Positions 1 to 56,396 of a DNA stretch of 56,396 bases are shown piece by piece. The translations under genes and the position numbers were made by a program. Under the pieces are notes generated by a model that saw only the letters and a program-made list of their open reading frames with translations, was not told the DNA's origin and made no database searches. Numbering within the stretch: position 1 is the first letter of the stretch; each line of letters begins with the position of its first letter. Origin of the DNA: an uncultured Lachnospiraceae bacterium (GTDB lineage Bacteria; Bacillota; Clostridia; Lachnospirales; Lachnospiraceae); NCBI GenBank assembly GCA_946544235.1, contig CAMNMC010000056.1, positions 1 to 56,396 on the forward strand, read 5' to 3'.

Positions 1-1517
1 ATCTCGAGGCATATCTCCTTCATACTCTTGTTAGTGTTACGGAGAAGTTCTCTGGCCTTATCCATGCGGACATTGGTCAGATACTCGATAAAGGTACTGC
101 CGGTACGCTTCTTGAAAAGCTTACTGAAATAGTAAGGTGATATCTGAAGTTCCTTCGAAACATCATCAAGGATGAGATCCTTCGAATAATTCTGGGCGAT
201 ATATTCCTGGGCACTCTTGATGATATCGACCGTATTTTCCTCCTTGCTGGTAAGGATGTTATGGCAGACCGTTCCGATCTTGGTCGTAAACCACTCACGG
301 AGCTGGTCGTAGGTAGTCATGTTCATGATGGTATCAAGATATTCGCTTCTCATATTGAAGCGGTAGATCATACCGCCGCTCTCGAAGCCGATCCTCTCGG
401 CACGAAGGACAAATTCAAGCACCTTAAGCTTCACATCCATGACATTCTGGACATGCCTTTCCATCATCCAGTCAAAGAATGCAGCCGCATAGAAGGAAGC
501 ACGGCTCACGTTTCCTTCCTCGATATTCTTGAAGAGGGCGTTTTCGGTCTCAACCGGATAATCGTCCTCGTAGCTTACAAGAAGCGGAAGGTCGCTCACA
601 TGAACAACCGAGTCTGTTCTGTTAAAGGAAAGCGCACGCATGGCTTCATTATAGGACTGTGATAGATCCTCCAGCCTGTGCACGGTTCCGATACCGACTC
701 TGAACCAGGCCCCGAAGAGGCGTCTCAGCTCTCTGGTCATCTTACGTGCTTCGTTGATTATCTGAATTCTTGTTTCATATTCCTCATCCGGAAGAGGCAT
801 GGTTCGCGGAACAAATATAAGTATCATATTTCCCATCATCGCACCAACGCAGCAATTGAAGCTTGCCTTAACTGCATCCTTGATACGTGAATACTCCTTC
901 TGAAGGCGGACAGTGGTTCCGATCGTGTTTTCCATCTCACCCTTCGGTGCGATATCACCGAACTGAAGAGACATGATGAACCCGGAATCCTCCTCAATAC
1001 TGAGCAGCGTTCTGAAGTTCGCCAGCTCCTCCTCGCCGTGATTCTGATAGATCAGCGAATAGATGAAGCCGTTCTCGATGATAGGCGTTACGATCTCAAG
1101 CTTCTCTCTGTTGGAAAGCTCCTCGCTTCTCTTCTGCTTATTGAAATCAACCTTTCTCATTGCCTTCCTGAGGATGCTGACAATCACATCCTTGTCGATA
1201 GGCTTGTTGATATAATCCATAACACCGATATTGATGGCATCCTTGGCATAATCAAACTTGAGGTAAGCACTGACAACTATGAAGATGATCCCCTCGCTCG
1301 ATCTCCTTATCTCCTTCATGGCCTCGATACCATTGATGCCCGGCATCTGGATATCCATAAATACAATATCCGGTCTGAAATACTCAGCCTGCTCTATAAC
1401 GCGCCTGCCCGTATTTGCACTCTCGATCAGACACTCCCCCGGGAAGTTGTTTTCTATTATAAATTTCAGAGCGTTTATAACGATGCTCTCATCGTCTGCG
1501 ATCAAAATCTTATACAT
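1..1517 (-). CDS. YesN-type response regulator, AraC family (C-terminus cut by window edge)
   Basis: Reading the minus strand from an ATG at 1517 gives an open frame of about 505 codons that runs off the left edge. The N-terminus (MYKILIADDESIVINALKF) is a CheY-like receiver with the phospho-acceptor Asp in FMDIQMPGINGIEAM and the conserved Lys in YINKPIDKD. A long middle region follows. Near the edge comes an AraC-type double helix-turn-helix (AQEYIAQNYSKDLILDDVSK, SPYYFSKLFKKRTGSTFIEY). AGGA seven bases upstream of the ATG supports the start; the nearby ATG at 1530 is out of frame and stops at once. It lies 111 bases after the kinase gene on the same strand, so it is the likely output partner of that kinase, usually controlling sugar uptake or degradation genes in this family. 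Only the last residues are missing. Confidence 0.93.
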   Translation of the reverse strand, partial: MYKILIADDESIVINALKFIIENNFPGECLIESANTGRRVIEQAEYFRPDIVFMDIQMPGINGIEAMKEIRRSSEGIIFIVVSAYLKFDYAKDAINIGVMDYINKPIDKDVIVSILRKAMRKVDFNKQKRSEELSNREKLEIVTPIIENGFIYSLIYQNHGEEELANFRTLLSIEEDSGFIMSLQFGDIAPKGEMENTIGTTVRLQKEYSRIKDAVKASFNCCVGAMMGNMILIFVPRTMPLPDEEYETRIQIINEARKMTRELRRLFGAWFRVGIGTVHRLEDLSQSYNEAMRALSFNRTDSVVHVSDLPLLVSYEDDYPVETENALFKNIEEGNVSRASFYAAAFFDWMMERHVQNVMDVKLKVLEFVLRAERIGFESGGMIYRFNMRSEYLDTIMNMTTYDQLREWFTTKIGTVCHNILTSKEENTVDIIKSAQEYIAQNYSKDLILDDVSKELQISPYYFSKLFKKRTGSTFIEYLTNVRMDKARELLRNTNKSMKEICLE

Positions 1518-1628
1518 ATTTTGTCCTCATTAATAAATACAGTATCATTATTGTCCTATACGAATCACGACTGCGGTACCCTCAACACGACTGATGTTAA
1601 GCTGAACGATCATCCGGATCGATCAATC

Positions 1629-3104
1629 TCACGCTGTCGTATCCTTCGGAATATACAGTGCGATCTCCGCACCCATGTCCGGTCCGACACTGGTTATCTC
1701 GATCACGTTCTCGCGGTCATAGAAGGTTTTCAGCCTGGTTATTACGTTGTCCAGTCCGACGCCGTCCTTCTTATTGATATACTCCTCGTCCTTAAGCGTT
1801 CCTGTCATGATCTTGTCAATTATATCCTGCGGGATTCCGACACCGTTATCACTTACGGATATGACTATTCTGTCATCCTCGCCGGTTACGGAAACATCTA
1901 TCTTCTTCTCCCACTCCACATCATGGAGACCATGCTTTATGCAGTTCTCCACTACAGGCTGGAGTATCATACTCGGAACACTGACACTCAGGTATTGTTC
2001 ATCAATATTTTTATTGTAGTGGATCTCGCCGGCATAGCGCACGTTCAGGATGTAAATATAGTCATCAACGATCTGCAGCTCCTCCTGAATGGTTGATATG
2101 CCCTCATCACTCTTCACCTTGTACCTGAAGAAATCAGCCACCTTATGAATATAACGATAGGTCTGGTCGGCTTCCTCCATCATGGCGAGCTGAGCGCCTG
2201 CATTAAGTGTATTAAAGAGGAAATGCGGATTAATCTGCGCCTGCAGATATTTCAGCTGGGCGTCCTTAACGGATGCCTCCATACGGATCGACTTCTCGCG
2301 AAGAGCACTCTCAGCCTCCACGCTTACACGCACCTTCTCCATATAATCCTTCAGACTTATCACCATCTGGTTGAAGGAGCTGTTAACAATACCGATCTCA
2401 TTATAGTCATGCGTTTCCACAAGCTGAACGTCGAGATTTCCCTGTCCGACCTCCTTCGCTGTATCCACCAGCTTCTGAAGCGGCTTGGTCAGCCTTCTGA
2501 TAAGAAGCAGCAGTATACAGATATCAACTCCGCCCGTCAGGAAAAGAATGATTCCGCTGAGCCTCTCAGAGGTTCGCATCAGCCTGCTCATTTTACTGTT
2601 TGTGCCCGAGTTGTTATGAAACATCAGGTTGTTAAGGCTCAGCATGGAAGTCGTCAGATATTCGTACTGCCTCTCCGCCTGCTGTTGATACGACTGATAT
2701 TCAACTATCTCTCCGTTTTTTTTGGCAAGAACCGCCTTACTCACCGACTGAATATATCCGACGGAAATATTATAAATCGCATTTTCGCGGAGTTCGACCT
2801 CGGTCATCTCGCCTTCATGTTTGAATTTTTCAAGAAATTCTTTGTACTTCTCTTCATTTATATAATACTGATTGAGGACACTCTCATCCTTCATATTAAG
2901 GTATTCACGCATCCCCGAATGAATGGTATCCAGCCACTCACGCATCTCAGTAAGCTTTCTGTTTCCTTCATATGCACTGTCTACGCTGCTCACGACCTGT
3001 CTCATATTTCTGAAAATATAGAGGTTCATGAGGAAGAGCGATACGAAGGTCAGAAGAAAGATATAAATGATCTGGGTACGAAACTTACGTCTTTTAATCT
3101 TCAT
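1629..3104 (-). CDS. YesM/LytS-type sensor histidine kinase
   Basis: A 491-residue membrane kinase. One membrane segment lies near residues 12-31, followed by an extracytoplasmic helical domain to about 180, a second membrane segment (about 184-203) and a HAMP region. The PF06580-type kinase core has the phospho-acceptor His in QAQINPHFLFNTLN, an N-box in LQPVVENCIKHGL, and ATP-lid glycine boxes DNGVGIPQD and GVGLDNVITRL. It autophosphorylates and should pass the phosphate to the adjacent YesN-type regulator. Its start overlaps the end of the upstream binding-protein gene by 11 bases, which implies translational coupling and suggests that the binding protein presents ligand to the kinase ectodomain. 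The cognate sugar cannot be told from sequence. Confidence 0.93.
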   Translation of the reverse strand: MKIKRRKFRTQIIYIFLLTFVSLFLMNLYIFRNMRQVVSSVDSAYEGNRKLTEMREWLDTIHSGMREYLNMKDESVLNQYYINEEKYKEFLEKFKHEGEMTEVELRENAIYNISVGYIQSVSKAVLAKKNGEIVEYQSYQQQAERQYEYLTTSMLSLNNLMFHNNSGTNSKMSRLMRTSERLSGIILFLTGGVDICILLLLIRRLTKPLQKLVDTAKEVGQGNLDVQLVETHDYNEIGIVNSSFNQMVISLKDYMEKVRVSVEAESALREKSIRMEASVKDAQLKYLQAQINPHFLFNTLNAGAQLAMMEEADQTYRYIHKVADFFRYKVKSDEGISTIQEELQIVDDYIYILNVRYAGEIHYNKNIDEQYLSVSVPSMILQPVVENCIKHGLHDVEWEKKIDVSVTGEDDRIVISVSDNGVGIPQDIIDKIMTGTLKDEEYINKKDGVGLDNVITRLKTFYDRENVIEITSVGPDMGAEIALYIPKDTTA

Positions 3105-4125
3105 CCAGATACCTCTCTACATTGTCCTTCGTAACAACAGTGTCATCTACTATTATATGATCATTGCAGCTGCCTTTTTTATGATAATTCAGCAGGACAT
3201 CCACAGACATCATGCCCAGCTGCGCCGAATCAGCATCCACTATCGCAGCTATCTCTCCATCCCTGATAGCCCTGAGAAGCGGTTCGGAAATACCGTAGCC
3301 TATAAGCTGCGTTTTTTCGGCAAGATCATAATCCCTCGCCGCCTGATAAACAACCTTGGTATCATGCTCATTGACACAGATAAGGATGTCCGGCCTGGTT
3401 TCTGCATCCGACAGACTTTCCTTCACAAGTTCGGTGATCCTGAAGTTCGGCATGTCGCCTACATTTTTTATATCAAGTTCGGGACTGAGGTGATTTCCTT
3501 CATTTGCAAGGGTTTCACGGATTCCGTCGACAACCTGCAGATACCCATCCTGCTCCTCATTAATAAATACCATAACCTTTGGTGATCTTGTCCTGGTTAT
3601 ATTTATAATGGTACGTGCATATTCTCTTCCGAGATTATAATTTCCTATTTCAATAAACGACTTTCGGCTGCCCGGACAGTCCGTAAGTATTGTAATGGTC
3701 GGAACGCCGTTTTCCTCAGCCTCGTCAATACAGCTTCCGAGACTCTTCTCATCCGAAGCCTCAATGATGATCCCGTCCACGCCCATATCCTTCGCCATGC
3801 GAACGTAATCGTCATCACTGTAGGAAGCACTGGCACTGTTCTTCAGCTTTTCAACATAAACATCATGCTGTCTTCCGTAGCTTCTGGCCTCCTCGTAAAT
3901 ATGGTTTGCGGTATAGGAATCCTCCGACTTTCCGATAAATACAAAATGGTATTTATAGTTCTTATCGTCCTTCTTAACGCTGTTCAGCTGTGAACGGAGG
4001 TATAAGGATATGATAACAATAGCCGCAACAAAGAAAAGAAGAAGGACAACTATGTATAAGCCATATTTATCCAATCTTCTCTTTGGTCTTTCTGTTATCT
4101 CGTTTTTCTTTTCTTTATCTGACAT
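3094..4125 (-). CDS. Membrane-anchored periplasmic-binding-protein-like sugar sensor (RbsB/Peripla_BP_4 type)
   Basis: 343 residues. A basic N-terminus is followed by one membrane helix (about 22-43) and then a type I periplasmic-binding-protein fold: repeated beta-alpha stretches such as YHFVFIGKSEDSYTANHIYEEA, VDGIIIEASDEKSLGSCIDEA and VPTITILTDCPGSRKSFIEIG, with a C-terminal IVDADSAQLGMMSVDVLLNY typical of the RbsB group. There is no lipobox cysteine, so it appears to be held by its uncleaved helix outside the membrane. No ABC permease or ATPase gene adjoins it; instead it overlaps the YesM-type kinase gene. Its likely role is therefore a ligand-sensing subunit for that kinase, not transport. 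This is inference from context; the fold call itself is firm. Confidence 0.85.
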   Translation of the reverse strand: MSDKEKKNEITERPKRRLDKYGLYIVVLLLFFVAAIVIISLYLRSQLNSVKKDDKNYKYHFVFIGKSEDSYTANHIYEEARSYGRQHDVYVEKLKNSASASYSDDDYVRMAKDMGVDGIIIEASDEKSLGSCIDEAEENGVPTITILTDCPGSRKSFIEIGNYNLGREYARTIINITRTRSPKVMVFINEEQDGYLQVVDGIRETLANEGNHLSPELDIKNVGDMPNFRITELVKESLSDAETRPDILICVNEHDTKVVYQAARDYDLAEKTQLIGYGISEPLLRAIRDGEIAAIVDADSAQLGMMSVDVLLNYHKKGSCNDHIIVDDTVVTKDNVERYLDED

Positions 4126-4152
4126 TATTTTTATTCCACATCATATTAAATA

Positions 4153-5223
4153 TTAATAAATAACCTTATTCCTTCCGCCGGTCTTGCCGAGATAAAGCTT
4201 CTCGTCGGCTTCCTTGATTGCCTTCTCCATATCGCCGCCGAAATCATATTCCGTAAGTCCGAAGGTCATGGTAACCTTGATCTCGTTCTCCAGAGCCTTT
4301 ATGGTCATCTTCTGAACCTCTGATCTCAGCTTTTCAAGTATCATGAACGCATCATCACCGTTCACACCGGTAAATACGATAAGAAATTCCTCCCCGCCCC
4401 ATCTTGATACAAGAGTTTTCTCTCCGCATCCATTTTTCAAAGCAGCTGAAACAGCCTTAAGAACCTCATCACCGGCATCATGGCCGTAGGTATCGTTAAC
4501 CTTCTTGAAGAAATCAATATCAGCCATGCACACACTTATAGCGTCAAGGTATGAAGCCCTTTTAACGCTTTCCAGATAGGCTCTTGCATAGCGTCTGTTA
4601 CCGAGCCCCGTAAGCTGATCTGTATTTGCTTCCTTCATCAGCCTGTCGTTAAACTTCATCAGCTTGCTTTCTTCAACATTTTCCCTGTGACTGTAGATGT
4701 AGGCAAGTATGACTGCTGAAAGAAAAACCGCAGTTATATTTGAGCTCTGGATAAGCTTGCCTGAAACCTCACTGATCTTCACCTCAGGAAGTGTGCCGCT
4801 GTAGATAAATATCGCAGCTATCCTGACGCACAGAACTATAGCCGTCAGTATTATTTTAAAGCCAAGACTCCCGTGAGCGGCAAAGAAGCAGACCATGAGC
4901 ATCACTATAAAATAATTCTGCATGCCTGCGCTCCATCCGAAGCATGGGATCATTGACAAACTGAAGGTAAATGTAAAAAGAAGATACAGAACTATAGTCG
5001 CTCTGGTATTCAGAAAATATGTATTTGCAAAAAGGATTATCATTGCCAGAAAGATGAGCCCTATCCTGTAAGGAAACTTCTTTATTACCGGAATCCCTGC
5101 AAAAGCAAGGTCAAGAAGAAAAGCGAGCATGGTAACGATATATAATATCCTTACCGAAACCACTCCCCGCTTTGTCTCATTCTGAAATTCTATATCTCTG
5201 TTTATAAACTGTCGTAACCCCAT
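4153..5223 (-). CDS. Membrane diguanylate cyclase (GGEEF)
   Basis: 356 residues. Roughly six hydrophobic segments occupy about 25-185, followed by a GGDEF domain starting at TDQLTGLGNRRYARAYLE. The signature is GGEEF at 276-280, with the metal-binding Asp in CMADIDFFKKVNDTYGHDAGD, so the domain should make cyclic di-GMP from two GTP. The four residues at the usual inhibitory-site position before GGEEF are GEKT, not RxxD, so classic product inhibition is probably absent. The membrane part is a sensor of unknown ligand. The gene ends 27 bases before the binding-protein sensor gene and may be co-transcribed with that sensory unit. Confidence 0.92.
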   Translation of the reverse strand: MGLRQFINRDIEFQNETKRGVVSVRILYIVTMLAFLLDLAFAGIPVIKKFPYRIGLIFLAMIILFANTYFLNTRATIVLYLLFTFTFSLSMIPCFGWSAGMQNYFIVMLMVCFFAAHGSLGFKIILTAIVLCVRIAAIFIYSGTLPEVKISEVSGKLIQSSNITAVFLSAVILAYIYSHRENVEESKLMKFNDRLMKEANTDQLTGLGNRRYARAYLESVKRASYLDAISVCMADIDFFKKVNDTYGHDAGDEVLKAVSAALKNGCGEKTLVSRWGGEEFLIVFTGVNGDDAFMILEKLRSEVQKMTIKALENEIKVTMTFGLTEYDFGGDMEKAIKEADEKLYLGKTGGRNKVIY

Positions 5224-5293
5224 TTTACGAACCTTCTATTACTAAAGTTATATCCTGAAACCTTTGACCCGGCCAGCCGCCGCTCTCCGGCAG

Positions 5294-6961
5294 CTATACT
5301 CTAGCTGCCTTCATCAGAACCTTCATCTTATACATCCTCTTATCCGCTTCACGGATGACATCCTCTATATTACTCTTTCCCGGAATAAATACAGCATGTC
5401 CGTAAGCTATACTGAGCGGAATATTATTACCTGATGTCTTGTTGAAATCTTCGACCATAGCTTTGAAGGCGTCTCTCTTGTCATACAGTCTCGGATCGTT
5501 TTTCCCATAGTGCCCTAAAACAAAGAACTCGTCTCCGCCAATTCTGAAGCATTTATCATCGCCATCGAAGACAGCATTCATAAACTCAGCAACCTTAAGG
5601 ATGTATTTGTCACCCATATCATGTCCAATCTCATCATTCACGCGTTTCAGATAATTCATATCCAGCATGATACATGCAACCGGCTCCTCCGACATGCCTG
5701 CTCTTTCTATCTCGCGGTTGTAAGCCATACGGTTCATAAGCCCTGTGAGTCCGTCCTTATACGCCAGATCCTCCATGATCTCGGCATACTGACCACGTCG
5801 GCTCATCTCGGATATTGCATAGAACTCATAGCTTCCGAGAACTATGATGAACAGAAACATCGAATATTTATAATATGATGGTCTGTTATACTCATAAGGA
5901 AGTGCCACATAACGTATGATATCTATTACTCCCATTATTATCGAGAAGACCAGCACGGCAAAGAGTATCTTCATATGCTTTAGCTTAAGCATATGCCTCT
6001 TTATTCCATAACCAACAAGAGTTAAAACGATAATTACCGCCAGAGAAAGCAGCACATGTGAAACGATCAGCAGCTGGTGATAATCCAGTCCTCCCGACAG
6101 AACAGAGAAGATTGAGAAGCCTATCTTGGCTGCCGTAAGCGCCGCAAAAACATCAACTATATGGAATCTCCTGCAATCCGTAACGGCTGTTACAAGCATT
6201 ATTCCGGAAATTCCCAGAAGATCCAGCGCCATATATTCCATAAAATGCACCGCTACCGGTGCTCTGATGATCATCGGGAAAATATCGGTTTCACAGGCAA
6301 CCCACAGAGATGAAACCATGGCAAAGGTACCAACACTTATGATCTCGCCTCTCTTCTCCTTAAAGTATCTTCCCACAAAACCTATTGTCAGGAGTATTAT
6401 ACCGAAAACAAAAACTATCAGACAAAGCAGGAAATCAGGTGCAGAATCCTGCATCTTCTCCACGAGGAACTGATTTCCGTTATCAAGACAGATATCCTTG
6501 ATAAAGCCCGGCTCCTTAGGGTAAATGTTATTAAGTACTATCCTCAGCACTCCATCCTTATTCATTATAGGTATATTTACGGAATGAGGACAGACTCCAT
6601 ATGCTTTACCAAATATCTTCGGTGCATCCGGATGAAAATCATAGATAAGCTCATCATCCAAGTAAATCGAGAAGTAAACATTCTTACTATGGAAGCAGAT
6701 CATACGATCATTGACCTCTTCCATATTACCACGCTTATGTATGACAACCTCTTTCCCCTTACTGAGGTTATCAAAATCGACAGCTGTCCCGTCCTCATAA
6801 AACCAATTATCGCTGTAATCCTCTGTCTGATCCTCCTTATCGAGGCTGTTCATATGAAACATCGTATCGAGAATCAGATAAAGAAGGGTCACGGTGATTA
6901 TCGCACAGAAATAAAAGCGTCTGTCGGCCCATATTTTTCTGTTTTCGTCCCTATTATCCAT
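5294..6961 (-). CDS. 7TM receptor-type diguanylate cyclase with extracytoplasmic domain
   Basis: 555 residues. One membrane helix (about 16-34) is followed by a roughly 140-residue extracytoplasmic domain rich in beta strands (NVYFSIYLDDELIYDF and GVLRIVLNNIYP resemble the jelly-roll ectodomains of 7TM-DISM receptors). About seven membrane helices span 178-390, and a GGDEF domain carries GGDEF at 475-479 and MLDMNYLKRVNDEIGHDMGD. It should synthesise cyclic di-GMP in response to an external ligand, possibly a carbohydrate. The RxxD inhibitory position reads DGDD, so it lacks the usual I-site. GGAGATAAAAT before the ATG is a good ribosome binding site. Seventy bases separate it from the next cyclase gene on the same strand. 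Confidence 0.9.
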   Translation of the reverse strand: MDNRDENRKIWADRRFYFCAIITVTLLYLILDTMFHMNSLDKEDQTEDYSDNWFYEDGTAVDFDNLSKGKEVVIHKRGNMEEVNDRMICFHSKNVYFSIYLDDELIYDFHPDAPKIFGKAYGVCPHSVNIPIMNKDGVLRIVLNNIYPKEPGFIKDICLDNGNQFLVEKMQDSAPDFLLCLIVFVFGIILLTIGFVGRYFKEKRGEIISVGTFAMVSSLWVACETDIFPMIIRAPVAVHFMEYMALDLLGISGIMLVTAVTDCRRFHIVDVFAALTAAKIGFSIFSVLSGGLDYHQLLIVSHVLLSLAVIIVLTLVGYGIKRHMLKLKHMKILFAVLVFSIIMGVIDIIRYVALPYEYNRPSYYKYSMFLFIIVLGSYEFYAISEMSRRGQYAEIMEDLAYKDGLTGLMNRMAYNREIERAGMSEEPVACIMLDMNYLKRVNDEIGHDMGDKYILKVAEFMNAVFDGDDKCFRIGGDEFFVLGHYGKNDPRLYDKRDAFKAMVEDFNKTSGNNIPLSIAYGHAVFIPGKSNIEDVIREADKRMYKMKVLMKAARV

Positions 6962-7084
6962 ATTTTATCTCCAAAAACACTATATACCCTTCTTTTTTGC
7001 ATACTCTCCCACAATAAATGAGTACACAGAATAATTGTATCACTCTTACCCCTCAATCGCAACTCACTGTTTCTTTTTTGAGGA

Positions 7085-7154
7085 ATATACGGCGCCTATG
7101 GTGCAGGTTCTTGATGTGATGACGCGACAAGAACAGAGCATGTCTTGTTATATT
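7085..7154. repeat. Degenerate copy of the dispersed structured repeat seen at 54.6-54.8 kb
   Basis: This stretch begins ATATACGGCGCCTATGGTGC, continues GGTTCTTGATGT and ends CTTGTTATATT. It follows, in the same order, the 74-bp unit found twice at 54.7-54.8 kb (ATATACGGCGCCTACGGCGC, GGTTCTTGATGT, CTTGTTATT). The central hairpin has decayed (TTCTTGATG / CGACAAGAAC). It sits in the intergenic space in front of the SulP gene. The 6962-7280 gap otherwise holds only the SulP promoter and leader. Confidence 0.7.
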
Positions 7155-7165
7155 ATAAGTATTTC

Positions 7166-7194
7166 TTGCATTTCCCGGACAACGTGCTTATAAT
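7166..7194 (+). promoter_or_regulatory. Sigma-70-type promoter of the SulP gene
   Basis: TTGCAT (7166-7171) and TATAAT (7189-7194) are separated by exactly 17 bases. The predicted start near 7201 leaves a leader of about 80 bases before the ATG at 7281. Confidence 0.75.
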
Positions 7195-7280
7195 GTGTGA
7201 CATTGTGACTTAATCGGAGCAAGCCTCTTACATGCTCCGAACATATGGATCATGTGGAAAACAGAAGGGAGAATCATCAT

Positions 7281-8936
7281 ATGAACAGAGATAAGCTGAA
7301 GCCGATGCTTTTCAGCAATCTGAAGAACTACAGTAAAAAGAAATGCGTAACGGATATTATTTCCGGAATTATCGTAGCGATCATCGCACTGCCGCTTTCG
7401 ATAGCACTTGCACTTGCATCCGGAGTAGGTCCTGAGCAGGGTCTCTATACCGCCATCATCGCAGGCTTTATCATAGCCTTCCTCGGCGGAAGCCGTGTAC
7501 AGATAGCAGGTCCGACCGCTGCCTTCGCAACCATCGTTGCAGGCATCGTTGCCAAAAAGGGTATGAGCGGACTGGCTCTCGCTACCATTCTTGCAGGTAT
7601 TATCCTTATTGTAATGGGATTTCTGAGACTCGGTTCTCTGATCAAATTCATTCCTTATACCATAACCACCGGTTTCACAGCCGGTATCGCAGTAACCATC
7701 GTTATCGGACAGATCAAGGACTTTATGGGACTCTCCTTCCCTGCCGGAACCAAGACTATTGAAACCATGGACAAGGTGAAGGCCATCGGTGAAAATATAT
7801 CCGGTGTCAACTGGGAAGCCATTCTGGTCGGCGTTGTCTGTCTGGCAGTTCTTATCATCTGGCCGTATATTACCGAGAAGATTCCGGGATCACTTATAGC
7901 CGTATTTGTCGGAATAGGTATGGTAGAACTTCTTAATATGAAGGTTAATACCATCGGTGATCTCTATTCAATTAGCAACAAGCTTCCGGCCTTCAGCGCT
8001 CCTGACATAAGTCTTTCAGGCATCAAGGGCTCGCTGTCGGACGCATTTACCATCGCCATACTTGCAGCTATCGAATCCCTTCTTTCGTGCGTGGTTGCTG
8101 ACGGTATGATCAACTCACATCACCGTTCAAACATGGAGCTTATCGCACAGGGTGCCGGAAATATCGGTTCCGCTCTCTTCGGAGGAATCCCTGCAACAGG
8201 CGCCATCGCAAGAACCGCTGCAAACATCAAGAACGGCGGACGTACTCCTATAGCCGGTATCACACACTCGATTGTTCTCGTTCTGGTGCTTGTGCTTCTC
8301 ATGCCATATGCTGCACTTATACCTATGCCGACGATCGCAGCCATTCTTTTCATGGTTGCCTACAATATGTGCCAGTGGAGAACCTTCGTACACCTCTGCA
8401 AGACCGCACCTAAAAGTGATATTCTCGTACTTGTTGTAACCTTCGTACTGACGGTTGTATTTGACCTTGTTGTAGCTATTGAGGTTGGTATGCTCATGGC
8501 TGTAGTTCTCTTCATGAAGAGGATGAGCGACGAATCAAACGTATCAGGCTGGAAATATTATGATCCGGACGAGGATCCTGACGGACCTGAGCTTAAGGTT
8601 ATCCCTAAGCATGTCCGTGTATATGAAATCTCAGGCCCTATGTTCTTCGGTGATGCAGACAGTCTTGCAACCATTAACTTCAAGGATTTCACCAGAGCCA
8701 TCATCATCAGAATGCGTGGTGTTCCGGCTCTTGATGCTTCAGCCATGCATGCCATGGAACAGCTCCAGGAGAGATGTGAAAAGAGCGGAATACAGCTCAT
8801 CTTCTCTCACGTTAACGAGCAGCCTTTCCATACAATGGAGAAGAGCGGCTTTGTAGAAAAAGTAGGTCGTGACAACTTCCGTCCGCATATCGATGACGCT
8901 ATCGAATGGGCTGCCAGGCTCGGCCAGGAGGCCTAA
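7281..8936 (+). CDS. SulP/SLC26 family anion permease with STAS domain
   Basis: 551 residues from the ATG at 7281, chosen because GAAGGGAGA lies just upstream; an in-frame ATG at 7245 has no ribosome binding site. The membrane domain starts with the SulP signature region (DIISGIIVAIIALPLSIALALASGVGPEQGLYTAIIAG), continues with FLGGSRVQIAGPTAAFATI and has about 10-14 helices. The C-terminal cytoplasmic STAS domain runs from about HVRVYEISGPMFFGDADSL to the end, including MRGVPALDASAMHAMEQL. Family members move sulfate, bicarbonate or dicarboxylates with protons or sodium; the substrate here is not decidable. The gene has its own promoter and appears monocistronic. Confidence 0.93.
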   Translation: MNRDKLKPMLFSNLKNYSKKKCVTDIISGIIVAIIALPLSIALALASGVGPEQGLYTAIIAGFIIAFLGGSRVQIAGPTAAFATIVAGIVAKKGMSGLALATILAGIILIVMGFLRLGSLIKFIPYTITTGFTAGIAVTIVIGQIKDFMGLSFPAGTKTIETMDKVKAIGENISGVNWEAILVGVVCLAVLIIWPYITEKIPGSLIAVFVGIGMVELLNMKVNTIGDLYSISNKLPAFSAPDISLSGIKGSLSDAFTIAILAAIESLLSCVVADGMINSHHRSNMELIAQGAGNIGSALFGGIPATGAIARTAANIKNGGRTPIAGITHSIVLVLVLVLLMPYAALIPMPTIAAILFMVAYNMCQWRTFVHLCKTAPKSDILVLVVTFVLTVVFDLVVAIEVGMLMAVVLFMKRMSDESNVSGWKYYDPDEDPDGPELKVIPKHVRVYEISGPMFFGDADSLATINFKDFTRAIIIRMRGVPALDASAMHAMEQLQERCEKSGIQLIFSHVNEQPFHTMEKSGFVEKVGRDNFRPHIDDAIEWAARLGQEA

Positions 8937-8975
8937 AAATTAATCTAAAAATACCTCCAAAAAAGATAAAGACTG

Positions 8976-9005
8976 TTGCCCCTCAATGGGGTACTGTGGT
9001 ATAAT
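8976..9005 (+). promoter_or_regulatory. Extended -10 promoter of the 100-residue orphan gene
   Basis: TTGCCC (8976-8981), an 18-base spacer and TATAAT (9000-9005) preceded by TGG, which makes an extended -10. Transcription should start near 9012, about 45 bases before the ATG. Confidence 0.7.
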
Positions 9006-9057
9006 ATCTTCAGTTGAAAAATTCTTCAATCTTTTAACATAAGGAGGTATTTGTACT

Positions 9058-9360
9058 ATGGAAAACAAAGAACCAAAGCAGAATGTAGTGATCTTCGAGA
9101 ACGACACATGGCAGATCGAACTGAGGCCAAGAAGCACAAAGCACGAGAATGAGCCTGATATGAAGGTTTGGGTCATGAGAGACGGTCAGGAGGTCGCACA
9201 ATATACTGATAAATATCGTGGATATGGTCACTACCAGTATCACGAGGAACTTCTTCCTCCTAAGATCAGCGAAGTTGCCAAGAAGGCTTGGGACAAGCTT
9301 AAGGAAGCTCCTCTGGATGATGCAATGATTGAAGAAATGAAAAATATGATGGAAGAATAG
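9058..9360 (+). CDS. Small acidic cytoplasmic protein of unknown function
   Basis: 100 residues, no signal peptide or membrane segment. The N-terminal half looks like a small beta-rich unit (NVVIFENDTWQIELRPRS, MKVWVMRDGQEVAQYTDKYRGYGHYQYH) with many aromatic residues. The C-terminal third is helical and acidic (EVAKKAWDKLKEAPLDDAMIEEMKNMMEE). I do not recognise the family. A near-perfect AAGGAGG lies eight bases before the ATG, an extended -10 promoter stands immediately upstream and a strong intrinsic terminator immediately downstream, so it is a well-expressed single-gene unit. Those signals make it a real gene and not a chance open frame. Confidence 0.85.
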   Translation: MENKEPKQNVVIFENDTWQIELRPRSTKHENEPDMKVWVMRDGQEVAQYTDKYRGYGHYQYHEELLPPKISEVAKKAWDKLKEAPLDDAMIEEMKNMMEE

Positions 9361-9368
9361 GGGTACTT

Positions 9369-9410
9369 AAAAAATCCGCAGTTTCATAAGAGACTGCGGA
9401 TTTTTTATTT
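9369..9410 (+). terminator. Intrinsic terminator after the 100-residue orphan
   Basis: Ten-base-pair stem AATCCGCAGT / ACTGCGGATT with a ten-base loop, flanked by an A-run before and TTTTTTATTT after it, beginning nine bases past the stop codon. Confidence 0.9.
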
Positions 9411-9474
9411 CGTCTTTCCGTATTATCTGCTATAATATCCGGTAGCAGGCTTTAAAACTTGAAAGGATTTACAC

Positions 9475-10056
9475 ATGAACGAATCAGATGAACGCTACAG
9501 CACCGCAGAAGACGCTATTTATGATGCATTTTTCCTTCTGCTTCAGAATAAGGAACTCGATAAGATCACCGTATCTGACGTTATAAAGAAGGCCGGGATC
9601 GTAAGAAGCACCTTCTATAACCATTACGAAAACATCCCTGCCCTTATGGTTGCGGCTGAGGATAAGACCATACGTGATATATTCCGGATGATGGAAAGCT
9701 TCCACCCGAAGAACGACCGCGATATGTGCCGTTCCTATTTCCTTGCGATCTGCAATTACACCAGAAAGAACCCCTTCCTGGCCAATCTGCTTCAGAGTCC
9801 AAGAGGAGACGCATTCTTTGAGAAGGCCATAACCATGTTTCATAAATATGTTGCAGAGGTAACACAGATAAATGTAACGGCAACTAGTGACCGTACCACC
9901 TTCTCTTATCTGATTGCAAGCTCTATCGGCTGTACGATAGGTGTTCTGCATAAATGGACAGCGGAGGACTTTGCGACCCCCGCTGAAGAAATTGCTGATA
10001 TTTTATCAAAGATTTTTGTTTCCGGCATACTTCCTTATCTCGGAACCGGAAAGTAA
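9475..10056 (+). CDS. TetR/AcrR family transcriptional regulator
   Basis: 193 residues. The N-terminal helix-turn-helix is clear (ITVSDVIKKAGIVRSTFYNHYENIPALM, about 30-57), followed by a helical ligand-binding domain with no identifiable ligand. GAAAGGA precedes the ATG, and TATAAT at 9431-9436 preceded by TGC is a probable extended -10. The gene converges on the acyl-ligase gene, whose stop lies 15 bases away, and faces no divergent partner. Its target could be its own promoter or the neighbouring acyl-ligase/carrier cluster; the sequence does not settle this. Confidence 0.9.
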   Translation: MNESDERYSTAEDAIYDAFFLLLQNKELDKITVSDVIKKAGIVRSTFYNHYENIPALMVAAEDKTIRDIFRMMESFHPKNDRDMCRSYFLAICNYTRKNPFLANLLQSPRGDAFFEKAITMFHKYVAEVTQINVTATSDRTTFSYLIASSIGCTIGVLHKWTAEDFATPAEEIADILSKIFVSGILPYLGTGK

Positions 10057-10071
10057 ATTTCAAACCATATA

Positions 10072-11598
10072 CTAGTCGTCAAGCGCAGCATCCGCTCTGA
10101 CTATCTTGCCCGTTGCATTTCTATGGAACGGGCTTTTTCTTATTACAAGAGAAACAATCTGTCTGTAGGTTGGCTGCGGACGGTTATATTCATCCAGAAG
10201 CTTTCTTAATCCTGCTTCGACAGCTGCGTCATCAAGCCCCATAGCCTTAATTACATCCTGATCCGGGAAGATACGTGCCGTAAGGCCGTTATTTTCACCC
10301 GTAACTACCACCTCTCCTACCAGAGGATTGATACCAAGCTTGTTCTCAATCTCCTCAGGTGATATATTTTCACCATTTGAAAGGATGATGAGGTTCTTGA
10401 CCCTGCCGTTTATGAAGAGGAAGCCATCCTCGTCGAGGTAGCCCTTGTCTCCGGTGTGGAGCCAGCCGTCCTTCAATGTTTCTTCTGTCTCAGCAGGCAT
10501 CTTATAGTAGCCCTTCATAACGCTGCTGCCCTGCACCTGGATCTCGCCGTCCACAAAACGTACCTTAACATTGGCAAGAGGTCTTCCGATGGAGCCCTTC
10601 TTATGGTCTTCAGGTGTATTTGAGCTTATTACAGGGGAACACTCAGACATACCATATCCCTCAAGCACCTGAACACCATATTTTTCCAGCTTATCTATAT
10701 AAAACGGATCGAGATGCGCACCACCGGTGAAAATGATCTTCAGCTTTCCGCCAAATACATTTTCAGCTACCGCTGCGGCAGGAACTGATGCATCAACCGA
10801 AGCGAGCCTCTTATAGATGGTCTCTATCATCAGAGGAACCATGAGCATAACATCCGGCTTAAATATGCCCATATTACGTATCATGTGAATAAACGAATCA
10901 TTTATGCATACAACCGCTCCAAGTGAAAAGCCCTTGAGCCAGTCCATAACGAGGCAGAATGCATGATGAACAGGAAGCACACTGAGAAGTGTACAGCCCG
11001 GCTCGGCAGTATAAGGAACCGCTTCAACATTCTGTGCAAGGTTCATCTGTGTAAGCATTACACCCTTGCTCTTACCTGTGGTTCCGGAGGTATAGATGAG
11101 TGTTGCGATCTCTTCTGCAGGAAGTCCCTCAGTATCGACCTGACCTGCAGCGTCCTTTATCAGATCACCAAATGTTTCAAAACCCTCTGCTGCATCCTCC
11201 GTAAGAAGCCATATATAACGGATCTTCGGACACTTCTCCTTCAGTCCTTCCAGGATATCCTTCCTCTTTGGCGAAAGGAAAAGCGCTTCGGAATCCGAAT
11301 CATTAAGGAGGTTAACGAGATCCTCTGCAGGGAGACCTGCATCAAGAGGAACCGCGACATTATTACCGGTTGTAATACCAAGATAGCTGCTTATCCAGCT
11401 TACCGAAGCTGTTCCGATAAGAGCTATATGAACTCCTGCCAAGCCCTTTGCCGAAAGGCCCTTCCTTACTGAAGTGATGTCCTCTCCAAGCTCGGCATAG
11501 CTCTTCTCTTTTATCTCTTTTTTCTCAAGCCACCTGACTGCAGGAAGCTCTGAGTAAAGGTTCTGTGACCTGTCCCATATTTCTCTGATAGTATTCAT
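10072..11598 (-). CDS. ANL superfamily acyl-AMP/acyl-carrier ligase
   Basis: 508 residues, a complete adenylate-forming enzyme. The core motifs are all visible: phosphate loop TLIYTSGTTGKSKGVMLT, A5 GYGMSECSP, A7 LHTGDKGYLDEDG, hinge GRVKNLIILSNGENISPEEIE and the C-terminal catalytic Lys in NATGKIVRADA. The mid-region (PDVMLMVPLMIETIYKRL) resembles fatty acyl-CoA/acyl-ACP synthetases more than amino-acid adenylation domains. It is the last gene of a same-strand run after a carrier-protein gene (98 bases upstream) and a condensation-domain gene, so it most likely activates a carboxylic acid and loads it on that carrier. The acid is unknown. Confidence 0.9.
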   Translation of the reverse strand: MNTIREIWDRSQNLYSELPAVRWLEKKEIKEKSYAELGEDITSVRKGLSAKGLAGVHIALIGTASVSWISSYLGITTGNNVAVPLDAGLPAEDLVNLLNDSDSEALFLSPKRKDILEGLKEKCPKIRYIWLLTEDAAEGFETFGDLIKDAAGQVDTEGLPAEEIATLIYTSGTTGKSKGVMLTQMNLAQNVEAVPYTAEPGCTLLSVLPVHHAFCLVMDWLKGFSLGAVVCINDSFIHMIRNMGIFKPDVMLMVPLMIETIYKRLASVDASVPAAAVAENVFGGKLKIIFTGGAHLDPFYIDKLEKYGVQVLEGYGMSECSPVISSNTPEDHKKGSIGRPLANVKVRFVDGEIQVQGSSVMKGYYKMPAETEETLKDGWLHTGDKGYLDEDGFLFINGRVKNLIILSNGENISPEEIENKLGINPLVGEVVVTGENNGLTARIFPDQDVIKAMGLDDAAVEAGLRKLLDEYNRPQPTYRQIVSLVIRKSPFHRNATGKIVRADAALDD

Positions 11599-11696
11599 AT
11601 CCGATACCTCTCGCTATAATCCACACTCACAGTCAAAACTGCCACAATCGCACCTGGACAGTCGTACCTGCAACAGCCTGCCTGCTACAGTAGTTC

Positions 11697-11933
11697 TTAC
11701 GCAACCTCGAGCATATCAAGCATCTCAAGTGCTTCGCCGATTGTCTTGATCTTTACTGCCTCTTCAAGATCGAGCTCAACATCAAAGTTATCCTCGATCT
11801 CACCGAGAAATGACATGAAATCAAGCGAGCTGAGTCCCAGATCCTCACGGAAGCTCATCTCATCCTTCATATCCTCTGCTGCTACGTCACAATACTGTGC
11901 TATAAGTTTCTTAAATTCCATAACCTTATCCAT
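11697..11933 (-). CDS. Acyl/peptidyl carrier protein
   Basis: 78 residues, acidic, four-helix carrier-protein pattern. The phosphopantetheine site is the Ser in DLGLSSLDFMSF (about residue 35). CAGGAGG before the ATG is an excellent ribosome binding site. It stands between the condensation-domain gene and the ligase gene on the same strand. The length recalls DltC, but the neighbouring ligase is of the fatty-acyl type and no dltB or dltD is present, so a dedicated carrier for the local ligase is the better reading. Confidence 0.92.
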   Translation of the reverse strand: MDKVMEFKKLIAQYCDVAAEDMKDEMSFREDLGLSSLDFMSFLGEIEDNFDVELDLEEAVKIKTIGEALEMLDMLEVA

Positions 11934-12043
11934 CTTATTATCCTCCTGTTTTATTCAAATTCTTTATTATCTATTCTGTGATATCTGATTCTATTCTTAT
12001 TACGAATCATCTATATGTTTTATTATTTCTTTGATCCGAAGCT

Positions 12044-13429
12044 TTATACCTGATCCATAAGATCACCGATCTTGATGTCCGGCTCGGAAATACCTTTAAA
12101 GAGTATTTTCATCATGTAATAATATAAGAGTTCCATATCCTTCTCGGTAAGCTTTACCGTCTGGTAATGATATGAGAAATTCATACCGCCGTCATCGGTA
12201 TGAGATACCGTGAGGTACATCTTCTTGGTTGCTGCACCGTTTGCAAACCACTTTGAATGCATCGGTATATTTTTAAGGAACGGATTGTCCATATGTACCG
12301 GCATCGGCTGATATGTCAGATAGCAGCTTTCGTAGGTTGTATCATCCGGTGTATTGTATCGACGTTTCATTTCCTCGCGGATAAGCGCCGGATCGTAATT
12401 GCTGTGCATGTATATTCTGTTCTGAACATTCTGTATTTCATATGCGGCTGAAAGAAAATCCATGTCCGCAGGAATTACAGTTCTGCAAGGGAACATTATC
12501 GTTCTGCTTCCTCCCGAAGTCCACTCATCATGAGTTGATCTTCTGGAAATGAAATTCTCAATCGTTATATCCTCCTGTCCGTTATTTACCTTGGACAAAT
12601 ATGTACGGATGCCAAGAAGGAGAAGATTTGTCATCGAAAGCTGATGATTCATGCAGAAATCGATAAGTCCCTTGGTCGGTTCAGGTTCAAGTTTGTAATC
12701 CTTAACTGCAACAAAAAGCTCCTTACGTTCGATATCCGCAGCTCTGAGCTTCGGATCATTATGCTTCTTTCTTGCTTCCTCAAGAACAGCCGGTCCCTGA
12801 ATATCCGAATAGAGTGGCTCTCCTAAAGCATCCAGCTGATCGTCCCAGAACTTCTTGTCCTTGGCAAAACGCTTCTCATTTCCGGCCTTCTGAAGGTCTG
12901 CCTCCAGCACCTTCTCAAAATCCGCCAGATCTGCAGGATACTCTGCTCCGAAACGGTAGTGCGTGTATAACTGCATCAGGTCATTTACCATTACGACCAG
13001 TCCGCAGGAATCTATAAGGCGGTGATCCATATGTACGAAGAAGCCATTGTAGCCTTCCGGAAGCTTAACCATCAGGAACTCACACATCGGACGATTGTCT
13101 CCGTCCAGAGTTTCATATGCCCAGTTCTGCATGATATTGTCTGCCTCTTCCAGAGTCATGCCTGTCATATCCTTAAGCTTGATATCTCTGGCATCATGCT
13201 TGATCAGATACTGTCTGATCTCACCATTTTCATCCGGCTTCGTAAATCTGAGACGAATGCATCCGTATCTCTTGATCTCAAGCTGAATACATTTCTTGAG
13301 CAGTCCGAAATCCAGTTCAGCCTTAAGCGAAGCAACTATGCTGACACCTGAAACCTGCTGTGTCTTATACTCTCTTATCCACTGATAATGCATATTCTGC
13401 GCTGCTGTGAGCGGATACTCTTTTCTCAT
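12044..13429 (-). CDS. Free-standing condensation-domain (acyltransferase-like) protein
   Basis: 461 residues from an ATG at 13429 with GGAGGG nine bases upstream; an in-frame upstream extension of 19 residues has no such support. The fold is that of NRPS condensation or wax-ester/alcohol acyltransferase domains. Residues 1-20 (YPLTAAQNMHYQW) give the C1-like start. FVHMDHRLIDSCGL holds the HxxxD catalytic pair (His136, Asp140), with the first His of HHxxxDG replaced by Asp and the final Gly by Ser. A later part (SGGSRTIMFPCRTVIPADMDF) matches the second subdomain. It lacks attached adenylation or carrier domains; those functions are supplied by the next two genes. It probably joins the carrier-bound acyl group to an amine or alcohol acceptor, which is not identifiable. 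Confidence 0.82.
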   Translation of the reverse strand: MRKEYPLTAAQNMHYQWIREYKTQQVSGVSIVASLKAELDFGLLKKCIQLEIKRYGCIRLRFTKPDENGEIRQYLIKHDARDIKLKDMTGMTLEEADNIMQNWAYETLDGDNRPMCEFLMVKLPEGYNGFFVHMDHRLIDSCGLVVMVNDLMQLYTHYRFGAEYPADLADFEKVLEADLQKAGNEKRFAKDKKFWDDQLDALGEPLYSDIQGPAVLEEARKKHNDPKLRAADIERKELFVAVKDYKLEPEPTKGLIDFCMNHQLSMTNLLLLGIRTYLSKVNNGQEDITIENFISRRSTHDEWTSGGSRTIMFPCRTVIPADMDFLSAAYEIQNVQNRIYMHSNYDPALIREEMKRRYNTPDDTTYESCYLTYQPMPVHMDNPFLKNIPMHSKWFANGAATKKMYLTVSHTDDGGMNFSYHYQTVKLTEKDMELLYYYMMKILFKGISEPDIKIGDLMDQV

Positions 13430-13481
13430 CTTATCTGGCCCTCCATTTAAAATCACATCTCGTTTTCCTTTGATAGAGCAG

Positions 13482-13510
13482 ACCATACTACATTCTTTTT
13501 CGGTCTACAA
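13482..13510 (-). promoter_or_regulatory. Promoter of the condensation/carrier/ligase unit
   Basis: On the minus strand TTGTAG (13510-13505), 17 bases, TATGGT (13487-13482). The start would fall near 13475, about 45 bases before the ATG at 13429. Confidence 0.5.
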
Positions 13511-13545
13511 GCCCCCCAACGACTTAACAGACACTTCCAATAAAA

Positions 13546-13600
13546 GTGACCACAACATATCGAACACTATTGTTAAAACTGTTCGTTATGTCGTGGTCAC
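13546..13600. repeat. Long inverted repeat upstream of the condensation gene
   Basis: Two 21-base arms matching at 19 positions (GTGACCACAACATA... and its complement ending TGTCGTGGTCAC) around a 13-base spacer. On the minus strand the structure is followed by TTTTATT, so it could terminate transcription from the hydrolase gene 94 bases upstream. Its size and its place just above the next promoter would equally suit an operator. The 13430-13693 gap holds this and the promoter, nothing else obvious. Confidence 0.7.
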
Positions 13601-13693
13601 TCTGTTATCATGCCACCATGCCTGATCGATTTTTTTAATATATTCAACTGTATTTTTTATGATCGATCTGTCTGTAAATGATTTTTTCCTCAA

Positions 13694-14689
13694 TCATATT
13701 CCTTGATCTAATCTGTCAAAAAAATCCCTCAGTTTACTCTCATACATTTCAGGGTCGGTAAATGAGCAGCAGAGATGTCTTGCCTTTGGTACAAGGACAA
13801 GTTCCTTCGGTGCCCTGCATGTCTCAAAATTCATTACGGAATTACGTGGAAATACATAAGTATCATCCTCACCGTGGAAGAAAATAACCGGAACAGTATT
13901 CTTCTTAAGTGCCGCACCGACATCAGTGTCCTTCATCCTGAAGCCTGCAAAAATACGGCAGAACAGGTCTACTCGCAGCAGTAAAAGCTCGACCCAGTGA
14001 AGATGAAACCATCCGGAAGCTATATCCCTCAGCTGCGTCTTCATCGAATGAAAACCGCAGTCGGCAATTATTCCATGGACCTCCTTAGGAAGACCCTGCC
14101 CTGAAGCCAGGAGTACTGCAGCAGCTCCCATGGACTGTCCGTAAAGGTAAACCGGAAGTTTATACTTATTGATGCTTTCGATAAGCTTCAGCCAATCTAT
14201 GATATCATACTGCTCCTTTGCGCCAAAGGTTATGTATTTCCCTTCACTCTCTCCGCAACATCTCTGATCTATAAATAAAAGGTCAGCGTTATTATCATGA
14301 AGATACTCAGCCATATGAGCCATGCTTCCGAAAGCGCTTCCCTTGTAGCCATGGCTCATAAGAATGATTCTTTCAGGATTCTCTGCAGGCAAATATGAGG
14401 CATGAAGCTTCAGTCCGTCGCGAGCGGTGATATAATAATCCGTCATATCCTGAGCTTCGCACCACTTCTTCGTTTCCTCGTATTCATCATTATAGAGATG
14501 TCTCGGATGATTGATCACAGTATGCTTAAGCTGAAACCATTTCTTCTTTTTTTTCTTCGACGAAGCACTGCCCTTTTTGCCACAGTAGCATATGAACCTG
14601 AAGAAGGGCCAGCCCGCCATGGTGAAGAGTGCAACGCCAGCCGCAACTATCACTGCCAGCTTTGTTTTAATCTTAACATGCTTTTTCAT
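13694..14689 (-). CDS. Membrane-anchored alpha/beta hydrolase (S33/Hydrolase_4 type)
   Basis: 331 residues. An N-terminal hydrophobic helix (about 9-35) with basic flanks probably anchors it, followed by a lysine-rich linker (SASSKKKKKKW). The hydrolase domain shows the oxyanion region LMSHGYKGSAFG, nucleophile elbow YGQSMGAAAVLL, acid Asp in FFHGEDDTYVF and catalytic His in KARHLCC. Substrate class (ester, lipid or peptide) is undetermined. It is on the same strand between the MFS and condensation genes, with about 215 AT-rich bases in front of it that hold several GATAATATA-like repeats but no clear promoter. Co-function with the acyl-carrier cluster is possible but unproven. Confidence 0.87.
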   Translation of the reverse strand: MKKHVKIKTKLAVIVAAGVALFTMAGWPFFRFICYCGKKGSASSKKKKKKWFQLKHTVINHPRHLYNDEYEETKKWCEAQDMTDYYITARDGLKLHASYLPAENPERIILMSHGYKGSAFGSMAHMAEYLHDNNADLLFIDQRCCGESEGKYITFGAKEQYDIIDWLKLIESINKYKLPVYLYGQSMGAAAVLLASGQGLPKEVHGIIADCGFHSMKTQLRDIASGWFHLHWVELLLLRVDLFCRIFAGFRMKDTDVGAALKKNTVPVIFFHGEDDTYVFPRNSVMNFETCRAPKELVLVPKARHLCCSFTDPEMYESKLRDFFDRLDQGI

Positions 14690-14904
14690 ATCTCTGCCTT
14701 TTTCTATATGCCTGTTATTTTCGTTAGTTTTTAATTATTCAGCCAGCTGTAGTATATTATTAATCCGGCTATGTATTCTTATTATTTATCCTACTGTATA
14801 TTATCTTTATATATTATCATTGATTATCTTACTGTTTATTGTCATATTCTCATCAACATTATCACAGTTTTCCAGCTGCTTGTATTATTGGAATTTCTCA
14901 CAAT

Positions 14905-16068
14905 TTATTTTCTGTCAGTATTCTTTCGCGTCACAACATATGTTATCTCAAGAAGAACAAGATTCAAAACTGCAAATATCAGAAGAAAGCCCGGCATGAT
15001 TCCGATACCGATGCTCTCCTGGATAAGCCCGAATATCATCGGCATAAATGTGCTTCCGACATATGCACAGGCCATCTGAAGGCCTATGACTGCCGCACTG
15101 TATTTTTTACCGAAATTGATCGGAGCCATATGCTGAATAGCCGGATAAACAGGTCCCATACCGATTCCTGTCACAACAAAACCAACTGCTGCAACCATGT
15201 AATGTGAAACCGGAAGGAATATGAGCAGGATACCGGCCAGCTCAACAGCTATACCGATGCGTATCAGGCGTCTGTCGCCCAGCTTATTTGACACAAAGCC
15301 GGAAAACAGTCTTCCGAGCATAAGTCCGCCGAATATAAGCGAACCGAAGGAAGCGATCGTACCGTCAGAGAGCCCTTCCTTTGTTCCTGAAAAGTAGCTC
15401 GAGGTCCACAGAAAGCATGTTGCCTCGCCCGATGCATAAGAAAAGAAAGCTATAAGCGTAAATATAACTCCCGGAACCCTGAGCGTTTCCTTTATTCCTG
15501 CAGCCTCTTCCTTTTCATCCTCGGCGGTCTCACCGCCCTTATTCCAGAGAGGAAGAGAGATGATGCAGACCAGAAGTATTCCCATCTGAATATAGGCAGT
15601 CCAGCGATAGCCCTCATTCCAGCCCGCCTTCCTCAGTGCGAGCGCCATGATATTCGGACTGATCACCGCACCTACTCCATAGAAGCAGTGAAGAAAATTC
15701 ATAACCGCGCCGGAATAATTATTTGCAACATAATGATTTACCGATGCATCTATGCAGCCTGCTCCGATTCCGTACGGAACCGCAAAGATAAAGAGCATAT
15801 AATAGCTTTCCGAAATCGAAAAACCGATAAGCCCCAGGATTGTCAGAAATATTGAAACTATAACAATCCATTTAGTATGAAATCTCTTTATAAATCCCGG
15901 ACTGAGCAGCGCGGAAATAATGGTCATGAACGATATGGTCATCGAAACATAACCCGCATAAGAAGATGGCACATCAAAAACCACATGCATCTTCGGCCAG
16001 CCTGATCCAAGCAGTGAATCCGGAAGGCCCAGACTTATAAAGATTATATAAATAACTGAAATAAGCAT
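14905..16068 (-). CDS. MFS transporter
   Basis: 387 residues with about 12 membrane segments. The start MLISVIYIIFISLGLPDSLLGSGWP and YGIGAGCIDASVNHYVANNY resemble the sugar/fucose-permease-like branch of the major facilitator superfamily (internal GLMLGRLFSGFVSNKLGDRRL is the loop 2-3 type motif). AAGGA stands seven bases before the ATG. A cytoplasmic loop around 180-200 is acidic (AEDEKEEAAG). It may import a sugar or export a metabolite; nothing in the sequence fixes the direction. It lies between feoB and the hydrolase gene and has a pair of direct repeats upstream. Confidence 0.9.
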   Translation of the reverse strand: MLISVIYIIFISLGLPDSLLGSGWPKMHVVFDVPSSYAGYVSMTISFMTIISALLSPGFIKRFHTKWIVIVSIFLTILGLIGFSISESYYMLFIFAVPYGIGAGCIDASVNHYVANNYSGAVMNFLHCFYGVGAVISPNIMALALRKAGWNEGYRWTAYIQMGILLVCIISLPLWNKGGETAEDEKEEAAGIKETLRVPGVIFTLIAFFSYASGEATCFLWTSSYFSGTKEGLSDGTIASFGSLIFGGLMLGRLFSGFVSNKLGDRRLIRIGIAVELAGILLIFLPVSHYMVAAVGFVVTGIGMGPVYPAIQHMAPINFGKKYSAAVIGLQMACAYVGSTFMPMIFGLIQESIGIGIMPGFLLIFAVLNLVLLEITYVVTRKNTDRK

Positions 16069-16101
16069 ATTTTTTCCTTAACAGGCATGTTTGTATAAAT
16101 T

Positions 16102-16152
16102 ACTATCCCGATATATTATCTAAATCACTATCCCGGTATATTATCTTAAATC
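16102..16152. repeat. Two tandem 25/26-bp direct repeats upstream of the MFS gene
   Basis: ACTATCCCGATATATTATCT followed by AAATC, then ACTATCCCGGTATATTATCT followed by TAAATC, then a truncated third copy ACTATACATG. They lie between the feoB stop (16174) and the MFS start (16068) and may be regulator sites for the MFS gene. Confidence 0.7.
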
Positions 16153-16173
16153 ACTATACATGATACAGCAGTT

Positions 16174-18567
16174 TTAAAACAGACTTGCCAGTCCGTAAAC
16201 TGCAAATGCCACCAGCCACGCAACCACGCACTGCATAAGTACCATGGCAGCGGCCCATTTCCCTCCGAGCTCACGTCTTACGGATGCAATCGCAGCTACA
16301 CAAGGTGTGTAGAGCAGACAGAAAACAAGAAGTGCTCCTGCTGCCGCCGGTGATAGCGCTACAGCGACCCCTGCTTTGTTACCGAAGAGAACCGTAAGTG
16401 TCGAAACAACGCTTTCCTTCGCCATAAAGCCCGTGATAAGCGCCGTAGCGACCTTCCAGCTTCCGAAGCCGAGAGGCACAAATATCGGTGCTATAAATCC
16501 GGCTATTATAGAAAGCATACTGTCGCCCGAATCGGCAACCATGTGGAAGTTAAAATCAAAACTGCGCAACAGCCAGATGACTATTGTAGCAACAAATATA
16601 ACCGTAAAAGCTCTCATCAGGAAGTCCTTTGCCTTATCCCAAAGAAGCCTTATTACATTTTTCATTCCCGGAAGGCGGTAGTTCGGAAGCTCCATAACAA
16701 AAGGAACCGCCTCGCCTTTAAATACAGTTCTCTTGGATATCAGCGCCGCTATTATTCCGACGATGATACCTAGAAGGTAAAGCCCTATCATGATGAGCGC
16801 TCCCCTGCCCGGAAAGAATGCCGCAGTCAGGAAGGCATATATCGGCAGCTTGGCCGTACAGCTCATGAAAGGTATCAGCATGATGGTAAGCTTTCTGTCT
16901 CGCTCCGAAGGAAGTGTACGGCTTGCCATAACGCCCGGAACCGAACAGCCGAAGCCGATCAGAAGCGGAACAATACTTCTTCCTGAAAGGCCGAGCTTTC
17001 TGAGCAGCTTATCAGTCACGAAGGCCACTCTCGCCATATATCCGGTGTCCTCCAGAAGTGACAGGAAGAAGAAGAGTATTATGATTATCGGCAGGAAGGA
17101 AATAACCGCTCCCACGCCCTCAAATATACCATTTATTATCAGCGAATGAACCGCACTGTTGACTTTCATATTTGTAAGTGCCGTGTCCGCCCTGTCAGTA
17201 AGATCTCCTATACCTTTCTCAAGAAGCTCCTGGAACCATGCTCCGATAACATTAAATGTCAGCCAGAAGATGATACCCATAATACCGATAAATGCAGGGA
17301 TTGCAGTAAATCTGCCGGTGAGAATACGGTCTATCCTCTCGCTTCTCTCTCTTTCTTTACTTGCTCTCGGCTTAACTACAGTCTCTCTGACAAGCTTTTC
17401 AATAAATGAAAAACGCATATCCGCAATGGCTGCCGAACGGTCAAGCCCCCTCTCCTCTTCCATCTGAAGGATGATATGCTCAACCATTTCCTTCTCATTC
17501 TGCGTAAGTCCGAGGGCATTTATAACTCTTTCATCGCCCTCTATTATCTTGTTTGCCGCAAATCTTATCGGAATATCAGCCCTCTTCGCATGATCCTCAA
17601 TGAGGTGCATGATGGCATGCAGACATCTGTGTACAGCTCCGCCATGATCATTCTCATCGCAGAAATCCTTCTTGCCGGGACTCTCCTGATATTTTGCAAC
17701 ATGAATCGCATGGCTGATAAGCTCGTCAACTCCTTCATTCTTCGCCGCAGAAATAGGAACGACAGGAATTCCGAGGAGTGCCTCCATATCATTGATACGT
17801 ATGGAGCCGCCGTTTCCTCTGACCTCATCCATCATATTCAGAGCCAGCACCATAGGTACGTCCAGCTCCATCAGCTGCATAGTGAGATAAAGGTTTCTTT
17901 CTATATTTGTAGCATCAACTATATTTATGATGCCCTTAGGTTTTTCTTCTATTATGTACTGTCTGGAAACAATCTCCTCTTCGGTATACGGAGAAAGGGA
18001 GTAAATACCCGGCAGGTCAACAACCTCCGAATTTGGTACTCCTCGTATCACTCCGCTCTTTCTGTCAACGGTAACTCCCGGGAAATTACCCACATGCTGG
18101 TTCGACCCGGTAAGCTGATTGAAGAGTGTCGTCTTGCCGCTGTTCTGGTTTCCGGCAAGCGCAAAGGTTAGTACCGTTCCCTCCGGAAGAGGCTTCTCCT
18201 TGGACTTTTCATGGTAAATACCGCCCTCACCGAGACCAGGATGCTGTCTGTATGATCTGGTATTTGTCCTTGCCTCAGCACCCTTCAGCTCCGCCTTCTT
18301 ACCCATCGCCTCTATAAGAACATCCGTATCCGGCCTTCCCGAAGTATCCTCAGTGATCTCAATCTTCTCCGCATCATCCAGCCTGAGCGTCAGCTCATAG
18401 CCATGTATCCGCAACTCCATAGGGTCTCCCATAGGAGCAAATTTGATCAGCTTCACCTCTGCCCCCGGAATAACGCCCATATCAAGGAAATGCTGCCGCA
18501 GCGCACCATCTCCTCCAACCTTTTCAATTACCACTCTTTTTCCAATTCCAAGCTCCCGCAATGTCAT
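16174..18567 (-). CDS. feoB: FeoA-FeoB fusion, ferrous iron transporter
   Basis: 797 residues from the ATG at 18567; an upstream in-frame TTG at 18573 sits too close to the GAGGG ribosome binding site. Residues 1-75 form a FeoA SH3-like domain (LRELGIGKRVVIEKVGGDGALRQHFLDMGVIPGAEV). After a linker comes the FeoB GTPase: G1 GNQNSGKTT (about 139-147), G2 GVTVDRKSG, G3 VVDLPGIYSLSPYTEEE, G4 ALNMMDEV. The membrane part has the two Gate segments (FGCSVPGVMASRTL, MSCTAKLPIYAFL, YTPCVAAIASVRREL). It imports Fe2+ across the cytoplasmic membrane under anaerobic conditions, coupled to GTP hydrolysis. TATAAT at 18646-18641 on the minus strand is a likely -10. No convincing Fur box is visible. Confidence 0.96.
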   Translation of the reverse strand: MTLRELGIGKRVVIEKVGGDGALRQHFLDMGVIPGAEVKLIKFAPMGDPMELRIHGYELTLRLDDAEKIEITEDTSGRPDTDVLIEAMGKKAELKGAEARTNTRSYRQHPGLGEGGIYHEKSKEKPLPEGTVLTFALAGNQNSGKTTLFNQLTGSNQHVGNFPGVTVDRKSGVIRGVPNSEVVDLPGIYSLSPYTEEEIVSRQYIIEEKPKGIINIVDATNIERNLYLTMQLMELDVPMVLALNMMDEVRGNGGSIRINDMEALLGIPVVPISAAKNEGVDELISHAIHVAKYQESPGKKDFCDENDHGGAVHRCLHAIMHLIEDHAKRADIPIRFAANKIIEGDERVINALGLTQNEKEMVEHIILQMEEERGLDRSAAIADMRFSFIEKLVRETVVKPRASKERERSERIDRILTGRFTAIPAFIGIMGIIFWLTFNVIGAWFQELLEKGIGDLTDRADTALTNMKVNSAVHSLIINGIFEGVGAVISFLPIIIILFFFLSLLEDTGYMARVAFVTDKLLRKLGLSGRSIVPLLIGFGCSVPGVMASRTLPSERDRKLTIMLIPFMSCTAKLPIYAFLTAAFFPGRGALIMIGLYLLGIIVGIIAALISKRTVFKGEAVPFVMELPNYRLPGMKNVIRLLWDKAKDFLMRAFTVIFVATIVIWLLRSFDFNFHMVADSGDSMLSIIAGFIAPIFVPLGFGSWKVATALITGFMAKESVVSTLTVLFGNKAGVAVALSPAAAGALLVFCLLYTPCVAAIASVRRELGGKWAAAMVLMQCVVAWLVAFAVYGLASLF

Positions 18568-18585
18568 ATCCAAGTTTCCCTCTAA

Positions 18586-18606
18586 ACAAAACTGTCATAA
18601 TCATAT
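18586..18606 (-). repeat. 21-bp sequence shared in inverted orientation with 18921-18941 (feoB side)
   Basis: On the minus strand this reads ATATGATTATGACAG followed by TTTTGT, identical over all 21 bases to the plus-strand sequence at 18921-18941. It lies 19-39 bases before the feoAB start codon, inside the predicted leader. Confidence 0.85.
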
Positions 18607-18800
18607 TTCACCAGATAATATTACAACATTCACGTTATAAATTATACAACAAAATCAAGATTTTTATCATATTAGAACACTTTCGCGAATCAGGTGTAAA
18701 TATATCTCTGAAGGCGTATTTTATCTACAACTAAGTAGTAATATGCGCAGCATATTGCTATCATGAACGCAGTGAATGACACGGGACGTGAAGCGGACCA

Positions 18801-18847
18801 CATGCATCACATTGTGATGCATGCATAATTCTGCTTGCAGAATTATG
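18801..18847. repeat. Two abutting perfect palindromes in the feoB / repeat-protein gap
   Basis: CATGCATCACA-T-TGTGATGCATG (18801-18823) is followed with no spacer by CATAATTCTGC-TT-GCAGAATTATG (18824-18847). There is no T-run, so these are not standard terminators. The 18568-19078 gap contains these, the 21-bp inverted duplicates, the TGACA repeats and the leader of the plus-strand gene. Confidence 0.75.
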
Positions 18848-18920
18848 GTGCACGAAGAGGTATGCGTTTGCGTGATTCCATAAAGCTTATTGAAAAAAAC
18901 CTCGCAAATTGTTATTCTAT

Positions 18921-18941
18921 ATATGATTATGACAGTTTTGT
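18921..18941 (+). repeat. 21-bp sequence shared in inverted orientation with 18586-18606 (repeat-protein side)
   Basis: ATATGATTATGACAG plus TTTTGT, the exact partner of the feoB-side copy. It overlaps the first of three TGACA repeats. Identity stops abruptly at both ends, and no target-site duplication is visible. Confidence 0.85.
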
Positions 18942-18962
18942 GACATTTTCTTGACAGTTTTA
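18930..18962 (+). promoter_or_regulatory. Three 11-bp-periodic TGACA repeats, probable OmpR-type regulator box
   Basis: TGACAGTTTTG, TGACATTTTCT and TGACAGTTTTA follow one another without gaps at an exact 11-base period. OmpR/PhoB-family regulators commonly bind direct repeats at this spacing. A TATGAT at 18993-18998 with no good -35 would suit an activated promoter 30 bases downstream. The OmpR-type regulator encoded at 20136 is the natural candidate. Confidence 0.55.
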
Positions 18963-19078
18963 CGGGGATACTCTCCCCCTCAAATGATATCCTATGATCA
19001 ACCTATTCACAGCAGCTTTACACAGCAGCAGTACAATAAACCAACAGGGGACATTTAAAATCATAGGAGGTCAGTATT

Positions 19079-20044
19079 ATGACAAAATTAAAATCTGTTA
19101 TGCTCACAGGAGCAGTTTCACTTCTCACAGTTTCAGGTATTATATCACTTACGGCATTTGCCAATCCTGACAAAAAAGATGAGCCAACAACCGAAGGAAT
19201 AACGATTGAGGCCGATGGCACCACGGAAAATGAAATGTTAGAACTGTCCGATGACGAATTTAAAGATTTCGTTGTATCAGTGAAGAGAGATTCCGATGTG
19301 GATTACAGCAAGCTCACACCTGAAGAAAAGGACGAGCTTCTTAAGATCTACGATCGTGCAGAAGAGATCATGGCAGAAATCATTCCGGATTCACTGACTG
19401 ATATCAGCGAGGAGGATATCGAGAAGACACTTGATAAATACGAAGACGAGCTTGATAAGCTTTCAAAGCGTTCCACAGAGCTTGAAAAGAAGGCTGGCTG
19501 GACCGACGGAGATGCACTGGTAGTTTTCGTATCAAATATTGATGACGAAAATCTTATCAATAAGGTAGATGACCTGATCGATGATATAACAGATGCGGAT
19601 ATCGAGGTTATCGCAGACAATCTTCTGAACGAGCTTGATGATGAAGATATCCAGGAGATCAAGGATTTCGCAATCGATGTTCTTGATGACATTGACGAAG
19701 ACGATATCAAGGAGCTTGTAAATGACGCTCTTGATGATATTGACGAGGATGCCATAAAGGATCTCGTTAATGATGTTCTTGATGATATCGACGAGGATAA
19801 GGTAAAGAACTTTGTAAATGACATTCTTGATGATATCGACGAGGATGCTGTAAAGGATTTTGTTGATGATGTTCTTGATGATGTTGACAAGGATGCGATC
19901 AACAAATTCACAAGCGAAGTACTTGACGAGATCAGTGAGATAGACGTTGATAAATTTGCAGATGATTTAGTGAAGGAACTTGATAAAATAGATGTAGATA
20001 AACTTGTTGATGATATCATCGACGAGATCAAGAATGACGACTGA
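19079..20044 (+). CDS. Secreted acidic protein with about ten 16-residue repeats
   Basis: 321 residues. A Sec signal peptide (residues 1-28, MTKLKSVMLT start, cleavage likely after AFA) leads into an acidic mature protein. From about 153 to 312 the sequence repeats with a strict 16-residue period; the clearest units are VLDDIDEDDIKELVND, ALDDIDEDAIKDLVND, VLDDIDEDKVKNFVND and ILDDIDEDAVKDFVDD (201-264). Each unit pairs an acidic DDIDED patch with an amphipathic helix, suggesting an alpha-solenoid or a divalent-metal-binding array. I do not recognise the family. TAGGAGG precedes the ATG. It is followed on the same strand by a two-component pair and preceded by repeats that such a regulator could bind. 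Confidence 0.9.
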   Translation: MTKLKSVMLTGAVSLLTVSGIISLTAFANPDKKDEPTTEGITIEADGTTENEMLELSDDEFKDFVVSVKRDSDVDYSKLTPEEKDELLKIYDRAEEIMAEIIPDSLTDISEEDIEKTLDKYEDELDKLSKRSTELEKKAGWTDGDALVVFVSNIDDENLINKVDDLIDDITDADIEVIADNLLNELDDEDIQEIKDFAIDVLDDIDEDDIKELVNDALDDIDEDAIKDLVNDVLDDIDEDKVKNFVNDILDDIDEDAVKDFVDDVLDDVDKDAINKFTSEVLDEISEIDVDKFADDLVKELDKIDVDKLVDDIIDEIKNDD

Positions 20045-20086
20045 TCATAACTATTCTATATAATAATCTAACAAGAAGAATCTAAA

Positions 20087-20119
20087 CGAAAGCCTGCCCA
20101 TATCCGGGCAGGACTTTCG
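20087..20119 (+). terminator. Stem-loop between the repeat-protein gene and the regulator gene
   Basis: CGAAAG-CCTGCCC / GGGCAGG-CTTTCG with one bulged A and a six-base loop. No T-run follows, so it is more likely a processing or partial attenuation structure that lowers expression of the downstream two-component genes. Confidence 0.55.
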
Positions 20120-20135
20120 CGTATGGAGGGAACCC

Positions 20136-20822
20136 ATGGAAAAACTGATATATGCTGCAGATGACGAACCGGATATACTCGACGTTCTCAGAGAATTTCT
20201 GACAAATGCCGGCTATAACGTGAAAACCTTCTCAACCGGGGATGAACTGCTCTCCTGCTTTAGAACCTGTCCCTGTGACCTTGCAGTACTAGATATCATG
20301 ATGCCCGGCTCAGACGGTCTCACGATCTGCAGGGAGCTGAGAAAGCTTTCGGATATTCCTATCGTCATCCTTACAGCCAAGGAAAGTGAGTCCGATCAGA
20401 TGCGCGGCTATATGTTCGGCGGCGACGATTATCTGGTCAAACCATTCTCTCCTTCTCTTCTTGTCATGAAGATCAAAGCTCTCCTCAGGCGTACCGGCAT
20501 TGCCGATGAAAACGCTGTTGACAGACCTTTCGGCGATATCATCCTTTCGCCTTCTGTACATGATGTACTCTGCAAGGGCAAGACCGCCGGTCTTTCGATG
20601 ACTGAATATGCTCTGATCGAGTGCCTGATGAATAACCCCGGAACGGCAGTTCCACGCGACAAACTGCTTGATAATGTCTGGGGCATCGATAATGATTCCG
20701 TGGAAACACGCGTGACCGACGAAACCGTCAGAAGAATAAGGCGTAAACTGACTGCTACAGGAAGCAGCGTTAAGATCACAGCTGTATGGGGCTATGGTTA
20801 TAAGCTGGAGGAAACCCGATGA
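20136..20822 (+). CDS. OmpR/PhoB-family response regulator
   Basis: 228 residues. The receiver has acidic pocket ADDEPD, phospho-acceptor Asp53 in AVLDIMMPGSDG, Thr in VILTAKE and Lys in DYLVKPFSP. The C-terminal winged helix (about 128-226) includes LSMTEYALIECLMNNPGTAVPRDKLLDNVW and the recognition region ETRVTDETVRRIRRKL, ending in WGYGYKLE. GGAGGG precedes the ATG. It overlaps the kinase gene by four bases (ATGA), so the pair is translationally coupled. Probable targets include the acidic repeat-protein promoter upstream. Confidence 0.95.
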   Translation: MEKLIYAADDEPDILDVLREFLTNAGYNVKTFSTGDELLSCFRTCPCDLAVLDIMMPGSDGLTICRELRKLSDIPIVILTAKESESDQMRGYMFGGDDYLVKPFSPSLLVMKIKALLRRTGIADENAVDRPFGDIILSPSVHDVLCKGKTAGLSMTEYALIECLMNNPGTAVPRDKLLDNVWGIDNDSVETRVTDETVRRIRRKLTATGSSVKITAVWGYGYKLEETR

Positions 20823-22048
20823 ATAACGCACGTTTTAAAAATGTCCGTTTTAAGATTGCCGCCCTTGTAGGAGGCTCGGTTCTTCTGACTCTTTTCATAA
20901 TACTCATCATCCTTCAGGTCGTTTTCGGACGTCAGACAGAAAAGAGAGCGAGGGATTCCGTAGACGCATATATATCAGGCTCGGTTCTGAACTCCGATCA
21001 TCAGTACGAGCCGACAATGATCGAGCTTTCCGGCGGATTTGACAACCTGGATGAAACTCTGTCCTACTATTCAAAGCAGGAGCAGCGTATCATCAAATGG
21101 TGTAAAAACAACGATTCACCTGAGGCTAAAAGAGTAAGGCTTAATTCCAGAACATATTATGTCGGTTCAAGGACATTTGAAAACGATGCTGTTTCCAGTT
21201 TTATCACCTCGCTTGTCGGAGATGATGTGCTGAACTTCATCAGTACGGAAATATTTCCTCTCGACGAGCTTGATAAAGGAGTCACCGTCATCGCCTATGT
21301 TGATGTTACGGCAGAGCTTGTTACGATCAAAAAGATGAGTATTTTCTTTCTGATCGCTGCTCTCATAATAGGAATGATCGGAAGCGTCGAAGGCTATATG
21401 ATCGGCCGAAGGCTCGAAAGAAGCCGCCTGGCCGAGAAGCAGTTCTTTGAAAATACTTCTCACGAGCTTAAGACTCCTCTCACATCGATCCGCGGTTATG
21501 CCGAAGGAATAGAAAGAGGTGTTATCACCGATTACAAGAAGACCGGTCAGGTTATAACCAAGGAAACCGAAAAAATGAGCCGGCTTATTGAGGAGATACT
21601 CCTTTCGGCCAGGCTCGACAGCGGAGCCATGCAGCTTCATAAGGAAACTCTTGATCTGAATGAGTTCGTAGAGGAATGCCTTATGCCTATGGAGGGTGCT
21701 GTTCTCAGCAGAAATCTGAATGTAGAACTGTCCCTCAGTCCATGCAGGGTTTCAGCCGATCCGGACCGTCTGGAGCAGGCGATCACCAATCTGATCACAA
21801 ACGCCTTAAAATACGCAAAAAGCCGCCTCTCTATCACTCTGGAATACGGTCAGCTCAGGATGCAGAATGACTGCGAATACATCTCAGACAGTGACCTCTC
21901 TCACCTTTTCGACCGCTTCTATACCGGTGAGAACGGCAATACAGGAATCGGTCTTGCACTTGCGAAGGAGATCATTCTTCTTCATGGATGGAAGATCACC
22001 GCAGGAAGAACCTCCGATGGAATAGAATTTGTTATAGATATACGATGA
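20819..22048 (+). CDS. Sensor histidine kinase, partner of the OmpR-type regulator
   Basis: 409 residues. Membrane helices at about 13-36 and 174-195 flank an extracytoplasmic domain of about 135 residues. A HisKA domain with phospho-acceptor His215 in FFENTSHELKTPLTSIRGYAEG follows, then an HATPase domain with N-box LEQAITNLITNALKYA and lid TGENGNTGIGLALAKEI. There is no obvious HAMP; the second helix runs almost straight into the dimerisation helix. The middle of the ectodomain is acidic and has no recognisable binding motif. A terminator overlaps the stop codon, closing the transcription unit. Confidence 0.93.
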   Translation: MNNARFKNVRFKIAALVGGSVLLTLFIILIILQVVFGRQTEKRARDSVDAYISGSVLNSDHQYEPTMIELSGGFDNLDETLSYYSKQEQRIIKWCKNNDSPEAKRVRLNSRTYYVGSRTFENDAVSSFITSLVGDDVLNFISTEIFPLDELDKGVTVIAYVDVTAELVTIKKMSIFFLIAALIIGMIGSVEGYMIGRRLERSRLAEKQFFENTSHELKTPLTSIRGYAEGIERGVITDYKKTGQVITKETEKMSRLIEEILLSARLDSGAMQLHKETLDLNEFVEECLMPMEGAVLSRNLNVELSLSPCRVSADPDRLEQAITNLITNALKYAKSRLSITLEYGQLRMQNDCEYISDSDLSHLFDRFYTGENGNTGIGLALAKEIILLHGWKITAGRTSDGIEFVIDIR

Positions 22049-22070
22049 TCTGGTCATCGTATATTTTTTT
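22038..22070 (+). terminator. Intrinsic terminator overlapping the kinase stop codon
   Basis: Eleven-base stem ATATACGATGA / TCATCGTATAT, loop TCTGG, followed by TTTTTT. The TGA stop codon (22046-22048) lies at the top of the left arm. Confidence 0.9.
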
Positions 22071-22174
22071 AATAACTGAGAACCGCATTCATATTATATA
22101 AAAGTCCTCCCGGATATACATCACAGAACATTGTTTTCGCCCATTCGAAACAGAGATTTATTATTCATTCCACA

Positions 22175-22203
22175 TTGTCACAAACCGCATATTATGGTAG
22201 TAT
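22175..22203 (+). promoter_or_regulatory. Promoter of the REC-GGDEF-EAL gene
   Basis: TTGTCA (22175-22180), 17 bases, TAGTAT (22198-22203) preceded by TGG (extended -10). The start falls near 22210, giving a leader of about 110 bases. Confidence 0.65.
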
Positions 22204-22225
22204 TTTTATATGGGGTTTTGTTTTT

Positions 22226-22273
22226 ATATAACAGGGTACTTCGTTCCTGTTATATCATCTCCCTCAGGGAGAT
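22226..22273 (+). other. Two hairpins in the leader of the phosphodiesterase gene
   Basis: ATATAACAGG / CCTGTTATAT (22226-22255, ten-base loop including TTCG) and, one base later, ATCTCCCTCAGGGAGAT (22257-22273). Both lie inside the predicted untranslated leader. They do not match the cyclic-di-GMP riboswitch cores I know. Confidence 0.6.
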
Positions 22274-22322
22274 ACGGTTTTATGTTATTAAAAATATACT
22301 TTGGAGAAGGAGTATAGAAATA

Positions 22323-24014
22323 ATGCAGAACTATATTGAAAAGGGCGGTCTAAAACGAAATATTCTTATCGTTGATGACGAACTGATTAACCGCGAGATA
22401 CTGGGTAATATCCTGTCGAACGATTATGAGGTTCATTTTGCAGAAAACGGCAAACAGGCACTTGATATACTTCAGGAGAGGGAGCGCATCTACTCTCTTA
22501 TTCTTCTTGACCTTCTTATGCCGGTCATGGATGGTTTTGAACTTATCGAAGTGTTAAGGGCTGACGAAAAGCTCCGTTCCATCCCTGTCATAGTTATGAC
22601 ATCGGAGACTGATGCCGAGGTTAAGAGCATCAAGCTGGGCGCAGCAGACTTTATCACCAAGCCTTATAATATGCCGGAAGTCATACTCGCACGTTGCGAA
22701 AGGATCATCGAACTGCAGGAGGATAAAACACTTATCCATGCTGCAGAGAAGGATCGTCTGACAGGTCTTTATACCAAAGACTTCTTTACCGAATACATCA
22801 GACAGATTGAAAAGTATACACCGGATAAGAAGATGGATGTCATGGTCATAAATATTGAGCATTTTCATCTTATAAATGAGCTTTACGGCCGACGCAAAGG
22901 TGATAAGGCTCTTATCTGCATAGCCGAAACTCTGACTAAGCTTTATTCAGATGGCAAGGGTATCAGCTGCAGGAGTGAAGCCGATTATTTCTATGTTTAT
23001 GCCGAGAACACTTCGGACTTTGACACAATCCTCAAAAGACTTCTTGATGACCTCGCCGAGGCGCTCCCTGCGGCTCACGTCAGACTTCGTATGGGCATCT
23101 ACACAGATGTTGATAAAACTCTCACCGTAGAGAACTGGTTAGACCGTGCGAAAACAGCCTGTGACCGTATCAGAGGCGATTACAGCAGGCATGTGGAATA
23201 TTACAGCAAGGAATTCTATGAGAGATCAAAATATCACGAAAAGCTGATAACCGATATTGACGACGCGATCACAAATAACGATCTCATAGTTTATTACCAG
23301 CCAAAATACAGTATTCAGGGCGATACACCTGCCCTACGCAGTGCTGAGGCACTTATCCGCTGGAAGCATCCTGAGCTCGGCATGATCAGCCCCGGCGATT
23401 TCATTCCTCTCTTCGAGAGTAACGGTCTCATCCAGAAGCTGGACCGCTTCGTATGGAAGGAAGCTGCTAAGCAGGTCGGTGAGTGGAAGAGGAAATACAA
23501 CTTTTCAGTTCCTGTATCAGTCAACGTTTCCCGTATGGATATTTATTATCCGAGACTCCGTGACAACTTCAAAGAGCTTCTCGATGCAAACGGTCTTGAA
23601 ACCAATGAGCTGATGCTGGAGATAACCGAATCGGCCTATGCAGACAATGCTGACCAGCTTGTTAATGTTATAGAAGCCCTCCGAGGTGACGGCTTTATGA
23701 TAGAGATGGATGATTTCGGTTCAGGCTATTCATCCCTCAACATGCTCACCACCATTCCGATCGATGCTCTTAAGATGGATATGAAATTCATCCGAAATAT
23801 GCAGAAGGACGAAAAGAGCATGAAGCTTGTCGAGCTTGTACTGGACATTGCCAGATTCCTTCAGGTTCCGGTAATTGCCGAAGGTGTAGAGACCGAAGAA
23901 CAGCTGCTCCTCCTTAAGGAAAGAGGCTGTGATATCATCCAGGGCTACTACTTCTCAAAGCCTGTACCGGCTGAGGAATTCACAGCATTCATCGAGAAGG
24001 AACTGAGCAGATAA
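22323..24014 (+). CDS. Response regulator with degenerate GGDEF and active-looking EAL domain (c-di-GMP phosphodiesterase)
   Basis: 563 residues from the ATG at 22323, chosen for GAAGGAG ahead of it; the frame is open for 64 more codons upstream but crosses the promoter. The receiver (1-125) has VDDE, phospho-acceptor Asp63 in LLDLLMPVMDG and Lys in ITKPY. The GGDEF fold follows (DRLTGLYTKDFF) but the signature position reads SEADY (218-222), so it cannot cyclise GTP and may instead bind GTP. The EAL domain keeps E342-A-L, the Asn in VSVNVSRMD, Glu in EITES, DDFGSGYSSL (463-472), Lys in DALKMD, the loop Glu in AEGVETEEQ and QGYYFSKP, so it should hydrolyse cyclic di-GMP under control of receiver phosphorylation. 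A free HPt gene follows. Confidence 0.94.
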   Translation: MQNYIEKGGLKRNILIVDDELINREILGNILSNDYEVHFAENGKQALDILQERERIYSLILLDLLMPVMDGFELIEVLRADEKLRSIPVIVMTSETDAEVKSIKLGAADFITKPYNMPEVILARCERIIELQEDKTLIHAAEKDRLTGLYTKDFFTEYIRQIEKYTPDKKMDVMVINIEHFHLINELYGRRKGDKALICIAETLTKLYSDGKGISCRSEADYFYVYAENTSDFDTILKRLLDDLAEALPAAHVRLRMGIYTDVDKTLTVENWLDRAKTACDRIRGDYSRHVEYYSKEFYERSKYHEKLITDIDDAITNNDLIVYYQPKYSIQGDTPALRSAEALIRWKHPELGMISPGDFIPLFESNGLIQKLDRFVWKEAAKQVGEWKRKYNFSVPVSVNVSRMDIYYPRLRDNFKELLDANGLETNELMLEITESAYADNADQLVNVIEALRGDGFMIEMDDFGSGYSSLNMLTTIPIDALKMDMKFIRNMQKDEKSMKLVELVLDIARFLQVPVIAEGVETEEQLLLLKERGCDIIQGYYFSKPVPAEEFTAFIEKELSR

Positions 24015-24129
24015 CATATAACAATTGAATCGGCATACAGTATAGTTAGGCTGAGAAAATTCAGTTTATATTTATAATTGATAAACACATTCACTGTCGG
24101 TATGTCATTGAAAACGAAAGGAAATAAAA

Positions 24130-24471
24130 ATGATCACAATAGACGCATTAAAAGAATATGGTGCAAATGTTGACGAGGGGCTTTCCCGCTGCATGAATAA
24201 TGAAGCGCTCTTCCTTAAGCTGGTTGCAATCATTCCGGGAGAACCAAACTTTAATAAGCTGAAGGAAAGTCTTGAGGCAGGCAATCTCGATGCGGCTTTT
24301 GAAAGCGCTCACGCTCTTAAGGGAGTTACGGGAAATCTGTCCCTCACTCCTCTCTATGATCCTCTTGTAGAGATCACCGAGCTTCTGCGAGCCCGTGAGA
24401 ATATTGACTATACAGAGTTTATTGACACAATCCTAACTAAAAGAGCTACGCTTGAAGACCTGTGCAAATAA
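24130..24471 (+). CDS. Free-standing HPt phosphotransfer protein
   Basis: 113 residues of pure helical-bundle HPt domain with phosphorylatable His61 in ESAHALKGVTGNLSLTPLYD. AAAGGA precedes the ATG. It lies 115 bases after the receiver-EAL gene and converges with two hybrid kinases that lack HPt domains of their own. The likely job is to carry phosphate from those kinases' receivers to the receiver of the phosphodiesterase. The pairing is inferred from position. Confidence 0.92.
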   Translation: MITIDALKEYGANVDEGLSRCMNNEALFLKLVAIIPGEPNFNKLKESLEAGNLDAAFESAHALKGVTGNLSLTPLYDPLVEITELLRARENIDYTEFIDTILTKRATLEDLCK

Positions 24472-24551
24472 CATACACTGAGACAAAACAGCTATACATC
24501 TTGTCCGATAATCAAAACTATTATCATCAATTTGAAATCATTGTGGATTTA

Positions 24552-24584
24552 AAAAAATAGTGTGCCGCCGGCACACTATTTTTT
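24552..24584. terminator. Bidirectional intrinsic terminator
   Basis: Perfect 15-base stem AAAAAATAGTGTGCC / GGCACACTATTTTTT with loop GCC between the convergent HPt (plus) and hybrid kinase (minus) genes; T-runs exist on both strands. Confidence 0.93.
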
Positions 24585-24625
24585 GTGTTAAATTATTCAT
24601 ATTTGCCATATAAGACAATGATTTA

Positions 24626-26641
24626 TCAACTCTGCTTTCTTGTTGCCTCAGCCTCCCAGATCAGTTCCTCAAGAGTCACATAAAGCCTTTCCGGCTCAAC
24701 CGGCTTTGAGAGGTGGGCGTTCATACCAACCTGAAGTGATCTCTGAACATCCTCATCAAATGCATTCGCAGTCATTGCTATGATAGGAACATTCTTTGCA
24801 TCTTCTCGCTCAAGCCCTCTTATCCTTGAAGCTGCCTCAAGTCCATCCATCTCCGGCATACGCACATCCATGAGAACTGCACTGTAATGATAAGGCTCAC
24901 TCTTATCAAACATTTCAAGAGCAATCCTTCCGTTCTCGGCATGTTCTATGATAGCTCCCTTCGCTTTGATGACTTCCTTCATGATCTCAGCATTTATAAG
25001 CACATCCTCTGCAAGAAGAATATGCCTTCCGGTAAGATCTGCCCTCTGCTTCTCACGGAAGATAGACATGTTATTCTTTCTTGCAATACGTTCAAATTCT
25101 CCGATAACATTTGATGCGAAAAGCGGCTTGGCAAGGAATCCGTCAACACCGATATGAAGCGCCTCATCCAGTATTTCATCCCAGTTGAAGGACGTCAGGA
25201 TGATTATGGTCGTTTCGCTGCTGTAAAGCGCACGCATCTTTTTGGCAACCTCAATGCCGTCCATATCCGGCATCTTCCAATCGAGAAGTACAAGGTTATA
25301 TGGCTCCTGCTTGGTATGTCGGATCTCAAGCATCTTCAGCGCTTCATCACCCGAGAGACATGTATCTGCCTGTATTCCGGCCTCATCAAGCACCAGTCTT
25401 GCATGCTCGGCTGCTATCTCTTCATCATCCACTACAAGCACTCTCATATCATTCAGGTTAATGAAATTACCCTGTACACTATCATGCTCGCTGTTCTTCA
25501 AAGTAACGATAACAGTGAATTCGGTTCCCACACCCTTTTCAGACTTAACCGAGATACTGCCGTTCATGATCTCAACTATATTTTTCGATATAGCCATACC
25601 CAGGCCTGTGCTGCCGTATTTATTATTTCTGCTGCTGTCTTCCTGGGCAAAAGTGTCAAATACCTTCGGAAGGAACTCCTCATCCATTCCGATACCGGTA
25701 TCTTTGATCACAAATCTGATGGTCGACTGATCCTCAAATACCGCTGTCCTCTCGACCGTGAGAAAAACAGTTCCCGGTGCATCGGTAAACTTGATCGCAT
25801 TGCTGAGAATATTGATCAGCACCTGCTTCAGCTTCATATCATCACCGATATAATAATCAGAAACTCCGCCGATCACCTTGCACTCGTATTTCAGCCCCTT
25901 ATCGCTGCACTGGGTCATTACCATAACATTGATCTGCTCGAGCATAGCCCTGAAGGAGAAATCCTCTTTCCTGAGGATCAGTCTGCCCGACTCGATCCTG
26001 CTCATGTCAAGAATATCATTTATAAGTCCGAGAAGATGTCTCGCGCTCTCACCTATCTTCTCCAGATACCCCCTGGTCTCCGCATCGAGATTATCCTTTT
26101 TAAGTGCCAGACTGTCCAGACCGATGATCGCATTCATCGGTGTTCTGATCTCGTGGCTCATACTTGAAAGGAATGCTGTCTTCGCTTCATTCGCCTTTAC
26201 TGCAGCTTCAAGCGCCTCACTGAGAGCCTGATCACGCTTTTCGGTTATATCCGAAATAAATACGTAGTAGAGTCCGCCATAATTCTCCGACTCTGAATAA
26301 TGCCCGTAATCATCTATCCAGCGGATCTGTCCATCCTTGCGGATGATACGGTACTCGACATGATCGACATAATCATCGCTTTTTCTTATCTGATCCGCAA
26401 CAGAATCCTCAACAGAGTTCACATCTTCCGGATGAAGCATACCTCTGAAGCTATTTCCGGTATAAGCCTTGAAATCCTCCAGGTCATCACAGCCGAATAT
26501 CCTTATGGCAGCATCATTCACATACAGCAGTTCCTCATTGATATCCGCCTTGTATATAAAGAAGCCGCCGGGCATATGGCTGCCCATCTCCTTGACTATC
26601 TGTATACTGTATTCATTTAATTCAAATCCTTTTCCAAACAT
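24626..26641 (-). CDS. Cytoplasmic PAS hybrid histidine kinase with two receivers
   Basis: 671 residues from an ATG at 26641 with GAGG six bases upstream; an in-frame TTG four codons earlier overlaps that site. A PAS domain occupies about 20-135 (FFIYKADINEELLYVNDAAIRIFG, with PAC end WIDDYGHYSESENYGGLYYVFISDIT). Next come HisKA with His163 (FLSSMSHEIRTPMNAIIGLDS), HATPase (INILSNAIKFT, DTGIGM, STGLGMAI), receiver 1 (LLDWKMPDMDG) and receiver 2 (LMDVRMPEMDG). No membrane segments, so it senses an intracellular cue. It has no HPt, so it probably needs the separate HPt encoded nearby. Confidence 0.93.
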   Translation of the reverse strand: MFGKGFELNEYSIQIVKEMGSHMPGGFFIYKADINEELLYVNDAAIRIFGCDDLEDFKAYTGNSFRGMLHPEDVNSVEDSVADQIRKSDDYVDHVEYRIIRKDGQIRWIDDYGHYSESENYGGLYYVFISDITEKRDQALSEALEAAVKANEAKTAFLSSMSHEIRTPMNAIIGLDSLALKKDNLDAETRGYLEKIGESARHLLGLINDILDMSRIESGRLILRKEDFSFRAMLEQINVMVMTQCSDKGLKYECKVIGGVSDYYIGDDMKLKQVLINILSNAIKFTDAPGTVFLTVERTAVFEDQSTIRFVIKDTGIGMDEEFLPKVFDTFAQEDSSRNNKYGSTGLGMAISKNIVEIMNGSISVKSEKGVGTEFTVIVTLKNSEHDSVQGNFINLNDMRVLVVDDEEIAAEHARLVLDEAGIQADTCLSGDEALKMLEIRHTKQEPYNLVLLDWKMPDMDGIEVAKKMRALYSSETTIIILTSFNWDEILDEALHIGVDGFLAKPLFASNVIGEFERIARKNNMSIFREKQRADLTGRHILLAEDVLINAEIMKEVIKAKGAIIEHAENGRIALEMFDKSEPYHYSAVLMDVRMPEMDGLEAASRIRGLEREDAKNVPIIAMTANAFDEDVQRSLQVGMNAHLSKPVEPERLYVTLEELIWEAEATRKQS

Positions 26642-26734
26642 GTAATACCTCAATACAATTCTTTAATACTGTTTTTCGTAACCAATCTCACTCTGTAATA
26701 GCCATTATGATTTATATAACCGATCATATTCTTG

Positions 26735-29368
26735 CTACGGTTTTATCAGACTCTCCAGAGTTTCATAAAGTACATCCGGCTGAACCGGTTTAGACAGATG
26801 TGCGTTCATTCCTGCCTGCAGAGACCTCTGTACGTCCTCATCAAATGCATTCGCTGTAAGTGCGATTATAGGAACCTCTTTTGCGTCTGCCCTGTCGAGA
26901 TTTCTTATACGCTTTGTAGCTTCAAGTCCGTCCATTTCAGGCATTCTCATATCCATAAGAATCGCATCGTAGTAGCCCTGCTCGCTCGCTTCGTATTTTT
27001 CCAGAGCCACACGGCCGTTTTCAGCAAGTTCAACCTGCATCTCCCTCATTTCAAGGACCATTATCATAATCTCTGCATTAACCTGCATATCCTCAGCAAG
27101 GAGTATCTTCCTGCCCGACAGGTCCGCCCTCTTTCCGGCAAGTTTTCCGGAAAGTCCCTTCTTCCTCAGTGCTGCTTTGAACTCCTCTATTACAACAGTT
27201 GCGAAAAGCGGTTTCGGAATAAAGCTGTCAACTCCGGCACTGAGTGCCTCCTCAAGAACGTCATCCCACTTATATGCCGTAAGTATGATGATCGCCGATT
27301 CATTTCCGACTATCTTTCTGATCTCTTTTGTTGTTTCAATGCCATCCATATCTGGCATCTTCCAGTCAACAAGTATGAGATTATACGGCGTCCTTCTTGC
27401 ATGTTTCACCTTGACCATTTCAATAGCCTGCTGTCCCGACATTGCGATCTCAGCGACTATACCTGCCTTCTCAAGAACAAGCCTTGCATGCTCGCACGCA
27501 ACCTCATCATCATCTATTATAAGTACGCTCATCTGATCAGGTCGGATTTCAATATCATTATCTCCCTTTTGTGTTCTGTCAGAGTCGGAAAGTGTAATTG
27601 TTACGGCAAACTGAGTGCCTTCACCCTTTTTACTCTTAACATCGATATTGCCGTTCATAAGCTCAACGATGTTTTTGGTTATGGCCATTCCAAGACCTGA
27701 ACTTCCGTATTTGTTAGTGGTTGAAGCATCCTCCTGTGCGAAGGTATCGAAGAGATGCGGCATAAATTCTTCGCTTATACCGATTCCTGTATCCTTGATC
27801 TCAAAACAAAACGTCGACTTATTATCAAAGCCTGCAGTCTTTCTGACCTTCAGTTCCACGCCGCCCTTATCGGTGAACTTAACCGCATTTCCGAGAATAT
27901 TAATAAGCACCTGGCGAAGCTTGAGCCCGTCACCGATATAATAGTCATCCACATCACCACTTATATGACACTGGTAGTCGATGCCCTTCTCCTGGCACTG
28001 ACCGCTGAACATTGTATTGATCGACTCAAGGAGTTCAGGGAATGAGAACTCCTCATTCTTTATAACCATCCTTCCGGATTCGATACGTGACATATCGAGA
28101 ATATCATTTATCAGTTCCAGAAGATGATTAGCCGACTCGCCGATTTTAACAAGATATTCCTTTGTTTTCTCCGGCGTTTCCGGATCATTCAGGGCGATGC
28201 TGTCCAGACCGATGATAGCATTCATAGGCGTTCGGATCTCGTGGCTCATATTTGACAGAAATGCAGTCTTCGCCTTATTGGACTGTTCAGCCGATGCAAG
28301 AGCGTCACTGAGGAGGGCATTGATATGAATCTTCTCCTCCATCTCCTGCTCCCTGGCTCTCGTTTCTGCCTCCGCAGTTTCCTTCTCAAGTACGATCTTG
28401 GAATTTCTCTTTATCTGGTGGATTATAAAAATGAACAGAACCATAAGGCAGGCCGCCATGATCAACGTCTGGAGTATACTCCTCAGAATGATACCCCTCG
28501 TAATAGAGCTGATCTCATCACTGATAACACTCTCTCTGACAAGATAGGTAAGCATCCAGTCAGTCCCTCTTACCGGCTCATAGCTGAGGGTTTCTGTGAT
28601 ATCGCCGTATGTGAAAGAAACCTCGCCGCTTATGCCACCTTCGAATTCCGAAAGAAACTTATCATATGTATAATTGTCATCAAAATCAGCCTTCTTCATG
28701 GCATCCAGAAGATTATCCTCCGAAGCAAGGCCTCCGAGAATGGTATTGCTGAGTGCCACACCTTCCTGCGTATAAATATTACAGAAGGTTGCATCATCCT
28801 CACTTGACTCCATGGAAACACCGGAAAGCATCTCGTTCATATCGATCTCCATGAAGCAGATCTTGAGAGTTTCACCGCAGAAAGGAATATCCACAGGAAC
28901 GGCTATAACAACCTTCTTATCGAGGCTCTTGAGATTCAGTATGGATATCTCCGGCTCAGTTAGATTGATATGATCAAAAGAATAATCGGAAATATTATCC
29001 TGCATACCGAGCGAAGTATAAATAAGCCCATTCGTATCTACAAAGGCGAACTTCTCCAGCTTGTAGAGCTTCTTCATCCTGGCCTGATAATTCTGAAGAT
29101 GAGGAATATCACTTTTATCTTCATCCGTCATCAGAGCAACCGCAACATCTATAACCTCTATATTTCTGTTAAGGTTATTCTCTACAACCTGCTCACGTCT
29201 TCCGGCAAGCTCATCGAGATAAAGGCTGCTGACCTTCTTTACAGCCCTCTCCGTATCCGTCGAAGCTCTCTGACCCATAAATATTGTTCCGAAAACCATG
29301 ATCACAATAACTATTAATCCGGCAACCACATACGCAGCTACCGATGTTTGTTTATGTTCTTTGTCCAA
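26735..29368 (-). CDS. dCache-type membrane hybrid histidine kinase with two receivers
   Basis: 877 residues starting at a TTG (29368) placed five bases after a very strong GGGGAGGGG; an ATG eight codons upstream has its nearest GAGG about 20 bases away. A membrane helix (about 10-30) is followed by a roughly 265-residue extracytoplasmic sensor that looks like a double Cache (FAFVDTNGLIYTS, and a helix running ELAGRREQVVENNLNRNIEV), then a second helix (about 293-317), coiled coil, HisKA with His376 (FLSNMSHEIRTPMNAIIGLDS), HATPase, receiver 1 (LVDWKMPDMDG) and receiver 2 (LMDMRMPEMDG). The kinase half closely resembles the adjacent PAS hybrid, suggesting duplication with sensor exchange. Confidence 0.92.
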   Translation of the reverse strand: MDKEHKQTSVAAYVVAGLIVIVIMVFGTIFMGQRASTDTERAVKKVSSLYLDELAGRREQVVENNLNRNIEVIDVAVALMTDEDKSDIPHLQNYQARMKKLYKLEKFAFVDTNGLIYTSLGMQDNISDYSFDHINLTEPEISILNLKSLDKKVVIAVPVDIPFCGETLKICFMEIDMNEMLSGVSMESSEDDATFCNIYTQEGVALSNTILGGLASEDNLLDAMKKADFDDNYTYDKFLSEFEGGISGEVSFTYGDITETLSYEPVRGTDWMLTYLVRESVISDEISSITRGIILRSILQTLIMAACLMVLFIFIIHQIKRNSKIVLEKETAEAETRAREQEMEEKIHINALLSDALASAEQSNKAKTAFLSNMSHEIRTPMNAIIGLDSIALNDPETPEKTKEYLVKIGESANHLLELINDILDMSRIESGRMVIKNEEFSFPELLESINTMFSGQCQEKGIDYQCHISGDVDDYYIGDGLKLRQVLINILGNAVKFTDKGGVELKVRKTAGFDNKSTFCFEIKDTGIGISEEFMPHLFDTFAQEDASTTNKYGSSGLGMAITKNIVELMNGNIDVKSKKGEGTQFAVTITLSDSDRTQKGDNDIEIRPDQMSVLIIDDDEVACEHARLVLEKAGIVAEIAMSGQQAIEMVKVKHARRTPYNLILVDWKMPDMDGIETTKEIRKIVGNESAIIILTAYKWDDVLEEALSAGVDSFIPKPLFATVVIEEFKAALRKKGLSGKLAGKRADLSGRKILLAEDMQVNAEIMIMVLEMREMQVELAENGRVALEKYEASEQGYYDAILMDMRMPEMDGLEATKRIRNLDRADAKEVPIIALTANAFDEDVQRSLQAGMNAHLSKPVQPDVLYETLESLIKP

Positions 29369-29441
29369 GACTACCCCTCCCCGAAATATCATCTTATATA
29401 GTCATAAATACCTCATAGAACCCTCTCAATATGTGCGATCC

Positions 29442-30590
29442 TTATTTGCAACCGGAATGCCTAAGCTTATAAATAACGAAGCACAGCATATATGTCACCG
29501 GATATGCAATAACAACTGTTAATGCGAAATTGATCACGCGTCCGGCGCCTGCCCTTTCCAAAAGAAACTGGCACAGAACAACAACTGTAAAATGTATAAT
29601 ATAAAAAAGATATGAAATCTTCGAGTTAAAGCTGCTGAAACGGCCCGTAAAGTCCAGATGATCATGTCCGATAGTGATAAGGGCAAGGATACCGGTCGGA
29701 AGAGACGCATACCAGCAGATATTATTCAGTATTTCATAGTCCTCAACGTAGATAAAAAGAACCATGTTCAGTGCAGTCGTTATGATAAAAAACGCTGCCC
29801 ACAGCCATTTAAGCCTCGCCAGCTTCGCGACAAAATCCTGATCACTGAAAAAACAGTAGCCCAGAAGAAATACAGCAAGGAAAGTCACAAGTGGCTTACC
29901 TCCCGTCCTGATATCAAACGCAGCGACTGCCACTACTCCCAGAATAATGCCAAGAAACCTGAACCCGGCTTTATTCTTTATATTAACTATATTTATTTCT
30001 CTCCTGCCTTTCTCAGTATCACTTCCACAGATCCTCCCTTTTTTCTCCTGTACTATCTCCTCAGATTCATTTATGTTCTTATTTCCTGATACTAGTTTAA
30101 TCAGGATAATAAAAACACATGACACCAGTGAAATTATGATCAATACAGCAAGGAACCACAGATGAGCTAAGCTGAATCCTCCGTCATAACCTGTAAGATC
30201 GGTAAACTTTGTGAAGAACACCGAATAGTGTTCAAAGAAGCTGCCGTCATAACCATTATGCGTTTTGTCGGCAATATATGTAAGAACAGGTACCAGAGTG
30301 AGAGTACCGACAAGAAGCGGCAGACCAAGTCTTACCAGACGTTCCTTTATAAACCTGCCGTAGCCTCTTTTCCTCAGTGAGTAGGATGCCGACACTCCCG
30401 CCAGCAAAAACATAAGAGGCATAAACCATGGACTGATAAAGGTAACTATCGCCGCAAAAGCCTTATTCTCGCCGAGATGAATATAATTCGCCTCATCCCA
30501 GCTATTGTAAGCCATTGCAGCATGGTAAAATATCAGAAGCGATACCGTCAGCCACCGCAGATTATCAACATAATTCACTCTGTTTTTCAT
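29442..30590 (-). CDS. Acyltransferase-3 family membrane protein
   Basis: 382 residues from the ATG at 30590, which has AGGGTG upstream; a longer frame to 30626 lacks a site. About ten membrane helices. The start (VNYVDNLRWLTVSLLIFYHAAMAY) carries the conserved His of the acyltransferase-3 (OafA/NolL-like) family, followed by PWFMPLMFLLAGVSASYSLRKRGYGRFIKERLVRLGLPLLVG, also typical. A cytoplasmic or loop insertion around 185-215 is charged (NINESEEIVQEKKGR). Such proteins transfer acetyl or other acyl groups to surface glycans or small molecules. The acceptor is unknown. It is divergent from the PLP-enzyme gene. Confidence 0.9.
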   Translation of the reverse strand: MKNRVNYVDNLRWLTVSLLIFYHAAMAYNSWDEANYIHLGENKAFAAIVTFISPWFMPLMFLLAGVSASYSLRKRGYGRFIKERLVRLGLPLLVGTLTLVPVLTYIADKTHNGYDGSFFEHYSVFFTKFTDLTGYDGGFSLAHLWFLAVLIIISLVSCVFIILIKLVSGNKNINESEEIVQEKKGRICGSDTEKGRREINIVNIKNKAGFRFLGIILGVVAVAAFDIRTGGKPLVTFLAVFLLGYCFFSDQDFVAKLARLKWLWAAFFIITTALNMVLFIYVEDYEILNNICWYASLPTGILALITIGHDHLDFTGRFSSFNSKISYLFYIIHFTVVVLCQFLLERAGAGRVINFALTVVIAYPVTYMLCFVIYKLRHSGCK

Positions 30591-30681
30591 GAAAATCACC
30601 CTAAAATCATACAAAATACCAACCAATAGTATTGTATCATATAAAAAAAAGCAGTTCTACATTAATATTCTTCAAGAAATT

Positions 30682-30711
30682 TTGCATTTTCCATATGTTT
30701 TGTGGTATAAT
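30682..30711 (+). promoter_or_regulatory. Promoter of the SPT-like PLP enzyme gene
   Basis: TTGCAT (30682-30687), 18 bases, TATAAT (30706-30711) preceded by TGG (extended -10). It leaves a leader of about 70 bases before the ATG at 30787. Confidence 0.7.
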
Positions 30712-30786
30712 CCTTTTGGTCTGACGAAAATTAAGAAAAAATTTATATTTGAAGGATAAAAGATATTAAATATTTGGAGGAAACAA

Positions 30787-31980
30787 ATGGATCTTTTTGC
30801 AAAATGCTTCGAGCCTTCACAGGCTGATATGGCTCGTGAATCGGGGATCTACCCGTATTTTCACGCATTGGAATCAAGACAGGACACTGAAGTTATCATG
30901 GAGGGCAAACGCCGCATCATGCTTGGCTCAAACAACTATCTTGGTCTCACAACACACCCTGAGGTTATCGAAGCCGGAATCAAAGCTTATGAACAATACG
31001 GCTCAGGTTGTTCCGGATCACGTTTTCTGAACGGAACACTTAAGCTCCATATAGAACTTGAAGAAGCTCTTGCCAGATTCCTCGGTAAGGAAGCTGTTCT
31101 GACTTTCTCAACAGGCTTCCAGTCAAATCTCGGAATCATCAGTGCGCTTGTCGGTCTCGGCGATTATGTAATCATGGACAGAGAGAACCACGCAAGTCTC
31201 TATGACGCATGTCGTCTCTCTTTCGGTAAGATGCTTCGCTTTGGTCATAACGATATGGAAGACCTCGAGAAGAAGCTTCAGGCTGTTCCTGAAAATGCAG
31301 GCTGTCTGATCGTTACTGACGGTGTCTTCTCTATGGGCGGTGATATCGCAAACCTTCCTGAGATCTGCAGACTTGCCAGAAAATACGGTGCACGTGTTAT
31401 GGTTGATGATGCACATGGACTCGGTGTTATCGGCAAGGGCGGTCGTGGTACAGCAAGCTACTACGGACTTGAGGACGAAGTTGATATCTACATGGGAACC
31501 TTCTCAAAGTCACTTGCATCACTCGGTGGTTATATGGCTACCTCAGCAAGAGTTGTTGATTACGTAAAGCATTGCTCACGTCCATTCATCTTCTCTGCTT
31601 CAATCACACCTGCAAGCTGTGCTTCTGCACTCGCAGCTCTTAAGATCCTTGAAGCTCATCCGGAGCTCCCTGAGACTCTTCAGTCAAGAGCACTGTTTAT
31701 GCGTCAGAAGCTTAAGGAAGCAAATATACGTATGCGTGAATCAAACGGTGAACGCGTACCTATCATTCCGATCTATACATATGAGCTTATCCCTACACTT
31801 ACTGTTACCAAGGCTCTTTATGATCGTGGAGTATATGTTAATTCATCTATCCCACCTGCAACAGCACCTGGTGAAGCTCTGATCCGTACCAGCCTCATGG
31901 CTACACATACAGAGGAGCTTATCGATGAAGCTGTAGGAATTATCGGTGAGGTTCTTCACGAGCTTCATATCGGAGAATAA
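30787..31980 (+). CDS. Alpha-oxoamine synthase family PLP enzyme, serine-palmitoyltransferase-like
   Basis: 397 residues, full length. The family joins an amino acid to an acyl thioester with loss of CO2. PLP-binding Lys241 is in MGTFSKSLASLGGYM, His135 in RENHASLYDACRLSF, and the Asp/His pair in VMVDDAHGLGVIGKGGRG. The segments GIYPYFHALES, GSGCSGSRFLNGTLKLHIELE and GTFSKSLASLGG resemble bacterial serine palmitoyltransferases (Bacteroides type) more than KBL or BioF, whose lysine loop reads GTLGKALG-like. That points to a long-chain base or related acyl-amino ketone, a rare capacity in Firmicutes. The acyl donor could be CoA- or carrier-bound. The sequence does not prove the amino acid; glycine or alanine would give KBL/BioF-like products. 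Monocistronic, with its own promoter and terminator. Confidence 0.88.
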   Translation: MDLFAKCFEPSQADMARESGIYPYFHALESRQDTEVIMEGKRRIMLGSNNYLGLTTHPEVIEAGIKAYEQYGSGCSGSRFLNGTLKLHIELEEALARFLGKEAVLTFSTGFQSNLGIISALVGLGDYVIMDRENHASLYDACRLSFGKMLRFGHNDMEDLEKKLQAVPENAGCLIVTDGVFSMGGDIANLPEICRLARKYGARVMVDDAHGLGVIGKGGRGTASYYGLEDEVDIYMGTFSKSLASLGGYMATSARVVDYVKHCSRPFIFSASITPASCASALAALKILEAHPELPETLQSRALFMRQKLKEANIRMRESNGERVPIIPIYTYELIPTLTVTKALYDRGVYVNSSIPPATAPGEALIRTSLMATHTEELIDEAVGIIGEVLHELHIGE

Positions 31981-32020
31981 TATAGTCCTGTTCTGAGAAT
32001 TCCAGAAAGCGGACACAAAG

Positions 32021-32064
32021 AAAACGAACCATTTCAGTCTAATGCGAAATGGTTCGTTTTTTTT
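32021..32064. terminator. Bidirectional intrinsic terminator
   Basis: Perfect 15-base stem AAAACGAACCATTTC / GAAATGGTTCGTTTT, ten-base loop, then TTTT; placed between the convergent PLP-enzyme and hybrid-kinase genes. Confidence 0.92.
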
Positions 32065-32084
32065 GTATAACATATGCTGATTTC

Positions 32085-34325
32085 CTATCCCTCTGCCTCT
32101 GCATTGAGATATTTTCTGAGTATTGCTTCAAGCTCTGCAGGCTCGATAGGCTTGGACAGATAATCATCAAAGCCTTCCGAGAGATACATCTCTCTGACGC
32201 CTGAGATTGCATTTGCGGTAAGTGCTATCACCTCTGTTTTATCCGAAATAAGCTTACGCGCTTTGATCTCTCGCAGCACCTCGATACCATCCATCTCCGG
32301 CATCATATGATCCAGAAAGATGATATCATACTCTTTCTCAGACAGGACCTGGAGCGCTTCCTTTCCGGAGCCCACCATATCTGCCTTGATTCCGAAGAGT
32401 CCAAGCAGTTTTCCTGCAACCTTCAGATTCATCTTGTTATCATCAACAACAATAACTCTGGCATCAGGTGCACTGAATTTCTCTTCCTGATCATCCTTTT
32501 CAGCCTGCTTATGAGTTCTCTTTTTGTAATCGCCCATAGGCTCGGAATTCTCAACCTTCTGTGGCAGAACGAAACTAAAGGCTGAGCCCTGATGATAGAC
32601 ACTCTTCACCTCGAGCTGACTGTCCATCTTACTTAAGAGGCCTGTAACTATAGAAAGACCCAGTCCGGTTCCTTCAATAGTTCTGTTGTGGATCAGATCA
32701 ACTCTCTTAAATGATTCTGTAAGAACTCCGATGTCCTCTTCCTTGATACCGATACCTGTATCAATAACACTGACAGCTATCATAGCTGTACCATCCGTCT
32801 CGCTTTCCTTCTTTACAGAAAGCGTCACACTGCCCTTTTCGGTATATTTAACAGCATTGGTAAGAAGATTTATTATCACCTGTTTTATGCGGATGTCATC
32901 GCCTCTGAGTGTCTTCGGAAGTTTTTCATCCGCATCAATGATAAGTTCAAGTCCTTTGGTCTTAGCCCTCTCAGAGATCGTATTTTCAAGATCATATATC
33001 AGAGTTGCCGTCTCATAATTCACCGGCTCTATCTCCATCTTACCATCTTCAATCTTAGAAAAGTCCAGAATGGAATTAATGATCGACAGAAGTGTTCTTC
33101 CCGAACTCTTTATATTCTCGGCATATTCCTTTATCTGAGGTTCACTGCTCTCACGCAGGACCATCTCGTTCATACCAAGGATAGCATTGATAGGAGTCCT
33201 TATCTCATGTGACATCTGTGCAAGGAACGAACTCTTCGCTTCATTAGCCGACTCGGCTGCAGTCTTCTCAAGCTTAAGGATCTCTGCCTCCATCTCCTTC
33301 TGGCGTTCCTTCAGCTTAAGTGTTTCGAGCTTCTTGGTCTCGAGTGTATTATCCTCAGTTCTCAGCTGGTAACCTGTTCTTCTCTTGCCAGCATATAGGT
33401 GGCTGACGGTTATCTTATAACTGATATCATTTCTTGTAACGTAAAAATATGTCGAATCGCTGCTCAGCTGAAGTTTGTCCACGCATCTGATTATTTTGGC
33501 AAAGTTTTCGTTATTCTCCGGAAGAACCTGATCAACGTAGAGATCAGCTAATTCAGGGAGGCACTCAAGTGCCGGATCCGTACATCCGAGATATCTCATC
33601 TTCATATCAAAACTCACGAAGCCGATGCTTCCGTTTTCGGACAAACTGGTTATCGCCGTCTCCGTTATATCATACAGGTTGATACGGCTCATGATTATGA
33701 GGAAGATCACCTGTGAGAACAGATATGATGCCGGAAGAAGCTCCAATGCCGGATTAAACGGTTTACCGATAATAAATGCCAGCATGATTACCATATAGAC
33801 TGTAAGAAGAAGTATCGAATTGGTCCTTGATATATTCTTCCTGGTCAGACTATAGATGATCACGGACAGGTTTGCGATCAGATAGAGGGCTATCATCGCA
33901 TAGTAAACCGTATGCGCCGGTCCGTATTCTTTAACAAGGTATGATACACCATGATACTGTTTCAGCTCGACGCTCTTATACATCAGGCCGTTGCTTGAGG
34001 TATTGATCGCTATAAAGAGAAGTACCGATCCTATCGACATAAGGGTACCGGTCACAAGCTTAGGTATCTTCAGCTTACAGAAGTTGATAACGTAGAGGAA
34101 GAAGAAAACCTCAAGGAAGCAGCCATCCAGATATTCGATGGCATTGGCCAGGATAGCTTCGCTTTCATTCGTTGCCATGGCAACAGAAAGATACCCCAGA
34201 TTGATGATAGGGATAAATACAAAGATTATCGGAAAATGAACCGATATACCTCTCCTCCATCGAAGGACAAATACTGATGATAAAAGAACTGACAGAATTA
34301 CTGTCGCATGAAAATAAATTATCAT
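32085..34325 (-). CDS. HisKA_7TM hybrid histidine kinase with one receiver
   Basis: 746 residues from an ATG at 34325 with AGAGG upstream; the frame extends seven codons to a TTG that overlaps this site. Seven membrane helices (about 5-215) match the 7TM sensor module common in Clostridia (SAMTNESEA-like loop, VVMLAFIIGKPFNP region). A short PAS-like segment (IGFVSFDMKMRYLGCTDPA) and coiled coil follow, then HisKA with His373 (FLAQMSHEIRTPINAILGMNEM), HATPase (INLLTNAVKYT, DTGIGI, GTGLGLSI) and a receiver (FLDHMMPEMDG, SKPIEP). No HPt. It ends just after the gene for another hybrid kinase on the same strand and may act with it. Confidence 0.92.
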   Translation of the reverse strand: MIIYFHATVILSVLLSSVFVLRWRRGISVHFPIIFVFIPIINLGYLSVAMATNESEAILANAIEYLDGCFLEVFFFLYVINFCKLKIPKLVTGTLMSIGSVLLFIAINTSSNGLMYKSVELKQYHGVSYLVKEYGPAHTVYYAMIALYLIANLSVIIYSLTRKNISRTNSILLLTVYMVIMLAFIIGKPFNPALELLPASYLFSQVIFLIIMSRINLYDITETAITSLSENGSIGFVSFDMKMRYLGCTDPALECLPELADLYVDQVLPENNENFAKIIRCVDKLQLSSDSTYFYVTRNDISYKITVSHLYAGKRRTGYQLRTEDNTLETKKLETLKLKERQKEMEAEILKLEKTAAESANEAKSSFLAQMSHEIRTPINAILGMNEMVLRESSEPQIKEYAENIKSSGRTLLSIINSILDFSKIEDGKMEIEPVNYETATLIYDLENTISERAKTKGLELIIDADEKLPKTLRGDDIRIKQVIINLLTNAVKYTEKGSVTLSVKKESETDGTAMIAVSVIDTGIGIKEEDIGVLTESFKRVDLIHNRTIEGTGLGLSIVTGLLSKMDSQLEVKSVYHQGSAFSFVLPQKVENSEPMGDYKKRTHKQAEKDDQEEKFSAPDARVIVVDDNKMNLKVAGKLLGLFGIKADMVGSGKEALQVLSEKEYDIIFLDHMMPEMDGIEVLREIKARKLISDKTEVIALTANAISGVREMYLSEGFDDYLSKPIEPAELEAILRKYLNAEAEG

Positions 34326-34370
34326 AACTTCTAACCTCTTCTCCAACCGGCGGCTTCTCCGACCAACGGA

Positions 34371-37148
34371 TTACTCACCGCCAAGCTTCCTGCATATCTC
34401 TTCATACTTCTTGATGAAGTCTTCGGCATCCTTGTAAATAAAGTCCGTATTACCGGCTTTTGCCGCAAACTCATGCTTCTTCGCTCTCTCACTGAAGTCT
34501 TTCATTCCTACAGTTGCCATAGAGCTTTTGATAGTATGTGCATCTATCTCATAAGCCTTGATATCTCTCGCTTCAAGGCTCTTTCTCATTCTCTCGGAAC
34601 GAACCATACACTCCCTTGCGAGATCCCCTAATATCTCAGCCAGGAGTTCTTCATCTCCGCCACAGTATTTAAGTGCCGTATCATAATCAAGCCCTTCGAT
34701 AGCAGAGAGTCTGTCTCTTATCAACCCGAAACCTGCATCTTGCGATTCCGATGCGGAATTAATATCAACAGCATTTATAGATGCCTTAGTTTTCTGTGCA
34801 TCTGTACCGCCTGCCTGCGATGACGCAGCCCCCTCGAGCACCTTCTCTGCCGGAAGAAGTCTCTTCACAGTTTCTTCAAGCAAGCCCGAATCAAGCGGCT
34901 TTGTCAGATAGTCATCAAAGCCTTCGCTGATATACATCTGACGGCTGCCGGCTACTGCATTTGCCGTAAGAACAACCGCTCTGGTATCCTTATTAAGTGA
35001 ATCCGCATCCTCTCTGATCATATGAAGCGTCTCTATACCATCAGGTGCAGGCATCATATGATCCAGAAGGATAAGATCGTATTTCTTCTCCTTACAAAGC
35101 GAGGCAGCGCGGTTACCTGTACTGCAAAGATCCGGAACGATACCGTTCTTCTTCAGGAAGAGCTTAACTATCGTAAGATTTGACTGGTTATCATCAACCG
35201 CAAGGATCTTCGCATCAGGCGCAGTAAAGCCGACTGCTCTGTTATTAGATTCCTGATAGATCTTATGCTCCATAAAGTCACTCTTGAGCAGCTCATTACT
35301 ATTATATTTCACAGGGAGCTTAACCCAGAACTCGGAACCGACTCCGAATTCACTTTCAACTCCAAGCTCTCCGTTCATGGAATCAACTATACTCCTGACA
35401 ATCGCAAGACCAAGGCCTGTACCCTCAATACTTGCATTGGACTTAATATCAGCTCTTGAGAAGGCCTCAAACAGATTCCCCTGGTCCTCCTTGCGGATTC
35501 CTTTACCTGTATCCTTTACACTCAAGTTAAGCATATAACCATCGTCTGTATATTCTCCGCCTATCTTAAGCGTAATAGTTCCCTTCTCGGTATATTTAAC
35601 TGCATTATTCAGGAAGTTGATAAGGATCTGTCTGATCCTCACCTCGTCACTTATCACCTCATTCGGGACCTCTCCTGTTACCTCGACGTTCAGTTCAAGC
35701 GACTTCTCTTCCGCCCTTTCATTAACGAGCGATATGACATCGTAAAGCATTTCAGACATAAGAAAATCAACCTCTACGATCTCAAGCTTTCCGGCCTCGA
35801 TCTTGGAGAAGTCGAGTACGTCATTTATGAGACTGAGCAGCATCTTGCCTGAATTTTTGATATTTCTTGAATACTCATCGATTGCTTTATCCGTATTTTC
35901 CCTGAGTATCATCTCGTTCATACCCAGGATGGAATTGATCGGTGTTCTGATCTCATGCGACATACTTGCAAGAAATCTGGTCTTGGCCTCAGACATATCG
36001 ATTGCACGCTGTTTCTCCATATTTATCCTTCTGAGATCGTGTACCTGCTGAATAACGATGAAGGTCAGAAGGCACCCCAGTCCGAAAACTATAGGAACGG
36101 ACTGTCTCATAGACGACGTGGTGATAAAAATAAAGAAAAGCTCCATCACGCACCCACTGAGGAAGAATAAAAAGCCAATACAGGTAAAGCGATATGTGGA
36201 AGTGTAGCCCTTGACAGCATCAACTATAATGATTGCTATTCCGACTATTGCCAAAAATGCAAGTGTGGCATTGGCAGGAGTACGAACCTTATAGAAAGGC
36301 ACGAGCCCCGTGAAATGAAGCACCGGCCACACGACAGCATTCAGAATTGCAACCAGCATCACGATTGACATTATCTTGTTATATCTGCCTCGCAGGAGTG
36401 CTGAAAAATAGATAAAAAGCGCAAGCGGCATCATGAAGCAGGCCAGATAATTCAGAAGCCCGCTCATATGATGAACACCAATAATAAGTGAACAGATAGA
36501 TGAATCCGTAAGTAACCAGGTCGCGATGATAAAGATGCTCAGCGCACCGTATAACATGTCGATCCTCTGCTTATACATCAGTCTGAGTACAATACTTACA
36601 ACAAATGCAACTAAAGAAAAGATCAGTATGATAAATGAAATGATAAATGATGTTCCGGACACCTTTAACATATGGCTGAGAGCTCCGGAACGTGTACTGA
36701 TAAACATCTCCGGAATATCCTTATCAATATCCTGTACGGCAAATCTCTCTATCACTATCTCGGTGCCGGAATCAGACTCCATAAGCGGTACGGCAAAGAG
36801 GAATTTCTTGAACGAACCACCCGGAATATCTACATCTCTTTCTTCGACAAAATCCTTTCTGAGCTCGCCGTTTATATATACCGAAACATCCTTACGGGTA
36901 TCGAAATACAGGTATTCATTATTCTTTATATTCTGTGGAAGAGTTGCTCTGATAGTCTGATTATCCTTGTCCTCATGAACAACGGTCCAGTCCTTGACAT
37001 ACTGAAGTGCTTCTTTTTCAAAGGCTTCCTTACGATTTATCAAACCATAATAAATAAAAATAAAGGCATTAATGACCATGAAAATAAACAGCAGCATCTT
37101 AACTGCCGTCATGCCTCGTTCATTTTGCCTTTTCTTTTTATCGTTCAT
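34371..37148 (-). CDS. 7TM-DISM-like hybrid kinase with receiver and C-terminal HPt
   Basis: 925 residues from the ATG at 37148 (AGGGGG six bases upstream). One helix (about 16-35) leads to an extracytoplasmic beta-rich domain (YLYFDTRKDVSVYINGELRKDF), which echoes the ectodomain of the diguanylate cyclase at 5294-6961. About seven membrane helices follow, then HisKA (FLASMSHEIRTPINSILGMNEM), HATPase (INFLNNAVKYT, DTGKGI, GTGLGLAI), a receiver (LLDHMMPAPDG, TKPLDS), a linker and an HPt domain with His in DAHTIKSSMATVGMKDF. It therefore holds all phosphorelay modules except the final receiver. It precedes the HisKA_7TM hybrid gene by 45 bases. Confidence 0.92.
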   Translation of the reverse strand: MNDKKKRQNERGMTAVKMLLFIFMVINAFIFIYYGLINRKEAFEKEALQYVKDWTVVHEDKDNQTIRATLPQNIKNNEYLYFDTRKDVSVYINGELRKDFVEERDVDIPGGSFKKFLFAVPLMESDSGTEIVIERFAVQDIDKDIPEMFISTRSGALSHMLKVSGTSFIISFIILIFSLVAFVVSIVLRLMYKQRIDMLYGALSIFIIATWLLTDSSICSLIIGVHHMSGLLNYLACFMMPLALFIYFSALLRGRYNKIMSIVMLVAILNAVVWPVLHFTGLVPFYKVRTPANATLAFLAIVGIAIIIVDAVKGYTSTYRFTCIGFLFFLSGCVMELFFIFITTSSMRQSVPIVFGLGCLLTFIVIQQVHDLRRINMEKQRAIDMSEAKTRFLASMSHEIRTPINSILGMNEMILRENTDKAIDEYSRNIKNSGKMLLSLINDVLDFSKIEAGKLEIVEVDFLMSEMLYDVISLVNERAEEKSLELNVEVTGEVPNEVISDEVRIRQILINFLNNAVKYTEKGTITLKIGGEYTDDGYMLNLSVKDTGKGIRKEDQGNLFEAFSRADIKSNASIEGTGLGLAIVRSIVDSMNGELGVESEFGVGSEFWVKLPVKYNSNELLKSDFMEHKIYQESNNRAVGFTAPDAKILAVDDNQSNLTIVKLFLKKNGIVPDLCSTGNRAASLCKEKKYDLILLDHMMPAPDGIETLHMIREDADSLNKDTRAVVLTANAVAGSRQMYISEGFDDYLTKPLDSGLLEETVKRLLPAEKVLEGAASSQAGGTDAQKTKASINAVDINSASESQDAGFGLIRDRLSAIEGLDYDTALKYCGGDEELLAEILGDLARECMVRSERMRKSLEARDIKAYEIDAHTIKSSMATVGMKDFSERAKKHEFAAKAGNTDFIYKDAEDFIKKYEEICRKLGGE

Positions 37149-37352
37149 GTAATCCCCCTGCACTATGACCGAATAAGAAGTCATCTACGGATTATGTCTG
37201 ATTATTCTGAAATTTCGGATAACCATCCGATAGGTGATAGAATTATATCATATTTCCACACCTCTTTATACTATTTTTTGCTGAAAACACATCATCACGA
37301 ACCCGTTGATTCATTTTAACTTAAACATCCTGTTCTTATAATTCTAGTCTAT

Positions 37353-38801
37353 TTATTTTGTCTCATTCTTGTCGTCAGGTCTGTATTTACCACTGGTAAT
37401 TATTTTATGCAGCATCAGCAAATAGAAAACAAACTGAAGTACCGCAAATACACAACCTATCGGATATGCGACCTCCTTCTTTATGCCGAAGCCTTCGCTC
37501 GCCATAAGTATGTAGGTCAGGCTGACCGCCGACATGAAGGCCGCCGGCATGGCTGTGACAAGAGAATACCACTTATGCTCTCTGGTTTTGATCAGATAAA
37601 CCGTTGCCACCCACAGAGTGATCATTGCAAGCGTCTGATTGCTCCATGAAAAATATCTCCAAAGGACGTTGAAGTCCAGCTGAGTCAGCAGTGCTCCAAG
37701 CCCCAGCAAAGGAAGTGTTATGATAAGGCGGTTCTTAAGCTTCTTCTGATCCAGATGAACCACCTCGGCAAGTATCAGTCTCGCCGAACGGAAGGCTGTA
37801 TCACCTGAGGTTACAGGACATGCAACAACACCGACTATAGCAAGAACGCCGCCCACCGTGCCAAGCATTCCCTTGGAAATATCATAAACCACACCTGACT
37901 GACCATGAGCTGATATAGCATCAAAGAGACCGCCTGTAACACCATAAAATGCAACGCCGCCTGCTGCCCACACAAGAGCTATTACGCTTTCAGAAAGCAT
38001 CGCACCATAGAAGATCTTTCTACCCGCCTTCTCTGAGGTGATGCATTTTGCAACCAACGGAGACTGTGTGGCATGGAAACCTGATATGGCGCCGCATGCA
38101 ACAGTAACAAACATGTATGGCCAGACCGGAAGTCCCTGCGGATGCAGATTGGACAGGCTTATCTCAGGAACAGTATATCCTCCATGCACTATACCGAACA
38201 GAATACCTGCTGCCATTGTGATCAGCACAACGCCGAAAACAGGGTACAGACGTCCGATTATCTTGTCGATTGGAAGCAGTGTGGCAAGTACGTAGTAAAG
38301 CAGTATTATTACGATCCATACCTTTGCATTCATAAAGTCCGGTGTCAGCTTAGCAAGAAGTGCCGCAGGACTGGTAACAAAAACCGTACCGGTGAGCAGA
38401 AGAAGCAGAACCGAAAAGGCACGCATGATCCATTTTAATGCAGGTCCGAGATAAATTCCCGAAAGCTCTGCTATCGATGCACCGTCATGACGCTCGGAGA
38501 TCATACCACTCATGAAATCATGAACGCCGCCTCCAAGAATCGCTCCAAAAATGATCCAGAGAAATACAACCGGTCCGAAGCAGGCTCCCATGAGCGCACC
38601 AAAGATGGGACCGGTTCCTGCGATATTCAGAAGCTGAACGAGGAAGGCCTTCCATGTCTTCATCGGAACAAAATCCACTCCGTCTTCCTTCGCAAAGGCC
38701 GGAGTTATCCTGTCATCCGGTTCGATCACCTTCGCCACGAACCGTCCGTAAAATATATAACCCAGTATTAAAACTGTGAATGCGCAGATTAATGAAATCA
38801 T
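37353..38801 (-). CDS. cstA: CstA-family carbon starvation / pyruvate-peptide transporter
   Basis: 482 residues with about 12-13 membrane helices; shorter than the roughly 700-residue E. coli CstA and typical of the short clostridial form. Recognisable CstA blocks include MISLICAFTVLILGYIFYGRFVAKVIEPDDRITPA, LLNIAGTGPIFGALMGACFGPVVFLWI, GGVHDFMSGMISERHDGASIAEL and SGFHATQSPLVAKCI. The family takes up pyruvate and/or peptides. AAGGGAGA precedes the ATG. No LytTR two-component pair, which often controls such genes, adjoins it here. Confidence 0.94.
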   Translation of the reverse strand: MISLICAFTVLILGYIFYGRFVAKVIEPDDRITPAFAKEDGVDFVPMKTWKAFLVQLLNIAGTGPIFGALMGACFGPVVFLWIIFGAILGGGVHDFMSGMISERHDGASIAELSGIYLGPALKWIMRAFSVLLLLLTGTVFVTSPAALLAKLTPDFMNAKVWIVIILLYYVLATLLPIDKIIGRLYPVFGVVLITMAAGILFGIVHGGYTVPEISLSNLHPQGLPVWPYMFVTVACGAISGFHATQSPLVAKCITSEKAGRKIFYGAMLSESVIALVWAAGGVAFYGVTGGLFDAISAHGQSGVVYDISKGMLGTVGGVLAIVGVVACPVTSGDTAFRSARLILAEVVHLDQKKLKNRLIITLPLLGLGALLTQLDFNVLWRYFSWSNQTLAMITLWVATVYLIKTREHKWYSLVTAMPAAFMSAVSLTYILMASEGFGIKKEVAYPIGCVFAVLQFVFYLLMLHKIITSGKYRPDDKNETK

Positions 38802-38945
38802 AGTCTCCCTTCCTTCCTTGCTTCAATTGTCAACGACTGCTCCTGGTGATAATTCGTACCAGTCAATAAAATCACCCCATTACCAGTCTTAAAATAATAT
38901 ATGATGATTGTGAAATGATATTTTCTATCTATTGTTTTATGATGA

Positions 38946-40085
38946 TCAATCGGCTTTTCGATTTCGCAGTGTGATTATTGAAAGTATCTTCGCCAGAATA
39001 TACGCCGATATGATCGTAAATGCATATGTCAGTCCAAGATATAACACATCAGACATAGTTCCTTCCGGTCCTCCCGGCAGGTTCCATCTGTATACATCAT
39101 GGATCAGATATATCTCATAAGTGAAGCTTCCAAGAAATCTCAGCACAGGATTTCCAAACTCAAGCTTCAGGTTGACAAGCAGCATTATGAACATGAAGAT
39201 CATGCAGAGTATCAGCTGCACTATAAGTGTCAGAAGCTTCTCCGGATAGCCCGGGTGTCCCGGCCATTCCTTGTAATAACCAAAACCTGCCTCAACATAT
39301 TCCTGTAAAATAAACCATCCGACGAAGATCAATAATGAAAGCGGAAGCAGTACCTTCCATCGTCTCACCATAAAGGTTTTAACCCGGCTTTCATATTTTG
39401 CAAACAGTATTCCCATGATGAAGATAAGTGTTGTGTTATACCACCACTCACCCATAAACCAGTGCCCTCTGATCTTTGTTGTATCATGACCCAGAAGAAG
39501 CGCCGCGATCACGAGTATCGTCGTGAATACGGTCAGCAGGCAGATCGCTTTACGTTCCGACCCCGCCTTCCTGAAGCACAGATAAAACAACGTATAGAGA
39601 ACTGTCAGCTCAACTATGAACCATGCATTACTGTTTAACAAAGTGAAACCAACCAATGAAGTAACAATGTCAAGTGCATTACTGACTTTACCTTTCGAGA
39701 CAAAGATCAGATAGATTATATTTGTGACAAAGAACGGAATCAGTATCTTCGGAAGTCTCTTTCGTAACATTCCTTCCAGATAGTTTTCTTTCGTCTTATA
39801 GCTCTTAAACAGTCCAAATCCCGAAAAGAAAAAGAATACTGACGTACACAGAATACCGAAGGAATTCCATGCGGTCACAGGTCCCTTATCTATCGCTCCG
39901 TAATTACTTATCCTCTGCACCATATGATGAAGTATGACCATAAGTGCTGCAAAAACCTGCATCGCCTTGGCCTGCCCCAGACTCCATGCCTCACCAGAGG
40001 ATTCCTCAGTTCTTCGCACCTTCGCCCCGGCAAAAAGTATTGTGAAAATGATTATAGGAAATAAAACTAATAAAATATCTGACAT
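38946..40085 (-). CDS. Acyltransferase-3 family membrane protein
   Basis: 379 residues, about ten membrane helices. WSLGQAKAMQVFAALMVILHHMVQRIS holds the family His; FFFFSGFGLFKSYKTKENYLEGMLRKRLPKILIPFFV is the matching second block. The C-terminus (FTYEIYLIHDVYRW) is also typical. It should O-acylate an exported glycan or small molecule; the acceptor is unknown. The ribosome binding site is weak and distant (GGGGA about 16 bases upstream), which suggests coupling to the small gene that ends 28 bases before it. Confidence 0.88.
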   Translation of the reverse strand: MSDILLVLFPIIIFTILFAGAKVRRTEESSGEAWSLGQAKAMQVFAALMVILHHMVQRISNYGAIDKGPVTAWNSFGILCTSVFFFFSGFGLFKSYKTKENYLEGMLRKRLPKILIPFFVTNIIYLIFVSKGKVSNALDIVTSLVGFTLLNSNAWFIVELTVLYTLFYLCFRKAGSERKAICLLTVFTTILVIAALLLGHDTTKIRGHWFMGEWWYNTTLIFIMGILFAKYESRVKTFMVRRWKVLLPLSLLIFVGWFILQEYVEAGFGYYKEWPGHPGYPEKLLTLIVQLILCMIFMFIMLLVNLKLEFGNPVLRFLGSFTYEIYLIHDVYRWNLPGGPEGTMSDVLYLGLTYAFTIISAYILAKILSIITLRNRKAD

Positions 40086-40113
40086 ATAACTAAAACGTTT
40101 TCCCCAAATAGTG

Positions 40114-40284
40114 CTACATCATTCTGTACTCAAACATCTCATATTCAAGCTTTGACCCTTCATTGATCTCCGGCGGGAGCAAAGCTCTCGCAACACATTT
40201 AAGATCATTTTCCGGTGCGGAAATATTTCTAAGATAAGCATAATCACCATCAAGTTTTTCAACTATATATTCAATTCTATCCAT
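40114..40284 (-). CDS. Small DUF3006-like protein
   Basis: 56 residues from the ATG at 40284 (AAGGGAGA upstream); a 13-codon upstream extension includes that site and is rejected. The pattern MDRIEYIVEKLDGDYAYLR ... LLPPEINEGSKLEYE fits the DUF3006 style of short SH3-like beta proteins (I/V-D-R-I-E-G-D-x-A-V ... P ... EGD). Function unknown. It lies between the ABC-F and acyltransferase genes, all minus strand and closely spaced, so probably in one transcript. Confidence 0.7.
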   Translation of the reverse strand: MDRIEYIVEKLDGDYAYLRNISAPENDLKCVARALLPPEINEGSKLEYEMFEYRMM

Positions 40285-40342
40285 TATTTTTCTCCCTTTT
40301 CCCAACAAATACTTCTTTTTCACTATATCACTAAAGCATCAA

Positions 40343-41902
40343 TTACAGCTTCGTCGTCCACTGCGAGCAGTCCCAGACATCGGTCGCAAGCCCTTCATAG
40401 AATTCCGGTTCATGGCAGACCATGATGATACTGCCCTTATACTCATTAAGTGCCCTCTTAAGCTCGTCCTTTGCATCCTGATCCAGGTGATTGGTAGGCT
40501 CGTCGAGAACAAGGAGGTTGGACTCTCTGTTGATAAGCTTGCAGAGTCTGACCTTGGCCTGCTCTCCACCAGAAAGCACCTTGCACTTACTCTCGATATG
40601 CTTTGTTGTAAGGCCGCATTTGGCAAGTGCCGCACGCACCTCGTACTGTGTAAATCCCGGAAATTCGCCCCATATCTCCTCGATACAGGTAGTATCTATA
40701 TTTGGAGACATCTCCTGTTCAAAATATCCTATTTCCAGATAATCTCCTCTGTTAGTTGTTCCCGAAACAGGCTTGATCAGTCCCAGCAGGCTCTTCAGAA
40801 GTGTAGTCTTGCCGATACCGTTCGCACCGGTCAGGACTATCTTGTCATTTCTCTCCATGCGGAAATTGATAGGCTTCGAAAGAGGCTCGTCATAACCGAT
40901 CACAAGATCGTTTGTCTCGAAAATAACCTTTCCGGAGGTTCTTGCCTCCTTAAAGTTAAACTCCGGCTTCGGTTTCTCATAAACCTTCTCGATCAGTTCC
41001 ATGTTGTCCAGCTTCTTCTGGCGCGACATGGCCATATTTCTCGTCGCTACTCTGGCCTTGTTTCTCGCAACGAAATCCTTAAGCTCGGCAATCTCCTGCT
41101 GCTGGCGGTTATAAGCTGCCTCCGCCTGAGATTTCTTCATCGCATATACTTCCTGGAACTTATCATAATCACCTGCATAGCGTTCCAGCTTATGCGTATT
41201 TCCGTCCATATGATAAATGATATTTATAACCGAATTAAGGAAAGGTATGTCGTGGGAAATAAGAATAAATGCGTTCTCATATTCCTGAAGATACCTTTTC
41301 AGCCATGTGATGTGTTCCGCATCCAGATAGTTTGTCGGCTCATCCAGAAGGAGGATGTCAGGCTTCTCGAGGAGAAGCTTGCCGAGAAGTATCTTGGTCC
41401 TCTGGCCGCCGGAAAGCTCCGTAACATCACGATCCAGTCCAAGATCCAGAAGTCCGAGAGCCCTCGCGATCTCCTCGATCTTCGAATCGATCAGATAGAA
41501 ATCGTGATTTGTGAGAAGCTCCTGAATGGTTCCGACCTCATCCATAAGGCTTGTCATCTCATCTTCATTGGACTCACCCATCTTCATATAGATCTCATTC
41601 ATTCTCTCTTCCATGGCGTAGAGAGGTTGAAAAGCACTCGCAAGGACATCCCTTATGGTCATGCCCTTCTCCAGCACTGCATGCTGATCCAGATAACCTG
41701 CCTTGACATTTTTAGACCATTCGATCTTTCCCTCGTCCGGCATCAGCTTGCCCGTGATTATATTCATAAAGGTGGACTTTCCCTCTCCGTTCGCTCCGAT
41801 AAGTCCGATATGTTCACCCTTCAGCAGTCTGAAGGATACGTCGTCAAATATAGCTCTGTCGCCAAAGCCGTGTGTTAAGTGTTCTACGTTTAAAATACTC
41901 AT
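40343..41902 (-). CDS. ABC-F family ATPase (YbiT/YkpA-like)
   Basis: 519 residues, two ABC domains and no membrane segment. Walker A motifs GANGEGKST and GANGIGKTT; signatures LSGGQRTKILLGKLLL and LSGGEQAKVRLCKL; Walker B ILLLDEPTNYLD and LLVLDEPTNHLD. The inter-domain linker (MKKSQAEAAYNRQQQEIAELKDFVARNKARVATRNMAMSRQKKL) is the coiled P-site tRNA interaction motif of ABC-F translation factors. It probably acts on stalled ribosomes; antibiotic-resistance forms exist, but this one looks like the housekeeping YbiT/YkpA type. GGAGA precedes the ATG. It starts 33 bases after the methyltransferase stop, so read-through from the upstream cassette is likely. Confidence 0.93.
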   Translation of the reverse strand: MSILNVEHLTHGFGDRAIFDDVSFRLLKGEHIGLIGANGEGKSTFMNIITGKLMPDEGKIEWSKNVKAGYLDQHAVLEKGMTIRDVLASAFQPLYAMEERMNEIYMKMGESNEDEMTSLMDEVGTIQELLTNHDFYLIDSKIEEIARALGLLDLGLDRDVTELSGGQRTKILLGKLLLEKPDILLLDEPTNYLDAEHITWLKRYLQEYENAFILISHDIPFLNSVINIIYHMDGNTHKLERYAGDYDKFQEVYAMKKSQAEAAYNRQQQEIAELKDFVARNKARVATRNMAMSRQKKLDNMELIEKVYEKPKPEFNFKEARTSGKVIFETNDLVIGYDEPLSKPINFRMERNDKIVLTGANGIGKTTLLKSLLGLIKPVSGTTNRGDYLEIGYFEQEMSPNIDTTCIEEIWGEFPGFTQYEVRAALAKCGLTTKHIESKCKVLSGGEQAKVRLCKLINRESNLLVLDEPTNHLDQDAKDELKRALNEYKGSIIMVCHEPEFYEGLATDVWDCSQWTTKL

Positions 41903-41935
41903 ATTTCAGTCTCCAAATCTTATGCTGTTTATCCG

Positions 41936-43921
41936 TCATACCGTCTTCTCAGCGACGATTATGCAATTGGAATCCGGATAGATATCCGGCTCGAGTGTTA
42001 CCTTAGGTCTGAGATGCTCAGGATATCCCGGTTCCAGAAAAGCATCCGCTCTAAGCACCTTCGCACCCAGACGCTCCAGAACCTCCCTGTATTCAGTGAT
42101 GGTATAATATCCAAACTGCTCCTGTACCTCATGACTGTAGGACTCCTGCCCCCAGGTATAGGTATAGAGGAACTCTCGTATAAAGTCAGTACATGCGCTG
42201 ACCTTTTTCTCAGCCTCATTTACCACGATCTTCTTATCCTCGATATCTCTGAGGCCTTCAAAATCACGCATATAATTCTTAAAGAACTCCAGTCCGCTGT
42301 CCTCTTTAAAGGTTACCGTGATAATTCCCTGCTGATCAGCCGGAAAGCTTCTCACACCGTCACGTATGATCAGTCTTCCGCCCGGAGCGAGCGAATCAAA
42401 AGCATTTTTAAGAGCCTTCTCTACCACGGAAATATTGAACCTGCCCTCATCCGTCATTGTATAGGAATATATCTCATGAATGATGGATGAAAAAATAATA
42501 CTGTCAACCTTACCGGTCTCACCGCCGACAAGTATCGGACCATCAACAAAATTATGACGTTCAACCGTCCAGTGATGGCCTTCGGCCTGTTTCTTTTTGT
42601 TAAGCACCGAGATTACATTTTCGGAAATATCGGTGCCAATCACTGTTTTACCCGGATATTTTTCTTCCAGAAGATCCAGCAGCACTCCGCCGCCGCTTCC
42701 GACATCAACCACCGTCTGACCGACAACATGGTCGATTATCGTATTCTTCGTGGATTCCTCCGAAGCATTCATGGTAGCAAGATATTTATCCTCGTTATTC
42801 AGGCGGTCGAACTCATCTCGCCTGAAGCCGAACATATCATAGAGAACTGTGATGCTTTTTTCGAAGGTCAGGAGACCGCTTCTCTCTGCCTCAACACAGA
42901 ATTCTATCAGCTTTTCACAGACCTTTGAGAAAGCAAGATCAACAAGTATCGCACTGCCGTTTTTTCTTGCGGTCAGGGAAACATTTTCCACCCTGTTATC
43001 CCGAAGATGCTTCTCTATAATCCTCTTTTTATAAATATTTATATGTTTCTTTCCCTCGTAATCATAATACAGACTGTCCGCCAGAGGCTTGAATGAGATA
43101 TACCTCACATCCTCCCCGCCGATCTTATCCATAAGCCCCGTAAGTATTCCGAGTATCTGAGTACCGTCAAAATCCGACAGTGCCGCCTCAAAATACCATA
43201 ATTCATATTTAGGAAAGAGCCTGTCCCTGAAGAACTCCGTAAGCTCCTGCGGTATCTCTCCCAGACACGGAAGGAGTCTCTTTACTCTCTGCTCTGCCGG
43301 AAACTCTCTCAGATCACCGATAAGAATACGGTCAATAAGAGCGCACGCCTCCGGTTTCACCTTATCCCAGAGTTCATCGGAAACACCGCGGATGATACAC
43401 TCATTAAGGATATACAGCATATTTTTCAGTATATCCTTATCAATCTTTATTTCCTCAGGCAGCAGCAGGAGCGATGCATTTTCCGCAACCGGAACTTCAC
43501 CTCTCAGACACTGACCGATCATACCGTGAGTTCTGATCAGCGTATAAATAAGCTTCCTGTCATCAAGCGATATTTTATTATCAATCTCTGGATTATCATC
43601 AAGAAATATCTCTGCCGACGCAATATTATGGATATCGAGAGAATACTCCTTTTTCTCCCAGTCCGCGCGGTCTCTGGCAGTTCCGCCCTTTGCGACCTCC
43701 GACCACTCCAGTACCATTCTTATAATATCAAAGCATTCGGCTGTAACATTAGAATTACCACAAACTTCGATCATATCAAGAATTGACAGCGTCCTCAGCA
43801 CATAGTCCAGTGTTTCACGCCCAGTTATCCCTTCAACCCGTTCCACACGTTCAACATTTACTGACCTGTTTTCTGTATAATACAGATATGAAAACCATTT
43901 TTCCTCTCTGTAATCTCTCAC
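41936..43921 (-). CDS. Large SAM-dependent class I methyltransferase
   Basis: 661 residues, GTG start with GGAGG eight bases upstream. The first 390 or so residues form a helical region with no recognisable domain. A Rossmann methyltransferase core follows: motif I VVDVGSGGGVLLDLLE (404-419), acidic ribose-binding Asp431 in VIGTDIS, motif IV-like DSIIFSSIIHEIYSY and motif VI-like LAPGGRLIIRDG. C-terminal residues (GQESYSHEVQEQFGYYTITEYREVLERLGAKV) resemble small-molecule or tRNA-modifying methyltransferases. The substrate is unknown. It is the last cassette gene, 51 bases after the NUDIX regulator gene. Confidence 0.85.
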   Translation of the reverse strand: MRDYREEKWFSYLYYTENRSVNVERVERVEGITGRETLDYVLRTLSILDMIEVCGNSNVTAECFDIIRMVLEWSEVAKGGTARDRADWEKKEYSLDIHNIASAEIFLDDNPEIDNKISLDDRKLIYTLIRTHGMIGQCLRGEVPVAENASLLLLPEEIKIDKDILKNMLYILNECIIRGVSDELWDKVKPEACALIDRILIGDLREFPAEQRVKRLLPCLGEIPQELTEFFRDRLFPKYELWYFEAALSDFDGTQILGILTGLMDKIGGEDVRYISFKPLADSLYYDYEGKKHINIYKKRIIEKHLRDNRVENVSLTARKNGSAILVDLAFSKVCEKLIEFCVEAERSGLLTFEKSITVLYDMFGFRRDEFDRLNNEDKYLATMNASEESTKNTIIDHVVGQTVVDVGSGGGVLLDLLEEKYPGKTVIGTDISENVISVLNKKKQAEGHHWTVERHNFVDGPILVGGETGKVDSIIFSSIIHEIYSYTMTDEGRFNISVVEKALKNAFDSLAPGGRLIIRDGVRSFPADQQGIITVTFKEDSGLEFFKNYMRDFEGLRDIEDKKIVVNEAEKKVSACTDFIREFLYTYTWGQESYSHEVQEQFGYYTITEYREVLERLGAKVLRADAFLEPGYPEHLRPKVTLEPDIYPDSNCIIVAEKTV

Positions 43922-43972
43922 TTTATTTCCTCCACTCCATATATTAACAAACGATTCCGTGATACAGCCGGA

Positions 43973-44872
43973 TCATTCATAAAACGCATCCAGATTTCTC
44001 ACAAACAGCTTTGCAGGTCTGTGTCCAGATCCTGTAACGATTGATGTCGTCTCAGTAACAAACGGCGCGATCTTCCTTCTGAAATTTGGTGTCAGAAGCT
44101 TCTCCCCCAGAATGATCTCATGCGCCTCCTGAAGACTGTAAAGCGTGAATTTTTCAGGCATCAGGTCAAATACTATCCTTCCGGACTCGGCTGTCCTCTC
44201 CCTCAGCGACTTAAACGCTCTCACAATTATCTCTGCATGGTCAAAGGCAAGTCCGCTGCTTTCCTTGATCTCGTAGGAAATACTCTCATGATGCCTGCTG
44301 AACACCTTCCGTTCCTCTACGATTGCGGACAGCTTCGTATCATTATTCTCAAGCTTCAGCCGATACACGGTGCATATCTCGGCGCTTTCTTTTTTCACGT
44401 GTTTCTTTAGTTCCTCACGTTCTATATCGATGAAAAACCATCCTGCCTCCCAGGCATCTGAACCTGCGGCCAGCTTGCATTTCTTCTCGTCAACCAGAGC
44501 CAGAAATCCCTGTGAGACTATCCATCCCCGCGGATCCCTGCCCGGTGAACTGAACACGCCAAATGGCTCAAGGAAGGCACCGTCCACAGACGTTTCCTCC
44601 CTGAGTTCTCTTAATGCCGTAGCTTCCAGTTCCTCTCCCTTGGCCGCAAAGCCACCCGGCAAAGCATATTGATCCTTGAATGGGAATCCTCCCCTTTTTA
44701 TGAGAAGAACCGCCAGCTTCTTCTCCGGATCCTTTCTGTAATCATCGGCATCGCCGGCAGAAAGTATTGCAAATACAGCTATATCAGCCGTCAGTGACGG
44801 CCTGTCATATTTTGATTGATCATATTGTCTGAGGAATTCTTTTTCCTCGTCAGATACTATATAACTGCTCAT
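43973..44872 (-). CDS. NUDIX-winged-helix (NrtR-like) transcriptional regulator
   Basis: 299 residues. Residues 25-200 are a NUDIX domain with an intact box at 74-96 (G-x5-E-x7-REL-x-EE, seen as GGFAAKGEELEATALREL then REETS). An insertion of some 50 residues around 130-190 makes it longer than usual. From about 235 comes the winged helix of the NrtR group (FTLYSLQEAHEIILGEKLL, NFRRKIAPFV, GSGHRPAKLF). NrtR proteins repress NAD or sugar genes and are released by ADP-ribose or related ligands; whether this one still hydrolyses substrate is open, since the box is intact. AAGGAG precedes the ATG. Its own promoter holds an operator-like site shared with the promoter at 48.0 kb. Confidence 0.9.
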   Translation of the reverse strand: MSSYIVSDEEKEFLRQYDQSKYDRPSLTADIAVFAILSAGDADDYRKDPEKKLAVLLIKRGGFPFKDQYALPGGFAAKGEELEATALRELREETSVDGAFLEPFGVFSSPGRDPRGWIVSQGFLALVDEKKCKLAAGSDAWEAGWFFIDIEREELKKHVKKESAEICTVYRLKLENNDTKLSAIVEERKVFSRHHESISYEIKESSGLAFDHAEIIVRAFKSLRERTAESGRIVFDLMPEKFTLYSLQEAHEIILGEKLLTPNFRRKIAPFVTETTSIVTGSGHRPAKLFVRNLDAFYE

Positions 44873-44903
44873 TTTTTGCTCCTTTTCAGGTAGTTATACT
44901 CAT

Positions 44904-44932
44904 ATCTTATAACCATTTTGATAATTTGACAA
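44904..44932 (-). promoter_or_regulatory. Promoter of the NUDIX regulator gene with operator in the spacer
   Basis: On the minus strand TTGTCA (44932-44927), 17 bases, TAAGAT (44909-44904). The spacer and edge hold AATTATCAAAATGGTTATA (44926-44908), which matches the 19-bp boxes upstream of the orphan/VWA genes and sits in the same place relative to -35 and -10 as the one at 48.0 kb. Predicted autoregulation. Confidence 0.72.
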
Positions 44933-44952
44933 TATGACAGTTTTTCCGTGTG

Positions 44953-46164
44953 CTACGCCGAGGCACTTTGAATCATGCTGTCGCTATGTACAGGCAAATA
45001 TTTAGGCGATTTTTTCAGCACATTCATACTTGTTTCTCCGTCAGAAATATAATCCGCTTTATCAATAACAGGGCCGGTAAATTCATTAACGTGTGTTACC
45101 GCAACTGTCATCCTCGTCTCTGTTCTTTCCGGAAGCCTCTCGCTGTCAAAATCATTTACAATGCGACGAATAAACTCTTTCACATCCAGCTTTCCATATC
45201 GCAGAGTCCCCTGATGAGGATTCGGAACATTGGTCAGGTCTGTCATCGACGGATTGATCTCATCCTTACTGCACTCCTCAGGAAAAGGTCCTGCACCATG
45301 TCTGGTAAGATAGGTTCTTGTGACATAACATACCTCAACCTGAAGCCTGTATGGTTCATCCATATACTCTCTTATCAGTTCAGCCGGATTACGAAGCCCG
45401 GTATTGCTCGGAGTGGTATGACACCCAAATTCCCTTCTGCATCTGTCAAGCAGGAGCCCCTGGCCCGCTTCAAAGATAACGGTATCATATTCCTTCATCA
45501 CTGATACTCCCTGCAGATTGCTGAGGTGGTACATCTGCCTGAAATCAGCAATATAGTTCCGTATCAGGCCCTCATCCTCAATTATATCTCTCCAGCTCTC
45601 AGGTATTTCAGATATTCCAAGTTGCTTAAAACGCGCTTCCATCCTGGCCTTGCAGCTTCCGGCGAGATAACACTTCAGCTCATCATCCGTCATAAGCGAC
45701 ATCTCTCCAAGAAGTAAACCGTCTCTCAGGATAGTCTCCCAGATTCCCATTCCGCAGCTTCCGTGACGCGCCCTTCCGCGGTGTTCCTCTATAACCTGAT
45801 TGGCTATCATATCAAAGGGCGTTGTAACCGGGCACTCCGGATCCATATATATTTTTATTCTTTCGAAGGACACGCCTTTCTCCTGCAGTTCCTCATATTC
45901 ATTCATGAAAAGCATCGGATTTACGATGTAAAATCTCGGCAGCCATGTATTTGCTCCCTCGAACGTTCCTGATCCGAAATGATGAAATACATGTCTTATT
46001 CCTGAAGGGGTTGTGACCGTATGCCCACGCTGTGCCCCGCCATTACTGCATACAACCAGCGCACTTCGACCGTTCGCCCTCGCCTCAGAAGCAAAATAAT
46101 CCGCCATCAGTCCCTTTCCTTCATCACCGAAATTCCCGCCTATAACGATCTTGATATCCTGCAT
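44953..46164 (-). CDS. Divergent adenylosuccinate-synthetase-like (PurA paralogue) enzyme
   Basis: 403 residues, PurA fold. Retained: P-loop GNFGDEGKG (10-18) with catalytic Asp13, His48 in AQRGHTV, FEAGQGLLLD and VTRTYLTRHGAGPFPEE. Changed: the IMP loop (TTGRGIGPAY in PurA) reads HGSCGMGIWE; the aspartate loop (RPRRCGWLD) reads QGTLRYGKLD with one Arg left; the guanine motif TKxD reads VTHVN. The enzyme probably still joins an acid to a phosphorylated oxo-group using a nucleotide, but with other substrates than IMP, aspartate and perhaps GTP. It is not the phage PurZ type, which loses the catalytic Asp. It stands between the VWA and NUDIX regulator genes. Confidence 0.82.
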   Translation of the reverse strand: MQDIKIVIGGNFGDEGKGLMADYFASEARANGRSALVVCSNGGAQRGHTVTTPSGIRHVFHHFGSGTFEGANTWLPRFYIVNPMLFMNEYEELQEKGVSFERIKIYMDPECPVTTPFDMIANQVIEEHRGRARHGSCGMGIWETILRDGLLLGEMSLMTDDELKCYLAGSCKARMEARFKQLGISEIPESWRDIIEDEGLIRNYIADFRQMYHLSNLQGVSVMKEYDTVIFEAGQGLLLDRCRREFGCHTTPSNTGLRNPAELIREYMDEPYRLQVEVCYVTRTYLTRHGAGPFPEECSKDEINPSMTDLTNVPNPHQGTLRYGKLDVKEFIRRIVNDFDSERLPERTETRMTVAVTHVNEFTGPVIDKADYISDGETSMNVLKKSPKYLPVHSDSMIQSASA

Positions 46165-46313
46165 ACGCTCACCTCCCCTGCTCTTTGTTCATCATTCTCC
46201 ATCATTGCATAAATCATCTTCAGTCACATATTTCATTTCATGTTGATCATTTTCCGCCGCTTCACATCCTGTCATTCATTTCACTATGCTATTCGTATTA
46301 TTTGATTTAAACA

Positions 46314-47183
46314 TCACCAGGCAATTCCTGCGGCCTTCGGAAATACCACATAATCACTCTTCAGTGAATCATTTCCGGCATGTGCCTCAACTATTTTGAT
46401 TATCTCAGCAGATATATTATCAAGTCCAACGATCTTCACACGCTGCTTATCGAGATATTCCTCCCATTCCTTAACATCTCTTTCGGCGCGGTCTCTTCCT
46501 CTGTGATCAACATATATGTGATATATCTCATATTTTTCCTGTACCTCCTGAAGAAGAGCCTCTGTCTCCACATCACCATCAATCTGCTGTCCTGTTGCTT
46601 CAGCAAGAGCCTTGCCCGGTATATAAGGATTTATCGCCTCGTCTCCCATTGTGATTATGAGTCCCTTACTTCCCCTTTTCCATGCATCCAGCTCGATCTG
46701 ATTCACGGCGAAATACCATGCTGCAGTATAAGACTCATACGAATTACCACCGCCGCCGAATTCGAAATACAGTTTATCGAGCTGCTCGGCGATCCTGATA
46801 TCTGATTCAAACTGAGATACCTGAAGAGGGCATCTGTCATACGCAAAGTCACCGATACCCATTACCATGAACTCCACATCCTTCACCTTTTCATACAGGC
46901 TTGTCATGATAACATTCAGCTGCTTCGCAACCTCAACCGCTGCCTGTCCCATTGAGCCTGTAACATCCAGAGCAAGGATGACCGGAATGGTTGCCGGATG
47001 TTCCTTTGTATCACGACATTCTCTTATTACATTTTTCGGATTCAGCAAAGGACTCATTGTACGCATTGCAAACATTTCCTGATTCTTAAGGTCTCCTGAA
47101 ATCCTGCCGTGCTTGTCGATCACTCTTCCCATCTTTCTTGAATACATCCTGAATGTATCCTCTCTCCATACTCCGCTTCCCAT
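46314..47183 (-). CDS. VWA/MIDAS-domain cytoplasmic protein
   Basis: 289 residues, no signal or membrane segment. From about 65 the sequence is a von Willebrand A-type domain: beta strand PVILALDVTGSMGQAA with MIDAS D73-x-T-G-S77, a Thr candidate in GGGGNSYESYTAAW and the third metal ligand in LIITMGDEAINPY. The first 60 residues (VWREDTFRMYSRKMGRVIDKHGRISGDLKNQ) are an unfamiliar basic extension. VWA proteins in bacteria often bind partners such as MoxR-like ATPases or assemble complexes; no ATPase gene is adjacent. It follows the 193-residue orphan by 88 bases and precedes the PurA-like gene by 149. Confidence 0.82.
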   Translation of the reverse strand: MGSGVWREDTFRMYSRKMGRVIDKHGRISGDLKNQEMFAMRTMSPLLNPKNVIRECRDTKEHPATIPVILALDVTGSMGQAAVEVAKQLNVIMTSLYEKVKDVEFMVMGIGDFAYDRCPLQVSQFESDIRIAEQLDKLYFEFGGGGNSYESYTAAWYFAVNQIELDAWKRGSKGLIITMGDEAINPYIPGKALAEATGQQIDGDVETEALLQEVQEKYEIYHIYVDHRGRDRAERDVKEWEEYLDKQRVKIVGLDNISAEIIKIVEAHAGNDSLKSDYVVFPKAAGIAW

Positions 47184-47271
47184 AACTGCCTCCTTTCCGG
47201 CATCCTCTCATATCATTTATAGAATAAGCATGCCATTATCTCTGGTTTTCTTTATATTCCGCGCTTCCGAA

Positions 47272-47853
47272 TTAGTCTTCTCTCTTGGATTCATCCACAC
47301 TGTCTTCACCATCTTCATCCAATCCGAATATTCCGTCGAATAATCCGTCTCCCTTGTTACCAAGCAACAGAAGCGGTAAAAGCTCTGACATTCCTCCACC
47401 CTTGGAATTTCCCTTCATCATTTCAGAAAGCATCATGTATTTCATGATCCTGTCAGTGTTATTACCCTTTTTCAGCTCGGAACCGAACATTGAAACTATC
47501 TTACCGTAGAAGTAAGTATTTCCCATGAAGATGTAGTGCTCCGGAAGTATCTGCTCAACTGTCGAATCCTCATAATTGATAGCCGTTATCCTCTCATTGC
47601 CGCTCTCAATAACACATTTTGGTCTGCCATTTGCAAGTATGATGTCGCCGGCCTTAACATGATTGGTCGGTATCACAAAGAAGAATTCCTCGCCGACATT
47701 AAATACAAACTCACTGCAGTTTGTCAGCCTGCCTGCCGCTTCGTCGTAGGTCTTATACCCACTCGATGTTTTAATCGCAACACCGCCGTCCATGGAAAGC
47801 CGGCACATTCCCGGCGCGATCCTGCCAAACATACCATTAAACATTCCATTCAT
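47272..47853 (-). CDS. Orphan protein with Met/Gly-rich N-terminus and acidic tail
   Basis: 193 residues; AAAGGAGG eight bases before the ATG. It begins MNGMFNGMFGRIAPGMCRLS, continues as a beta-rich domain (GGVAIKTSSGYKTYDEAAGR, VIPTNHVKAGDIILANGRPK, YIFMGNTYFYGKIVSMFG; about 15-135), then a Met/Gly/Leu-rich stretch (MMLSEMMKGNSKGGGMSELLPLLLLG) and an acidic tail (FGLDEDGEDSVDESKRED). It looks like a self-assembling or scaffold protein, but I do not recognise it. It is the first gene after the promoter with three operator-like boxes and precedes the VWA gene. Confidence 0.85.
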   Translation of the reverse strand: MNGMFNGMFGRIAPGMCRLSMDGGVAIKTSSGYKTYDEAAGRLTNCSEFVFNVGEEFFFVIPTNHVKAGDIILANGRPKCVIESGNERITAINYEDSTVEQILPEHYIFMGNTYFYGKIVSMFGSELKKGNNTDRIMKYMMLSEMMKGNSKGGGMSELLPLLLLGNKGDGLFDGIFGLDEDGEDSVDESKRED

Positions 47854-47908
47854 CTCTTGTGCCTCCTTTCAAAATATATGAACTATATACTGTCCGCCGC
47901 TGTCGTCA

Positions 47909-47927
47909 TATTATCAATATGATAATA
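47909..47927 (-). promoter_or_regulatory. Operator-like box 1 (leader of the orphan/VWA genes)
   Basis: On the minus strand TATTATCATATTGATAATA, a perfect 7-base inverted repeat with 5-base centre, about 60 bases before the start codon at 47853. Confidence 0.65.
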
Positions 47928-47979
47928 TCTGTAGAGACGTTTAAACCTTTATTCCGGCACTGATCACCGCTCCCCGTCT

Positions 47980-47998
47980 TATATTCATTTTGATAATA
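47980..47998 (-). promoter_or_regulatory. Operator-like box 2
   Basis: On the minus strand TATTATCAAAATGAATATA; the left arm is perfect and the right arm matches at five of seven positions. It lies a short distance past the predicted transcription start. Confidence 0.6.
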
Positions 47999-48014
47999 TC
48001 TTCGATCTGTCTGT

Positions 48015-48043
48015 ATCTTATTATCTTTTCGATAATATGTCAA
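48015..48043 (-). promoter_or_regulatory. Strong promoter with operator-like box 3 in the spacer
   Basis: On the minus strand TTGACA (48043-48038), exactly 17 bases, TAAGAT (48020-48015). The box TATTATCGAAAAGATAATA (48037-48019) fills the spacer, so bound repressor would cover the promoter. Box-to-promoter geometry is the same as at the NUDIX gene promoter. The 47854-48234 gap holds the three boxes and the AEC terminator, nothing more. Confidence 0.8.
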
Positions 48044-48138
48044 GTACTTTTTTTATATTTTTTTATGGCGATGCCGATTCCGTCACTCGGTGATGATCAT
48101 TTGCTGAATATCTGTATTTTTATTAGCTCATTATCTAC

Positions 48139-48193
48139 GCAAAAAACCTCCGAATCCGCTGTTAACCGTAAAGAAAACAGCGAATTCGGAGGT
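48139..48193 (-). terminator. Terminator of the AEC transporter gene
   Basis: Eighteen-base arms (ACCTCCGAATCCGCTGTT and its near-complement, one mismatch) with a 12-base loop; on the minus strand the stem is followed by TTTTTTGCG. It lies 42 bases past the AEC stop codon and insulates the cassette promoter. Confidence 0.88.
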
Positions 48194-48234
48194 CATGCAT
48201 TTTACCTGTATTCTATTAATATCTATTTCAAAAA

Positions 48235-49173
48235 TCAGATTGTGATACCGATCCCTTTACTTGTAAAAAGTATCATCAGCAGGGTTATCGTTGCCATAGA
48301 TACCAGTGTTGTCATGGCAATAGCCTTTGAAAGTGTCTCCGTCTCTTCACCGGTTTTTTCAGCCTGAATAAGTGGCAGGTTTCCGACCGGCATCATAGCC
48401 ATTAGAGAGAAGCCAAGCACCATAACATCCTTACAGCCAACAGCTCTCAGCAGGAAAAATACTCCTACGGGAACCATGATAAGTCTGATCAGAATAAAGC
48501 CCCAGAGCCTTATGTCACGGAAGCCTTCTCCCACCTTTGATCTGGCTATATTTACTCCGAGCAGTGCCATTGACAGAAATACGGTTGCATTTCCTATGTG
48601 GGAAACACTGCTGCTTATTACGGCCGGAGGTTTAAGATCAAACCAGATTACCAGGAGACTTATTACAGCCATGATTGTTCCCGGACTGAAGACGTTCTTA
48701 AGGTTCATCTTCTCACGTCCCTCAGACAGAACTGTTATTCCATGTGTATAGAACAGAAGGGCGTAGATGACATTGCAGATAACAACATATAGCATGGCCT
48801 TTTCCGGAAGCAGTGCTTTGGTTACAGGAATGCCGATAAAACCTATATTTGTATATACTGTCATCATGGTATAAAAACGTCGTGAAGCTTTTCCGGAACG
48901 GAGAATGAACGGAATGAGTGCCCCCAGGATCACCAGTCCCAGATAAAAAGCAAAGCCTATAAGTATAGCTGTAAGCAGCTCCTTATGCCCTGCTTTTATC
49001 CCTCCCGAAAGTGCCGATGCGAGGATCATTGCCGGATTACAGATATCTATGATTATCACAGATATTCGCTGTGATACGGTTTTATCTACAATCTTTCTCT
49101 TATAAAGATATACTCCGATGGATACCAGTATAAGGATCACACACATCTGCTCTATAACTATCGTACTGCTCAT
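48235..49173 (-). CDS. AEC-family (auxin efflux carrier / malate permease-like) transporter
   Basis: 312 residues with about ten membrane helices. The N-terminal helix-Asn block (VSQRISVIIIDICNPAMILASALSGG) and the C-terminal repeat (GCKDVMVLGFSLMAMMPVGNLPLIQAEKTGEETETLSKAIAMTTLVSMATI) show the two-fold family pattern. Homologues carry malate or other organic acids, others auxin-like compounds; no substrate can be named. It starts 23 bases after the RNA methyltransferase stop and probably shares its transcript, ended by the terminator at 48.1-48.2 kb. Confidence 0.92.
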   Translation of the reverse strand: MSSTIVIEQMCVILILVSIGVYLYKRKIVDKTVSQRISVIIIDICNPAMILASALSGGIKAGHKELLTAILIGFAFYLGLVILGALIPFILRSGKASRRFYTMMTVYTNIGFIGIPVTKALLPEKAMLYVVICNVIYALLFYTHGITVLSEGREKMNLKNVFSPGTIMAVISLLVIWFDLKPPAVISSSVSHIGNATVFLSMALLGVNIARSKVGEGFRDIRLWGFILIRLIMVPVGVFFLLRAVGCKDVMVLGFSLMAMMPVGNLPLIQAEKTGEETETLSKAIAMTTLVSMATITLLMILFTSKGIGITI

Positions 49174-49196
49174 CGTTTCTTCTTAAGCCTCTTCTT

Positions 49197-50018
49197 TCAT
49201 AATCTGTCTCTGACCAGTTCCCAGAACATAACGGCGCTGGCGGCACCGACATTGAGAGAATCTACTCCCGGCTTCATAGGGATTCTGGCCGTATATTTGC
49301 AGCTTTGGATGGTTTCCTGTCTGAGCCCGTAGCCTTCGTTTCCGAGGATTATCGCAAGCTTCTTCTCCGCCTTGATCCGCGGATCAGTTATACTTACGGA
49401 ATTATCGGAAAGTGCCATGGCAACCGTTGCAAAGCCCTCTTCTGCCAGCAGTGAAACATAATCGATCTCTTTATCCATGATCGTCCAGTCGACCAGAAAT
49501 ACATTTCCCATGCTGACTCTTTCGGCTCTCCTGTACAGCGGATCCGAAGAGTCGGAAGTGAGGATGACAGCCTCAACTCCCATTGCGGCAGCCGATCGGA
49601 ATATCGATCCGACATTTGTAGGATTCTGAACATTTTCAAGCACAGCGATCAGTTTCTTATCTCTGATCACATCAGATATATCCGGAAGCGGCTTTCTCCT
49701 CATCGCCGAAAGTATGCCTCCGGTCAGCGCATATCCCGCGATTTCTCTGAGGACACTGTCACTGCCATAATAAATCGGTACATTCTTACATAATTCAAAT
49801 ATTTCTCTGACCTCTTCATCCGGATCACCGATAGAGGTAAGCACCGAGATTGGTTCGTAACCCGCATCGAGAGCTCTTCTTATAACCTTTGCACTTTCGC
49901 AAATAAAAATACCGGCAGCAGGCTCATTTATATGGAGGAGCTGAATCTCGCTCCTCTCCTTATAAACCGCAAGCTCCGGTATTTTTAAATCTTTAATTTC
50001 TATTATTCTTTCTGTCAT
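49197..50018 (-). CDS. SpoU/TrmH-family RNA 2'-O-methyltransferase
   Basis: Taken from the ATG at 50018 (MTERIIEIKDLKIPELAVYKE), about 273 residues, because homologues begin like this; the frame is open to an ATG at 50120, but those 34 residues (Cys-rich) look foreign and no start has a good ribosome binding site. The N-terminal substrate-binding part (GIFICESAKVIRRALDAGYEPISVL) precedes the knotted SPOUT domain: ENVQNPTNVGSIFRSAAAMGVEAVILT, IILGNEGYGLR and the SAM-binding IPMKPGVDSLNVGAASAVMFWEL. It methylates a ribose in rRNA or tRNA. The exact site is unknown. Confidence 0.88.
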   Translation of the reverse strand: MTERIIEIKDLKIPELAVYKERSEIQLLHINEPAAGIFICESAKVIRRALDAGYEPISVLTSIGDPDEEVREIFELCKNVPIYYGSDSVLREIAGYALTGGILSAMRRKPLPDISDVIRDKKLIAVLENVQNPTNVGSIFRSAAAMGVEAVILTSDSSDPLYRRAERVSMGNVFLVDWTIMDKEIDYVSLLAEEGFATVAMALSDNSVSITDPRIKAEKKLAIILGNEGYGLRQETIQSCKYTARIPMKPGVDSLNVGAASAVMFWELVRDRL

Positions 50019-50162
50019 GATTTCGCACATTATGAACGCTGCAGGATATCTCAGCAAACATTTTACGTTGTCCGGGCAGTACGAAAAGCAACGTTTTCCG
50101 TCACATGATATACCGGTCATTTTATGCTTTTCGCTGCATTATCAACTTGATACGTTCATATA

Positions 50163-50954
50163 TTACGCTACCATATTTGCTTTGGCAAGCATTTCATCCG
50201 AATAAACGGTTCCGAGTCCTCTGTCAAAAGGAACGATAGCAATAGCACTGTCGATATCTTCCAGAGAAATATCAGCTGAGTAAATATCATCCTGACCGGA
50301 AATATCGATCAGTATGTCAGCTTCGAATCTTCTGGACAGGTCGCTCATATTACAGCTGAGATCATAGAATGTTTCTGCGTTGACATTATATTTGAGAGAA
50401 ATGATATCAAACGGCTTTCCGCCTGAAACCTGAAAACGACTATACCACTTCTTAGCCTTCTCATTATCAGTACTTTCCTCTGTAGCAAGAATTATCTTAG
50501 CGCCAGGGCAAGCCGCCTTTGCTGCATTGATACATGCATTGATCATTCTGGTCTGCTCTTCAAAGCTGAGTGAGAGTCCTTCGATCCTGTTATAGGTTTC
50601 AACCTCAATCTGCACATAATCCGGTGCTGCACCGGCTGCTGCGAGCTTTGTAAAGAGCTTATGAGTATTCTCAAATCCGGCTCTTTCAGCCTTTCTTACA
50701 AACATCCTGTTATCGGTACCCACCTCAGAGATAACTCCCTGATAGAGCTCGTTCAGTGCAAGATTCACGCACCATTTAAGTCCAAGCGAATGAATATCGC
50801 TTCCCATCGTTACTAATGCTTCAGCTCTGTCATAAATGCCGTCAATCATATCAATACTGCTGAAAATAGTATTGATTCCCTTTGTCTTCAAAATGTTGTA
50901 CCTGTCCTTAGCAGGTACACCACTTACTTCTACCATTCTGCAAAGATCGCCCAT
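50163..50954 (-). CDS. Degenerate GH53-like TIM-barrel protein, cytoplasmic
   Basis: 263 residues, no signal peptide; GAGG before the ATG. The order of blocks recalls endo-beta-1,4-galactanases of GH53: YNILKTKGINTI, LGLKWCVNLAL, FTKLAAAGAAPDYVQIEVET (family: PDxVQVGNE), FDIISLKYN (FDVIGLSYYP), YDLSCNMSDLSRRFEADILIDIS (NLxxLxxRYxKxVxVVET). The acid/base position keeps a Glu (117 or 119) without its Asn partner, and the nucleophile position reads DIS (Asp217) in place of Glu. It is shorter than secreted enzymes (about 330-400). Probably non-catalytic: a carbohydrate-binding or structural relic. The family call is tentative; another TIM-barrel glycosidase relative is possible. Confidence 0.6.
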   Translation of the reverse strand: MGDLCRMVEVSGVPAKDRYNILKTKGINTIFSSIDMIDGIYDRAEALVTMGSDIHSLGLKWCVNLALNELYQGVISEVGTDNRMFVRKAERAGFENTHKLFTKLAAAGAAPDYVQIEVETYNRIEGLSLSFEEQTRMINACINAAKAACPGAKIILATEESTDNEKAKKWYSRFQVSGGKPFDIISLKYNVNAETFYDLSCNMSDLSRRFEADILIDISGQDDIYSADISLEDIDSAIAIVPFDRGLGTVYSDEMLAKANMVA

Positions 50955-51137
50955 AAATAAATCCTCATATATAGTATTCCACTGTCATTTATGCTCCATC
51001 TTTAGCTTATTATTTATAAGGCAGAAAATCAATTAACAAAAACTCACGAAAAAAGGCCGCTGTTTTGTCAGTAAACTACAATTTTGTGTTTACCTATGCA
51101 GCATATGTCGCACCATTTCTTTTCCGGACAGAACAAA

Positions 51138-51172
51138 CTTGACGTACATAAAGATTCTTTATGTACGTCAAG
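51138..51172 (-). terminator. Perfect 16-bp hairpin after the Asn-repeat protein gene
   Basis: CTTGACGTACATAAAG-ATT-CTTTATGTACGTCAAG; on the minus strand it is followed by TTTGTT, 28 bases past the stop codon of the 1108-residue gene. The rest of 50955-51137 shows no clear signal. Confidence 0.75.
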
Positions 51173-51199
51173 TAAATCTCAAATAATTTAAATTTCAGA

Positions 51200-54100
51200 C
51201 TATGGTCTTCTCATAGATGACTTAGGAGTAACCGTATTCGATCTTGGACGATCATTTACGTTCTTATCCATCTCGTTTTCATTCTTATGAACAGGGCCTA
51301 CCGAATTACGTTCCTTAACAGTATCAGCCGCATGTACATTATCGATTGCTTTAACCTTGAGCGCCTTGATATTGTTAAGTGCTTCATTAGCAGTCTCTCT
51401 GCTTCCCAGAACATTGTCCTTCTTGAGACCATCTATGATCCAGTTTCTGATATTCTGAACCTCTTCCGGATGAAGAGCAAGCTCTACGGCAGCATCTTCA
51501 TTCTTGGCTGCAATATAGTCCTTAATGGTGCTGAGTGCAATGATATCTCCGAGCCTTTTGTACGTATCTTCCTTAACCATATCATGCCCAAATTCCGTAG
51601 GATCAAAAAGTGCGGTTGAAGAAGCATCGTTTACAAGGTCCTTCAGTCCCTGGAGCTTCTTATCCTCTCTCTTCCACTCTCTGCGCCAGCCATCAACGAC
51701 GTCCTCGGCCTTGTTCCATCTTGCTCTCGCATTCTTTGGATCGGCAGCAGCAAGTCTCTTATAAACATCGCTCTGCTCAGCAAGTATCTCATGTCTTCCA
51801 AGGTCACCCTTCTCCATGATCTTGCCCCATTTTTCAAGGCAGTTCTTAGGATCCTTCTTAACAAGCTTACTGAACTGTGGATCAGCAGCAAGCTTATTAA
51901 CCTCTGCATTGAATCTCTCACTGAAATCATCACTCAGAATATCTTCTGCAAGTTCATCGACATTCAGCGCATTTTTCTTCCTGCCTGCAGCCTTGATTGC
52001 ATTCTCATATTTACTCTTAATAAACTCTCTTGCATATTCTCCCGGCTTTGCCTCAAACGGACTGTCAAGAAACTCTATGTTCTTGCCTCTCTTCTTGGCT
52101 GCATCGGCAACAGCACGTCTCAACTCATCACGTCTGTTGACTTCATCAAGAAGCTTAGTTGTCTCCGGACCAGGATTCTCGAAAGCTTCGACGGAAGCAT
52201 TGATACCCTTGCTGGCAGCAGACTTCTTGAAACGTCCCCACTTTAACTGAAGATCTGTCTTTGTCAAACCAGGATCGAAATAATCCGCGTTACGAGCCCC
52301 GATCAATGGATAGAGATCAGCAACCTTCTTGATGTCAAATGCGAATTCGTATTCATCAGCCTCGAGCTTCTTTGCAATATTATTTCTCGGAATTCCCTTT
52401 TCCTTTGAATATCCCTTAAAGAGGCCCTTAAGTCCTGTATGCTTATTTACGTAAGCAGATGCAGCCTTCTTAACCTCAGACATATACTTCGGAAGATTTT
52501 TAATATCAGCATTTACACTTGGGCCTTCAAGAGCAGTGCAGCTAACCACTGTCTTTAAAGCCTTCATAAGACCCTTGTATGTTTCGGAACCTTCAGCATC
52601 CTTTTTAAGCGCAACATCTACATTCGGATCATCCTGTGTTGCCTTGAGTTCATCATATATTGCCTTTAACTTCTTATGAAGATCATTTACTTCGCTGTAG
52701 AAAGCCATCTCTCTGTTAATATCTTTCGATGACTTCGAAATAACCTGCGGCTTGAATTGTACAGCCTTATCATTATCGTCCAGAACATAAACATCAGCTG
52801 TAACCTTCTTATCACCGTAAATAGCTTCCCTGAACACCTCATTCATGATAAGTAACTTCTTATCCTCGGGATCAGTTATACCGGCATACTTTTCGGCATA
52901 CAGGTCTGTCACGCTCTGACCATCAATCCTGATTATCGAAAGTGGATCAGTTATACCGATAAATTCATAAAATTCCGGCATGTTCAGTTCCTTGGTCATG
53001 ACGCTGTAAGCCTGCTCAAGCTTTTCACGATAATCCTTGCCATTTTCGCCTTTGATATAATCAAGCATCTGCTGTGGAGTTGACTCATTTTTATACGCGC
53101 CAAATATACCAGGTATAATATCCTCGCCTGTTTTACGCTGCTCTATTCCGAATTTAGCAATTTCATCCGCAAGCGCAAGTGTTGAGCTTTCAAATGTATT
53201 TGAATTAAATGACTGACGTCCTGCCTTACGAGATTTCTGATATGATTCATCAAGTCCATTCTCAGCTGATCTGTCCTTGCCCGTAAGATATTCGAAAGGC
53301 TTAACGCCCCTAGGCATATGGAACTGACTGTCTGCCATAATAGCATACAGATTACGAGCTGCGTCCTTACCCTTTGTATCACCTGCTATATCAGCTATAG
53401 TCCTGCCCTTAATATCCTTCTGACCGATCTTCGAAAGCTGTAATCTCGCATTTGTAGCCAGCCTGTAGTTATTCGGTTGATTTTTCCAAATATGCTCAGG
53501 CTCGAAATGATCCGGATTGTATGAATTCATAATCGAGATCAGCTTAGGCTGAACGCCAATCCAGTTGTCAATTGCGGCAGAGTACTGCTTTGTACCTCCT
53601 GCTTCTTCCTGAGCATAGATAAGCGCCTCTCCGTCTTTTCTTGTCACCATCTCAAATTCCTGAGCAACATCTATCTCAGCGCCCTGAAGCTGTCTGAAGA
53701 AATCAGCATGCTCCTGAACCTGCTTAGGATCAGAATAATCAATATCAGGCATTCTGGTCTCGCCTAACTTCTTATTACAATCCATGAACATTCTTGTCCA
53801 AATCTTGACATTTGTCCTTCTGGTCTCAGCCTTCTCTGCATTTGTAGGGTGAGCCTTAAGGAAATCATGGAATTCGGCAACATAATTGCTAAACTCCGGA
53901 GAATCAGATTTGAGATCCATAACCTGATTGAAGTTCAGTCCCTTTATACCCATCAGATATGCAACAAATATACCATAATGTCTCGGATTTCCGGAATCAT
54001 GGAAATGCGCATTACCAAAGGCCTTTTTGATCTCCTCATCACCTGAAACCATTTCCTGCTTTTTATAAAGATCAGTGACATCAGGATTAATAAAACCAAG

Positions 54101-54526
54101 TATTTCTCTGGCACGCTTAACGCTTGCCTTGTTCATCTCCTTTGTGCGGAGTGTTTCAAGGTCATTTATATCCTTGTAATCATCATAATTACCTTCCGGA
54201 AGATCTTTCACCTCTTCTTCAGGCTGCTCCTCCTGCGGTGCGCCTTCGTTCACATTGTTTACTTCAGGCTGATCATTATTTACAGCGTTGATATCAATGT
54301 TTTCAGGCTGGTTGTTAACAGCGTTAACATCAACATTCTCCTGCTGGTTGTTGTTTGCAGCATTTACATCGACATTCTCCTGCTGGTTGTTATTTGCATC
54401 ATTTACATTGATATTCTCAGGCTGGTTGTTATTTGCATCATTTACATTGATATTCTCAGGCTGGTTGTTGTTAGCATCGTTATTTAACTGGTTCTCATTA
54501 TTTACGTTTTCTTCCAGCTTTGGCAT
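51200..54526 (-). CDS. Large orphan protein with Asn-rich tandem repeats
   Basis: 1108 residues, no signal peptide or membrane helix. Residues 17-92 are seven-odd copies of a 13-residue repeat (ANNNQPENINVND, ANNNQQENVDVNA and variants), then an acidic linker (EEQPEEEVKDLPEG). The remaining 1000 residues are mostly helical and charged with no domain I can name; landmarks are KALKTVVSCTALEGPSVNADIKNLPKYM, YVNKHTGLKGLFKGYSKEKG and a C-terminal RPRSNTVTPKSSMRRP that is basic and serine-rich. AGGAGG precedes the ATG. The low-complexity head plus long helical body suggests a surface-exported (leaderless), scaffold or effector protein, but that is guesswork. It is a single-gene unit between a structured repeat element and a hairpin. 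Confidence 0.85.
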   Translation of the reverse strand: MPKLEENVNNENQLNNDANNNQPENINVNDANNNQPENINVNDANNNQQENVDVNAANNNQQENVDVNAVNNQPENIDINAVNNDQPEVNNVNEGAPQEEQPEEEVKDLPEGNYDDYKDINDLETLRTKEMNKASVKRAREILGFINPDVTDLYKKQEMVSGDEEIKKAFGNAHFHDSGNPRHYGIFVAYLMGIKGLNFNQVMDLKSDSPEFSNYVAEFHDFLKAHPTNAEKAETRRTNVKIWTRMFMDCNKKLGETRMPDIDYSDPKQVQEHADFFRQLQGAEIDVAQEFEMVTRKDGEALIYAQEEAGGTKQYSAAIDNWIGVQPKLISIMNSYNPDHFEPEHIWKNQPNNYRLATNARLQLSKIGQKDIKGRTIADIAGDTKGKDAARNLYAIMADSQFHMPRGVKPFEYLTGKDRSAENGLDESYQKSRKAGRQSFNSNTFESSTLALADEIAKFGIEQRKTGEDIIPGIFGAYKNESTPQQMLDYIKGENGKDYREKLEQAYSVMTKELNMPEFYEFIGITDPLSIIRIDGQSVTDLYAEKYAGITDPEDKKLLIMNEVFREAIYGDKKVTADVYVLDDNDKAVQFKPQVISKSSKDINREMAFYSEVNDLHKKLKAIYDELKATQDDPNVDVALKKDAEGSETYKGLMKALKTVVSCTALEGPSVNADIKNLPKYMSEVKKAASAYVNKHTGLKGLFKGYSKEKGIPRNNIAKKLEADEYEFAFDIKKVADLYPLIGARNADYFDPGLTKTDLQLKWGRFKKSAASKGINASVEAFENPGPETTKLLDEVNRRDELRRAVADAAKKRGKNIEFLDSPFEAKPGEYAREFIKSKYENAIKAAGRKKNALNVDELAEDILSDDFSERFNAEVNKLAADPQFSKLVKKDPKNCLEKWGKIMEKGDLGRHEILAEQSDVYKRLAAADPKNARARWNKAEDVVDGWRREWKREDKKLQGLKDLVNDASSTALFDPTEFGHDMVKEDTYKRLGDIIALSTIKDYIAAKNEDAAVELALHPEEVQNIRNWIIDGLKKDNVLGSRETANEALNNIKALKVKAIDNVHAADTVKERNSVGPVHKNENEMDKNVNDRPRSNTVTPKSSMRRP
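54251..54478 (-). repeat. 39-bp tandem repeats coding the Asn-rich head
   Basis: About six to seven copies of a unit encoding NNNQ(P/Q)EN(I/V)(N/D)VN(D/A)A. Adjacent copies are nearly identical at the DNA level, so copy-number change by slippage is likely. Confidence 0.8.
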
Positions 54527-54614
54527 ACTTATATCCTCCTACCTATTTTAAAGCGTTTTTATTTATCTGGCGTCATTGTATCACTCTCTTCGCAACAAAA
54601 GAGCAACAAAGCAA

Positions 54615-54832
54615 AATAACAAGCCGTGCAATCACAAAACAGAATGCACAGATGGGATGCTTGCATACCATTCTGTGCATTCTGTTTTGTGATTATACAG
54701 CGCCTATGGCGCTGGTTCTTGATGTACAAAGTACATCAAGAACACACGGCTTGTTATTCTTTTGCCATATACGGCGCCTACGGCGCTGGTTCTTGATGTA
54801 CAAAGTACATCAAGAACACACGGCTTGTTATT
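54615..54832. repeat. Structured repeat element with terminal inverted repeats and a 74-bp tandem unit
   Basis: AATAACAAGCCGTG (54615-54628) is matched in inverted orientation by CACGGCTTGTTATT at 54745-54758 and again at 54819-54832. Inside are a 23-bp perfect stem (54630-54652 / 54672-54694), the palindrome AGCGCCTATGGCGCT (54699-54713) and a 13-bp stem GTTCTTGATGTAC-AAA-GTACATCAAGAAC (54715-54743). The right part is repeated at a 74-base offset. A decayed copy lies at 7085-7154. No open reading frame is inside. Apart from this, the 54527-54841 gap shows only the AGGAGG of the gene at 54526. Confidence 0.85.
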
Positions 54833-54841
54833 TTTTATATT

Positions 54842-55969
54842 TTATACTTCGGAAAAATCCGTATCCATGGAAAGCTGCACCTTATAATCAGGAAATGCCT
54901 TCTGCACATCCGCCGTTACAGCCTGATAAACAGCCCTCCTGTCGCCGGCGTTAAAGCTTACAACTATGTCAAATCGCATGCTCTTCTCTTCTTTATCCAT
55001 ATAGAAACCATGCATCTGAAGTACATGCTGATGCGCCAGGACTATCTCACGGATACTCTTCTCTGCTTCCATGATTTCAGTATCCTTGGTATTCACCGAA
55101 TAGACTCCTATTGCAGTCAGAACTACTCTGTATTTCAGATATACCGTTTCCTGAATCTTTCTTATGAGCTTATCAAGCTGACTTGCAGTATATGTATCCG
55201 GTACCTCAATGTGGATAGAACCATTCCAGGTATCAGGCCCGTAATTATTCAGCACCAGATCATAGGCTCCCTGCACATCCGGAAATTCTCTTACGGTTTC
55301 TTTGATACTGTTTGTCAGATCAGGATCATTTCGTTCTCCGAGAATCTGTGACACTGTATCCTTCAGCATTTCAATGCCGGACTTAATGATGACCAGCGAA
55401 ATGACTGCACCCAGCCATGCCTCCAGTGACACATCTGTTATCATAAATATTATCGCGGCAAGAAGTGTGGATGCAGAAATGACCGAATCCAGAGTTGCGT
55501 CCTCTCCTGAATTCACAAGTGAGGCGGAATTAACTTTCTTTCCGACCGACTTAACATATCTTCCGAGAACTATTTTCACAACTACAGCTACTCCTACTAT
55601 GATCAGTGAAACTGTCGAATAGTCCGGAGTATCCGGATTAATGATCTTCTTGATGGATTCCACAAGCGACGTTACACCGGCATACAGTATGATAACCGAT
55701 ATGATCATCGCACTCAGATATTCGATACGTCCGTATCCGAAGGGATGCTTCTTATCCGGTTCACGCCCTGCAAGCTTTGTTCCTATGATCGTAATAATGG
55801 AGCTTCCGGCATCGGAAATATTATTAACAGCATCCATGACTATGGCAATCGAATTACTAAGGAGTCCGATAACCGCTTTAAATCCAGCAAGGAAAACATT
55901 TGTTACGATACCGATAATACTTGTTTTTACAATGGTTTTCTCTCTGATTTTTTCTTCTTTCTTATTCAT
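54842..55969 (-). CDS. Cation diffusion facilitator, probably manganese exporter (MntE/MneP-like)
   Basis: 375 residues. Six membrane helices (about 15-215) are followed by a cytoplasmic ferredoxin-like domain with a C-terminal extension. The metal site in helix 2 reads DAVNNISDAGSS and that in helix 5 GEDATLDSV, i.e. (N/D)xxxD plus DxxxD, lacking the His of zinc CDFs, which points to Mn2+ (or Fe2+). The C-terminal domain includes GPDTWNGSIHIEVPDTYTASQLDKLIRKIQ. It exports metal in exchange for protons. Its ATG overlaps the end of the antiporter gene by eight bases, so the two are coupled. Confidence 0.92.
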   Translation of the reverse strand: MNKKEEKIREKTIVKTSIIGIVTNVFLAGFKAVIGLLSNSIAIVMDAVNNISDAGSSIITIIGTKLAGREPDKKHPFGYGRIEYLSAMIISVIILYAGVTSLVESIKKIINPDTPDYSTVSLIIVGVAVVVKIVLGRYVKSVGKKVNSASLVNSGEDATLDSVISASTLLAAIIFMITDVSLEAWLGAVISLVIIKSGIEMLKDTVSQILGERNDPDLTNSIKETVREFPDVQGAYDLVLNNYGPDTWNGSIHIEVPDTYTASQLDKLIRKIQETVYLKYRVVLTAIGVYSVNTKDTEIMEAEKSIREIVLAHQHVLQMHGFYMDKEEKSMRFDIVVSFNAGDRRAVYQAVTADVQKAFPDYKVQLSMDTDFSEV

Positions 55970-56396
55970 TTTTTTTACTGCCTTTTTTCTGAATAACTAT
56001 TGAGATGATCACAAAAACCGAAAGGATAAACGGATAGAACAGAAACGGTATTATAGCCATGCTGGTCACCCCTGCTATCCCGGACGCGATCAGAAGCTGC
56101 GCTCCGTAAGGAATTATCCCCTGCATAATACATGAGCAGGTGTCAAGAAGTGATGCTGTATTTTTCGGATCAACACCGTATTCAGTACTTATGTCCTTCG
56201 CGATTGGTGCCGCGATGACTATTGCAACCGTATTATTTGCGGTAGCAATATCCATAAATGCCGTAAGCAGTGCGATGCCTGCCATACCGCCTCTTCTGCC
56301 CTTTGCAGTCTTTCTGATAAATGAGAGTATCGCCTCAAATCCTCCGTTCTCCTTCATGAGAGAAGCAATCGAAGCAACGAGTATAGTAACGATCAT
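55962..56396 (-). CDS. NhaC-family Na+/H+ antiporter (N-terminal part outside the window)
   Basis: The last 144 or so residues of a membrane antiporter; the rest continues beyond the right edge, so the Met at the edge is not a start. MKENGGFEAILSFIRKTAKGRRGGMAGIALLTAFMDIATANNTVAIVIAAPIAKDISTEYGVDPKNTASLLDTCSCIMQGIIPYGAQLL is characteristic of NhaC C-terminal halves. It ends in a short basic tail (IVIQKKGSKKNE). It would exchange sodium (or an organic anion) for protons, and is coupled by overlap to the CDF metal exporter gene. Confidence 0.88.
   Translation of the reverse strand: MIVTILVASIASLMKENGGFEAILSFIRKTAKGRRGGMAGIALLTAFMDIATANNTVAIVIAAPIAKDISTEYGVDPKNTASLLDTCSCIMQGIIPYGAQLLIASGIAGVTSMAIIPFLFYPFILSVFVIISIVIQKKGSKKNE

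Follow-up and report, generated by a model that had tools for sequence, protein, structure and literature searches.

Do the five adjacent minus-strand genes in the window (the whole stretch of 56,396 nucleotides analysed here) form a single cassette, as the original prediction proposed, and what could their products do? All five ORFs were found at the places and lengths proposed, with intergenic gaps of 51-149 bp in the ORF list of the window (Table 1). The host of the cassette is a relative of the rumen Eubacterium.

Table 1. Genes and control sites of the cassette region, in window coordinates.
Feature	Position	Strand	Size or remarks
ORPH, first gene of the triad	47272..47853	-	193 aa; predicted SH3-like barrel and Met/Gly-rich tail
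VWA-like protein, MIDAS-type motif LDVTGSMG, phrog_2971	46314..47183	-	289 aa; named from the motif; no Pfam VWA match at cut-off
PurA-like enzyme, VWA-linked clade, phrog_1211	44953..46164	-	403 aa; assigned from Pfam, residues and tree
NUDIX + NrtR-type winged-helix regulator	43973..44872	-	299 aa; assigned from Pfam and contact residues
Class I SAM methyltransferase, NF005379-like, ~390-residue N-terminal region; optional member	41936..43921	-	661 aa
Triad core promoter TTGACA-17-TAAGAT	48015..48043	-	operator palindrome 48019-48037 between and over the hexamers
Second operator palindrome TATTATCATATTGATAATA, upstream of ORPH	47909..47927	-	
Half-operator GATATTATCAAAATGAATATAAGA, between both palindromes	47977..48000	-	
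NUDIX-gene promoter-like site TTGTCA-17-TAAGAT with operator-like ATTATCAAAATGGTTAT	44904..44932	-	partial copy of the box
Intrinsic terminator behind the upstream transporter gene	48145..48194	-	hairpin + T-run

Identity of the gene products and boundaries of the cassette

The PurA-like enzyme and the NrtR-like regulator were both confirmed by Pfam, the former through the PurA fold (PF00709, 109.5 bits) and the latter through an N-terminal NUDIX domain and a C-terminal NrtR_WHD winged helix, which were both present in 49/49 regulator proteins. The large methyltransferase scored 575 bits against the NF005379 model (cut-off 602). The 193-residue protein deserved its description as an orphan, as it gave no match in Pfam, NCBIfam, PADLOC or PHROG; a predicted SH3-like barrel (residues ~58-121) is followed in the model by a Met/Gly-rich tail of low confidence.

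For the protein described as a MIDAS protein, a VWA domain is supported by its motif and by two sub-threshold profile matches. A MIDAS-like motif D-x-[TS]-[GA]-S (DxTGS-type) was found in 160/160 loci, whereas none of the 19 family members scanned matched a Pfam VWA model at the curated cut-off, the sub-threshold matches being VWA_4 (12.1 bits) and DUF58 (13.1 bits), and the family profile matched no PDB chain at E<=1. The VWA fold is thus a putative one, read from the motif.

Upstream, the terminator that had been proposed was found as a strong hairpin with a T-run (-38.4 kcal/mol, z -8.2), not listed by a simple terminator scan (loops <=8) that returned four terminators compared to 3.7 in shuffled sequences. 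The downstream end of the cassette is not insulated, as an ABC-F gene begins 33 bp past the methyltransferase.

A three-gene unit shared by phages and bacteria

The conservation of the cassette was followed in 80 viral loci, gathered with the VWA-like protein as sole query, and in 80 bacterial loci. ORPH was located within 1.2 kb upstream of the VWA gene in all 80 viral contigs; in 79 the PurA-like gene followed downstream at no more than 1.2 kb, the remaining contig ending there; a separate ORF-based count gave all three genes in 73/80 viral loci. The NUDIX regulator was found in none of these viral contigs, and no other neighbour family exceeded 16/80 loci.

In the bacterial loci, the VWA and PurA-like genes were neighbours in 78/80 cases, the other two being contig ends. 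The gene upstream of this pair was ORPH in 52 loci and encoded a J-domain/kinase-fold protein in 10. These two types are not cleanly split in the VWA tree, because Va1 and RHph_Y65, which have an ORPH-like upstream gene, cluster with the J-domain and proteobacterial rows. In the same tree, which has 51 rows, 12 bacterial rows were nested among 28 viral ones, and the label changed seven times, with at least four of these changes forced. An NrtR-type NUDIX-winged-helix gene was present in 58/80 bacterial loci, linked to the triad through several gene orders; in the other 22 no NUDIX gene was seen, for some of which contig ends are perhaps the explanation.

Within the genus, ORPH was detected in 16/61 genomes. 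A close NUDIX homologue was present in those 16 and in G321, and a close PurA-like gene in 15 of the 16, ORPH lying at a contig end in G355. ORPH, PurA-like and NUDIX genes thus share their genus genomes, and the VWA gene sits between ORPH and the PurA-like gene. The association of VWA, PurA-like and NUDIX genes extends to Ruminococcus and Desulfosporosinus, and carriers of the unit, as named in record titles, include many large phages, Lachnospiraceae, Ruminococcus, Bacteroidales and some Alphaproteobacteria.

On this comparative evidence, ORPH, the VWA gene and the PurA-like gene make up a phage module, and ORPH-VWA-PurA-like is almost certainly a conserved unit, which did not appear as a described system among the papers listed by full-text literature searches. 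The genes of the proposed cassette are real, but they fall into two modules, with the triad as core and the NUDIX gene separate.

The methyltransferase as an optional member

The co-occurrence analysis suggested with the original prediction held for ORPH, VWA, PurA-like and NUDIX but failed for the methyltransferase, which was found in only 6/80 bacterial loci, one of them a fragment. Its gene was also detected without the triad in five genomes of the genus (G300, G307, G311, G342 and G352), and the nearest relative retains only ~52 residues of it. A single indivisible five-gene pathway, methyltransferase included, was already disfavoured and is very improbable, even though the order seen in the window is repeated in L049, L052, L054, L056 and L058, with extra genes inserted in L052 and L054. 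The methyltransferase is an optional gene outside the core.

Probable control of the triad by an NrtR-type regulator

The same box had been reported in two promoters. The full palindrome TATTATC-N5-GATAATA was found twice, at the triad promoter and upstream of ORPH, whereas the copy at the NUDIX-gene promoter matches in part. When 61 genus genomes were surveyed with the pattern TTGACATATTATC-N5-GATNATA, one mismatch being allowed, it was found in 16 genomes, which were exactly the ORPH carriers, and each of them has a site directly in front of ORPH; a control pattern gave 0/61. The same operator also precedes a gene for a TIR-domain protein in two genomes of the genus, G322 (TIR_2, 43.6 bits) and G351 (assigned by likeness only).

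The ADP-ribose contacts of Shewanella NrtR, given as Tyr10, Arg41 and Arg98 in PMC4666351, align to Y17, R60 and R115 of the regulator once the numbering of the paper, which is offset from that of the chain by a constant 3, is converted. Y17 and R60 were each kept in at least 90% of 49 NUDIX proteins and R115 in 100%. In L048 and L057 the NUDIX gene has a nicotinate phosphoribosyltransferase gene as its direct neighbour; in L050 the two are two genes apart. The regulator thus resembles NrtR in its domains, its ADP-ribose-contact positions and its promoter palindrome, but differs in being tied to a phage-type triad and not to NAD genes only, and in scoring 141 against the ADP-ribose-responsive NCBIfam equivalog (cut-off 400). 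NrtR-type control of the triad, presumably by repression, is probable. An ADP-ribose-like ligand, such as NAD breakdown would produce, is favoured less strongly, as it is weakened both by that score and by an NrtR relative that senses arabinose instead (PMC4666351).

These data bear on a possible domestication of the phage genes for host defence or stress response, in which ADP-ribose from NADases or ADP-ribosylating factors would switch the triad on, and its product would harm the phage or signal to effectors. The presence of the triad's own operator in 16/16 carrier genomes and of the same operator before the TIR proteins would fit this role, as would an apparent parallel with NUDIX- or WYL-regulated ADP-ribosylglycohydrolase-vWA-chaperone systems, predicted in PMC9503650. 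On the other hand, the triad is common in phages, which would be odd for an anti-phage weapon, and PADLOC identified no defence system in the cassette, giving only two matches, one at 40 bits between the methyltransferase SAM domain and mad2, the other a weak one for NUDIX at 14.7 bits, nor in six other neighbour proteins scanned, the TIR protein excepted. A defence role is considered rather unlikely.

The ADP-ribosylglycohydrolase-vWA systems of PMC9503650 share with the cassette a NUDIX-HTH regulator, a vWA protein and chaperone-like partners, but Pfam gave no ADP-ribosylglycohydrolase or phosphatase match in the five genes of the cassette, nor any ADP-ribosylglycohydrolase among ten window proteins scanned, and the string 'adenylosuccin' is absent from the text of that paper. 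The MoxR-vWA ternary conflict systems (PMC7159879) likewise have a vWA protein within a small gene set that includes a third partner; no MoxR ATPase was matched by Pfam among the five genes, and 'PurA' is absent from their description there.

The PurA-like enzyme

The host genome carries its canonical PurA as a separate gene, at C104, with 25% identity to the PurA-like protein. The latter shares with PurA the fold, the P-loop GDEGKG and the Asp13, His41 and Gln224 positions, but scored 79.2 bits against the NCBIfam purA model (cut-off 395.55) and 27.6 bits against PurZ (cut-off 300). In the alignment, Arg303 was present in 0/30 PurA-like rows compared to 4/4 canonical rows, Arg305 was retained in 30/30, and the Arg131 position was also lost.

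Loss of the Arg303 contact is shared with PurZ/PurZ0 of the 2-aminoadenine phages, also a phage PurA paralogue. However, Asp13, the base of canonical PurA, was retained in 29/29 PurA-like rows with letters, whereas Ser or Gly at this position marks PurZ; phiVC8 PurZ has Ser, as do 147/147 phage PurZ sequences in PMC12884076. The PurA-like proteins formed their own clade in the tree (97/93), apart from canonical PurA and the one phage PurZ included. Phage records and PHROGs call this VWA-linked clade '2-aminooxy adenylosuccinate synthetase', a PurZ-type name that is disfavoured because Asp13 is kept. The substrate has an even chance of being a 6-oxopurine nucleotide.

Since the Arg131 position, an aspartate contact in PurA, is lost, the amine may not be aspartate. 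Instead of free aspartate, the partner of the purine nucleotide could be some large amine, a protein or another, presented by the VWA-like, ORPH or J-domain protein, but no such modified protein is known and this conjugation is improbable. Against it also stands the deoxy-substrate PurZ, an enzyme that works with aspartate even though its Arg303 contact is missing (PMC8342488).

The same loss in PurZ would agree with a metabolism that serves the phage, in which the enzyme would convert (d)IMP into adenine (deoxy)nucleotides that feed phage replication, while the copies in bacteria would be acquired genes that do little. Many of the triad-bearing viral contigs are indeed 130-260 kb in size. This explanation is nevertheless unlikely, as the bacterial copies come with a specific operator in 16/16 genus genomes and are linked with regulators of the NrtR type, the gene order of this linkage taking several forms.

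A proposed mechanism

The reading considered most likely is that a triad of phage ancestry, under ADP-ribose-type repression, acts on a 6-oxopurine (deoxy)nucleotide in a phage-host or NAD-stress conflict. NAD breakdown would raise ADP-ribose, which would bind the NUDIX domain and release the repressor from the palindrome over the triad promoter and from its own promoter, so that ORPH, the VWA-like protein and the PurA-like enzyme would be produced. The enzyme would act on a hypoxanthine (deoxy)nucleotide, with dIMP or IMP as the best candidates, activating its 6-oxo group at the expense of an NTP and joining to it an amine, aspartate or another. The VWA-like protein, together with ORPH or, in the other type, with the J-domain/kinase-fold protein, may serve as a scaffold or hold the substrate. 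The unit would probably serve to replenish or change the pool of adenine nucleotides when phage infection leads to the consumption or deamination of NAD and adenine nucleotides; phages have the same triad but lack the switch. The mechanism as a whole, as written here, is given a probability of about 0.3. The broader proposal of synthesis or modification of a nucleotide, with an NAD-like signal, is plausible.

A bolder version, which we hold to be quite doubtful, would make this a third PurA-fold chemistry: in place of free aspartate, the phage-borne enzyme would couple a different amine to the 6-oxopurine (deoxy)nucleotide, with VWA plus ORPH or VWA plus the J-domain protein as the holding scaffold. 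Phages would use this chemistry, and bacteria would have captured it repeatedly and placed it behind an ADP-ribose-sensing switch as a response to NAD loss. If the ADP-ribose switch is right, NAD loss would be linked to a purine-nucleotide enzyme.

Gene order in the window and in phages

Five genes were found on the minus strand at the places where the original prediction had put them, with intergenic gaps of 51 to 149 bp. Pfam confirmed the domain calls made for three of the products, detecting a PurA fold in the PurA-like protein, NUDIX plus NrtR winged-helix domains in the putative regulator and a class I methyltransferase domain in the last protein, while Pfam and NCBIfam returned no match for the first protein (ORPH, 193 residues) and none of weight for the VWA-like protein (289 residues). 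The terminator expected upstream was also present, being strong (z -8.2) and ending a transporter gene; a simple terminator scan overlooked it and by itself found no terminator excess. As an ABC-F gene starts only 33 bp downstream, that end of the cassette is open.

When 50,697 phage records were searched by tblastn, 224 matched the PurA-like protein (189 from Mycobacterium phages) and 207 the MIDAS (VWA-like) protein (188 from Mycobacterium phages). The two genes are adjacent in each of four phage records inspected, namely Vibrio Va1, Rhizobium RHph_Y65, Mycobacterium Sebata and gut phage MT835469; the last of these also has an ORPH that is 61% identical. Viral contigs were also scanned with a VWA-like alignment. 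From the 200 stretches confirmed, the 80 with the best matches were retained, and their neighbours were sought by six-frame reading with profiles of the other cassette genes. Among these best 80 of 200, ORPH lay within 1.2 kb upstream of the VWA-like gene in every locus and the PurA-like gene within 1.2 kb downstream in 79, the remaining contig ending too early; an earlier count of picked ORFs had given the complete triad in 73 of them. No other neighbour family exceeded 16 of the same 80 loci and, therefore, the unit is the triad ORPH-VWA-PurA-like and not a wider island. A family perhaps similar, as judged by eye, to the protein of locus L260 that weakly matches Rsr was seen in 10 of these best 80.

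In a VWA tree with SH-aLRT support only, the larger part held 28 viral and 12 bacterial rows, the latter in several separate places and the group of the window adjoining gut-phage rows, whereas Va1 and RHph_Y65 fell in the smaller part with J-domain and proteobacterial rows. All 51 rows required seven changes of host label, at least four of them forced. This topology fits capture by bacteria from phages, more than once, although some contigs may have been wrongly assigned to viruses or to genomes.

No account of the VWA-PurA pair was found in the full-text literature searched, a coverage outside which most subscription journals and preprints lie, so this is not proof of novelty; the adenylosuccinate synthase and the VWA protein of Vi01-like phages appear as separate table rows in PMC10892097. 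We rate the system as categorically new as a gene unit, its folds being known or unconfirmed.

Two modules are joined in the window

Among 61 genomes of the genus, ORPH was present in 16, and a close PurA-like gene in 15, every one an ORPH carrier. A close NUDIX gene was detected in 17, the 16 ORPH carriers plus G321; as a yardstick, whole-genome NUDIX matches in the 61 amounted to 49 rows, several being pieces of one gene. The VWA-PurA pair of genome G303 is a distant one, and upstream of it lies a zinc-ribbon-like J/kinase family member (99.5 bits). The methyltransferase was found in 16 of the 61 by any match, counting one fragment and one weak hit, and five of these genomes lack the triad. 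A different NUDIX-type gene lies beside the methyltransferase in G300 and G342. By any match, only 5 genomes in one family-wide sample of 150 had it. Thus, of the single five-gene cassette originally predicted, the co-occurrence of triad and NUDIX gene in the genus was upheld, but the methyltransferase also occurs apart from the triad, and from this pattern we see two modules, triad and NUDIX(-methyltransferase), joined in the window.

Of 80 bacterial loci, 58 had a NUDIX gene of the regulator family, against none of the 80 viral loci (best 80 of 200). Both NUDIX and NrtR_WHD domains were detected in all 49 proteins scanned (48 of the 58, labelled earlier, plus that of the window). In 45 loci, the gene was located downstream (28), upstream on the same strand (11) or divergently upstream (6). 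These varied positions, together with a NUDIX-gene tree (no bootstrap) that requires several moves, point to repeated recruitment of the regulator.

Residues of the PurA-like enzyme

Thirty VWA-linked rows were aligned with four canonical PurA proteins and phiVC8 PurZ. Arg305 was retained in 30/30 and Asp13 in all 29 rows having letters there, whereas Arg303 and Arg131 were each retained in 0/30, Sebata having Lys at both. Arg303 is described as contacting O2' of IMP and aspartate, a contact lost in PurZ (PMC8342488), and the Asp13 position is reported to be Ser in 147 of 147 phage PurZ (PMC12884076); the section of the latter that gives this count does not discuss the other phage homologues. 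The VWA-linked clade, therefore, shares with PurZ the loss of Arg303 but differs in keeping Asp13. A tree set the 29 VWA-linked rows apart by one branch (97/93) and the 11 canonical rows by another (100/99). Because Asp13 is kept, a hypoxanthine-type substrate is suggested, and the loss of Arg303 would allow a deoxyribonucleotide; dIMP is our first guess.

A shared operator and a putative NAD-related switch

The operator-like box of the original prediction was also recovered: the exact palindrome occurs in its own genome solely at two places upstream of ORPH, and one-mismatch versions at six further places versus two for a control pattern. TTGACAT followed by an ATTATC-N5-GATAAT-like palindrome was seen in 12/12 genus ORPH promoters printed (window plus 11 loci), with imperfect palindromes in L046, L048, L050 and some others. 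When one mismatch was allowed, TTGACATATTATC-N5-GATNATA was detected in exactly those genomes of the genus that carry ORPH (16 of 61), each having a site directly upstream of that gene; the control pattern was found in 0/61. Additional sites in G304, G305, G322, G329 and G351 are near membrane, lipoprotein or other genes; the same operator precedes a TIR-domain protein in two of these genomes, and in three it is carried by a conserved membrane-like protein that has a lipoprotein-like protein encoded after it. One copy of the membrane-like protein was scanned, without any Pfam match.

Three residues of Shewanella NrtR that contact ADP-ribose, as named in PMC4666351, are retained in the NUDIX regulator family, on the assumption that the numbering of the paper and that of the chain differ throughout by 3. 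Among the retained positions is Arg98, which is Gly in an arabinose-sensing relative (PMC4666351). The window protein nevertheless scores under the NCBIfam equivalog cut-off, so ADP-ribose is a predicted ligand of the regulator. In L048 and L057 a nicotinate phosphoribosyltransferase gene is the direct neighbour of the NUDIX gene, and in L050 it lies two genes off; this, together with the occurrence of the operator before a TIR-domain protein in two genomes, agrees with a putative NAD-related switch. In the mechanism proposed, breakdown of NAD would raise ADP-ribose, which would release the repressor and allow expression of the triad, and a 6-oxopurine nucleotide would then be aminated at the expense of NTP with the assistance of the two partner proteins; the observed part of this mechanism is its anatomy and linkage.

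Coordinates of operator-linked and neighbouring features
Feature	Location	Remarks
TIR-domain protein with beta-propeller-like repeats	L315:1063-4194 (G322)	TIR_2, 43.6 bits
TIR-domain protein with beta-propeller-like repeats	L317:1803-4943 (G351)	by likeness to that of G322
Membrane-like protein, 377-386 residues	L313:1894-3054 (G305)	
Membrane-like protein, 377-386 residues	L314:1841-2980 (G322)	
Membrane-like protein, 377-386 residues	L319:3995-5128 (G351)	
DUF6630-type protein between PurA-like and NUDIX genes	L046:8934-9503 (relative)	confirmed by Pfam
DUF6630-type protein between PurA-like and NUDIX genes	L048:5476-6057 (relative)	
DUF6630-type protein between PurA-like and NUDIX genes	L050:4944-5495 (relative)	
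1297-residue protein inserted between PurA-like and NUDIX genes	L052:8859-12752	weak AAA/NTPase matches
Methyltransferase reduced to about its first 52 residues	L047:6086-6310 (nearest relative)	then response-regulator-like gene
Large protein with Asn-rich repetitive N-terminus, near cassette	window 51200-54526	
Large protein with Asn-rich repetitive N-terminus, near cassette	L047:12750-15947 (nearest relative)	
Protein near triad	L260:13517-15040	matches Rsr, an RNA-binding protein, weakly (32 bits; cut-off 900)
Mycobacterium phage Sebata gp260	L062:5589-6662	annotated Ser/Thr kinase

Sebata gp260 resembles a J-domain pseudokinase, as it carries a J-domain HPD motif and the Asp of its catalytic loop seems to be missing.
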